This document shows, one piece after another, positions 1 to 37,802 of a stretch of 37,802 nucleotides of DNA; positions within the stretch are counted from its first letter, which is position 1, and each line of letters begins with the position of its first letter. The translations under genes and the position numbers were made by a program. This stretch comes from an uncultured Ruminococcus sp. GTDB taxonomy: Bacteria > Bacillota > Clostridia > Oscillospirales > Acutalibacteraceae. Where the stretch lies: NCBI GenBank assembly GCA_902767845.1, contig CACXIV010000014.1:1-37802 (forward strand), in the 5' to 3' direction. The notes beneath the pieces are model-generated. The model was given only the letters and a program-made list of their open reading frames with translations, ran no database searches and was not told the origin of the DNA.

Positions 1-97
1 GTACTGCACTCAAACTATTGAACCGCCGTGTACGGAACCGTATGCACGGTGGTGTGAGAGGTCGGCTGCTCAACTAATGGGCAGCCTCCTACTCGAT
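1..97 (+). mobile_element. 3' end of a group II intron (domains V and VI)
   Basis: The first 97 bases fold as the end of a bacterial group II intron. Positions 22-55 form a domain V-like hairpin: GAACCGCCGTG pairs with the CACGGTGGT side, and an inner TACGG/CCGTA stem lies between. Positions 56-97 form a domain VI-like stem (GGCTGC/GCAGCC), followed by CCTACTCGAT, which carries the unpaired branch-point-type A. The 3' splice site is probably at about 97. The intron body and any reverse transcriptase lie upstream of the window, so activity cannot be judged. Confidence 0.8.
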
Positions 98-548
98 TTG
101 CTTTATCGGGTTTACAGAGAGTTTTCTTAGATTGAATTTAATCCATTTGGATGCTTGGCGGACTAAATAATCCAGCTCGTCTTATGCGGCGTGACCGCGT
201 GCCGCGGTTGTCAGCGCGCCTTTGGATAGTACGGCTTAACATCAAATCGGATTAACGGCGCATTTAAACACGGGTGAGAAGGAGAGGTTTCTTGCCAATG
301 TAGGGTGCGCGAATCGGATGCAACGTCACGTTGCACGTTTTCTTAACGCTCGCTTCAAATCCCTTTGGATACTTAGCGGATTAAATAATCAGCTCGTCTT
401 ATGCGGCGTGAGTGATGGGAAAGCGCGGTATATCTCTCTCGCTAAAAACGTGCCACCGGCACGTTTTCTTAACGCTCGCCTTCAAATCCCTTTGGATACT
501 TAGCGGACTAAATAAATCAGGGTACCCTTGTGGGTACCCTGATTTATT
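98..548. repeat. Non-coding region with three diverged direct repeats beside tRNA-Arg
   Basis: No gene is supported here. A unit recurs at about 121-194, 333-411 and 459-520: GTTTTCTTA, then a TTTGGATACTTAGCGGA-type core, then TAAATAA and, in the first two copies, CTCGTCTTATGCGGCGTGA. The last copy is cut short by the hairpin next to the tRNA. The core TTCAAATCCCTTTGG (481-495, and again near 355) equals the T-arm/acceptor part of the adjacent tRNA-Arg, but in the opposite orientation. Perfect hairpins precede two copies (320-334 and 445-467, the latter AAAACGTGCC-ACC-GGCACGTTTT). It could be an intergenic repeat family, tRNA-derived debris or an old integration site. Confidence 0.6.
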
Positions 549-549
549 T
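510..549 (-). terminator. Rho-independent terminator of tRNA-Arg
   Basis: A perfect 18-bp inverted repeat (arms 510-527 and 532-549, loop of four bases) starts at the tRNA CCA end. Read on the minus strand, the stem ends in a T-rich arm (TGATTTATTTAG). The position directly after the tRNA fits a terminator. Confidence 0.7.
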
Positions 550-625
550 GGCCCGCCCAAAGGGATTTGAACCCCCGATCTCCGGAATCGGAATCCGTTG
601 CGTTATCCAGCTGCGCCATGGGCGG
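549..625 (-). tRNA. tRNA-Arg (anticodon CCG), CCA encoded
   Basis: Read on the minus strand, the acceptor stem CCGCCCA pairs with TGGGCGG, followed by discriminator G and an encoded CCA (549-551). The D-arm has GCGCAGCTGGATA. The anticodon loop TTCCGAT gives anticodon CCG, which reads the CGG arginine codon, and the T-arm contains GGTTCAAATCC. Total length is 77 nt. Confidence 0.95.
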
Positions 626-638
626 TCGTCCAAATTCT

Positions 639-667
639 ATTTTACTATATTATTCGGAATAATTCAA
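639..667 (-). promoter_or_regulatory. Promoter of tRNA-Arg
   Basis: On the minus strand, TTGAAT (662-667) and TAAAAT (639-644) are separated by 17 bases. The -10 box lies 13 bases before the mature tRNA 5' end, as expected for a tRNA promoter. Confidence 0.6.
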
Positions 668-699
668 TATCTATTTTTTCTAAAACGGTCTGTTGCGGC

Positions 700-1695
700 T
701 CACCAGTAGCAGCCGCCCTCGATTTTTTCGTAGCCCTTGGGTTTTTCCGCCTCGGATGCCGTTACCCACGCGTCGTTATACCAGTATGAGTATTTTTTGT
801 CCCAGCGCGAGCCTCGTATCCCGAACATCGTTTGCAAACATCCCCCCATATGTACTGCGATCTTGCCCATCTGCTTTATTCGCGCGGCAAGCTGAAAACC
901 GTACGCGCCGCATCCGAGCAGACAAACGTCGAAATCCTGCTTGGCTATCTCCTCAGTCATATAATCTATCGCGTCAAACCATGTCTTGAACCGGCTGTCC
1001 TGCGCGTCGGCTATGGTCTGTACAGCCTTTACGCATTTCAGGTCAAATTCAGGCAGCGTGTTGGCGCCGGGGAATATTTTTTCCCTGTTTTCAGTATATT
1101 GTTTTGCTATCGTATCGGTAAATGGGTGAACCACCAGCACCTTTTTTCCTTCCAAAACATGGGTCCAGTGATCCCGCGCTGAGCCGAGAGCGCCGTTTGG
1201 CGTGAGCGTCGCCTGAGGGCATAGCTTTTGACATATCCAGCTTTCGTTGACAAAATACATTATTCCCAGCAGATCGACGTATTTGCACGCCTCCGCCTCC
1301 AGCTCGCACCATTTCCACGCCGCCTGTTTGTCATGGGGGAAGAACCCTGCGTTAAAGCACAGGACGTCCAGCGGCTTTTGGTCAAGGCGCTCGGGGTCAA
1401 TGCCGTATTTGAAATACGTCTTGACGCAGTTTGTCAGTGCGAGTCCCTCGGTCGTGCCGAAACGTCCTGCCATGAACGGCTTTCCGTCCTCGACCGCCCT
1501 GACAAGCGCCTGCTTGCCTTCCTTCGCGCTGATTATCGGCATATTTCCGTACTTCTCGGGCTCAAGCCTTTTTTTTCGGAGCTTTTCTCCGATCAGCGGA
1601 AGGCTCTCGCCCTTGTAAAAAGCTTTTTCCGTTATCTCGCGGCGGAGAAATTCTTTTTTATCACTTTTAGAAAATTTTTCAAAATGAGTATCCAT
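700..1695 (-). CDS. Putative GT-D-fold-like glycosyltransferase
   Basis: This is a soluble protein of 331 residues with no signal peptide or membrane segment. It resembles the GT-D-like proteins found in surface polysaccharide loci. A conserved-looking AGRFGTTEG motif lies near residue 77, and the C-terminal half carries CLLGCGAYGFQLAARIK followed by a glycine-rich HMGGCLQTMFGIRG segment. I recognise the overall pattern but not a specific substrate. The ATG at 1695 is preceded by GAGGTG. It is divergent from the exopolysaccharide operon across a shared 235-bp promoter region, so a role in the same polysaccharide is plausible. The family call is moderate and the function inferred. Confidence 0.6.
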   Translation of the reverse strand: MDTHFEKFSKSDKKEFLRREITEKAFYKGESLPLIGEKLRKKRLEPEKYGNMPIISAKEGKQALVRAVEDGKPFMAGRFGTTEGLALTNCVKTYFKYGIDPERLDQKPLDVLCFNAGFFPHDKQAAWKWCELEAEACKYVDLLGIMYFVNESWICQKLCPQATLTPNGALGSARDHWTHVLEGKKVLVVHPFTDTIAKQYTENREKIFPGANTLPEFDLKCVKAVQTIADAQDSRFKTWFDAIDYMTEEIAKQDFDVCLLGCGAYGFQLAARIKQMGKIAVHMGGCLQTMFGIRGSRWDKKYSYWYNDAWVTASEAEKPKGYEKIEGGCYW

Positions 1696-1731
1696 GTCCG
1701 CACCTCATTTACAATCATATTCTACTGTTAT

Positions 1732-1759
1732 ATTATCACAAAATCTTGTTAAATGTCAA
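1732..1759 (-). promoter_or_regulatory. Promoter of the GT-D-like gene
   Basis: On the minus strand, TTGACA (1754-1759) is followed after 16 bases by GATAAT (1732-1737), with an extended TGT just before it. A shift of two bases gives TAATAT with an 18-base spacer. Confidence 0.55.
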
Positions 1760-1817
1760 ATATTAGGAAGAATTAAATAGGATTTTTTGTAAAAAACAGC
1801 AAAATAAAAGAAATTCA

Positions 1818-1846
1818 TTGACAAAATTGTCATGGTATGATAAAAT
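1818..1846 (+). promoter_or_regulatory. Promoter of the exopolysaccharide operon with overlapping palindrome
   Basis: TTGACA (1818-1823), a 17-base spacer and TAAAAT (1841-1846) make a good sigma-A type promoter about 85 bp before the first gene. The -35 box is embedded in TGACAA-AA-TTGTCA (1819-1832), an inverted repeat with two central bases. This could be a repressor site or chance in AT-rich DNA. Confidence 0.65.
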
Positions 1847-1930
1847 AAAGTAGTATATACATTTTATTATGGATATTTATTATAATTTTTTGGTTTTAAT
1901 ATTTTTCAGCAAAAAAAGGAGGGGTGTGCA

Positions 1931-3160
1931 ATGGGCAAAAAAAATAAAGATGACGTGCTGTTTCTGTGCCAATATTTTTATCCGGAGTACATTACCTCCG
2001 CAAAGCTTCCGTTCGACATAGCCCAGTATCTGGCAAAGCGGGGGCATACCGTAGGCGCGCTGTGCGGATATCCCAAGGAATACACCTTTCAGTACGACTG
2101 CCCGAGAAGCGAAACGGTCAAAAATGTCAGCATCAGCAGGGTCCGGTATTTTCATGTTAAGCGAAACAGGTTTTTGGGCAGGATCCTGAACATCGTGTCG
2201 TTCACCATGTTTTCCATGTTCCATGTTTTCCGCGTAAGGAATTACAAATGCGTCGCGGTTATATCCGATCCGCCGATCCTCCCGATAGTCTCGACTCTGG
2301 CGAAAAAGCTTTTCGGGACAAAGGTGGTTTTCATTGCGTATGATGTTTTTCCCGAGATAGCGATCGCGACAAAGAGCATAAAGCCAAAGGGCTGTTTCAG
2401 CAGCATGATGCGCCTTATCAATATGAAGGCGTATAAGAACGTCGATAAGGTCGTGGCGCTGACGGATGAGATGAAGGACTTTATCGCCGAAAGCAGACCC
2501 GGAGTCACGGCTGATCAAATCACGGTGATCCCAAACTGGGCTACAGAGAATTTGAGCAGGAACCCTGTTCCGGAGAACTACAGGATAATGGATTATAATG
2601 AAAACCAGTTTGTCGTTTCTTATTTCGGCAATATGGGCACCTGTCAGGACATGGATACGCTGCTCGAGGCCGCAAAGAGGCTGAAGAGCAATAAAAAGAT
2701 CCAGTTCCTGTTTGCCGGTCACGGCAACAAGATCCTCCCGACTCTAAAGTTTATCGACGAAAACAATCTCGATAATATCGAGCTCTGGGAATTTCTTGAC
2801 GGCGAGAGATTCGAGGCGGCTATATCCGTCAGCTCAGCCTGCGTCGTGAGCCTTGAAAAGGGGCTTAAGGGCACCTGCGCGCCGAGCAAGTATTATACTT
2901 ACCTCAACATGGGCAGCGCCGTTATTTCGATAGGAGAGACCGACTCCTACATCTCAAAGGAGGTCGTATCGGAAAAGATAGGCTTCTGCGTGGAGGTCGG
3001 CGACGTCGATTCGCTGGTGAAGAACCTTGAGTATATGTCTGAGCATATGGAAGAAACAAACCTTATGGGCAGCAGGGCAAAGCGGCTTTCGCGTGAAAAA
3101 TACGATAAAAAGCTGAGCCTTAGCAAATACGCCGAGGTAATCGAATCGGTATTGGAATAG
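1931..3160 (+). CDS. Glycosyltransferase family 4 (WbuB/WcaI-like)
   Basis: This GT-B-fold glycosyltransferase of 409 residues is likely cytosolic or membrane-associated and adds a sugar to a lipid-linked polysaccharide intermediate. The N-terminal FLCQYFYPE opening and the VISDPP segment (about residue 105) are typical of the WbuB-like branch of GT4. The C-terminal nucleotide-sugar domain shows FAGHGNK and APSKYYTYLNMG. The ATG at 1931 follows a strong AAGGAGGGG site. It is the first gene of a 14-gene same-strand operon, only 5 bp from the next. Donor and acceptor cannot be read from the sequence. Confidence 0.85.
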   Translation: MGKKNKDDVLFLCQYFYPEYITSAKLPFDIAQYLAKRGHTVGALCGYPKEYTFQYDCPRSETVKNVSISRVRYFHVKRNRFLGRILNIVSFTMFSMFHVFRVRNYKCVAVISDPPILPIVSTLAKKLFGTKVVFIAYDVFPEIAIATKSIKPKGCFSSMMRLINMKAYKNVDKVVALTDEMKDFIAESRPGVTADQITVIPNWATENLSRNPVPENYRIMDYNENQFVVSYFGNMGTCQDMDTLLEAAKRLKSNKKIQFLFAGHGNKILPTLKFIDENNLDNIELWEFLDGERFEAAISVSSACVVSLEKGLKGTCAPSKYYTYLNMGSAVISIGETDSYISKEVVSEKIGFCVEVGDVDSLVKNLEYMSEHMEETNLMGSRAKRLSREKYDKKLSLSKYAEVIESVLE

Positions 3161-3165
3161 ATATT

Positions 3166-4035
3166 ATGGAAAATAAAAGCTGCCGCGCGAGCGTAAGCGT
3201 CGTTATCCCGTTTTACTCAAACGCCGAATGGCTGTGCGAGGCGGTCGACAGCGTGCTTGCGCAGGATTACGATAACTTTGAGATCGTCGTAGTCAACGAC
3301 GGCTCAAAGGAAGACGTAAGCGGATTTTTGGAACGCTACGGCGATAAAATAAAATATTTTGAAAAAGAGAACGGCGGCTGCGCCTCCGCGAGAAACCGCA
3401 GCGTTGCCGAAGCGTCGGGAGAGTACCTTGCTTTTTTGGATTCGGACGATCTTTGGACAGAGGGAAAGCTGTCGCGCCAGATGGAAAAAATGCGCGAATA
3501 CGGAGCGGCGTGGTCGTATACCGACTTCGAGGTTTTCGGCGAATCCGTCGCGACCGAGCGCAGGGTCATGGTACGCGGAGCTAAGGAAGGGATGTACAAA
3601 ACCATCTCGCCCTACACCGGCACCCCCACGGTGATCGTGAAAAAATCTTTGATCACCGATAACGGGCTGACCTTTTGCGAGGGCTTTCGCTACGGACAGG
3701 ATGATATTTTTTGGGAAAGGCTCATTGACCTCGAGCCGGTGCTCTATATCCCCGAGGTGCTCGCGAGGGTCAGGATGCGCGGCAACAACGCGGCGAGAAG
3801 AGCCGCTGTGCAGATCCACGCGAGGGTGGAATTTTACGACAAGTGCGCCGAGCTGATACCGGGCTTTAAGGGAAAATGCTCTTGGATTTACAGGCTCGCT
3901 GTCGCGCTGTGCAGGTTCGGGCGGATATTCGTCCCCGAAAAAAAGCTGAACGGCGGTTTTACCGAGTTCATTGCGAGGGTGATGTTTGCCGTTCCGTATC
4001 TGCTTTTTAAAATCGACAGAAAGCTTCACGGGTGA
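3166..4035 (+). CDS. Glycosyltransferase family 2
   Basis: This GT-A-fold enzyme of 289 residues has a family-2 N-terminus: SVVIPFYSNAEWLCEAVDSV, then VVVNDGS, and the metal-binding DSDD near residue 91. NGGCASARN precedes it, as in many GT2 proteins. The C-terminal third is basic and hydrophobic (VMFAVPYLLFKI) and may sit on the membrane. No strong Shine-Dalgarno is seen before the ATG, so translation may be coupled to the upstream gene 5 bp away. Its stop overlaps the start region of the deacetylase gene. Confidence 0.85.
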   Translation: MENKSCRASVSVVIPFYSNAEWLCEAVDSVLAQDYDNFEIVVVNDGSKEDVSGFLERYGDKIKYFEKENGGCASARNRSVAEASGEYLAFLDSDDLWTEGKLSRQMEKMREYGAAWSYTDFEVFGESVATERRVMVRGAKEGMYKTISPYTGTPTVIVKKSLITDNGLTFCEGFRYGQDDIFWERLIDLEPVLYIPEVLARVRMRGNNAARRAAVQIHARVEFYDKCAELIPGFKGKCSWIYRLAVALCRFGRIFVPEKKLNGGFTEFIARVMFAVPYLLFKIDRKLHG

Positions 4036-4037
4036 TT

Positions 4038-4766
4038 ATGAAAAGATATTTTTGGTCTTTGATTCAAAAGATAACCGAGCTTTTCGGAAGATTTCAAAGC
4101 GGCGGCGCGTATGTGCTGATGTTCCATAACGTCTGCGGAGATAACGAGATCCCCGGCGACAAAAGCATTTCCGTTACCGCATCCGCTTTTGAGAGCTTTA
4201 TTAACGCGCTGATCGCCGGAGACGTTCGGTTCGCTCTGGTAAGCCGGCTCAGCGATGCCGCCTCAAGCGGCGCGGTCGTTATCACCTTTGACGATATGTT
4301 TTTGAGCGCGTACGAGAACGCGGTGCCGCTCCTTGAGGAAAAGAAGATCCCTTACTGCGTTTTTATCAGCGATCGCTTTATCGGCGCGGACGGCTATGTT
4401 TCCCCCGAACAGATACATAAGCTTTCGCAGAGCGCTCTGTGCACCGTCGGGTTCCATTCCGCCGGTCACAAGATGCTCAGAGGTCTGAGCGACGACGAAG
4501 CGAAAAACGAGCTTGTCCGGACAAGGCTCAGCGGGATAACCGGCAAAAGCGCCGAATATTTCGCGTTCCCTTACGGCTCGCTCTACGCTTGCGGAGAAAA
4601 AAAGGCGAGGCTTGCAAAGGGGCTTTACAAATACTCGTTTTCGACCGTATCGGCAAGATGCTCGGCAAAGCTGCTGAAAAAGCGGCCGTATTATCTTCCG
4701 AGAATAAATGTTTGCGGCGACAACTGCTCGTCAATACAAAAAAGGCTGATCAAACAGTCGCGTTAA
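4038..4766 (+). CDS. Polysaccharide deacetylase (NodB homology, CE4)
   Basis: The protein is 242 residues with a NodB-type fold. The metal-binding pattern is present: TFDD at residues 83-86, and H140 and H144 in FHSAGH. FAFPYGS follows, as in carbohydrate esterase family 4. Such enzymes remove N-acetyl (or O-acetyl) groups from polysaccharides. No clear signal peptide is visible, so it may act on the inner membrane face or on a lipid-linked intermediate. The GTG at 4032 is in frame, but the ATG at 4038 is chosen as more usual; both overlap or abut the previous stop. CE4 membership is firm, the substrate is not. Confidence 0.8.
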   Translation: MKRYFWSLIQKITELFGRFQSGGAYVLMFHNVCGDNEIPGDKSISVTASAFESFINALIAGDVRFALVSRLSDAASSGAVVITFDDMFLSAYENAVPLLEEKKIPYCVFISDRFIGADGYVSPEQIHKLSQSALCTVGFHSAGHKMLRGLSDDEAKNELVRTRLSGITGKSAEYFAFPYGSLYACGEKKARLAKGLYKYSFSTVSARCSAKLLKKRPYYLPRINVCGDNCSSIQKRLIKQSR

Positions 4767-4769
4767 GCT

Positions 4770-5924
4770 ATGAAAATACTACATCTTATTTTGCTGGGCA
4801 GCTACACCGACGGCTTTTCGTATCAGGAGAACCTGCTGCCTAAATATCACAAAAAGGCGGGTCACGAGGTCGAGATAATCACCTCCGTGCTCGTTCGCGA
4901 CAGCGGCGGCAATTACGCCGATTATCGGGGAGACCTTGAGTACACCGATCAAAACGGCATAGAGGTTGTCAGGATTCCGTACAGACCGCCGAAAAAGCTG
5001 TCAAAAATATTCAGAAGGTACAAGGGGCTTTACCCGGCGCTTGAAAGGGCAAAGCCCGATATAATGTTTATCCACGGGTGCCAGTTCGCGGATATGGATA
5101 TCGTCGCGAAGTATCTCGGCGCTCATCCGCAAATCCGGGTTTTTGTCGACAATCACGCCGATCTTAACAACAGCGCCCGAAACTTTTTTTCAAAGAACAT
5201 TCTTCACAAGCGCCTCTGGAAGAGCCGCGCGAGGATGATCGAGCCGTTCGCGGAAAAATTCTACGGCGTTGTGCCGGCGAGGGAGGACTTCCTCAAAGAG
5301 ATCTACGGTCTGCCCGAGAGCAAGTGCGGACTGCTGGTGATGGGCGTCGACGACGACGAGGCGCAAAAGGCGCTCGCCCCCGGGGTGAGGGCTGAAAGAA
5401 GAAGGGAATACGGCGCGTCGGACAGCGATTTCGTTATCGTCACCGGCGGCAAGATCGACGAGAACAAGCCACAGGTGATCTCGCTGATGAGGGCGGTGAA
5501 CAGCCTGCCCGACAAAAGCGTAAGGCTGATAGTTTTCGGCAGCGTTTCAGACATGCTCAGGCAGGACTTTGAAAAAAGCCTCGGCGACCGTGTCGAATAT
5601 ATCGGCTGGCGCTCCTCCGCGGAGATATACTCCGACTTTGCCGCGGCGGATCTTGTCGCGTTCCCGGGACTTCACTCCGTTTTGTGGGAGCAGGCGGCCG
5701 GAATGGGCAAGCCCTGCGCGTTCAAGAGGATAAAGGGCTTTGAGCATGTCGATCTGGGAGGAAACTGCGTTTTCTTTGAAAACGACAGCGAGGAAGAATA
5801 TACGCGCGTGATCGCCCTGGCGAAAAAAAACATAGCCGCTATGAAAAAATCGGCGGAGGAAAAGGGCATGAAGGCGTTTTCATACCGCGAAACAGCGAAA
5901 AGGGCTATCGGACAAAACGCGTAA
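4770..5924 (+). CDS. Glycosyltransferase family 4
   Basis: This GT-B-type protein of 384 residues starts 3 bp after the deacetylase gene. The N-terminus (MKILHLILLGSYTDGFSYQE) and the ITS segment after HEVEI match the acceptor domain. The C-terminal donor domain has VTGGKIDENKP, the AADLVAFPG strand and HSVLWEQAAGMGKP in the place of the EX7E motif. It probably adds a single sugar in the exopolysaccharide repeat. Linkage and donor are unknown. Confidence 0.82.
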   Translation: MKILHLILLGSYTDGFSYQENLLPKYHKKAGHEVEIITSVLVRDSGGNYADYRGDLEYTDQNGIEVVRIPYRPPKKLSKIFRRYKGLYPALERAKPDIMFIHGCQFADMDIVAKYLGAHPQIRVFVDNHADLNNSARNFFSKNILHKRLWKSRARMIEPFAEKFYGVVPAREDFLKEIYGLPESKCGLLVMGVDDDEAQKALAPGVRAERRREYGASDSDFVIVTGGKIDENKPQVISLMRAVNSLPDKSVRLIVFGSVSDMLRQDFEKSLGDRVEYIGWRSSAEIYSDFAAADLVAFPGLHSVLWEQAAGMGKPCAFKRIKGFEHVDLGGNCVFFENDSEEEYTRVIALAKKNIAAMKKSAEEKGMKAFSYRETAKRAIGQNA

Positions 5925-5936
5925 CACGGTGATAAT

Positions 5937-7154
5937 ATGAGGATAATTTTTGGCTGCTCGGGCTGTTCGCAGAGAAAGTTTGAGGAGCTTGAAAAAAAAT
6001 ATAAGATCAGCTCGGGTCACGCTATCCAAAAATACGATCTGCTTTTGAGCAGGGGCTTCACTTCAAACGGAGTTGACATAAGCGTGATCTCCGGGCTCCC
6101 GGTCAACCGCGGCGTAACGGACAAAAAGCTGATACGCGAACGGGATGACCGCGAAAGCGACGTGGGGTATCACTACATCACAACGCTGAACCTGCCGGGA
6201 CTGAGGCAGCTCATGATATTTTTCGGAGCGCTTTTCGGCGTGCTGAGGCTGAAAAAGGACAAGGAGACCTTCGCGGTTTTCGACTCACTTAACATCGCCT
6301 GCGCTCTCGGTATGATATTCGGCTGCAAGATCAGAAGGATAAAAACAGCCGCGATCGTGACCGACCTGCCGGAGATGGAGCACAACAGCTCCTTTGTAAG
6401 GCGGATCAACAACAGTATTTTTAAAATGACCGACTCGTTTATTTTGCTGACGGAGCAGATGAACGAGCGTGTAAATAAAAAGGACATGCCGTATATCGTG
6501 CTCGAGGGTCACGTCGACAGCGACGCCCCGCTTCCCGGGGAACAGCTCAAATACGAGGAGATCAACGGGAAAAAGACGATCCTTTACGCCGGAAGCATAA
6601 AGAAGATCTACGGCATCCAAAGCCTTGTAAACGGTTTTTTGCAGGCGAATATAGCCGATTCCGAGCTCAGGATCTACGGCAGCGGCGATTTTCTGCCGGA
6701 GCTCGAGGCGCTCTGTGAAATTGACAGCAGAGTAAAGTACATGGGCGTCGCCGACAACGCCGAGATCGTCCGTCAGGAGCAAAAGGCGTCTTTGCTTGTG
6801 AATCCGCGTCCCCCGGAGCCGGAATACACAAGGTATTCGTTCCCGTCCAAAAACATGGAATACATGGCTTCGGGCACTCCGCTGCTGACAACGGCGCTGC
6901 CCGGCATGCCGGGGGAGTATTATCCGTACGTGTTTATTCTTGAGGATCATTCCGCCGGGGGGATCTGCGCGGAGCTTAAACGGATCCTCGCGCTCAGTCC
7001 CGCGGAACGACGGACGATGGGAGAACGCGCCCGGGAGTTTGTGCTTAAAAACAAATCAAATACAGCGCAGGCTAAAAAAATAACCGACTTTTTGTCTGAA
7101 ACGAGCAGGATAAATGATTCAGCCGAAAATAAAAGAAACAATAAAAAAAGTTAA
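5937..7154 (+). CDS. Glycosyltransferase family 4
   Basis: This is a 405-residue GT-B-type protein. The C-terminal domain shows ILYAGSIKKIYGIQSLVNGF, LRIYGSGDF and PSKNMEYMASGTPLLTT, the usual nucleotide-sugar binding run of GT4. The N-terminal domain is less typical and opens with MRIIFGCSGCSQRKFEELEK. The last 41 bases overlap the start of the polymerase gene in another frame, which fits translational coupling. Confidence 0.82.
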   Translation: MRIIFGCSGCSQRKFEELEKKYKISSGHAIQKYDLLLSRGFTSNGVDISVISGLPVNRGVTDKKLIRERDDRESDVGYHYITTLNLPGLRQLMIFFGALFGVLRLKKDKETFAVFDSLNIACALGMIFGCKIRRIKTAAIVTDLPEMEHNSSFVRRINNSIFKMTDSFILLTEQMNERVNKKDMPYIVLEGHVDSDAPLPGEQLKYEEINGKKTILYAGSIKKIYGIQSLVNGFLQANIADSELRIYGSGDFLPELEALCEIDSRVKYMGVADNAEIVRQEQKASLLVNPRPPEPEYTRYSFPSKNMEYMASGTPLLTTALPGMPGEYYPYVFILEDHSAGGICAELKRILALSPAERRTMGERAREFVLKNKSNTAQAKKITDFLSETSRINDSAENKRNNKKS

Positions 7155-8451
7155 TATCAGGCTTGTTATCGGCGTGTATATCATCGTGTTCACGATCTCG
7201 CCGTTCATCAAGCAGGCGACAAGCAGCTTTTTGACCACATATTTTTATATGGTGATAGCCGTGATAACCGTCGCGTTCACCTTCATAACATGCGGACTAA
7301 AGGATATCAAGGACTTTGTTTTTCTGCTTGCGCCGTTCGTGCTGTTCCAGGCGCTGGAGATGATCACCTCCGACGCCGAAAGGATGCTGCTGCTCGGCTA
7401 TCAGATACTTTTGTTCATGCTGCCGGTCTGCCTCGGGTTTTATATAATAAGAAATTCGGAAAAGAACGGAAGGGGGAACCTAAAGGTATTCTCCGCGTTT
7501 ATCATCCTCGCCTTTTCCGTGACTGTTGTAACCACGGTCATCGGCTGTATCAACAATCCTAACGCGGCTCGCCTGCTCGCGACGACTGCCACCTCGCAGG
7601 ATTCCACCGCGGTAAAATTCAATTGGCAAAACATCGGAGGCTTCTCCTTTGTATATTCTTGCACCCTGCTGTATCCGCTTGTTGTGCTCGGCTTTAAGCA
7701 AAAAAAGATACCGCTGTTTTTCGTTATACTGTTCGCGGTCGCCGAGTTCGTGCTCGCCGTCAATACCGAGTACACGATCTCGCTGATGCTTATTCTTTTC
7801 AGCTCGCTGATGTTCCTTCTTCCGAGGGATCTCACGCCAAAGCAGTTCATCATCATCTCTGTGGCCGGACTTGTGGTGGTCATAACCTTCAGCAGCCTTG
7901 TAGCGGTGCTGATGGATCATATCGGTAATTTGATCGGCAACAAGATCATGGCGGAAAAAATGAGCTCGGTATTCAGCGGCAGGGAAGCGATGGAGGCTAT
8001 GGAGGATCGCCGCATGGTGCGCTACATGACCTCTGTTGAGACCTTCCTGAAAAACCCGCTTTTCGGGTGCTTTACGGACGGCAACTTCAAGTCAAAGATC
8101 GGCGGTCATTCGTTTATTCTCGATAATCTCGCAAAGTACGGAGTAATCGGGATAACGCTCATGTTTTTTATGTATAAGCAGATATTCAAGATGTTTTATA
8201 AGCCGTTGGCGAATATAATGGGATTCGGCTTTGTGACATGGCTTTTTGTTCAGCCGATCGTATTGTCGGCGCTGAACCCGGGGATGTGGCTTGACAACCT
8301 TTGCCTCTTTGCCCCGATACTGCTGATCACGATATTTGGAGTTGAAAAAAAGAATGAAAGTGCTTTGGATCGTAAATACGGCGCTGGAACCGATCAGCTT
8401 AAAATTAAATCAAAAGCCGGTCAACGGCCTGTGGATGAGCGCGTTTCTTGA
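7114..8451 (+). CDS. Wzy/O-antigen-ligase-like polysaccharide polymerase
   Basis: This polytopic membrane protein of 445 residues has about ten hydrophobic segments from residue 15 to 410. A large central loop near residues 290-345 contains SGREAMEAMEDRRM and FLKNPLFGCF, then GGHSFILDNLAKYGVIG. That loop and its histidine are typical of the O-antigen polymerase/ligase superfamily, which joins repeat units on the outer membrane face. The last 32 or so residues after FGVEKK are encoded within the next gene and look unlike a real C-terminus. An ABC exporter sits in the same operon, which is unusual for a polymerase of this type. Confidence 0.75.
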   Translation: MIQPKIKETIKKVNIRLVIGVYIIVFTISPFIKQATSSFLTTYFYMVIAVITVAFTFITCGLKDIKDFVFLLAPFVLFQALEMITSDAERMLLLGYQILLFMLPVCLGFYIIRNSEKNGRGNLKVFSAFIILAFSVTVVTTVIGCINNPNAARLLATTATSQDSTAVKFNWQNIGGFSFVYSCTLLYPLVVLGFKQKKIPLFFVILFAVAEFVLAVNTEYTISLMLILFSSLMFLLPRDLTPKQFIIISVAGLVVVITFSSLVAVLMDHIGNLIGNKIMAEKMSSVFSGREAMEAMEDRRMVRYMTSVETFLKNPLFGCFTDGNFKSKIGGHSFILDNLAKYGVIGITLMFFMYKQIFKMFYKPLANIMGFGFVTWLFVQPIVLSALNPGMWLDNLCLFAPILLITIFGVEKKNESALDRKYGAGTDQLKIKSKAGQRPVDERVS

Positions 8452-9622
8452 GGGTATCTCGGGCTCGGAGGGGTTTGAGTTTGTCGTAGCGACCTCGGCA
8501 GCGGTCGCCAAAACGGTATCGGCGGAGAAAAACGGAGTAAAATACTACGCGCTCCCCGACCGGCCTCCGGCTCTCTACGACGAGAACAAGGAGAGCAACA
8601 TCAGGGCGTGGAAGGAGCTTTTCGAGCTCGAAAAGCCCGACCTTATCGAGCTGTGGGGAACGGAGTTCACTCACGGGCTCTGCGCGCTCAGAGCCTGCGG
8701 CGGTATCCCCTCGATAGTCAGGATGCAGGGCTACCTCAGCGTTATCGCCCGGCACTACCTCGCCGGTATGACCCCGGGGGAGCTGAGGAGAAGCGTGACC
8801 TTCCGCGACGTCGTCAAGCGCGACAGCATTGTACAACAGCAGAAAAAATACTTTGAAGCCGCGAAAAAGGAGTCGGAGATGATCGAGCTTTCGGGCAGAG
8901 TCATCTGTCAAAACGGCTGGGGAGAATCGGTGATAAAGGCGAGCCACCCAAACGCGAAGGTCTGCTTTTGTCCGCTCAGCATCAGCGGCGTGTTCCAAAA
9001 GTATTCCTGGAGCGAAAAAACCGCTGAGCTGCGTTCGATAATCTGCAACGCCTCCGGCTACTCTTTGAAAGGGCTCCACGTTTTGCTCAGGGCGGTCGCC
9101 CTGCTAAAGGACAAATACCCCGGCATAAAGCTTTACGTGCCCGGAGAACCAATGGTCAGCGACGGCTCGCTGCAGTGGCTTGTCCGCAAAAGGGGATATA
9201 CAAAATACATCGAGCGGCTGATCGGCGCTCTGAATATTAAAGACAACGTGGTGTGGCTCGGAAGGCTCACCCACGAGGAGCTTGCCGCGGAGCTTGCGAA
9301 AAAAAGCGTTTTTGTTCTTTGCTCGGCGGCGGAGAACCAGTCGAGCTCTCTGATCGAGGCTATGACCGTCGGCGTGCCGTCCGTCGCATCCGCGGTCGGT
9401 GAGGTGCCCGAATTTGTGCGTAACGGAGAAAACGGACTTTTGTACCGCTTTGGAGAGCACGATGTTTTGGCTCATATGATCGACAAGGTGTTTTCCGATG
9501 AAAAGCTCGCGATAAAACTATCGGAAAACGGGAAAAAAGATATGATCGAAGCGCACGGCGCCGATATGATAAACAGCACGATGATCGATATTTACAAAAG
9601 CGTATTACGGAGAGATATATGA
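8354..9622 (+). CDS. Glycosyltransferase family 4
   Basis: The GT-B-type enzyme has 422 residues counted from the ATG at 8354 (MKVLWIVNTALEP). A TTG at 8336 is also in frame. The C-terminal domain has VWLGRLTHEELA, VFVLCSAAENQSSSLIEAM with the EX7E-type pattern, and VPSVASAVGEVPE. The gene overlaps the polymerase gene by 98 bp in a different frame. A GGAG at 8337-8340, inside the polymerase gene, can act as ribosome binding site. The stop overlaps the next ATG (ATGA). Confidence 0.84.
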   Translation: MKVLWIVNTALEPISLKLNQKPVNGLWMSAFLEGISGSEGFEFVVATSAAVAKTVSAEKNGVKYYALPDRPPALYDENKESNIRAWKELFELEKPDLIELWGTEFTHGLCALRACGGIPSIVRMQGYLSVIARHYLAGMTPGELRRSVTFRDVVKRDSIVQQQKKYFEAAKKESEMIELSGRVICQNGWGESVIKASHPNAKVCFCPLSISGVFQKYSWSEKTAELRSIICNASGYSLKGLHVLLRAVALLKDKYPGIKLYVPGEPMVSDGSLQWLVRKRGYTKYIERLIGALNIKDNVVWLGRLTHEELAAELAKKSVFVLCSAAENQSSSLIEAMTVGVPSVASAVGEVPEFVRNGENGLLYRFGEHDVLAHMIDKVFSDEKLAIKLSENGKKDMIEAHGADMINSTMIDIYKSVLRRDI

Positions 9623-10521
9623 GCGCACCTACAGTAGTTTTCGCCTATAACCGCCCGGAGCATCTTCGCCGCACGCTTTCGGCGTTGGCGGAAAACCGCG
9701 GAGCGGATAAAACGGAGCTGTTCGTGTTTGTCGACGGCCCGAAAAACGAAGGCGGAAAGCCCGTTCAGACAGAGGTTATAAACGTAGCAAAAAGCTTTGA
9801 AGGCTCTTTTAATAGCCTGAATATCTCGGCTTGTGAAAAAAACAAGGGCTTGGCAAGATCCGTCATCGGCGGAGTCTCGGAGATAATCGAAAAATACGGA
9901 CGGGCGATCGTAATAGAGGACGATTCCGTTTCCGCAAAGGGCTTTTTGAGCTTTATGAACGACGCGCTTGATTTTTACGAGAACGATCCCGAGATATGGT
10001 CGGTCGGCGGATACACCGTTCCGATGGAGCTGCCGGAGGATTATGTATACAGCGTTATCAAAACTCAGCGCTCGTCAAGCTACGCGTGGGCTACATGGAA
10101 GGATCGCTGGGAAAAGATCGACTGGGAGGTAGGCGATTACGGAGCTTTTAAAAGGGATCATTCCCTGCGCAGGCGGTTCAACCTCTGGGGCAGCGACCGC
10201 GCGGGCATGCTCGATAATCAAATGAACGGCGCGATAGATTCATGGGCGATCCGCTTTGATTACGCCATGTTCAAAAACGGCATGTATAATATCATTCCGG
10301 CACAGTCGCTCATTCAGTCGATAGGCCGCGACGGCAGCGGCACTCACGATACAGACAAATCAAAAAAAGACGACTTTTTTGCCGCGGAGCTCTCGGACAA
10401 AGAGCTTATAGTAACCCCCGAAAAGGTTGAGACAGATGAAAGAATAAGGCGTGAGTTTTGCAAGCCGTTTTATCTTCCGCCGGGCTTCAGGGCAAAGGAG
10501 TATATAAAGAACGTCTTGTAA
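9619..10521 (+). CDS. GT-A-type glycosyltransferase (GT2-like)
   Basis: This 300-residue protein begins with PTVVFAYNRPEHLRRTL and a FVDGPK strand, and has VIEDDSVSAKGFLSFMNDAL with the acidic EDD metal site. This fits sugar transferases of the GT-A superfamily. The middle part (SSSYAWATWKDRWEKIDWE) is typical of this hypothetical glycosyltransferase subgroup. It starts at the ATGA overlap with the upstream gene. Substrate unknown. Confidence 0.78.
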   Translation: MSAPTVVFAYNRPEHLRRTLSALAENRGADKTELFVFVDGPKNEGGKPVQTEVINVAKSFEGSFNSLNISACEKNKGLARSVIGGVSEIIEKYGRAIVIEDDSVSAKGFLSFMNDALDFYENDPEIWSVGGYTVPMELPEDYVYSVIKTQRSSSYAWATWKDRWEKIDWEVGDYGAFKRDHSLRRRFNLWGSDRAGMLDNQMNGAIDSWAIRFDYAMFKNGMYNIIPAQSLIQSIGRDGSGTHDTDKSKKDDFFAAELSDKELIVTPEKVETDERIRREFCKPFYLPPGFRAKEYIKNVL

Positions 10522-10534
10522 AGGGGATGGAAAT

Positions 10535-11674
10535 TTGAAATCTGTTGTGATTTTAGTCCCTTCGCTCGGTATGGGAGGAATGGAGAGGGTCTGCGTAAAC
10601 TACGCCAACCTGTTCGCACGCAGGGGCTACCGCGTGACCTTGCTCAACTTCACGTACGACGAGCCTTCGATCGTCGCCGATCTGAGCGAAAAGGTCGAAT
10701 ATATAAAAAACTACAATCCCGTACAAAGCGTATTCCATTCATCGCCAAGGGGCTTGCTCAAGGGTAAGAAAAGATTTTTGCCCTGGGGCAGGTGGATAAA
10801 ATTCCACTCGCCCGAATATCTTTACAAAAAATATATTACTGAAAAATATGATATAGAGATCGCGTTTTTCGGCAGCGAGGCAATAAAGATAATAAGCGGC
10901 TCAAAAAACAAAAACTCGTTCGGCTGGATACACAGCGTGAACGTCGAGAGCTATATCGCCGCGCTCGGGAATTTGGAAAACGCGAAAAAAGCGTACGCCG
11001 GGATCGGCAAGCTGATCTGCGTGTCGGACAAGGGCAAGGATGAGCTCGCGAGGGTGTTCGGCAGAGTAAACGGCGTTTATGTGGTGAACAATCCCAACGA
11101 TACAAAGCTGATAAGAAAAAGGTCGGCGGAGTATTCCGTTGATAAAAACGGCGTGTTCACATTTGTGACGGTCGCAAGGATCTGCGACAGGCAAAAGGGC
11201 CTTTTCAGATTGCTGGACGTTTGCAGGCAGCTGAATGATGAAGGCTTGAAATACAGCTTATGGATCGTCGGCGACGGCGAGGACTATGAAAACGTAAAAA
11301 ACAGGGTGGATGAACTCGGTCTGACGAACGTAAAGCTGTTCGGCAGGCAGGGAAACCCGTATGTATATATCAAAAGCGCGGACGTCTATTTGTGCTCCTC
11401 GTATTACGAGGGGTTCAGCATGGTGATGATGGAGGCGGTCATTCTCGGCACTCCGATGATCTCCACGGATGTTTCCGGCGCGAGAGAGATGCTCGGCGAC
11501 AGCGAATACGGAATTGTCGTCGATAATTCCGCCGAGGGCTTGCGTGACGGCATGAAAAAACTGATCACCGACAAAAGCCTGTACGCTCATTATCTTAAAA
11601 AGGCGGATGAAAGAAAGGATTTTTTGAGCGAGGACAGAATAATGGATAAGCTGGAGGGTTATTTTGAAAGCTGA
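10535..11674 (+). CDS. Glycosyltransferase family 4, paralogue of the gene at 12752
   Basis: The 379-residue GT-B protein starts at TTG 10535 after AAGGGGATGG; the first residues (MKSVVILVPSLGMGGMERV) fit the family. The C-terminal half has VTVARICDRQKGLFRLL, LFGRQGNPYVYI, CSSYYEGFSMVMMEAVILG and STDVSGAREML. It is clearly related to the GT4 at 12752 (shared IAFF, KIISGS, SADVY-CSS and STD-SG-RE blocks). With the following GT2 gene it forms one half of an apparent GT4-GT2 pair duplication. Confidence 0.86.
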   Translation: MKSVVILVPSLGMGGMERVCVNYANLFARRGYRVTLLNFTYDEPSIVADLSEKVEYIKNYNPVQSVFHSSPRGLLKGKKRFLPWGRWIKFHSPEYLYKKYITEKYDIEIAFFGSEAIKIISGSKNKNSFGWIHSVNVESYIAALGNLENAKKAYAGIGKLICVSDKGKDELARVFGRVNGVYVVNNPNDTKLIRKRSAEYSVDKNGVFTFVTVARICDRQKGLFRLLDVCRQLNDEGLKYSLWIVGDGEDYENVKNRVDELGLTNVKLFGRQGNPYVYIKSADVYLCSSYYEGFSMVMMEAVILGTPMISTDVSGAREMLGDSEYGIVVDNSAEGLRDGMKKLITDKSLYAHYLKKADERKDFLSEDRIMDKLEGYFES

Positions 11675-12755
11675 TTCAAAAGATAACGGAGCTCCGAGGC
11701 TCAGCGTGATAATGCCTGTGTACAATACGTCGGAGTTTCTGGAGGAGAGCATCAGCTCGGTGCTTCGCCAGACCTTTCGGGATTTTGAGCTTATCGCGGT
11801 CGACGACGGCTCAACGGACAACAGCCTCGAGATATGCCGGCGGTACGAGGCGGCGGACAGCCGCGTCAGAGTATTGACGCAAAAAAATCTGGGCGCCGGC
11901 GCCGCGCGCAACAAGGGCGCCGCTCATGCCCGGGCGGAGTATTTGATGTTCCTCGATTCGGACGATACCGCGGCTCCCGATATGTTCGCCAAGGCGATGA
12001 AGGTAATGAAAGAGAAAGACCCGGATCTGCTGATATTCGGCTACGAAGAGATTTTTTATTCCGAATCGGGCAAAGAGAAAAGCAGGAACGAACGCCTCCC
12101 CGAGCGGCTCGACCTGCATACCGCCGCGGACTGCCGCGCGCGGTACTGCGGACTCGTCTTTGACGCTATGCTCAACCAGCCGTGGAACAAGGTATACAAA
12201 AAAAGTATTATCGAAAAAAACGACATAAAGTTTCCAGACGTCCGAAGAACTCAGGACGCGCTTTTCAACGGCGAGTATTTTCGCCGCGTAAACAGCCTTT
12301 GTGCACTGCCGGAGCCGCTGTATTGCTTTAGGCAGAACAATAAGGGCAGGGTTTGGAAAAAGTTTCCGAGAGATTCTTATAAGATCGACGTCGGATATAA
12401 TTCTTATTTAGAAAATATACTGAGAGATTTCGGCAGATACTCCGGCGCTGACCGCGAGCTTGCCGACAGATGGTTTTTCAGCTCGGTATATCGCGACGCC
12501 GGGTATTACCGCAACCCGTACTGGGCGCTCGGCCGCCGCGAAAAAAAGGAATATGTAAAAAAAGTCATCTCGGATGATTACATCGTCGGCCGCGCCGGAT
12601 CCTCGCTCGCGCCGGACAAAAGATCCCAAAGGACAAAGCGGCGGATACTCGACGGCGACGCGTCCGGACTGATGCGCGACATCCGCTCGGGAGAGCTCAG
12701 GGACAGCGCCTACGGCTTTTATCTCGATAAGATACGCGGAAAAATAAGAAGATGA
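11664..12755 (+). CDS. Glycosyltransferase family 2
   Basis: The GT-A protein has 363 residues, with SVIMPVYNTSEFLEESISSV, AVDDGSTDNSLEICRRY and FLDSDD in the N-terminal third, the standard GT2 donor-binding set. It uses a TTG start at 11664 after GGAGGG and overlaps the upstream gene by 11 bp. The C-terminal 200 residues are likely acceptor-binding. It pairs with the upstream GT4 gene and resembles the GT2 at 13949. Confidence 0.87.
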   Translation: MKADSKDNGAPRLSVIMPVYNTSEFLEESISSVLRQTFRDFELIAVDDGSTDNSLEICRRYEAADSRVRVLTQKNLGAGAARNKGAAHARAEYLMFLDSDDTAAPDMFAKAMKVMKEKDPDLLIFGYEEIFYSESGKEKSRNERLPERLDLHTAADCRARYCGLVFDAMLNQPWNKVYKKSIIEKNDIKFPDVRRTQDALFNGEYFRRVNSLCALPEPLYCFRQNNKGRVWKKFPRDSYKIDVGYNSYLENILRDFGRYSGADRELADRWFFSSVYRDAGYYRNPYWALGRREKKEYVKKVISDDYIVGRAGSSLAPDKRSQRTKRRILDGDASGLMRDIRSGELRDSAYGFYLDKIRGKIRR

Positions 12756-13894
12756 AAACAGTGAAAAAAATACTATTTGTATCTCCGTCGCTCAGCATGG
12801 GCGGTCAGGAAAAAATGCTCGTCGCGCTGTCTAACCTGCTGTCGAAAAACGGATATGATGTAACGGTTGTGATCTATAACCCGTTTTTTGATCTTAAAGC
12901 CGAGCTCGACGACGGCGTAAGGCTGATCTACATGCCGCCAAAGCCAAAGCTCGGCAAAAAGATCCCGTATATCCGCCACAAGTTTTACGATTACGGTCTT
13001 TGGGAGACCCGCGCCTCGGCAAAGCAGCTTTACCGCTATTACGTGGGCGGTGAGAAGTTCGACGTTGAGATAGCGTTTTTCCGCGGACGTTCGGTAAAGA
13101 TAATCAGCGGCTCCGATGATCCCGATTCAAAAAAGCTCGCGTGGGTACACAGCGACTTTGAACGCTGCGAGGGCATAGCCGGGAATTTCAAAAGCATGGA
13201 CGCGGTCAAAAAGGCGTACGGGGCTTTTGACCGGATAATCTGCGTTTCAAATCAGGCGGAAAGTTCATTCGGCAAGGTGATCGGGCTGAGCGAAAGAACC
13301 GTTACGCTTCGCAATTTTGTCAATGCCGCGGAGATAACCGAAAAATCAAAAATGCCCTGCGATTTCAAAAAGGACTGCTTTACGGTGATGTCGGTCGGCA
13401 GACTGCACGCCGTCAAGGGCTACGACCGCCTGCTCCGAGCCTGCGCGAGGCTGGATAAGATCCGCAAAACAAGGCTTGTGCTGATCGGCGGCGGAGATCA
13501 GGAAGAAAAATTGAAAGCGCTCGCGGCTGAGCTCCAATATGACAAGCTGACGCTTTTGGGTCAGCAGGAGAATCCGTATAAATACATGAGAAGCGCCGAT
13601 CTGTATGTCTGCTCGTCGCATTTTGAGGGCTACAACCTTACGGTCGCTGAAGCGCTTGTTCTCGGGCTCCCCGTGCTCAGCACCGACTGCAGCGGACCGC
13701 GGGAGATACTTGACGACGGAAAATACGGAATGATAACGGAAAACAGCGCCGAGGGGATATACGAGGGCATGCTAAAGCTCGTGAACGATCCCGGCTCGCT
13801 GAATAAATACAAAAACATCGCAAAGCAAAGAAAGACATTTTTTGACGAGAGTAAATATTTGGAAAAGATAAAAAAAATCATTGACGGGTCTTGA
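12752..13894 (+). CDS. Glycosyltransferase family 4, paralogue of the gene at 10535
   Basis: This is a GT-B protein of 380 residues. SPSLSMGGQEKMLVALSNLL at the N-terminus marks the glycine-rich acceptor loop. The donor domain has MSVGRLHAVKGYDRLL, LIGGGDQEEKL, LLGQQENPYKYM, CSSHFEGYNLTVAEALVLG and STDCSGPREIL. The ATG overlaps the stop of the upstream GT2 gene (ATGA). It is homologous along its whole length to the GT4 at 10535. Confidence 0.87.
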   Translation: MKTVKKILFVSPSLSMGGQEKMLVALSNLLSKNGYDVTVVIYNPFFDLKAELDDGVRLIYMPPKPKLGKKIPYIRHKFYDYGLWETRASAKQLYRYYVGGEKFDVEIAFFRGRSVKIISGSDDPDSKKLAWVHSDFERCEGIAGNFKSMDAVKKAYGAFDRIICVSNQAESSFGKVIGLSERTVTLRNFVNAAEITEKSKMPCDFKKDCFTVMSVGRLHAVKGYDRLLRACARLDKIRKTRLVLIGGGDQEEKLKALAAELQYDKLTLLGQQENPYKYMRSADLYVCSSHFEGYNLTVAEALVLGLPVLSTDCSGPREILDDGKYGMITENSAEGIYEGMLKLVNDPGSLNKYKNIAKQRKTFFDESKYLEKIKKIIDGS

Positions 13895-13948
13895 AACGAT
13901 ACGGCGTTTTACAGCGGCGTTCCTGTTCGTTGAAGGGAGATGACTCCG

Positions 13949-15010
13949 GTGAAACACAAGCTGACCGTTTTGATAACGGTTTACAATATCGCTGAATACC
14001 TGCCCCGCTTTTTTGAATGTATGAAAAACCAGTCGTTTGACGATTACAGCCTGCTGATAATCGACGACGGCTCGACCGACGATTCGCTTGAAATATGCAG
14101 GCGGTTCGCCGAAAATGACGACAGAATAGTTATAGTGCCCGTTGAGCACGTCGGTATCTCGCAGGCGAGGAACATCGGCATCAGCCATATAGATACTCCG
14201 CTGACCGCCTTTGCCGACGGCGACGATTATTTTGAGGACGATTACCTGTCCCATCTTGTTCGGGCACTTGAAAAATACAACGCCGATCTGTCGATCTCAA
14301 GGGTGGAGTATATCGACGAGATCGGTCAAAAGCCCGTTGCGGTCCATCCGGAAAAAGGCGTAACGCTCATCAAAAAGGATGAGATAAAAAAAGCGCTTCC
14401 CGTTTTGCTGCGCGACCGAAGGCTTAATTACCTTTACGCAAAGGCGTTCCGCTCCGATATCCTTAAACAGATCGGCGTTGAGAAGGATGTTAAGCAGGGA
14501 TCCGACACGATGTTCGTGTTTCAGTACCTTGAAAGGGCGCGGTCGGTCGTGCTGATCGACGACGTCGATTATCACTATATAAAGTATCAAACCCGGTCTG
14601 TCACATCATACAGCGGCAGCGACGCTTTTGACAGGCTGATCAGGATAAACAACTACATACGCGACTTTTCCGAGGCTCACGGTCTGATGACAGAAGAGCT
14701 TTTGACGGAAATCGACGGAAGGATTTTTATTTCCGCTCTGTGGATGATCGAAAAGATAATGAACACCGCCGGATCCGACCCGCAAAAGTCGGAGGAAATT
14801 GACAAAATCCTAAATAATGAGTATTATATTGAGGCGTACGAACGCCGAAAAAACGAGCTTGAAAAGTATGATTTTGAGCCTGTAATGCCGCAAAGCGGAA
14901 AAAGTTTTTACCAAAAAACGCTCAGACGGCAAAAAAGCCTGGCGTTCAGGGGAAGGATCTTAAAACGGCTTCCCGGTTTCGCGCTCAGGCTTTACGGAAC
15001 CGTAAGATGA
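13949..15010 (+). CDS. Glycosyltransferase family 2
   Basis: The protein has 353 residues from the GTG at 13949. An in-frame ATG at 13940 directly abuts GAAGGGAG and is too close to it, so the GTG with about 8-base spacing is preferred. The N-terminus (KLTVLITVYNIAEYLP), IDDGSTDDSLEICRRF and ADGDD in place of DSDD are GT2 hallmarks. It is the last glycosyltransferase before the exporter genes and resembles the GT2 at 11664. Confidence 0.85.
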   Translation: MKHKLTVLITVYNIAEYLPRFFECMKNQSFDDYSLLIIDDGSTDDSLEICRRFAENDDRIVIVPVEHVGISQARNIGISHIDTPLTAFADGDDYFEDDYLSHLVRALEKYNADLSISRVEYIDEIGQKPVAVHPEKGVTLIKKDEIKKALPVLLRDRRLNYLYAKAFRSDILKQIGVEKDVKQGSDTMFVFQYLERARSVVLIDDVDYHYIKYQTRSVTSYSGSDAFDRLIRINNYIRDFSEAHGLMTEELLTEIDGRIFISALWMIEKIMNTAGSDPQKSEEIDKILNNEYYIEAYERRKNELEKYDFEPVMPQSGKSFYQKTLRRQKSLAFRGRILKRLPGFALRLYGTVR

Positions 15011-15032
15011 CAAACCTAACGGAGGAATAATC

Positions 15033-15875
15033 TTGGCAAAAAAATGGACGGCGATAATCGAACCGCCGAAAAAAATTGTGGATCTTAAACTGAACGAGGT
15101 GTGGCGGTACCGCGACCTCATCTGGCTTTTTGTAAAGCGCGATTTTACAACGCGCTACAAGCAGACCATTCTCGGACCGCTGTGGTTTTTGATACAGCCG
15201 CTGTTTATCACGATCGCTCAGACCTTTATCTTCGGCAATGTCGCCGGGCTTTCGACCGACGGACTGCCGCAGGTGCTGTTTTATATGGGCGGCAACGTGC
15301 TTTGGCTTTACTTTTCGACCTGCCTGACGAGCACGTCGAACACCTTTAGGGGCAACGCGAGGCTCTTCGGAAAGGTGTATTTCCCGAGGCTCACTACGCC
15401 GATCGCCACGGCGATCTCGTCGCTGATAAACTTCGGGATCCAGTTTTTGATGTTCCTCGGCTTCATTTTGTTTTTTATCATCCGCGGCGCTAACGTTCAT
15501 ATCACATGGATCGCGGCGCTGACTCCGCTGATCGTGCTGCAAACGGCGATCCTCGGCGTAGGCTGCGGTATCGTTATTTCCGCGCTGACAACAAAGTACC
15601 GCGACCTTCAGGTGATGGTGAGCTTCGGCGTTATGATCTGGATGTACCTTTCTCCGGTCATCGTATCCGGCTCCTCGCTTTCCGAAAAAACATATGTGTT
15701 GATGATGCTCAACCCCGTATCCCCGGCGATAGAGCTTTTCCGCAGCGGCTGGCTCGGCTCGGGAACGACGCCGTTTTTGTTCTGGGGAATAAGCTGGGTT
15801 GTGTCGATAGCGGTGTTTTTGCTGGGCACAATTCTGTTCAACAGGATAGAAAAGACGTTTATGGATACGGTATAA
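15033..15875 (+). CDS. wzm: ABC-2 type polysaccharide export permease (Wzm/TagG-like)
   Basis: This 280-residue membrane protein has a cytoplasmic N-terminus containing LIWLFVKRDFTTRYKQTILG, typical of the Wzm/TagG/RfbA permeases, and six hydrophobic segments between about residues 50 and 270. It would form the membrane channel that moves a lipid-linked polysaccharide outward with the following ATPase. TTG start at 15033 after GGAGGA. It is 10 bp upstream of its partner gene. Confidence 0.92.
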   Translation: MAKKWTAIIEPPKKIVDLKLNEVWRYRDLIWLFVKRDFTTRYKQTILGPLWFLIQPLFITIAQTFIFGNVAGLSTDGLPQVLFYMGGNVLWLYFSTCLTSTSNTFRGNARLFGKVYFPRLTTPIATAISSLINFGIQFLMFLGFILFFIIRGANVHITWIAALTPLIVLQTAILGVGCGIVISALTTKYRDLQVMVSFGVMIWMYLSPVIVSGSSLSEKTYVLMMLNPVSPAIELFRSGWLGSGTTPFLFWGISWVVSIAVFLLGTILFNRIEKTFMDTV

Positions 15876-15885
15876 CGGAGGCAGC

Positions 15886-17166
15886 ATGGACGAAAAAGAT
15901 ATTGCGGTCAAGATAGTTCACCTTAAAAAGAAATATCGCCTCGGCGTTATCGGCGGCAGGACCCTCGGAGGAGAGATCCAGAGCTGGTTCGCCAAAAAGC
16001 GCGGAAAAGAAGACCCTAACGTGCAGATCGGAAGGGACGCGGTCGATACCAACGAGAGCTTTTGGGCGCTCGACGATATCAACCTGGTAATAAAAAAGGG
16101 AGAGCGCCTCGGCATAATCGGGCGCAACGGCGCCGGCAAATCGACGCTGCTAAAGATATTCTCCCGGGTAACGGCTCCCACCGAGGGCAAGATCTACGTC
16201 GACGGACGCGTTTCGTCGATGCTCGAGGTCGGAACGGGCTTCCACGAGGAGCTCACCGGCAGGGAGAACGTATATTTAAACGGCGCGATCCTGGGCATGA
16301 CGCGCGCCGAGATCGACAGAAAGATCGAAGACATCATCGAGTTCTCGGAGTGCAGAAGGTTCATTGACACCCCGGTAAAAAGATATTCCTCGGGAATGAC
16401 GGTAAAGCTCGCGTTCGCGATCTCGGCGTTCCTTGACTCTGATATTCTTGTAATGGACGAGGTGCTCGCGGTCGGCGACGTAAAATTCCAGCAGAAATGC
16501 CTCGGGAAAATGAGCGACGTTTCTCAGGATGAGGGCAAGACGGTGCTCTATGTCAGCCATAACATGGAGACTATCCGTCAGCTCTGCGACAGGTGCATAG
16601 TGCTCGACCGCGGCAAGCTTATTTATGACGGCGAAGTGGAAGAGGCTATCTCTATCTACGCGGACATAAAGAGGGGCGATATCGCCTCGTTCACGGATCT
16701 CAGAAAAGCAAAGCGCTACCGCAGCGTAAGGCTTGTTCGTCCGGCGTCCTTTGTGTCGGTGGAGTTTCTCGGCAGAAAGGAAAACCTGTTCAAAAACAGC
16801 GAGACGGTGTCGGTCAGGATAATCATTGAATCCGAGCTTGAATATAAGGACGCCAAGATCCGCTTCGGTTACAACGATATTTATGAGCGCAAGGCGGCGT
16901 CGTCGTTCTGCGTGGATATCGGAGATATCGGCCAGGGCAAAAACGAGCTCGTGCTCGACGCGTGCTTTGACGGACTTGTCGGGGGGAGCTACCGCACCGA
17001 GATGGTTCTGTTCATCTCAAACGATTTCGGCTCGGTTCGCGAAATAGATATAATCCCCGAGGCGTTTTACTTTGAGATAACCGAAGATAACAAGCAGTTT
17101 GAGTGGAATACGATGAGGTGGGGTGCCGTAAGGTTAAAGGATATGTCGTGCCGCAGCCGGAAATAA
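15886..17166 (+). CDS. wzt: ABC polysaccharide export ATPase with C-terminal carbohydrate-binding domain (Wzt)
   Basis: The protein has 426 residues. The nucleotide-binding domain spans about residues 1-260: Walker A GRNGAGKST near 79-87, signature YSSGM at 167-171, Walker B ILVMDE at 187-192 and the switch H225. An extra domain follows (about 275-426), rich in beta strands, as in Wzt proteins that recognise the non-reducing end of their polysaccharide. It is the last gene of the operon. The C-terminal domain implies export of a defined, capped chain rather than generic teichoic acid export. Confidence 0.92.
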   Translation: MDEKDIAVKIVHLKKKYRLGVIGGRTLGGEIQSWFAKKRGKEDPNVQIGRDAVDTNESFWALDDINLVIKKGERLGIIGRNGAGKSTLLKIFSRVTAPTEGKIYVDGRVSSMLEVGTGFHEELTGRENVYLNGAILGMTRAEIDRKIEDIIEFSECRRFIDTPVKRYSSGMTVKLAFAISAFLDSDILVMDEVLAVGDVKFQQKCLGKMSDVSQDEGKTVLYVSHNMETIRQLCDRCIVLDRGKLIYDGEVEEAISIYADIKRGDIASFTDLRKAKRYRSVRLVRPASFVSVEFLGRKENLFKNSETVSVRIIIESELEYKDAKIRFGYNDIYERKAASSFCVDIGDIGQGKNELVLDACFDGLVGGSYRTEMVLFISNDFGSVREIDIIPEAFYFEITEDNKQFEWNTMRWGAVRLKDMSCRSRK

Positions 17167-17174
17167 AAATACTA

Positions 17175-17237
17175 TTGACATAGTTAAGCAGGCTTTTGTA
17201 TAATAAAAATGTATATAATCATTCGCTCTAAAGCCTG
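17175..17237 (+). promoter_or_regulatory. Consensus promoter and inverted repeat before the channel-EAL cassette
   Basis: TTGACA (17175-17180) and TATAAT (17199-17204) are both perfect boxes, separated by 18 bases. An 8-bp inverted repeat (CAGGCTTT at 17189-17196, AAAGCCTG at 17230-17237) flanks the -10 box and start point and could be a regulatory site. No terminator is visible after wzt, so some read-through from the exopolysaccharide operon is possible. Confidence 0.7.
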
Positions 17238-17282
17238 AAACGATCGGCTGCATGTTCGTTTCCGTGCTTGTCAGGAGGAAAA

Positions 17283-18815
17283 ATGAGAAAGATCATAATA
17301 ATACTGTGTACGGTTTTCGCCATGGTGTGCGCGCTGCTGGCGGTGATCTCGCCGGATTATCTGTCAATGATAGTCGTGGCGGTGATGACGCTGATAATTA
17401 CCGCGGGCTTTGTTTTCGGACTGATACCGAACCTTATGTTCTGCGCCGGACTGAGGGAGGGTCAGGAGAGCATTGAACGCGTGCGCGAGGTTCACGCGGA
17501 CAACGTGTGGACGGCCGTAACGAGCGTAAAACCTTTTTTCAGACAAAAAAAGCTCGACTCACTGTTTGACGCCTACCTTGAGAACGTCAAGGATCAGGAG
17601 GAAAAGGGAGTTGTAATAAGCGATATCGAGGACGTTATCAACGACGATATCCTCGCGATCTACAGCTGGCGCGGAGCCGTGATCCAGGTCGCGGGCATAT
17701 TAACGGCGCTGGGACTGCTCGGCACCTTTATGGGACTCGTCACCGGTATCAGCTCGGTAACCTTCACATCGGCGGAGGCGACTATGGAGAGCATCGAAAA
17801 CCTGCTCGCGGGTATTTCGACAGCGTTCTACACCTCTATCGCCGGCGTAATCCTGTCTATCATGTTCAATATCGCATACCGCCTTGTATGGAACATAATG
17901 CTCAGGGAATGTTCGCTGTTCAACGAGAAGTTCCATCTGTATATCCAGCCGACGGCGGATGAGCAGATCAGGGCGAACCAGTACCTGAATACCGAGAAGA
18001 TGATCCAGAATCTCGAGGTGCTCCGCGCGAACAGCAGCCTCAGCCTGAGCCGCGGAACAAACGATCCGGCTCAGGAGCAGAGGATGATGATAGATATCCT
18101 GTCCGGTATGCGCCACGGCGAGTTCACATTCGTGCTTGAGCCGGTATGCAGCCTTGCCGACCGCGGGATCATCAAGGCGGAGACCAAGTTGCAATGGAAC
18201 CACCCGGTTCTTGGCACGGTTCAGCCGTCGGTATATATGCCGATCGTTGAGTCGGACGGATTTATCGCGAAGCTCGACCAGTATATCTGGGAGCAGATCT
18301 GCGAAACCGTACGCGACTGGCTCGACAACGGAGCGCATCCCGTTCCCGTTGTGCTGAATATCCGCAAAACCGACCTTCTCGCGCTCGACGTGTACGAGAA
18401 TATCCGCGAGCTCGCGGAGGAGCTCGAGCTTGAGCCGAGGTATATCGAGGTCGCTATCGACGAATCCGCCTACGCTATCTGCCACGAGGAGGCAAAGAAG
18501 GCGGAGAAGAAGTTTATCTCGAGCGGCTACAAGGTAACCATCGCCAACTTCAGCGGAAACCTTGTAAAGCTCGGCGAGACCGACGCGGACGAGATCTGTC
18601 TTGACCTCGGCGCGCTTGACGACGACAGCGAGATCGAGAGCATCTTTACCCAGGCGATGAACGCCAAGCTGAACATGACCTGCGAGGGCATATCCTCGGC
18701 GAAGCTTCTTGCCGACGTTAAGCGCTACGGCTGCACTAACGGACGCGGACCGCATCTCTACTCCGAGATGTCGCTTGAAGAATACGAAAAACTAATGAAA
18801 TACAGATCAAAATGA
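17283..18815 (+). CDS. MotA/TolQ/ExbB-type ion channel protein fused to a degenerate EAL domain
   Basis: The protein is 510 residues from the ATG at 17283 (AGGAGG 6 bases upstream; a TTG at 17268 is also open). Residues 1-55 hold two membrane segments. Residues 90-215 are a MotA/TolQ/ExbB domain with segments near 133-157 and 178-203, including ALGLLGTFMGLVTGISS and LLAGISTAFYTSIAGVILS. Residues about 275-505 align with EAL phosphodiesterases: AETKLQWNHPVLG, VVLNI, EVAIDESA, CEGIS, YGCTNGRGP. Key catalytic positions are lost (EAL to ETK, DDFG to ANFS, KID to CLD, metal-site Glu to Ala), so hydrolysis is unlikely; c-di-GMP or protein binding is possible. It pairs with the MotB-like gene 13 bp downstream. 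Confidence 0.85.
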   Translation: MRKIIIILCTVFAMVCALLAVISPDYLSMIVVAVMTLIITAGFVFGLIPNLMFCAGLREGQESIERVREVHADNVWTAVTSVKPFFRQKKLDSLFDAYLENVKDQEEKGVVISDIEDVINDDILAIYSWRGAVIQVAGILTALGLLGTFMGLVTGISSVTFTSAEATMESIENLLAGISTAFYTSIAGVILSIMFNIAYRLVWNIMLRECSLFNEKFHLYIQPTADEQIRANQYLNTEKMIQNLEVLRANSSLSLSRGTNDPAQEQRMMIDILSGMRHGEFTFVLEPVCSLADRGIIKAETKLQWNHPVLGTVQPSVYMPIVESDGFIAKLDQYIWEQICETVRDWLDNGAHPVPVVLNIRKTDLLALDVYENIRELAEELELEPRYIEVAIDESAYAICHEEAKKAEKKFISSGYKVTIANFSGNLVKLGETDADEICLDLGALDDDSEIESIFTQAMNAKLNMTCEGISSAKLLADVKRYGCTNGRGPHLYSEMSLEEYEKLMKYRSK

Positions 18816-18828
18816 GTAACGCTTTATT

Positions 18829-20457
18829 ATGAGAAAAAATAAACGGAGTTACGGCGAGGAAAGCTACTGGAAAACCTCTACCGACGTAATGGCGGGCGTG
18901 CTGCTTGTAATATTGCTGATCGTGATGCTCCTGCTGCTGTATCTCTCGCAGATACATCAGGGCGAATCGACGTATATGAATACATACGATACGCTCGATA
19001 CGTTCAACGGAGTCAACGAGACCCAGCCCACCACATACCTTGATAATAACGACGGCACGGATTCCGATCACCCCTACCGCGACAGCAGCGGAGGCGGAGG
19101 CGGAGTGCCGAATCCCGGCGAGGATAATCCCGACACCGGCAAGGAGGACGAGGGTCACGACAAGACCGCGGTGTTCGTTACCGTGGTCGACGAGGAGACC
19201 GGCAACGTCATTAAAAAGGAAGGCATCCTGTTTGAGCTTTACGCCGACAAAAACGCTGTAGGCGGACTGCAGACACTGCACACCTACTATCCCGATAAAG
19301 TTGAATATAAGCAGTACCAGACGACAAAGAACGGAACCTTTTACCTGCCCGAGAAGATCCCGAGGGGCTGGTATTCCTTCCACAACCTTGTCGCGCCCGA
19401 GGGCTACGGACTTGCCGAGAACTTTGACTTTGAGGTCAACGAATCGCTCGACTGGCCTGATCCGTTCCTTGTAAAGATCCCGCTGTCGCCCAGCAAGAAC
19501 AGGATCTATATCCGCTGCGTCGACGCCGATACCAAGGAGAAGATCCCGGCTCAGGCGTATGATGTTTTCGCCGCGGAGAACATTGTCACCCTCGACGGCA
19601 CCATGCGCTACAAGAGCGGTCAGAAGGTCGGCACCATCACCTGCGACGCAAACGGCTTCGGCGCGAGCGAAAAGCTGTATTTGGGCAAGTATTACCTGTC
19701 GCAGACGGTCACCGCGCCGTATTACGCGCGCTATCTGTCGCGGATCGACGCCGAGGTCAAGCTGACTAATAACGAGAACGAGGCGATAATCGTTCAGTGC
19801 AACAAGACAAGGGCTGAGTTCAGGCTCACCGACGAATACTCCGGCAATCCCGTCAAGGGCGCGGTTTACAGCGTCACCGACAAGGAGAGCATGACGACCG
19901 GCGAAAACGGCAACATAGTCATAACCGACCTCGATAAGGATAAAACCTATACCGTCAAGCTTGAGAGCGTTCCCGAGCCGTACATGATCTCTGCCGACGC
20001 GCTGAGCTTCTCTGTCGATAAGGACGGACTGATCAGCGGCGAGTCAAGCCCGGTATATGAGCAGACGGCATACATGACGAGGCTTTCGGTCGACGTCAAG
20101 GACATCATCTTCAAAAACAGCATTTCCGGCGTTGATCTTACCTTGTATGATTCCAGGGACGCCGAGGCTGACGTATGGAACGCCTACGGAGAAGAGAGGG
20201 TGATCGAGGGACTGGTTCCCGGTCCGTATTACCTTGTCGTCGGAGACAACGAATCCGACAGAACAAAGATAGACGTCAAGGATACCGCCCAGATGCAAAG
20301 ATCCGAAACATATATTTGGACGCTATGGGATACGATCCTTGTGATCGCTTCGGTAGTACTATTTGCTATTGTCGTATTCATGATAATACGGTTGATCCGT
20401 TACAGAAGAAAGAAGAAGGCTAATGCACAGCAAAAAGACAGTATTGAAAAAGAGTGA
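18829..20457 (+). CDS. MotB/TolR-like stator partner with Cna-B/SpaA-like ectodomain and second membrane anchor
   Basis: The protein has 542 residues. The N-terminus is basic, then SYWKTSTDVMAGVLLVILLI runs into one membrane helix (about 20-41). An aspartate (D19) just before the helix matches the ion-binding Asp of MotB/TolR/ExbD. A low-complexity linker (42-110, with SGGGGGV) leads to a beta-rich region (111-490) that reads as about four Cna-B/SpaA-like modules, for example VFVTVVDEETGNVI and AEFRLTDEYSGNPVKGAVYS. A second helix (about 501-523) and a basic tail RYRRKKK end the protein. There is no OmpA-type peptidoglycan domain and no LPXTG signal. The module count is approximate. Confidence 0.72.
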   Translation: MRKNKRSYGEESYWKTSTDVMAGVLLVILLIVMLLLLYLSQIHQGESTYMNTYDTLDTFNGVNETQPTTYLDNNDGTDSDHPYRDSSGGGGGVPNPGEDNPDTGKEDEGHDKTAVFVTVVDEETGNVIKKEGILFELYADKNAVGGLQTLHTYYPDKVEYKQYQTTKNGTFYLPEKIPRGWYSFHNLVAPEGYGLAENFDFEVNESLDWPDPFLVKIPLSPSKNRIYIRCVDADTKEKIPAQAYDVFAAENIVTLDGTMRYKSGQKVGTITCDANGFGASEKLYLGKYYLSQTVTAPYYARYLSRIDAEVKLTNNENEAIIVQCNKTRAEFRLTDEYSGNPVKGAVYSVTDKESMTTGENGNIVITDLDKDKTYTVKLESVPEPYMISADALSFSVDKDGLISGESSPVYEQTAYMTRLSVDVKDIIFKNSISGVDLTLYDSRDAEADVWNAYGEERVIEGLVPGPYYLVVGDNESDRTKIDVKDTAQMQRSETYIWTLWDTILVIASVVLFAIVVFMIIRLIRYRRKKKANAQQKDSIEKE

Positions 20458-21853
20458 TATAATTTACCATCTCCTTAAAGGCTGGCGTATAATCCTGCTG
20501 TTTACCGTGCTGGGATTCATGCTGGGCGTCGTTGCGATCGGCGCCGGATATATCCGCGGAGAGATGGCGAAGGAATACAAGATCACCTCCTCGGTAGTTG
20601 TAGTGGCGCTCAACGAGAAGGATCAGTTCTCGTCAAAAACCAACGTTCCCTACAAAACCGACGTTGATATTGCCAGAGATATCGCCGAGGACGCGAAATA
20701 TATAATCAAGAGCCAAAAGAACATGGAGAGGGTTATCGACTCGCTCGACCTCAAGGGAGTTTCTCCCGGAATGATCTCAAGCAACCTCTCCCTGAGCAGG
20801 TACGGCGATACCGAGATCATAGAGCTGTCGCTGCTTTGGCGCAGCGAGCGCGAGGGTTTGCAAATCATGGAGGCGATCAACAAAAGCTCAGATTCCCTCC
20901 TGCTCGAAACCATGAGGATAGGCAGGATCAACGTGATAGACCAGCCAAAGGCGAGCTTTATCGTCGGCGGAAATATCGGTATTACAACGTGGTTCTACGC
21001 GGCTCTGGTTGGTTTTATCGCAGGCTTGCTTTTCTGCCTGATCAGGTTCGTGTTCGGCGCGACAATGATAAACAGCTCGGATTTAGAGGATATCTTCGAG
21101 ATAGATCTGCTCGCGACGCTGCCGTATGATAAGCGGTTCGCGTACTCCAAGCAGTTCCCCGACAGCGACTCGCCGATCAGCGACGACCTCAAATCGCTGT
21201 CGCATATGCTGATAAACCGCATGGACAGATACGGCTACAATAAGATCTATATAACCTCGCCCTCGCGCATGGAGGGAAGAACATGTGTTGTTGCCAACGT
21301 GGCGCTTTATCTGGCGCAGCTCGGAAAAAAGACCCTGCTTATCGACTGCGATCTGGCTAACCCTCAGCTCGGCGCAATGTTCTTTGACGACCTAAAGTAC
21401 GAGCAGACGCTCAACGCCCTGTACAGGGGCGATTCCGACAAGCTCGACGCCGTTTTGCATGTTAACGGCTGCCTTGACATTTTGCCGGTCATTCTTGAGA
21501 AGGTGCCCGAGAACTTCAACGACGCCATGCTCGGCGCGCTGGCTGACGTTATGAAGGGCTATGACTATGTGCTTATCGACGCCGCTCCCGTCGGCTCCGA
21601 CGCGGAGGTGCTCAGGCTCAACGACATTTCCGACGCGGCTCTGTTCATCGTAAGGAGCGACTTCTCCACGATCGAAACGATCAAGCACTCCGTCCACAGG
21701 ATCAATAAGTCCGATATCCCGATCATCGGCGGCGTGTTCAACGCCTCGAGCTCGTGGAAGGACGCTTTCAAAAAAACCAGAAAGTATGCCGATAATCTCG
21801 ACAAGGCGGTTTCCAAACGCCGCAAAAAAGAGAGAAGAGGCAAACAGGCGTAA
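20423..21853 (+). CDS. Wzz/BY-kinase-like polysaccharide co-polymerase with altered Walker A
   Basis: The protein has 476 residues, with membrane helices near 22-44 and 189-211 enclosing an extracytoplasmic Wzz-like segment. The cytoplasmic ATPase domain (about 260-445) resembles CpsD/Wzc-type tyrosine kinases. LLIDCDLANPQLG is the Walker A' and DYVLIDAAPV the Walker B. The Walker A reads SPSRMEGRTC where PGEGKT is usual, so the catalytic lysine is an arginine (R286). The C-terminus is basic with one tyrosine (Y455) and no tyrosine cluster. It may be a pseudokinase or ATP-binding scaffold. ATG at 20423 with AAGAAGG; it overlaps the upstream gene by 35 bp. Confidence 0.82.
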   Translation: MHSKKTVLKKSDIIYHLLKGWRIILLFTVLGFMLGVVAIGAGYIRGEMAKEYKITSSVVVVALNEKDQFSSKTNVPYKTDVDIARDIAEDAKYIIKSQKNMERVIDSLDLKGVSPGMISSNLSLSRYGDTEIIELSLLWRSEREGLQIMEAINKSSDSLLLETMRIGRINVIDQPKASFIVGGNIGITTWFYAALVGFIAGLLFCLIRFVFGATMINSSDLEDIFEIDLLATLPYDKRFAYSKQFPDSDSPISDDLKSLSHMLINRMDRYGYNKIYITSPSRMEGRTCVVANVALYLAQLGKKTLLIDCDLANPQLGAMFFDDLKYEQTLNALYRGDSDKLDAVLHVNGCLDILPVILEKVPENFNDAMLGALADVMKGYDYVLIDAAPVGSDAEVLRLNDISDAALFIVRSDFSTIETIKHSVHRINKSDIPIIGGVFNASSSWKDAFKKTRKYADNLDKAVSKRRKKERRGKQA

Positions 21854-21862
21854 CACTTGACC

Positions 21863-21893
21863 GTCCGGCAGGCTTTGCTTGCCGGACTTTTTT
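21863..21893 (+). terminator. Rho-independent terminator of the channel-EAL cassette
   Basis: GTCCGGCA (21863-21870) pairs with TGCCGGAC (21880-21887), followed by six T. It closes the unit of the channel, stator and Wzz/kinase-like genes. Confidence 0.9.
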
Positions 21894-21953
21894 GCATGTT
21901 TTACGGACTGAATAAAAAAGTATAAAATATTTTATAATACTTACATTTTTTTG

Positions 21954-21982
21954 TTGTGTTTTATTTTATTTTGTATTATAAT
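21954..21982 (+). promoter_or_regulatory. Promoter of the permease-kinase phosphorelay operon
   Basis: TTGTGT (21954-21959), 17 bases and TATAAT (21977-21982) in a very AT-rich stretch, about 70 bp before the gene start. Confidence 0.55.
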
Positions 21983-22060
21983 ATAAAATGTAGAAATGTT
22001 TATATAGTTAGTTCGTGACCGAAAAATCATTCTTTGCGCTGAGGGACGGAGGGGAGAGTT

Positions 22061-24967
22061 TTGAGAATCATAGTAAATAAATTAAGGGATGATACTCCCA
22101 TGTCAAAGTATCTGTCTCCGTTGGCGGCGTGGGCGCTCTCGTTTGGCTGCGCGGTAGGATGGGGCGCGTTCGTAATGCCCGGAACAAACTTCCTGCCCGT
22201 CGCGGGTCCGCTGGGATCGGCGATCGGACTTGTTGTCTGCGCGCTTATAATGATAATCATCGGAGTGAACTACTCCGCGCTCATGGCAAAATATCCCGGA
22301 CCCGGAGGCTCGTACACCTTCGCCTCAAAGCTGCTCGGCAGCGATCACGGCTTTATCTGCGCGTGGATGCTCCTGCTGACCTACACCGCCGTTATTTGGG
22401 CGAACGCCACCGCGCTGTCGCTGATCGTCAGATGTGTTTTCGGAAATGTTTTCTGCTTCGGCTTTTCATATAACTTCGCGGGGTACACCGTTTATTTCGG
22501 CGAGGTGCTTTTGTCCTTCGCGCTGTTGGCGGTAATGACTCTTATCTGCGCCGTCCGCAAAAAGGCGGTCAAGTGGTTCCAGATCGTCATGGCACTCGTT
22601 ATGTTTGTCGGGATCGCGCTGTGTTTTATCGCCGTGACAATCCACCGCGGCGGACTTAGCGGTATCAACCCTCCGTTCAAAGACGGGAGCTCTCCGGCGA
22701 TCCAGGTTTTCGGGATAGTGATCCTCGGACCGTGGGCGTATCTCGGCTTTGAGTCTATCTCTCATTCCTCGGGAGAATTTGGTTTTTCTTCAAAAAAGGT
22801 GCTGCCGGTTATCATCTTCGCGATAGCCGCCTCGGCGCTTGCCTACATAATGCTTGTTTTCTGCGCGTCAATGGCTACGCCCGACGGTTACTCAAGCTGG
22901 ATCGACTACATCAAGTCGCTTGGAAACTTCGACGGTATCAACCGGCTTCCGACCTTCAACGCGGCTGAGCAGGCAATGGGAAAGCCCGGGATATATCTGC
23001 TCGGCATATCGGCGTTTTGCGGTATATCAACGGGCGTAATAGGTAATGTTACCGCGGTTTCGCGCCTGATATACGCTATGTCGGACGACGATATTATGCC
23101 AAAGGCGTTTTTAAAGAAGAATAAAGACGGAGTCCCGTGGGTAGCGGTGGTTTGCGTAATGGGATTATCGTGCGTGATCCCGCTTTTAGGCAGAACGGCT
23201 ATCGGCTGGATTGTCGACATCACCACCGTCTGTGCTGTCATAGTATTCGCGTATATTTCCATCAGCGCCTTTAAGCTCGGCAGAGAGGAAAAGAATATCT
23301 CGCGGCAGGTTTTCGGTATCACCGGAGCCGCCATCTCGCTCGCGTTCGCCATGTACTTTTTGGTTCCGGACATAAACGCGAGGGGCAAGCTCGCCGCGAC
23401 CTCTATCCTTGTTTTGATCGTGTGGAGCGTTCTCGGTTTACTCGCGTTCAGGTTCATCATCAAGCGCGACAAAGCTCGGCGCTTCGGCAACAGCCAGGCA
23501 GTGCTGATGATACTTTTCCTGCTTATAATGATAGTGTCCATAACGTGGATCCATCAGACCACGGTCGATCAGACCGTAGACACCACCTCCGACATAGAGG
23601 CGCATTATTCGGCGCTGCTCGAGGAAAAGGGAATAGACTCGGAACAGGATGTCCGCGACGACTATATCATGCTGCGGATCAATGAGATGGCGAGCGCAAT
23701 CAGGAAAAATATCTATATCCAGGACGGACTGATCCTCTGTTCGCTCGGAATACTATTCAGCATTTTCGGGATTACCAAAAAGCGCGAGAGAAAGATGGAC
23801 GCCGAAAGGCTCGCCGCGGAGGAAAAGAACAGGGCAAAGACCGTTTTCCTCTCAAATATGAGTCACGACATCAGAACGCCGCTCAACGCCGTGACCGGAT
23901 ACACGGCGCTCGCCCTTGAGGAGGAGAACCTTCCCGACAATATCCGCGATTACCTTGAAAAAATAGACTACAGCGGCAAGCACCTTTTGTCGCTGATAAA
24001 CGATATACTCGACATGACACAGATCGAAAGCGGAAAGGTCGAGCTTAGAAACGAACCGTCTGATTTTTACGATATCGTCGACGAGACCGTAGGATTGTTC
24101 GCTACCCAGATGAAAACAAAGGGAATAGAGTGTAATGTGGACTACGGCGGCGTTTCGGACAGATATATCATCTGCGACAAAAACCGTGTGAGCAGGATAT
24201 TGCTCAATCTTGTGTCAAACGCGTACAAGTTCACTCCCTCGGGCGGCAGGATCGACGTTGTCCTCAGGCAAAACGGCACCGAAAACGGAAAGGGCTGCTA
24301 TGAGCTAAGCGTCGCCGATACGGGTATCGGCATGAGCCCGGAGTTTTCCGAGAAGCTATTTGTCGCCTTTGAGCGCGAACGCACGCAGACAATGAGCAAG
24401 GTGCAGGGAACCGGTCTGGGCATGACTATCTCCAAAACTCTTGTTGAGCTGATGGGCGGCAGGATCATGGTCGAGACCGAACAGAACAAGGGCACAAAGT
24501 TCACGGTGTATTTGCAGCTTCCGCTTACCGACGCCGACAGCGTTGTCAAGCCGGAAGAGGTCAATAATAAATGCGCTCACAATTTTGAAGGTCAAAGAGT
24601 TCTTCTTGTTGAGGACAATCCCATCAACCGCGAGATCGCGCTGGAGATCCTCAGACGCGGCGGCTTTGAGGTTGATTCCGCGGAGAACGGCAGGGAGGCG
24701 GTCGATATCATCAAGGACTCCGAGCCGGATAAATACAGCGTTATCCTTATGGATATCCAAATGCCCGTAATGAACGGCTATGACGCCGCTAAGGAGATCC
24801 GCGCGCTCGGGGACGAAAGGTCGCTGATCCCGATCATCGCGATCACCGCAAATACATTTGAGTCCGACCGAGCCGAAGCCGCCGACGCGGGAATGAACGC
24901 TCATGTCGGAAAACCCTACGATCCGGAGGTGTTGTTCAGGACGATCGAAAAAGTTACAAAACGCTGA
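22061..24967 (+). CDS. APC-type amino-acid permease fused to a hybrid histidine kinase
   Basis: The protein is 968 residues from the TTG at 22061 (GGAGGGGAG just upstream; the ATG at 22100 is an alternative). Residues about 10-480 are an APC-superfamily transporter: LSFGCAVGWGAFVMPGTNF and MAKYPGPGGSYTF are typical of helix 1 and the following loop. An extracytoplasmic segment (about 500-548) and one more helix come next. Then comes a kinase: H-box SHDIRTPLNAV with H602, N-box LVSNAYKFTPSGG, ADTGIGM and GTGLGM. A receiver domain follows (VEDNPINRE, MDIQMPVMNGYD with D898). It probably senses an amino acid or its transport and passes phosphate to the HPt and regulator encoded downstream. The ligand is unknown. 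Confidence 0.88.
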   Translation: MRIIVNKLRDDTPMSKYLSPLAAWALSFGCAVGWGAFVMPGTNFLPVAGPLGSAIGLVVCALIMIIIGVNYSALMAKYPGPGGSYTFASKLLGSDHGFICAWMLLLTYTAVIWANATALSLIVRCVFGNVFCFGFSYNFAGYTVYFGEVLLSFALLAVMTLICAVRKKAVKWFQIVMALVMFVGIALCFIAVTIHRGGLSGINPPFKDGSSPAIQVFGIVILGPWAYLGFESISHSSGEFGFSSKKVLPVIIFAIAASALAYIMLVFCASMATPDGYSSWIDYIKSLGNFDGINRLPTFNAAEQAMGKPGIYLLGISAFCGISTGVIGNVTAVSRLIYAMSDDDIMPKAFLKKNKDGVPWVAVVCVMGLSCVIPLLGRTAIGWIVDITTVCAVIVFAYISISAFKLGREEKNISRQVFGITGAAISLAFAMYFLVPDINARGKLAATSILVLIVWSVLGLLAFRFIIKRDKARRFGNSQAVLMILFLLIMIVSITWIHQTTVDQTVDTTSDIEAHYSALLEEKGIDSEQDVRDDYIMLRINEMASAIRKNIYIQDGLILCSLGILFSIFGITKKRERKMDAERLAAEEKNRAKTVFLSNMSHDIRTPLNAVTGYTALALEEENLPDNIRDYLEKIDYSGKHLLSLINDILDMTQIESGKVELRNEPSDFYDIVDETVGLFATQMKTKGIECNVDYGGVSDRYIICDKNRVSRILLNLVSNAYKFTPSGGRIDVVLRQNGTENGKGCYELSVADTGIGMSPEFSEKLFVAFERERTQTMSKVQGTGLGMTISKTLVELMGGRIMVETEQNKGTKFTVYLQLPLTDADSVVKPEEVNNKCAHNFEGQRVLLVEDNPINREIALEILRRGGFEVDSAENGREAVDIIKDSEPDKYSVILMDIQMPVMNGYDAAKEIRALGDERSLIPIIAITANTFESDRAEAADAGMNAHVGKPYDPEVLFRTIEKVTKR

Positions 24968-25019
24968 GCGGACGCTCACGGGCGTTCCGGCGTTACAATA
25001 ATAAGCCAAGGAGTATTCT

Positions 25020-25892
25020 ATGGATAATTTTGTAAGATCAAGCAGAAAAAAACGAAGGGTTTTGATGGTCGACGACGAGCAGATAAACCGCGAGCTGCTC
25101 GAGGCCATTTTATCTTTTAACTATGATGTTGACAGCGCGGTAAACGGCAAGGAGGCTATGGATATGCTCCGCGCCGCCGAGGAGCCGTACTCGCTGCTGC
25201 TGCTCGACCTGCTAATGCCGGTAATGAGCGGCTTTCAGGTGCTTGAGGCGTGCAAGGAAGACGAAGAGCTCGCCAAAATACCGATCATCGTAATGACGTC
25301 CGAAAAAAGCGCGGAGGTTCGCAGCATCAAGCTGGGCGCGGACGACTTTATCACCAAGCCGTACAGGATGCCTGAGGTCATTTTGGCAAGGTGCGAGCGG
25401 ATCATTGAGCTCAGCGAGGAACGCGCGCTGATCCGCGATCTCGAAAAAGATAAGCTTACCGGGCTTTATAAAGAGGATTTCTTCTTTGCCTATATCCGAA
25501 GAATGGAAACCAATTCGAGGCGGAGGAGAGACGCTGTTGTTTTAAGGGTAGAAGGCTTTAAGGATATCGAAAAAACCATCGGAACAGAAAAGACAAACCT
25601 GATGCTCAGAAAAATCGCGGACTCCATAAAAGCCGAGGTCTCGGTTTCAAAGTGGATGGGATGTTATTCGGGCAGCGGCGTATTTTTCGCCTACTGCAAT
25701 CACAGGGACGACTATGAGGATTTGATCGGAAATACCCGGCGCGCCGTCTCCGAACAATTCGGGGACTTTGCGCTGAAGGCGGGCGTATACGAAAAGGTGG
25801 ACAAAACCATTGATCCGGAAGTATGGTTTGAACGCGCCGGCTCGGTGATCGCCGATATTGCCGAAGGATCCTGCACAGCAAAATATCAATAA
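25020..25892 (+). CDS. Response regulator with receiver and degenerate GGDEF domain
   Basis: This 290-residue protein has a receiver domain (about 13-128) with D18/D19, phosphoacceptor D63 in LLDLLMPVMSG, T93 and K113. The second domain starts DKLTGLYKEDFFF (144-156), the usual GGDEF entry. At the active-site position it reads YSGSGVFF instead of GG(D/E)EF, and the domain is short (about 145 residues). Diguanylate cyclase activity is therefore unlikely; it may be an output or binding domain. AAGGAG precedes the ATG at 25020. It lies 52 bp after the hybrid kinase gene and just before the HPt gene, which suggests a phosphorelay. Confidence 0.85.
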   Translation: MDNFVRSSRKKRRVLMVDDEQINRELLEAILSFNYDVDSAVNGKEAMDMLRAAEEPYSLLLLDLLMPVMSGFQVLEACKEDEELAKIPIIVMTSEKSAEVRSIKLGADDFITKPYRMPEVILARCERIIELSEERALIRDLEKDKLTGLYKEDFFFAYIRRMETNSRRRRDAVVLRVEGFKDIEKTIGTEKTNLMLRKIADSIKAEVSVSKWMGCYSGSGVFFAYCNHRDDYEDLIGNTRRAVSEQFGDFALKAGVYEKVDKTIDPEVWFERAGSVIADIAEGSCTAKYQ

Positions 25893-25913
25893 TTACTTTG
25901 GGGGATGAGTATT

Positions 25914-26255
25914 GTGATTACTATTGAAGATTTAAATAAGCTTGGGGCGAATACCGACGAAGGGATCTCGCGCTGCATGGGCAGCGAGCAGTTTTACATT
26001 AAGCTGGTCAATATGATCCCGGATGAAAAGGGCTTTGTCAATCTAAAGACTGCTGTGGCAGAGGGCGATCTGAACGCCGCTTTTGAGGCAGCCCACGCGC
26101 TCAAGGGCGTGCTCGGCAATCTTTCGCTTGACCGCATGTACAATAAATGCTCGGAGATCACCGAGCTTTTACGGGCGAGGACGAAGATGGACTACACTCC
26201 GCTGGTCTCAGAGCTCCTTTCAATGCGCGACGAGCTTGACGCTCTGCGTGATTAA
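25914..26255 (+). CDS. HPt phosphotransfer protein
   Basis: This is a small helical protein of 113 residues from the GTG at 25914. The in-frame ATG at 25905 directly abuts the TTTGGGGG site, so the GTG with proper spacing is preferred. AAHALKGVLGNLSL carries the phosphorylatable histidine (H61), matching the HPt AHxLKG motif. Together with the hybrid kinase (H602, D898) and the regulator (D63) it completes a four-step His-Asp-His-Asp chain in one operon. Confidence 0.9.
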   Translation: MITIEDLNKLGANTDEGISRCMGSEQFYIKLVNMIPDEKGFVNLKTAVAEGDLNAAFEAAHALKGVLGNLSLDRMYNKCSEITELLRARTKMDYTPLVSELLSMRDELDALRD

Positions 26256-26267
26256 ATTTCTAAATAA

Positions 26268-26301
26268 GAAAAAACCGTTGCTTTCGGGCAACGGCTTTTT
26301 T
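26268..26301. terminator. Bidirectional terminator between convergent genes
   Basis: CCGTTGC (26275-26281) pairs with GCAACGG (26288-26294) around TTTCGG. T-tracts flank both sides (TTTTTT after it on plus, AAAAAA before it), so it can serve the phosphorelay operon and the minus-strand gene. Confidence 0.92.
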
Positions 26302-26320
26302 GTTGAGCTTTTTATCGGTT

Positions 26321-27139
26321 TTACTGTATTTTTTTGCCGCATTTGGTGCAGAAAAACGCGTCGGGCAGGAGCGGAGCTCCGCATGCAGTGCAAAAGCGCG
26401 GAGCCTGAGTATTCTGCGGAGGAACTTGATTGGGTCTTGGCTGATTGTACTGCGGAGGAACTTGATTGGGCCTTGGCTGATTGTACTGCAGAGGCGCCTG
26501 GTTGGGTCTTTGCTGATTGTACTGCGGTGGCGCCTGGTTGGGCTGGGGCTGATTGTACTGCGGAGGCGCCTGGTTGGGTCTTGGCTGATTGTACTGCGGA
26601 GGCGCCTGGTTGGGCTGGGGCTGATTGTACTGCGGAGGCGCCTGGTTGGGTCTTTGCTGATTGTACTGCGGTGGCGCCTGGTTGGGTCTTGGCTGGTTAT
26701 ACTGCGGAGGCGCCTGATTTGGTTGCGGCTGATTAACGGTCGTCGGACTCGCCATGCCTGCGCTGATCTCCTGAGAGGTGACGTTGTTTTCATACTGCAA
26801 AAACAGGTTTACGTCGACCTTTGTGATAACGCCCTGAACATGCAGCAGTCCGTTTACGAATACGGTCAGATCTCTGGCGTGAGCCTTGTAGCGCGCGCCG
26901 TAAGCCTGAACGATAGTGTATCTCAGGTTTACCGCGGTGCCGCTTTGATACGGCATAAAGTGGATCGTCAGCTTACCGCCGTTCATGTTGTATTTAAAAG
27001 TAAAGTTGAGCGCGAAGCTGATGCTTTTACCGCTGTCAATTGTACAGTCTTTTCCGAATTTACCCTTTGCCGCCTGAATAAAAGCGTCCTGAACCGCTGT
27101 CAGCGGAGCTTCGTAGTAGTAAACCAAATCTCTTCTCAT
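26321..27139 (-). CDS. Zinc-ribbon protein with Pro/Gln/Asn-rich 12-residue repeats
   Basis: The protein has 272 residues in three parts. Residues 1-125 form a mixed alpha/beta domain of unknown family (YYYEAPLTAVQDAFIQAA, then SFALNFTFKYNMNGGKLTI). Residues 136-243 are nine copies of a 12-residue unit of the type NQPRPNQAPPQY. Residues 244-272 form a zinc ribbon with C250, C253, C264 and C267 (FCTACG and FCTKCG). No signal peptide or membrane segment is seen, so it should be cytoplasmic. GGAG lies before the ATG at 27139. I do not recognise a function. The N-terminal domain might be a START/SRPBCC-like fold, but this is a guess. Confidence 0.8.
   Translation of the reverse strand: MRRDLVYYYEAPLTAVQDAFIQAAKGKFGKDCTIDSGKSISFALNFTFKYNMNGGKLTIHFMPYQSGTAVNLRYTIVQAYGARYKAHARDLTVFVNGLLHVQGVITKVDVNLFLQYENNVTSQEISAGMASPTTVNQPQPNQAPPQYNQPRPNQAPPQYNQQRPNQAPPQYNQPQPNQAPPQYNQPRPNQAPPQYNQPQPNQAPPQYNQQRPNQAPLQYNQPRPNQVPPQYNQPRPNQVPPQNTQAPRFCTACGAPLLPDAFFCTKCGKKIQ
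26411..26734 (-). repeat. Nine tandem 36-bp coding repeats
   Basis: This is an in-frame array of nine 36-bp units encoding NQ(P/Q)(R/Q)PNQ(A/V)PPQY variants. Units alternate between a few near-identical versions, which suggests recent slippage or unequal crossing-over. The last units are the most diverged (VPPQN). Confidence 0.92.
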
Positions 27140-27295
27140 AGTTTTTCTCCGTTCTGTTTGTTTTTTCTATGTCAAGGCGAAACGCCGCTGAGCCCTTAAA
27201 ATGATCCGAACACCGGGCGTGGCGGTTCGGCGCGCTTTATTGAGCTTGCCGGGACCGCCGTCCGGTAAAATAATACAGTTTTATACAGATCTCCT

Positions 27296-27819
27296 TTATA
27301 TCACTTCGATCTGGCTGCTTCTCATGGTCTCAAGAGCTGCTTCGTGCTTTTCGGGAGTAACGCCTGCGCAGCATGCCGAGTCAACTGTAATGGGAGCTTC
27401 GGGGAACGCCGCTTTTAGCAGCAGAGCGTTGCTGACAACGCAGATATCGGTGCAAAGCCCAATGACCTCGAGCGTGAATTTTTCCTCGCCGCAGGTCTCG
27501 CTGATGAGCTTCGGCAGTTCGATTGAGCCAAAGGTCGGCTTTTCAACTGCGGTAAAGCCCTTTTTCTCAAGTGCGGCTGCTACTGCGCGATCCGGTTTCC
27601 AGCCGTCAGTACCTTTTATGCAGTGCGGAACGGGAAGACGCTTTCCCTCGGAGGTCTGTAAATAATCGTCACGGTGGGTGTCGAGGGTGGCAAAGATATC
27701 GCCGTCAAAGCTTTCTATTTTTTTACCACTGCCGGCACAATAGCGACGGCTTCCTTTGTTCCGAGCGCGCCGTCGACAAAATCCTTCTGCATATCGACAA
27801 CTATCAAAAAATGCTTCAT
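27296..27819 (-). pseudogene. Isochorismatase/nicotinamidase-family hydrolase, frameshifted
   Basis: Translation from the ATG at 27819 (GGGAG upstream) gives MKHFLIVVDMQKDFVDGALG with the catalytic Asp. It stops after VVKK at a run of seven A (27718-27724). With one more A the frame continues ESFDGDIFATLDTHRDDY, then HCIKGTDGWKP and the cysteine motif GLCTDICVVSNALLLK, ending ...SSQIEVI at 27296. Total length would be about 174 residues, normal for the family. It is either a recent pseudogene, a base-call or assembly error, or a slippage site. The intact enzyme would hydrolyse nicotinamide or a similar amide. Confidence 0.85.
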
Positions 27820-27927
27820 AATTTTCTCCCTGATCGTTTTAGATCATAACATTTTTAATGCCGACAAGTTCCGAGCGGCTTGCTTATCGCTGCTTGTAAA
27901 GCTTCGTTTTAAACCGTTTAGAGCCAT

Positions 27928-28000
27928 CGTATATTTCGTATATATGATTATATCAAATATACGGAGGTATGGCAATAAAAAAATAAAATATTGCCCTTTT
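27928..28000. promoter_or_regulatory. Inverted repeat and hairpin in the 27820-28056 gap
   Basis: CGTATATTT (27928-27936) and AAATATACG (27955-27963) form a 9-bp inverted repeat with an 18-base AT-rich centre containing TATAAT on the minus strand. This could be the operator and promoter of the minus-strand hydrolase gene. Next to it GGCAATA (27971-27977) and TATTGCC (27989-27995) form a hairpin followed by CTTTTT, terminator-like on the plus strand. No gene reads into it from the left, so its role is unclear. Confidence 0.35.
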
Positions 28001-28056
28001 TATCTGACCGCGTTGAACGGTCGCCGGCAGTCCGGGCAAAAAAACGATCAAAGCAC

Positions 28057-28085
28057 TTGACAAATACCAATAAATGGGATATAAT
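28057..28085 (+). promoter_or_regulatory. Consensus promoter of the gamma-glutamyl/thiol operon
   Basis: TTGACA (28057-28062), exactly 17 bases, and TATAAT (28080-28085): both boxes are perfect. The start point should be near 28092, giving a leader of about 190 bases before the first structural gene. Confidence 0.85.
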
Positions 28086-28130
28086 TAACCTACTATATAG
28101 ATAGGAATAGTATATTTGAGGTTGATCGTT

Positions 28131-28271
28131 ATGAAAAAAATCGTCAGTTCCAAGATAATGACGGGCGGCATCTGTATGCTGCCTTGTTTTGCGTGTTTAA
28201 AAAAGCCTCGGTCAATTGACGAACGATATACGTTTATTGTGAGGCGCGGGAACGCCTCTTTTTCTATATAG
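28131..28271 (+). CDS. Cysteine-rich leader peptide (candidate attenuator ORF)
   Basis: A 46-codon ORF starts at an ATG nine bases after GAGG. It contains three cysteine codons within eight residues (CMLPCFAC, residues 15-22), at 28173, 28185 and 28194. These lie just before a pair of mutually exclusive hairpins. The ORF runs through the terminator and stops at 28269-28271, where the TAG overlaps the Shine-Dalgarno of the next gene. Because the operon makes gamma-glutamyl-cysteine-type products, stalling at Cys codons is a natural control signal. It could also be a small protein of unknown role. Confidence 0.6.
   Translation: MKKIVSSKIMTGGICMLPCFACLKKPRSIDERYTFIVRRGNASFSI
28205..28263 (+). 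terminator. Attenuator: terminator with competing antiterminator
   Basis: Terminator: GAGGCG (28241-28246) pairs with CGCCTC (28253-28258), followed by TTTTT. Antiterminator: GCCTC (28205-28209) can pair with GAGGC (28241-28245), and CAAT (28213-28216) with ATTG (28236-28239), using up the left arm of the terminator. An upstream hairpin GGCGGCAT/ATGCTGCC (28165-28184) includes the first Cys codon. The pairings are seen in the sequence; the regulatory outcome is inferred. Confidence 0.6.
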
Positions 28272-28281
28272 GAGTTTATTT

Positions 28282-29055
28282 ATGTGCGAAATATACGGCT
28301 TCTCGGGCAACCGAAAAATGAAACTGAATAAAGATCTGCGCGAGTTTTACTCCCATTCCGCCGACCATCCGAACGGCTGGGGACTTGCGCTGCTTGACGA
28401 AGAAAAAACCGAAATATTCAAGGAGGTTTGCCGAGCCGACAGAAGCGGATTCCTGAAAGAAAAGCTCGGCGCTCCGATCAAATCAAAAACCGCGCTGGCG
28501 CATATCCGTTTGGCGACGATCGGAAATGTCGAGCAGGACAACTGCCATCCCTTTACGGCGGCGGACAACAGCGGTAGGACGTGGACGCTTATCCACAACG
28601 GCACGGTGTTTGAGTGCGACAGGCTGAACAAATATATTTTTCTGCAAAAGGGAGAGACAGACAGCGAACGTATCCTGCTCTACATCATTGACCGAATGAA
28701 CGAGGCGATAAGGCTGTTCAGGCGCTTCCCGACCGAGGCGGAGCGCTTTGAGATTTTGGATGAGATCATCCGCGGCAGTTCTCCGAAGAACAAGCTGAAT
28801 TTATTGATCTACGACGGCGCTGTCCTTTACGCTCACACGAATTTTCGGGATTCGCTCTACTTTCGCAGGAACAAAAGCGGTCTGACCTTTTCTACCCGGC
28901 CACTTGCGGAGGGGGGTTGGAACAGCGTTCCGTTTACTACCCTTCTCGGCTGCAAAAACGGCGAGCTTTTGTACACGGGAACAAATCACGGCAACGAATA
29001 TTTCTTTGACCCGTCCGCGTATAAGCCGCTGTACATGGCTTACTCGGGTCTGTAA
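28282..29055 (+). CDS. Class II (Ntn) glutamine amidotransferase-like protein
   Basis: This 257-residue enzyme begins MCEIYGFSG, so Cys2 becomes the N-terminal nucleophile after Met removal. NGWGLAL, AHIRLATIGN and HNGTV are the standard class II amidotransferase motifs. The closest types by length and motifs are YafJ/EgtC-like proteins, which act on gamma-glutamyl amides. GGAG precedes the ATG. It is first in an operon with two glutamate-cysteine ligase-like genes, so a role in making or trimming a gamma-glutamyl compound is likely. No synthase domain is fused to it. Confidence 0.85.
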   Translation: MCEIYGFSGNRKMKLNKDLREFYSHSADHPNGWGLALLDEEKTEIFKEVCRADRSGFLKEKLGAPIKSKTALAHIRLATIGNVEQDNCHPFTAADNSGRTWTLIHNGTVFECDRLNKYIFLQKGETDSERILLYIIDRMNEAIRLFRRFPTEAERFEILDEIIRGSSPKNKLNLLIYDGAVLYAHTNFRDSLYFRRNKSGLTFSTRPLAEGGWNSVPFTTLLGCKNGELLYTGTNHGNEYFFDPSAYKPLYMAYSGL

Positions 29056-29066
29056 GGAGAATCATT

Positions 29067-30410
29067 ATGAACTCACGGGAAATCATTTTTGAACGCTTTA
29101 TCGCGCCGCTGAAAAAGAAACGGTGCAACTATATCGGAATTGAGATCGAAATGCCGCTCGTCAACCTGAACGGAAAAACCGACAAAGCGGTCTGTACCGA
29201 CGCGTTCGCTCGGGCGACGGAGCGTTTTGGCTTTATGCCCCGAAAATTTGATGACGACGGCGTTTGCCACGAAGCGATATGCGACGATACGGGCGACGTT
29301 TTCTCGTTCGACTGCTCGTATAACAACTTTGAGATCTCACTCGGGCGCGTGCGCACGCTTCACGAGGCTCAGGCGCGGTTCAGAGATTATGTCGGCTTCA
29401 TAAATAATATTCTTTCAAAGAATAATCATACGCTTACGGGCTTGGGAGTCAATCCCAATTACAAAATCAACGATTACAACTTTGTCCCTTCTCCTCGTTA
29501 CCGCATGCTGGAAGGATATCTTAAAAAGTGCAGGATCTGGAACGGTCCGTTCCACCCGTTTTTCGGTTTCGGCACGTTTTCGAGCGCGTCTCAGGTACAG
29601 CTTGACGTGACCGAGGATGACCTCTGCGAGACCATCGAGGCGTTCTCGCTCGTCGAACCGCTTAAGGCTGTGCTGTTCGCCAACTCCTATTTGCCCGAAA
29701 AGCCCGAACTGCTCTGCGCGAGGGATTATTTTTGGGAGCGCAGTCCGCACGGTATCAATCCGAAAAACGTCGGATTCTTTGAGCCCTTGCCGAAAACGGT
29801 AGGGGAGGTCACGGATTATCTGAGCAAGGCGAGTATCTTTTGCACGGAGCGCGACGGAAAATATCTGTTCTTCTATCCGATACCGTTTGACGAATATCTC
29901 GGGCTCGATACAGTCGGGGGAGAATACTACGACGGCGAATATCACGCCTGTTCCTTCGCGCCTGAGGCGGAGGATATCGCGTATCTCAGGACGTACAAGC
30001 AAATCGACCTCACTTCACGCGGAACGCTGGAATTTCGCTCCGCCTGTACCCAGCCTCTCGGAGAGGCTATGACGGTGGCGGCGTTCCATCTCGGCCTGAA
30101 GGGTCAGACAAAAGAACTGATCGCTCTGCTGAAAAACTCCTTTTTGTATCGGGAAAACGGATCCCCTGCTCAGATTCGTCAAAAAATGAACCGCGCGGAT
30201 CGGCTTTCCACAGTCGATGAGGAAAAATTAAAAGCGCTGCTGACCGACGTTTTGAGCCTGTGCAGGGACGGACTCAGGGAGCGCGGCTATTCCGAGGAGA
30301 TATATTTATCTCCGCTGTTTGAAAGGGCAAAGACCCTGAGCTCCCCATCGAGGCGGCTGCTGCGGCAAAACGATATCAAAAAGATCGTCAGAGAATACGC
30401 GTGTCTGTAG
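29067..30410 (+). CDS. Glutamate-cysteine ligase, GCS2 family (GshA/EgtA-like)
   Basis: This protein of 447 residues has the carboxylate-amine ligase pattern: YIGIEIEMPLVN near residue 24, FDCSYNNFEISLG, and SRGTLEFRSACTQPLGE near 330, which match plant-type GCS2 and EgtA enzymes. The expected reaction is ATP-dependent joining of the gamma-carboxyl of glutamate to the amine of cysteine or a related amine. AAGGAG lies before the ATG at 29067, 11 bp after the amidotransferase gene. The family is fairly sure, the exact amine acceptor is not. Confidence 0.78.
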   Translation: MNSREIIFERFIAPLKKKRCNYIGIEIEMPLVNLNGKTDKAVCTDAFARATERFGFMPRKFDDDGVCHEAICDDTGDVFSFDCSYNNFEISLGRVRTLHEAQARFRDYVGFINNILSKNNHTLTGLGVNPNYKINDYNFVPSPRYRMLEGYLKKCRIWNGPFHPFFGFGTFSSASQVQLDVTEDDLCETIEAFSLVEPLKAVLFANSYLPEKPELLCARDYFWERSPHGINPKNVGFFEPLPKTVGEVTDYLSKASIFCTERDGKYLFFYPIPFDEYLGLDTVGGEYYDGEYHACSFAPEAEDIAYLRTYKQIDLTSRGTLEFRSACTQPLGEAMTVAAFHLGLKGQTKELIALLKNSFLYRENGSPAQIRQKMNRADRLSTVDEEKLKALLTDVLSLCRDGLRERGYSEEIYLSPLFERAKTLSSPSRRLLRQNDIKKIVREYACL

Positions 30411-30415
30411 GTGAA

Positions 30416-31633
30416 ATGATGTCAATAATATTAAATTTAAAAAATGTGCGGCTTTTGGGCGGCACCTTCGGGCTGGAGCGCGAGACCCTGCGAGTGACTG
30501 CCGAGGGAGGTATGGCACATACGCCGCACCCGTTCCCGAACGATCCGCAGATCGTCAAGGATTTCTGCGAGAATCAGGCGGAGATCAACACAGGCGTTCA
30601 CGATTCCGCTCAGGGGGCGATCGACGAGCTTTCGGAGCTTTCTAAGCGCCTGATCAAAGAAATAAAAAAACGCGGAGAAAGGCTTTGGCTGTACTCAAAT
30701 CCGCCGGCTGTTAAGAACGCGGACGATATTCCCGTCGCCGTTTACGAGGGCGATCAGCAGGGCAAGCACAGCTACCGTCTGTATCTTGCCGAAAAATACG
30801 GAAAATATAAAATGACGCTGTCGGGGATCCATGTGAACTACTCGCTGTCGGAGGAAATGCTGAGATACGGCTTTCCGTACTCCTCGCGCGGAGATTTTGG
30901 CAGATTCAAAAACCAAACTTATCTGCGGCTGGCGCAGGGCTTGACGGAATACGGCTGGCTTGTCAACCTTTTGCTGTCCGCTTCGCCCGTATGCGACGGC
31001 TCATATTTCAGCCCGGAGAGGATCGGAGAAACGGTACTTACAAAATACGCTTCCGTTCGCTGCGGAAAAGAGGGCTACTGGAACACCTTTACGCCGATCT
31101 TGTTTTATGACGACATTTTAGTCTACGCCGGCAGTATACAGAGATACCTCAACAGCGGCACGCTCGCGGGAGTAGGCGAACTGTATTATCCCGTTCGCCT
31201 AAAGCCGAAGGGAGCAAACCGCCTTAACAATCTTGTGCAGAACGGAGTAAATCATATCGAGCTGCGCAATATCGACCTCAATCCGTTTTCTCCCTCGGGT
31301 CTGGACGTCCGTGATTTGCGTTTTTTGGAGCTGCTGATTCTCTGGCTTTTCGCGAATTACAGGGACAGGCTTTCCATAAACGACCAGATCCGCGCGGTTG
31401 AAAATCTAAAAAACGCCGCGCTGTTCGACATCGACAGCACGTTGATAAACGGAGAAGAAACGCTCAGAGAAGCAGGTCTGCGCGTCCTCAATGAGATGAA
31501 GGCGTTTTACGGCGAGACGGAAATATTGAATTATCAGATCGGCAAGCTGACCGACCCCGGCGCGCGCTACGCGGAAAGGGCTGCGGCTGAGTACGAGAGC
31601 ATAAAGAAAAGCGTAACGGCGGTCGATAATTAA
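30416..31633 (+). CDS. Glutamate-cysteine ligase, proteobacterial GshA type
   Basis: The protein has 405 residues. GGTFGLERETLRVT and MAHTPHP at the N-terminus, DFCENQAEINTGVH and LLSASPVCDGSYF match the GshA/GshF-type gamma-glutamylcysteine synthetase family. At about 405 residues it is shorter than E. coli GshA (about 518), lacking part of the C-terminus, and there is no ATP-grasp glutathione synthetase domain as in GshF. The start is not sharp: GTG 30401 is in frame, but ATG 30416 or 30419 after AGGTG is better placed. It is the third gene of the leader-controlled operon. No clear terminator follows. Confidence 0.82.
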   Translation: MMSIILNLKNVRLLGGTFGLERETLRVTAEGGMAHTPHPFPNDPQIVKDFCENQAEINTGVHDSAQGAIDELSELSKRLIKEIKKRGERLWLYSNPPAVKNADDIPVAVYEGDQQGKHSYRLYLAEKYGKYKMTLSGIHVNYSLSEEMLRYGFPYSSRGDFGRFKNQTYLRLAQGLTEYGWLVNLLLSASPVCDGSYFSPERIGETVLTKYASVRCGKEGYWNTFTPILFYDDILVYAGSIQRYLNSGTLAGVGELYYPVRLKPKGANRLNNLVQNGVNHIELRNIDLNPFSPSGLDVRDLRFLELLILWLFANYRDRLSINDQIRAVENLKNAALFDIDSTLINGEETLREAGLRVLNEMKAFYGETEILNYQIGKLTDPGARYAERAAAEYESIKKSVTAVDN

Positions 31634-31697
31634 GGCTTTTATTAAGCTAAAATTTTTTGTTATTGTCGCTTTTGCGCCGAGTTTAAAAAATTTTGTA

Positions 31698-31726
31698 TTG
31701 ACAACCGATAAAAAAGGCTATATAAT
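31698..31726 (+). promoter_or_regulatory. Consensus promoter of the DAHP synthase/prephenate dehydratase operon
   Basis: TTGACA (31698-31703), 17 bases and TATAAT (31721-31726), both perfect. The transcript should start near 31733, about 215 bases before aroF. Confidence 0.88.
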
Positions 31727-31740
31727 GACATAAAAGCTTT

Positions 31741-31927
31741 AACACATTTTTCAGGGGAGCAGTTATGGATACATCGCTTAACCTTAGAAACAACTTCAGC
31801 TTTACATTTAGCTTTACCGTCTTTACAAGCGGTAGGGTTAATTTGCTATGCTGAAAATGTGTTAGTTATCAAAGTAAACACATAGGGTGTGGCACTTTAA
31901 CCGAGTGTCACACCCTATTTATTTTTT
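31741..31927 (+). terminator. Attenuator region with strong terminator before aroF
   Basis: Terminator: GGGTGTGGCACT (31885-31896) pairs with AGTGTCACACCC (31904-31915) with one G-U, then TATTTATTTTTT. Competing pairings upstream: AACACATTTTTCAG (31741-31754) can pair with CTGAAAATGTGTT (31851-31863), and ATGTGTT (31857-31863) can instead pair with AACACAT (31877-31883), which touches the terminator base. The leader ORF lies inside the first long-range stem. Which fold is the antiterminator is not clear from reading alone. Confidence 0.8.
31765..31854 (+). CDS. Phenylalanine-rich leader peptide (pheL-like)
   Basis: This 29-codon ORF with AGGGGAG six bases before its ATG encodes NNFSFTFSFTVFTS at residues 9-22, five Phe in ten residues (11-20). 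It lies between a consensus promoter and a strong terminator ahead of two genes for phenylalanine synthesis. This is the classical arrangement of a Phe-responsive ribosome-mediated attenuator. No Tyr or Trp codons are present, so Phe is the likely signal. Confidence 0.85.
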   Translation: MDTSLNLRNNFSFTFSFTVFTSGRVNLLC

Positions 31928-31947
31928 ATTCAAAAGGAGTAATTATC

Positions 31948-32955
31948 ATGATCATCGTTTTAAAACCGTCAACACCGCCGGAGCAGATCAGGCGTTTCAC
32001 CGATAAGCTTTGCAGCGATTACGAGGTAAAGGTAAACCGCTGGGACGGCGTACACTCAACCGTCCTGGGCTTGATCGGAGACACGCACACGGTCGATATC
32101 GAGTATATCGACGCGCAGGACATCGTCGAGAGCGTCAAGCGCGTTCAGGAGCCCTACAAAAAGGCAAACCGCAAATTCCATCCCGAAAACACCGTTATCA
32201 AAATCAGCGACGGGGTGAGTATCGGCGACGGAAGCCTGCACATCATGGCGGGTCCCTGCTCGGTCGAGAGCGAGGAGCAGATAGTTGAAATAGCTAAAAG
32301 CATAAAGGAATCCGGCGCTACCCTGCTTCGCGGCGGCGCGTTCAAGCCGAGGACTTCTCCGTACTCCTTCCAGGGGCTCAAGTCCGAGGGACTTGATCTT
32401 TTGAAGATAGCACGCAAGGAAACGGGGCTTCCCATCGTCACCGAGATCATGCGCACGGAGCATATAGATATGTTCGAGAATGTCGATATCATTCAGGTGG
32501 GAGCCAGAAACATGCAGAATTTCGATCTGCTCAAGGAGCTTGGCAAGACAAAAAAGCCCGTGCTTTTGAAGCGCGGACTCTCCGCGACGATCGAGGAATG
32601 GCTGATGAGCGCCGAGTATATCATGGCAGGCGGCAACGATAACGTGATCCTCTGCGAACGCGGGATCCGCACCTTTGAGACCTATACCAGAAACACCCTT
32701 GATGTCTCGGCGATCCCGATAATAAAAGAATTGTCCCACCTTCCCGTCGTGGTCGATCCCAGCCATGCCTCGGGAAAAAGCCGGCTTGTTGAGCCTTTGG
32801 CAATGGCGGCTGTCGCTGCAGGAGCGGACGGACTGATGATAGAGGTTCACAACGATCCGCCTCACGCGCTGTCGGACGGTGCCCAGTCGCTCACGCCAGG
32901 GCAGTTCAAAAAAACAGCCGAAAAAATACTCGCGCTTAAGGAGGCGTTAAAATGA
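31948..32955 (+). CDS. aroF: 3-deoxy-7-phosphoheptulonate (DAHP) synthase, type I beta
   Basis: This enzyme of 335 residues condenses phosphoenolpyruvate and erythrose 4-phosphate, the first step of the shikimate pathway. Residues 1-80 form the ferredoxin-like N-terminal regulatory domain of the I beta class (MIIVLKPSTPPEQIRRF). The barrel carries AGPCSVES, RGGAFKPRTSPYSFQG, LLKRG and VVDPSHASG, all active-site blocks. The gene follows a Phe leader and terminator, and its stop overlaps pheA (ATGA), so supply of phenylalanine precursors seems to be the purpose. AGGAG precedes the ATG. Confidence 0.96.
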   Translation: MIIVLKPSTPPEQIRRFTDKLCSDYEVKVNRWDGVHSTVLGLIGDTHTVDIEYIDAQDIVESVKRVQEPYKKANRKFHPENTVIKISDGVSIGDGSLHIMAGPCSVESEEQIVEIAKSIKESGATLLRGGAFKPRTSPYSFQGLKSEGLDLLKIARKETGLPIVTEIMRTEHIDMFENVDIIQVGARNMQNFDLLKELGKTKKPVLLKRGLSATIEEWLMSAEYIMAGGNDNVILCERGIRTFETYTRNTLDVSAIPIIKELSHLPVVVDPSHASGKSRLVEPLAMAAVAAGADGLMIEVHNDPPHALSDGAQSLTPGQFKKTAEKILALKEALK

Positions 32956-33824
32956 GTTCATATAACATTTTGAGTGACGAGATCCGCCGCGCGGAGCCGG
33001 TCGTTGTTACCGGTGAAGAAAAGATCGCCTATCAGGGCATCAAGGGAGCAAATTCATATGAGGCGGCGCAAAGGCTGTTCCCCGAAAGCGACCTTACGGC
33101 ATACAAAAGCTTTGAGGATGTTTTCAAGGCGGTGGAAAACGGCGAGTGCGGCTACGGCGTTCTGCCGGTGGAAAATTCTACGGCAGGCTCGGTCGCGGCG
33201 GTTTACGACCTGATACTGCGCTACCGTTTTTATATCGTCGGCGCTTTGGATATGTCGATCGACTATTGCCTTGCAGGACTCAGGCAATCGACCCTCGGCG
33301 ATATCGAAAAGGTCATATCTCATCCGCAGGCTCTGTCGCAGTGCGAACAGTATATCAGCAGTATGGGCTTTGAGGCGACCGCCTGCTCCAACACCGCCGT
33401 CGCCGCGAAAGATACCGCCCGTGAAAAGCGCCTCAACCTCGCCGCAGTGTGCTCTTACAAGGCTGCCGAGGAATACGGGCTGAAAGTCCTCGACAACCAT
33501 TTGCAGGACAATAAAAACAACAAGACGCGGTTTATCGTGATCTCCAAAAAGCTGTATATCAACGAAAACGCCAACAAGGTCAGTCTGTGCTTTTCGCTGC
33601 CTCACGTAACGGGAGCGCTTTTCCATATGCTGAAGAGGTTTGATTCCCTCGGCCTCAACTTAACCAAAATCGAATCCAGGCCGATCCCCGACAAGGATTT
33701 TGAGTATCTTTTCTATCTGGATTTTTCGGGAAGCGTCAAAAGCGAGGGCGTAACAAGCCTGCTTTGCAAACTCAGCGAGGAAATCCCCGAATTTAGCTTC
33801 CTCGGAAATTATTATGAGATATGA
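32952..33824 (+). CDS. pheA: Prephenate dehydratase with ACT domain
   Basis: This 290-residue enzyme converts prephenate to phenylpyruvate. The catalytic part has IAYQGIKGANSYEAAQRLFP, GYGVLPVENSTAGSV, SHPQALSQC and the TRF motif (NKTRFIVIS). The C-terminal ACT domain (about 208-285) contains GALFHMLKRFDSLGLNLTKI and ESRPIP, the phenylalanine-binding GALV/ESRP-type motifs. A short N-terminal extension of about 22 residues replaces the chorismate mutase domain of some fusions. Translationally coupled to aroF by an ATGA overlap. Confidence 0.95.
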   Translation: MSSYNILSDEIRRAEPVVVTGEEKIAYQGIKGANSYEAAQRLFPESDLTAYKSFEDVFKAVENGECGYGVLPVENSTAGSVAAVYDLILRYRFYIVGALDMSIDYCLAGLRQSTLGDIEKVISHPQALSQCEQYISSMGFEATACSNTAVAAKDTAREKRLNLAAVCSYKAAEEYGLKVLDNHLQDNKNNKTRFIVISKKLYINENANKVSLCFSLPHVTGALFHMLKRFDSLGLNLTKIESRPIPDKDFEYLFYLDFSGSVKSEGVTSLLCKLSEEIPEFSFLGNYYEI

Positions 33825-33937
33825 GCGCGGCGGTTCCCGTTCGGGAGAAAATTATGATAAAAAATCCGATTACGATGACTGATAAGTAAAAAAACAGGCA
33901 TAAGGGCGGTCAAAATCACCATTTCAATGTAAACAGC

Positions 33938-33976
33938 AAAAAAGGCGCAAGTCCGATTAATTAGGACTTGCGCCTT
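33938..33976 (-). terminator. Terminator between pheA and the minus-strand gene at 34014
   Basis: AAGGCGCAAGTCC (33942-33954) and GGACTTGCGCCTT (33964-33976) form a 13-bp stem. On the minus strand it is followed by TTTT and so ends the gene at 34014; on plus the T-tract is weak, though it may also stop pheA transcripts. The preceding stretch 33825-33937 holds only a possible 11-codon ORF at 33854. Confidence 0.85.
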
Positions 33977-34013
33977 GTATAATTATTGTTTATAACACAA
34001 TTACAAAAGAAGT

Positions 34014-34817
34014 TTACTTCCGGTAAACCGTATCGCCGTTGATGACAACGGACTCTATATCCTTGATATTGACAAAGATGTTTTCGGGTTCGAGAGGCGG
34101 TCCGATCACCGTGGAGTATTTGAGATGAAGCGTCGTATGATATACGCCGTTTTCATCCGTGCGGTGTTCTCCGCCCTCGTTGGCGAACAGATAATACACC
34201 GTGCCGTCGGTAAGGGTGACCTTGCAGGAATCGTCCCATTCCGGGAGCATGAAGCACTTATCAAGTCTGTCCTCACCGGGAGAATCGGGATTATCTGCGT
34301 CGCACTCTCCTGACAGATAGATACTGAACGGAGAAACGGTCATCTTTGTGTTCCGTGTGTTTTTTACAACGACCTCGGGAGCGCTCTCCGCGCTGAGGTC
34401 TTTTTCGATAAATTTGTCGGTGCGGTAGTTGAGGTCGTAGCTGATGGTAAAGGGAAGCTCGAACGCCTTTTGCTCCGCCTGACAATAAATGCGGTTGCCT
34501 TTGTAGTCGATCGTAGTAAAGTCATCCTCGGACAATCCCAGCTCACTGCGTTTTTTGGCAAGCTCATCTTGGTCAAACAGAACGTCGTCCGCGCATAACT
34601 CCTCATTGCTTTTCATCTCGTCAAAGATCGGATCCATCAGACCGGGAAGCTTGACGGAGGCTAACTCGTTTGTTATTTTGTTTACATGGAACTGCTTGCT
34701 GATAAAGGTCATCCTGCCGCCCTGCAAGCTGCTGTCCGACCCGGATGCGGCGGTCGTAAACAGATATATCGTCAGAGTTTTGTTGCCGTCGGAAAGGTAA
34801 TATTGCGGCGACTGCAT
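34014..34817 (-). CDS. Protein of unknown family, possibly an N-terminally truncated ectodomain
   Basis: This acidic, beta-rich protein of 267 residues starts abruptly at MQSPQYYLSDGNKTLTIYLF, without signal peptide or membrane segment. Features include a GGRMTFISKQFHVNKITNEL segment, a CxxxD-rich loop near residue 170 and an NxxxVNIKDIESVVINGD end. I do not recognise the family. The open frame extends a little upstream of the ATG (EKAQHGEDKTENA) with no obvious ribosome binding site, and the DNA just upstream is a P-type ATPase remnant. It may be the C-terminal part of a once longer secreted or membrane-anchored protein. Confidence 0.55.
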   Translation of the reverse strand: MQSPQYYLSDGNKTLTIYLFTTAASGSDSSLQGGRMTFISKQFHVNKITNELASVKLPGLMDPIFDEMKSNEELCADDVLFDQDELAKKRSELGLSEDDFTTIDYKGNRIYCQAEQKAFELPFTISYDLNYRTDKFIEKDLSAESAPEVVVKNTRNTKMTVSPFSIYLSGECDADNPDSPGEDRLDKCFMLPEWDDSCKVTLTDGTVYYLFANEGGEHRTDENGVYHTTLHLKYSTVIGPPLEPENIFVNIKDIESVVINGDTVYRK

Positions 34818-34843
34818 AGCGTTTTCAGTTTTATCTTCGCCGT

Positions 34844-35190
34844 GCTGAGCTTTCTCTGTGTGACAATGCTGCCCAAATCGTTCTCGGAAATCGTGATGTC
34901 CGCTATCTCTCTTGCTATCGGCGCGCCGTTGGAAATGGCGATACCCACATCTGCTGATGAAAGCTCGGGCGAATCGTTCACGCCGTCACCGATCATTACC
35001 ACCGTATTGCCATTAGCCTTTTCGTTCATAACAAAATGCGCTTTTTCCTCGGGCAAAACCTCCGCGTAGAAGCGGTCAACAACAACTCTCTCGGCGATAG
35101 CTTTCGCTGTGTGCTTGCTGTCGCCCGTCATCATAACGATATTGTCAAAGCCGAGCTCTTTGAGCTGCCCGACGACCGCGTTTTTCTATG
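34844..35190 (-). pseudogene. Remnant of a heavy-metal P-type ATPase
   Basis: The frame reads VVGQLKELGFDNIVMMTGDS, then FYAEVLPEEKAH, VVMIGDGVNDSP and SADVGIAISNGAPIAREIAD: the P-domain of a CadA/ZntA-type metal-transporting ATPase. Everything before the TGD region is missing (the DKTGT site and the membrane helices), and the frame leaves the family after about 34844. It is a fragment deleted at both ends, lying between the flavodoxin gene and the gene at 34014. Confidence 0.85.
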
Positions 35191-35217
35191 GGATAAATCA
35201 ATGGTGAAAAATGAAAA

Positions 35218-35640
35218 CTAATTAATCAGCGATTTGCCGAGCGCTTCACATGCGGCGACCGCTTCGTCATTGGGAGCGTCGTTGCAAATCACCGGCTCGG
35301 ATGTCAATACCGCGCCTATGCCTTCACATTCCTCCTGCCAGTTGCGCATCCATTCGCCGTCGCCCCAGCCGTAGGAGCCGAACAGCGCGATTTTCTTTCC
35401 GCTCAGCTTAGGAGCGCAGGCGCTGAACATCGGCTCAAATTCATCTTCTTCAAGCTGCTCCGCTCCCATTGAGGGACAGCCGAAGGCAATAGAATCATAA
35501 TCGTCTGTCATACTTTCGTTGAACTTGTCGCAGGTCAGTACATCGACCTGAGCTCCTGCGGCTTTAGCGCCCTCCGCTACAGCCTGAGCCATAGCCTCGG
35601 TGTTACCCGTGCCGCTCCAAAATACAATTGCTGTTTTCAT
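35218..35640 (-). CDS. Flavodoxin
   Basis: This 140-residue FMN protein is an electron carrier in the cytoplasm. The phosphate-binding loop SGTGNTEAM is near residue 10, FGCPSMGAEQLEEDEF is the 50s loop and FGSYGWGDGEWM the 90s loop; all are diagnostic of short-chain clostridial flavodoxins. The ATG at 35640 is chosen because the in-frame ATG at 35649 lies directly on the AAGGAAG ribosome binding site. Its promoter carries two copies of an inverted-repeat operator, so it is probably regulated on its own. Confidence 0.94.
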   Translation of the reverse strand: MKTAIVFWSGTGNTEAMAQAVAEGAKAAGAQVDVLTCDKFNESMTDDYDSIAFGCPSMGAEQLEEDEFEPMFSACAPKLSGKKIALFGSYGWGDGEWMRNWQEECEGIGAVLTSEPVICNDAPNDEAVAACEALGKSLIN

Positions 35641-35718
35641 ATAAAACATCTTCCTTTCAATCTGTAATTTTCATCAGTTAAAGCTGTGATTAACTAACTG
35701 CCACTATCTTTTTGAATG

Positions 35719-35804
35719 GTTAGCCAATGCTAACTCATGGACGAAATCAATATCAGTTAGTCACCGCTAACTGATATTATACAGTACTTTTTATAATTTG
35801 TCAA
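35719..35804 (-). promoter_or_regulatory. Flavodoxin promoter with two GTTAG-N6-CTAAC operators
   Basis: On the minus strand TTGACA (35799-35804) and TATAAT (35776-35781) have exactly 17 bases between them. Immediately downstream, covering the start point, is ATCAGTTAG-N6-CTAACTGAT (35752-35775), a perfect 9-bp inverted repeat. A second site, GTTAG-N6-CTAAC (35719-35734), lies in the leader. Same core and spacing at both sites point to a dimeric repressor (MarR or TetR type is a guess). Confidence 0.8.
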
Positions 35805-35827
35805 GAAATACTTCAAAATACAGCCAC

Positions 35828-35856
35828 AAAAAACAGAGCGATTTTCACCGCCCTGT
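35828..35856 (-). terminator. Terminator of the XRE-RHH unit
   Basis: On the minus strand ACAGGGCG pairs with CGCTCTGT (one G-U) around eight bases, then TTTTTT. It lies 13 bases after the RHH stop. Confidence 0.85.
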
Positions 35857-35868
35857 TAATATCTATTG

Positions 35869-36030
35869 TTACAACTCAATTTTACCGTGCTTTTCCTCGT
35901 ATTTCTCAATCGCATCACGGATCAAAATCAATATCTGACTATTCGCCGAGCGACCTTCATAGTCCGCTACGACGTGCAGCTTGTTCAGCATTTCCTCATC
36001 GATTCGTATAGATAAACTCTTTTCAGCCAT
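35869..36030 (-). CDS. Small ribbon-helix-helix (Arc-like) DNA-binding protein
   Basis: This 53-residue protein reads MAEKSLSIRIDEEMLNKLHV, then ADYEGRSANSQILILIRDAI. The short beta strand SLSIRI and the two helices match the Arc/MetJ ribbon-helix-helix fold. AAAGGA lies nine bases before the ATG, inside the end of the XRE gene, whose stop is one base upstream. Such proteins are often autoregulators or antitoxins, but no toxin gene is seen next to it. Confidence 0.78.
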   Translation of the reverse strand: MAEKSLSIRIDEEMLNKLHVVADYEGRSANSQILILIRDAIEKYEEKHGKIEL

Positions 36031-36031
36031 A

Positions 36032-36337
36032 TTATTTCAATCCTTTCGCAAGATTGATTAGATTTTGAAGTTGTTCATTACTAAGTCCTTTCGATACCTC
36101 GGTCAGCTCTGAAATCATCGTAGGATTGACTTTATCTACGTCAAAGAATTCCTGAGGCGATATTTCTAAATACTCACAGATATAAAAGAACACCTGCATC
36201 GACGGATAATTTACACCGTTCTCAATGTTATTGATATACCCCGCGCTTTGACCGATAGATAAACTCATATCTCTTGCCGAAACACCTTTGTTGATTCGCA
36301 GATTAGACAGCCTCTCGGAAAACTCCTGCTTATTCAA
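36032..36337 (-). CDS. XRE-family helix-turn-helix regulator
   Basis: Counted from TTG 36337 (AAGGTGG upstream) the protein has 101 residues. FSERLSNLRINKGVSARDMS and IGQSAGYINNIENGVNYPS form the HTH_3 domain, followed by a short helical tail (LTEVSKGLSNEQLQNLINLA). The frame is open to ATG 36373, but that start would be nearly leaderless and lies in an inverted repeat, so the TTG is preferred. It is co-transcribed with the RHH gene and divergent from the SLOG-like gene. Confidence 0.85.
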   Translation of the reverse strand: MNKQEFSERLSNLRINKGVSARDMSLSIGQSAGYINNIENGVNYPSMQVFFYICEYLEISPQEFFDVDKVNPTMISELTEVSKGLSNEQLQNLINLAKGLK

Positions 36338-36352
36338 GTCAATCACCACCTT

Positions 36353-36387
36353 GTGTATAATTTTACTATACACTCAGCTGTATTATA
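36353..36387 (-). promoter_or_regulatory. XRE gene promoter and likely autoregulatory operator
   Basis: GTGTATA (36353-36359) and TATACAC (36367-36373) form a perfect 7-bp inverted repeat with 7 bases between, just downstream of a TATAAT box on the minus strand (36382-36387). This is a typical spacing for an XRE repressor site over its own start point. No good -35 box is seen. Confidence 0.6.
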
Positions 36388-36410
36388 TCCACTTTAATCA
36401 GCAATTATCA

Positions 36411-36439
36411 TTGACCTATCCGATTATAATAGATATAAT
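36411..36439 (+). promoter_or_regulatory. Promoter of the SLOG-like gene
   Basis: TTGACC (36411-36416), 17 bases and TATAAT (36434-36439), about 40 bp before the start codon, divergent from the XRE promoter. Confidence 0.7.
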
Positions 36440-36479
36440 ATATTCGGATATATATTTTGATTAGATGTGGTGATTGAAT

Positions 36480-36917
36480 ATGAAGGCTTGCTGCGGGTTT
36501 GGGCATAGGAATGTATTTGAGAATATAAAGGATAAGTTGTATATGGCGGTAAAGAGCGCCGCCGGGCAGGGGTGTGTGATTTTCTATACGGGTGCTATGG
36601 GTGAATTTGACAGCTTGTTTTCGTCCGCCGTCCGCAAAGCAAAGAAGGTTTATCCAAATATCAAACTCATTTGCGTAAAGCCGTACTTCACCAATGACAT
36701 CAATACCGACAGGGATTATTACGCCGCCCTATATGATGACATAATAATTCCGGATGAGTTAGCCGACATCCATCCGAAAGCCGCCATTAAAGCCCGAAAC
36801 CGTTGGATAATAAACAACAGCGATATTGTCCTAATTTACACCCTCCGCAACTACGGCGGAGCATATGAAGCAAAGCGTTTTGCAGAGCGCAATAGCAAAA
36901 GACTTGTAATAATATAA
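36480..36917 (+). CDS. SLOG/DUF1273-like nucleotide-binding protein
   Basis: The protein has 145 residues from ATG 36480; a TTG at 36474 is also open. The N-terminal KACCGFGHRNVF and the following FYTGAMGEFDSLFSSAV match small SLOG (YpsA/DUF1273-like) Rossmann-type proteins, with the GxxGxFD glycine loop. The end (SDIVLIYTLRNYGGAYEAKR) is also typical, with a G-G-A pattern that closes the site. SLOG proteins bind nucleotides or nucleotide-derived signals; the ligand here is unknown. The GTGGTGATTGA leader resembles that of the divergent XRE gene. Confidence 0.68.
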   Translation: MKACCGFGHRNVFENIKDKLYMAVKSAAGQGCVIFYTGAMGEFDSLFSSAVRKAKKVYPNIKLICVKPYFTNDINTDRDYYAALYDDIIIPDELADIHPKAAIKARNRWIINNSDIVLIYTLRNYGGAYEAKRFAERNSKRLVII

Positions 36918-36938
36918 ACCGCTAAATTTTGGCTTGTT

Positions 36939-37144
36939 TCGCAATAAGAAAAGGTTTGCAGTCGTACCCGATAAAAAACCTATACAGGATTTTGCACGTT
37001 ATATTAGGGAAAACAAATACCCAAAAACAACACTGGATAATTGACTATTTCATTTTAGTATAGGACACCTTCTCGGATAATGACCGTAGTGCAAAAAAGT
37101 TATATGACTTAATTGCAACGGTTAATTTTTTTGGCGAAAATTGA
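36939..37144 (+). pseudogene. Decayed coding fragments of unknown origin
   Basis: Two open stretches read like protein without start codons. The first, up to TGA 37042, contains FRNKKRFAVVPDKKPIQDFA and RYIRENKYPKTTLDN. The second, 37064-37144, contains DTFSDNDRSAKKLYDLIATV and NFFGEN. They are in different frames and separated by stops. I do not recognise the family. The rest of the gap (36918-37274) holds only the promoter below. Confidence 0.35.
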
Positions 37145-37162
37145 TTTGTATTTCTATGTCAC

Positions 37163-37191
37163 TTGACAATTTAACATTGATAATATATAAT
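37163..37191 (+). promoter_or_regulatory. Promoter of tcdA
   Basis: TTGACA (37163-37168), 17 bases and TATAAT (37186-37191), both perfect, about 85 bp before the gene. Confidence 0.75.
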
Positions 37192-37274
37192 TAATCTATT
37201 TTACTGATAGGTTAGATAGGATTTTTAATCTGCGGCATTTTATAGTCGTCTTTATTTACGTATGAGGTAGATGT

Positions 37275-37802
37275 ATGCTTAATCAGTTTTCAAGAACAAG
37301 GTTGATATTTGGAATAGAAGCGATGGAAAAGCTTTCGCAAGCACGTGTTGCTGTTTTCGGCATTGGTGGCGTAGGAAGCTATACGGCAGAAGCGCTTGTG
37401 CGTTCCGGGATAGGTGCTATAGATTTGATTGATGATGACAGGATTTGTTTGACAAATCTTAATCGTCAGCTTTTTGCGACGCGCGATACCGTCGGTCAAC
37501 ACAAGGTTGATGTTGCCGAAAAGAGGATTCGCTCAATTAATCCCGATTGTAAAGTGATTACGCACAAAACCTTTTATATGCCCGATACAAAGGATCTGTT
37601 TGATTTTACCGAATACGATTATATTGTAGACGCAATCGATACCGTCAAGGGTAAGCTGGAGCTTGTGATGAACTCAAAAGCGTCAGAAACGCCGATAATC
37701 AGTTCAATGGGCGCGGGAAACAAAGTAAACGCGGCTGCATTTGAGGTTGCGGATATTTACGAAACCTCTGTATGTCCTCTTGCAAGGGTAATGCGTTACG
37801 AG
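37275..37802 (+). CDS. tcdA: tRNA threonylcarbamoyladenosine dehydratase, partial (runs off the window)
   Basis: The first 176 residues are present. NQFSRTRLIFGIEAMEKL and VAVFGIGGVGSYTAEALVRS form the ThiF/E1-like nucleotide-binding fold. LTNLNRQLFA and DAIDTVKGKLELV match the TcdA/CsdL (YgdL) subgroup, which cyclises t6A to ct6A at position 37 of ANN-decoding tRNAs using ATP. GAGG precedes the ATG at 37275. The 3' end lies beyond 37802. Confidence 0.92.
   Translation, partial: MLNQFSRTRLIFGIEAMEKLSQARVAVFGIGGVGSYTAEALVRSGIGAIDLIDDDRICLTNLNRQLFATRDTVGQHKVDVAEKRIRSINPDCKVITHKTFYMPDTKDLFDFTEYDYIVDAIDTVKGKLELVMNSKASETPIISSMGAGNKVNAAAFEVADIYETSVCPLARVMRYE

Follow-up and report, generated by a model that had tools for sequence, protein, structure and literature searches.

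Motors of the stator type are known in flagella, in the TonB/Tol systems, in gliding and in Zorya. In flagella, the stator is placed under c-di-GMP control by a separate protein, YcgR, which acts on MotA. EAL domains may also serve as receptors rather than as enzymes; LapD and FimX are non-catalytic EAL receptors of this kind.

A 2025 survey of MotAB homologues describes A subunits that carry extra domains, e.g., DUF3450 and DUF2341; a search of its main text for words beginning with 'EAL' returned none (PMC12505986), and no mention of EAL was found in the accessible part of a 2025 study of Tol/Ton force transducers. According to the available sections of another report, PdeB of Lactobacillus acidophilus has a degenerate EAL domain, is encoded by the last gene of the exopolysaccharide-linked gts operon, and binds c-di-GMP through its EAL domain with a Kd of 4.9 uM (PMC6123363). 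In Myxococcus, the TolQR-type motor of the AglRQS-Nfs machinery is described, in the excerpted text, as moving a surface glycan, namely that of the spore coat (PMC3858216). In topical searches of the open-access PMC literature, titles and opening lines of abstracts showed no description of a MotA/ExbB-EAL protein, or of a cassette like the one presented here.

The locus in question lies in a stretch of 37,802 nucleotides from an uncultured Ruminococcus sp., referred to below as the window. Its relevant features are:

15033-15875, plus strand: membrane protein, by appearance of the ABC-2 exporter type, preceding the ATPase gene
15886-17166, plus strand: ABC transporter ATPase directly 5' of A; best NCBIfam likeness is to the TagH teichoic-acid exporter, below cut-off
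17283-18815, plus strand: gene A, the A subunit; channel domain at about residues 1-250, linker 247-260, EAL fold at about 262-510 with a degenerate c-di-GMP pocket
18829-20457, plus strand: gene B, the B subunit; MotB/ZorB-like N-terminal helix, linker 46-108, SpaA/pilin-type beta stack, second hydrophobic helix 499-541
20423-21853, plus strand: gene C, Wzz/BY-kinase-like; two apparent membrane helices and a P-loop NTPase; overlaps the end of B
22061-24967, plus strand: amino-acid permease / hybrid histidine kinase / receiver fusion, 3' of the cassette
25020-25892, plus strand: response regulator that lacks an EAL domain and whose GGDEF fold is degenerate; a candidate for partner to the pseudo-EAL domain

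An ion-channel subunit and an EAL domain in one polypeptide

Gene A is a single uninterrupted frame of 510 codons plus a stop, with an ATG at 17283 just downstream of AGGAGG and the stop at 18813-18815; its product has 510 residues. A preliminary description of this DNA had reported one frame running through both domains with neither stop nor frameshift, and this is what we find. It had also proposed that a MotA/TolQ/ExbB domain and an EAL domain are joined in one chain. Both Pfam profiles indeed score above their cut-offs, MotA_ExbB at residues 91-209 (37.3 bits against 22.9) and EAL at residues 275-491 (90.8 bits against 31.3).

The single-chain AlphaFold model of A consists of a helical channel part and a barrel (mean pLDDT 83.2, pTM 0.49), joined by a linker at residues 247-260 with a pLDDT below 50. 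The predicted helices, at residues 2-21, 26-69, 130-157 and 164-220, are compatible with a MotA-like four-helix topology; in this topology the C-terminal part of A, and with it presumably the EAL domain, would sit in the cytoplasm. The barrel resembles solved EAL domains (Foldseek; 3n3t_B, E 1.9e-14, TM 0.84 by target), so that profile and fold agree that the C-terminal half is EAL-related, contrary to the doubt that the preliminary description had allowed for. Sequence comparison of the channel half gives matches to the ZorA structure 8qyh and to 8vvn, which is a protein with a MotA/TolQ/ExbB domain. Thr148 and Thr184 are invariant in 47 aligned sequences; we take these to be the channel threonines known from ExbB. 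The fusion is the sole MotA_ExbB match in the window's assembly. Between the EAL part of A and that of an 85% identical relative (L094), dN is 0.091 and dS is 1.07; the EAL domain of the window's clade is still under purifying selection.

Distribution and origin of the fusion

A query with the whole protein returned ordinary EAL proteins and one channel fragment, and the fusion seemed to be unique; a query with the channel half alone overturned this notion. With the latter, 19 of 161 genomes in a sample of the genus match, the window's own included, and 16 of these carry the fusion, which in G119 is interrupted by a contig end. The other matches are a channel without EAL (G102), a broken copy (G152) and a fragment of only 32 residues (G027). 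In a sample of the order, 5 of 394 genomes match, again including the window's own; two of these matches are fusions that come from a different family. When named genomes were scanned, 74 loci emerged, 62 of which (L094-L155) are relatives of the fusion at 35-85% identity, with record titles that refer to Ruminococcus, Faecalibacterium, Blautia, Eisenbergiella, Brotaphodocola, Christensenellaceae, Lachnospiraceae and other Clostridia. No relative was found in a scan of viral contigs, and among plasmids none of 1307 matching records covers 80% of the query, the best 8 of the 1307 having been inspected.

The alignments used for the structural comparisons hold 47 rows (A4) and 36 rows (A5), truncated and near-duplicate loci being left out. 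All 47 aligned A sequences match both Pfam families (E <= 0.001), which argues against the local fusion artefact considered in the preliminary description. In a quick tree, which carries a long-branch warning, 57 fusion EALs separate from ten reference EALs with a support of 99.9. Because the fusion EALs group apart from the references, the fusion looks like a single event. The transfer of a response regulator's EAL domain onto the motor was also considered, and is not supported; the references from which the fusion EALs stand apart include regulator EALs.

Two states of the c-di-GMP pocket

Sixteen EAL positions, in the numbering of P0001, were scored against ten reference EALs from the same bacteria in which all 16 are intact. 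The comparison covers 59 of 63 rows, sequences shorter than 440 residues (L104, L141, L147 and L154) being left out. In the window's A, the EAL motif reads ETK: E300 is kept and Leu is replaced by K302; the Arg of ExLxR is replaced by Q304. Both aspartates of DDFG are replaced (A421 and N422), as are the Lys of KID (C439), a metal-site Glu (A391) and the Gln of QGY (R488), and the pocket Tyr is also gone; E300, N359, E394, D441 and E468 are retained. The EAL alignment thus bears out the catalytic losses listed in the preliminary description, namely the Leu of EAL, both DDFG aspartates, the KID lysine and a metal Glu. The window's A retains neither the residues of an active phosphodiesterase (ExLxR, DDFG, K-D and the metal or catalytic Glu) nor those with which receptors of the LapD/FimX type bind (ExLxR, Lys and Gln).

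The wider family is divided in this respect: 38 of the 59 scorable members have kept the pocket and 21, the window's among them, have lost it. All 38 pocket-kept members have ExLxR, the Asn and the first Asp of DDFG, and none has the second. The Q, the Lys and the Gln are each present in 37, with one sequence (L149) ending before the Lys, and the Asp of K-D in 32. The Glu positions, with the metal-site Glu kept in 22 of the 38, are less conserved (E265 in 22, E268 in 21, E352 in 29). Among pocket-lost members, residue counts cover 20 of the 21 rows: Leu and Lys are found in none, the first DDFG Asp in 2, the second in none, the E of ExLxR in 8, the Arg in 10 and the Asp of K-D in 18.

The pattern in the pocket-kept members is that of a binding, non-catalytic EAL receptor, and its residues support the prediction that these members bind c-di-GMP. 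They might instead be slow phosphodiesterases, so that the motor subunit itself would be a c-di-GMP sink, given that most pocket residues are retained in 38 of the 59 members. Against this, the DDFG aspartate that is missing in 38 of 38 is, in the accessible text on PA3825, a ligand of metal M2 (PMC5301497), and E265, E268 and E352 are variable; we regard an enzymatic role as quite unlikely.

On a tree of the channel columns, built from 59 of the 63 fusion rows and 6 others, the pocket-lost rows form one group of 22, including L104, with support of 100/100. They also form one group of 20 rows on the EAL tree, with support of 100. The truncated L104 was assigned to the pocket-lost rows by reading its gene rather than by script. 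An earlier clade test on 21 pocket-lost rows without L104 had failed (p 0.002), which we think is due to the omission of that row. One assembly (G173) contains two diverged copies of the cassette (L055 and L069), both pocket-lost. Since the other members hold the canonical state, we infer loss of the pocket in the window's clade rather than gain elsewhere. The proposal that a c-di-GMP receptor is built into the channel subunit finds support, as judged from residues, in the wider family (38 of 59 scorable members), but not in the window's own protein, whose clade has lost the pocket. The loss of the binding site in the window's lineage suggests that the motor has been re-wired to another control.

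Supply of c-di-GMP and the neighbouring response regulator

The window's assembly, which is 87% complete, contains no EAL domain besides that of the fusion, and GGDEF is matched there only by the degenerate domain encoded in the window, which lacks the GGDEF motif. Across the family, a GGDEF protein (E <= 1e-9) is encoded in the genome for 32 of 33 pocket-kept rows, compared with 10 of 18 pocket-lost rows (Fisher 0.0005, with kinship ignored; the tree holds one independent pair). Two further pocket-lost genomes, including the window's, have only a weak GGDEF match, and G072 (100% complete), G155 (97%) and G073 (91%) lack any GGDEF match, the fusion being their only EAL protein. The absence of GGDEF is not specific, however, because it was also seen in six of six hand-picked genomes of the genus that lack the cassette. 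An intact GGDEF or HD-GYP motif occurs in the two nearest upstream frames at 9 of 33 pocket-kept loci and at 0 of 16 pocket-lost loci.

These data bear on whether the window's EAL domain could still be a c-di-GMP receptor, through a non-canonical pocket, with ion flow gated by c-di-GMP here too. The fold is intact, the five residues named above are retained, and clear GGDEF proteins accompany 10 of the 18 pocket-lost rows. Nevertheless, the Leu and Arg of ExLxR, both DDFG aspartates, the Lys, the Gln and the Tyr are lost, and the residues that remain are not fixed in the clade, as the counts of 8 for E and 10 for Arg among 20 rows indicate. The only GGDEF match in the window's assembly lacks its motif, and three genomes have no match at all. 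A receptor of this kind thus appears to be very unlikely in the window's protein.

A different signal may come from the response regulator encoded 3' of the cassette. In 35 cassette-free genomes of the genus, the strong match to this regulator (E <= 1e-48) is a frame of at least 390 residues, mostly of 550-620, the shorter ones being in G127 (390) and G023 (439, on a 3.3-kb contig); in the four such regulators that were examined, the EAL part scores 131-145 bits. Of the 12 cassette genomes in the window's clade, 10 have an EAL-less frame of 281-332 residues as their best match, as against 0 of the 35 cassette-free ones. In G119 and G165 the regulator is longer, at 528 and 548 residues, and its EAL part scores weakly (41.7 and 50.9 bits, respectively). 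Loci with a weak EAL in this regulator are L058 16853-18469 and L176 6508-8091. The regulator gene shares its contig with A in 7 of the 12 clade genomes and with B in an eighth (G119); a full-length paralogue is present elsewhere in 5 of the 12. Among cassette genomes of the next clade, G064 has only the long form, and G108 a broken short one. From this co-occurrence, a split GGDEF-EAL pair is possible, i.e., a dead GGDEF on the regulator and a dead EAL on the motor, and the regulator is perhaps the partner of the motor's EAL domain.

The product of the gene at 22061-24967 is a transporter-type sensor kinase. Further downstream, the minus-strand frame at 26321-27139 encodes many near-identical repeats of the QPxPNQAPPQYN type and C-terminal, zinc-ribbon-like CxxC pairs.

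The partner genes B and C

Genes A, B and C form a cassette in this order; among the window and the 62 relatives, A is followed by B in 58 of 63 rows and by C in 55 of 63. Where B and C are each a single frame, the gaps are of 120 bases or less. In L104, L105, L124, L149 and L154 the contig stops at A or no more than 41 bases from it, and in L110 and L121 it stops inside B. In L102, which lies on a short contig (L063), the B frame stops early and a glycosyltransferase-like frame comes after it; the genome (G107) has the remainder of a B gene on a different contig. B is split in L107 and C in L146. In G152 (L072 9725-12907, L141), stops or frameshifts interrupt both A and B. Among the 161 genomes of the genus, every one that has a long B match also has an A match; in G067, where A is on a short contig, a B match is absent. 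In G102 (L071 5267-9173), relatives of B and C accompany an A protein that lacks the EAL domain, and the EAL domain is therefore dispensable to the cassette in that genome. The G102 channel sits on a long branch of the MotA tree, which is compatible with either gain or loss of the EAL domain.

The B subunit has an N-terminal helix in which Trp14 and Asp19 are invariant among the 36 aligned sequences, presumably as in subunits of the MotB/ZorB/ExbD type; that is, each of these 36 proteins has a membrane-helix aspartate of the kind expected of the channel's partner. Pfam finds SpaA in the window's B (71.5 bits) and in 36 of 36 aligned members, in place of an OmpA or peptidoglycan-binding domain, neither of which is detected. 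In the model (pLDDT 82.0), the beta domains resemble Gram-positive pilins and adhesins, and residues 46-108 are a low-confidence linker rich in Gly and Asp. The helix at 499-541 is hydrophobic in its first part; such a second membrane helix is unusual, and would be odd for a freely turning axle.

Gene C resembles co-polymerases and their kinases, at scores that are mostly below curated thresholds: eps_fam, a curated tyrosine-autokinase profile, scores 65.6 bits (NCBIfam cut-off 108) and a CspC-type chain-length N-terminus 40.9 bits (cut-off 296), and AAA_31 is above its Pfam cut-off. Pfam Wzz scores 18.8 bits against 25.5 in the window, and is found at E <= 0.001 in 5 of 17 members. In the Walker A motif, EGK is changed to EGR in the window. 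EGK is present in 28 of 34 readable pocket-kept rows and in 7 of 17 pocket-lost rows; the Lys is Arg in 6 of the former and in 10 of the latter, the window included. The C tail in the window, read by eye, has no Tyr cluster; the C protein of L071 has one. Because its scores are below the NCBIfam autokinase cut-offs and the Walker Lys is replaced by Arg, C may not be an active kinase.

The resemblance to ZorA and ZorB raises the question of whether the cassette is a Zorya-like anti-phage motor. In profile searches A is similar to ZorA and the first helix of B to ZorB (a PADLOC scan of A, B and C gave a weak ZorB match at B 3-56), and 8qyh and 8vvn match the channel half. However, all ZorA scores are under the curated NCBIfam cut-offs (the best being 49.1 against 100 bits), Pfam finds SpaA but not a peptidoglycan-binding domain in B, the third gene is usually Wzz/BY-kinase-like, and the neighbours lean to polysaccharide genes. 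On profile cut-offs and gene partners we reject membership of Zorya, and consider an anti-phage role highly improbable.

Genomic setting and candidate load

The window's cassette comes after glycosyltransferase genes and the TagH-like exporter ATPase. Of the 11 closest regions that were examined (L055-L065), 9 have a relative of this ATPase upstream. A census of neighbours was made on the 62 loci minus 8, which were on short or broken contigs or were a second copy. It covers 91 of 93 upstream and 43 of 44 downstream frames, L144 being dropped as a near-copy of L143; these frames are mechanical ORF picks rather than curated genes. The most frequent families upstream are ABC_tran (9), sugar transferase (6), ABC2_membrane (6), GGDEF (5) and HD domains (5), and those downstream are VanZ (11), Wzy_C (5) and Glycos_transf_1 (4); many frames belong to other families or to none. 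Surface polysaccharide is the best-supported candidate load and, because the neighbours are mixed, this link rests mainly on C. The architecture and residue losses given in the preliminary description stand; the partner genes and the polysaccharide setting were not mentioned there.

That description had also drawn a comparison with the flagellar stator, i.e., with YcgR and MotA. This does not carry over: of the 29 genomes that were tested, 26, including the window's, have no FliG (FliG_C), and the three that do have it are the hosts of L115, L128 and L145. A flagellar load is thus unlikely in most of the tested hosts, and B has no OmpA domain.

The motor could also drive a surface appendage, adhesion or gliding through the arm of B, with polysaccharide as the track rather than the product. 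The fold of B is pilin-like, and Myxococcus AglRQS serves both gliding and the movement of spore-coat glycan, according to the available text (PMC3858216). Conversely, the constant partner is co-polymerase-like, and the most frequent neighbour families include no adhesin or track gene; we regard such a role as unlikely.

Proposed mechanism

The reading that we favour, with moderate confidence, is that A and B, together with C, constitute a proton-driven motor of the stator type that energises or gates the assembly or export of surface polysaccharide, with the EAL ring acting as a c-di-GMP receptor in most members and as a protein-docking module in the window's clade. The motor would have an A5:B2 composition and be driven by protons, as suggested by its family, the invariant threonines and the aspartate. 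A would be the channel subunit; B would contribute the aspartate in the membrane and, outside the cell, a pilin-like arm that the second helix anchors in the membrane. This second helix suggests that B is anchored while A turns, or that the motion is limited. Five cytoplasmic EAL domains per motor would form a ring for control and coupling, and the load, going by gene order, would be C or the exporter.

In the pocket-kept members, c-di-GMP would, as their residues suggest, switch the EAL ring; this would also be the ancestral control. In the window's clade, a protein signal may have replaced c-di-GMP, with the EAL fold kept as a docking module that the adjoining pseudo-GGDEF response regulator might read. 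We tentatively picture a c-di-GMP-gated proton motor in a polysaccharide machine of gut Clostridia in which, in one lineage, the dead GGDEF of an EAL-less regulator docks onto a dead EAL ring, and so links an amino-acid-sensing kinase to the motor; as a whole, this picture is possible though somewhat doubtful.

If the favoured mechanism is true, a second-messenger receptor within a motor chain, next to a co-polymerase-like partner, would extend the range of loads and switching modes of such motors. It would also suggest that the proton-motive force feeds into the assembly of capsule or teichoic-acid-type polymers in common gut bacteria. The family is a natural before-and-after series, with members that have the c-di-GMP site and a clade in which the site was lost and the domain kept; the re-wiring of a receptor is therefore directly testable.

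Comparison with known systems

In contrast to the control of MotA by YcgR, the EAL domain is here covalently part of the channel subunit. To our knowledge, none of LapD, FimX and PdeB is fused to an ion-channel subunit, and we know of no EAL fusion or SpaA arm in AglRQS-Nfs, whose likeness to the present system is one of role only, its host being diderm. PdeB, a Gram-positive degenerate EAL protein linked to exopolysaccharide, is a parallel to the pocket-kept group, whereas the window's clade has lost the binding residues. LapD and FimX, both named in the part of PMC5301497 available to us, resemble the pocket-kept group in that the binding residues are kept and the catalytic site is broken.

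The generic ion transporters (ExbBD, TolQR and AglRQS; 'GIT' in the accessible text of PMC12505986) share the A/B pair, the MotA_ExbB domain, the Asp in the helix of B and a non-flagellar role. They differ from the present system in that A here has a C-terminal EAL domain, B has SpaA repeats and a second helix, a Wzz/BY-kinase-like gene comes next, and the hosts are Clostridia. In Zorya, ZorA aligns with the channel half and ZorB resembles the first helix of B, but here the scores are below the ZorA cut-offs, SpaA replaces the peptidoglycan-binding domain, and the gene partners are others. Each domain of A is known on its own. Undescribed, as far as we could search, are the joining of the two in one chain, a SpaA-type B subunit that has a second helix, and a co-polymerase-like protein as constant partner.
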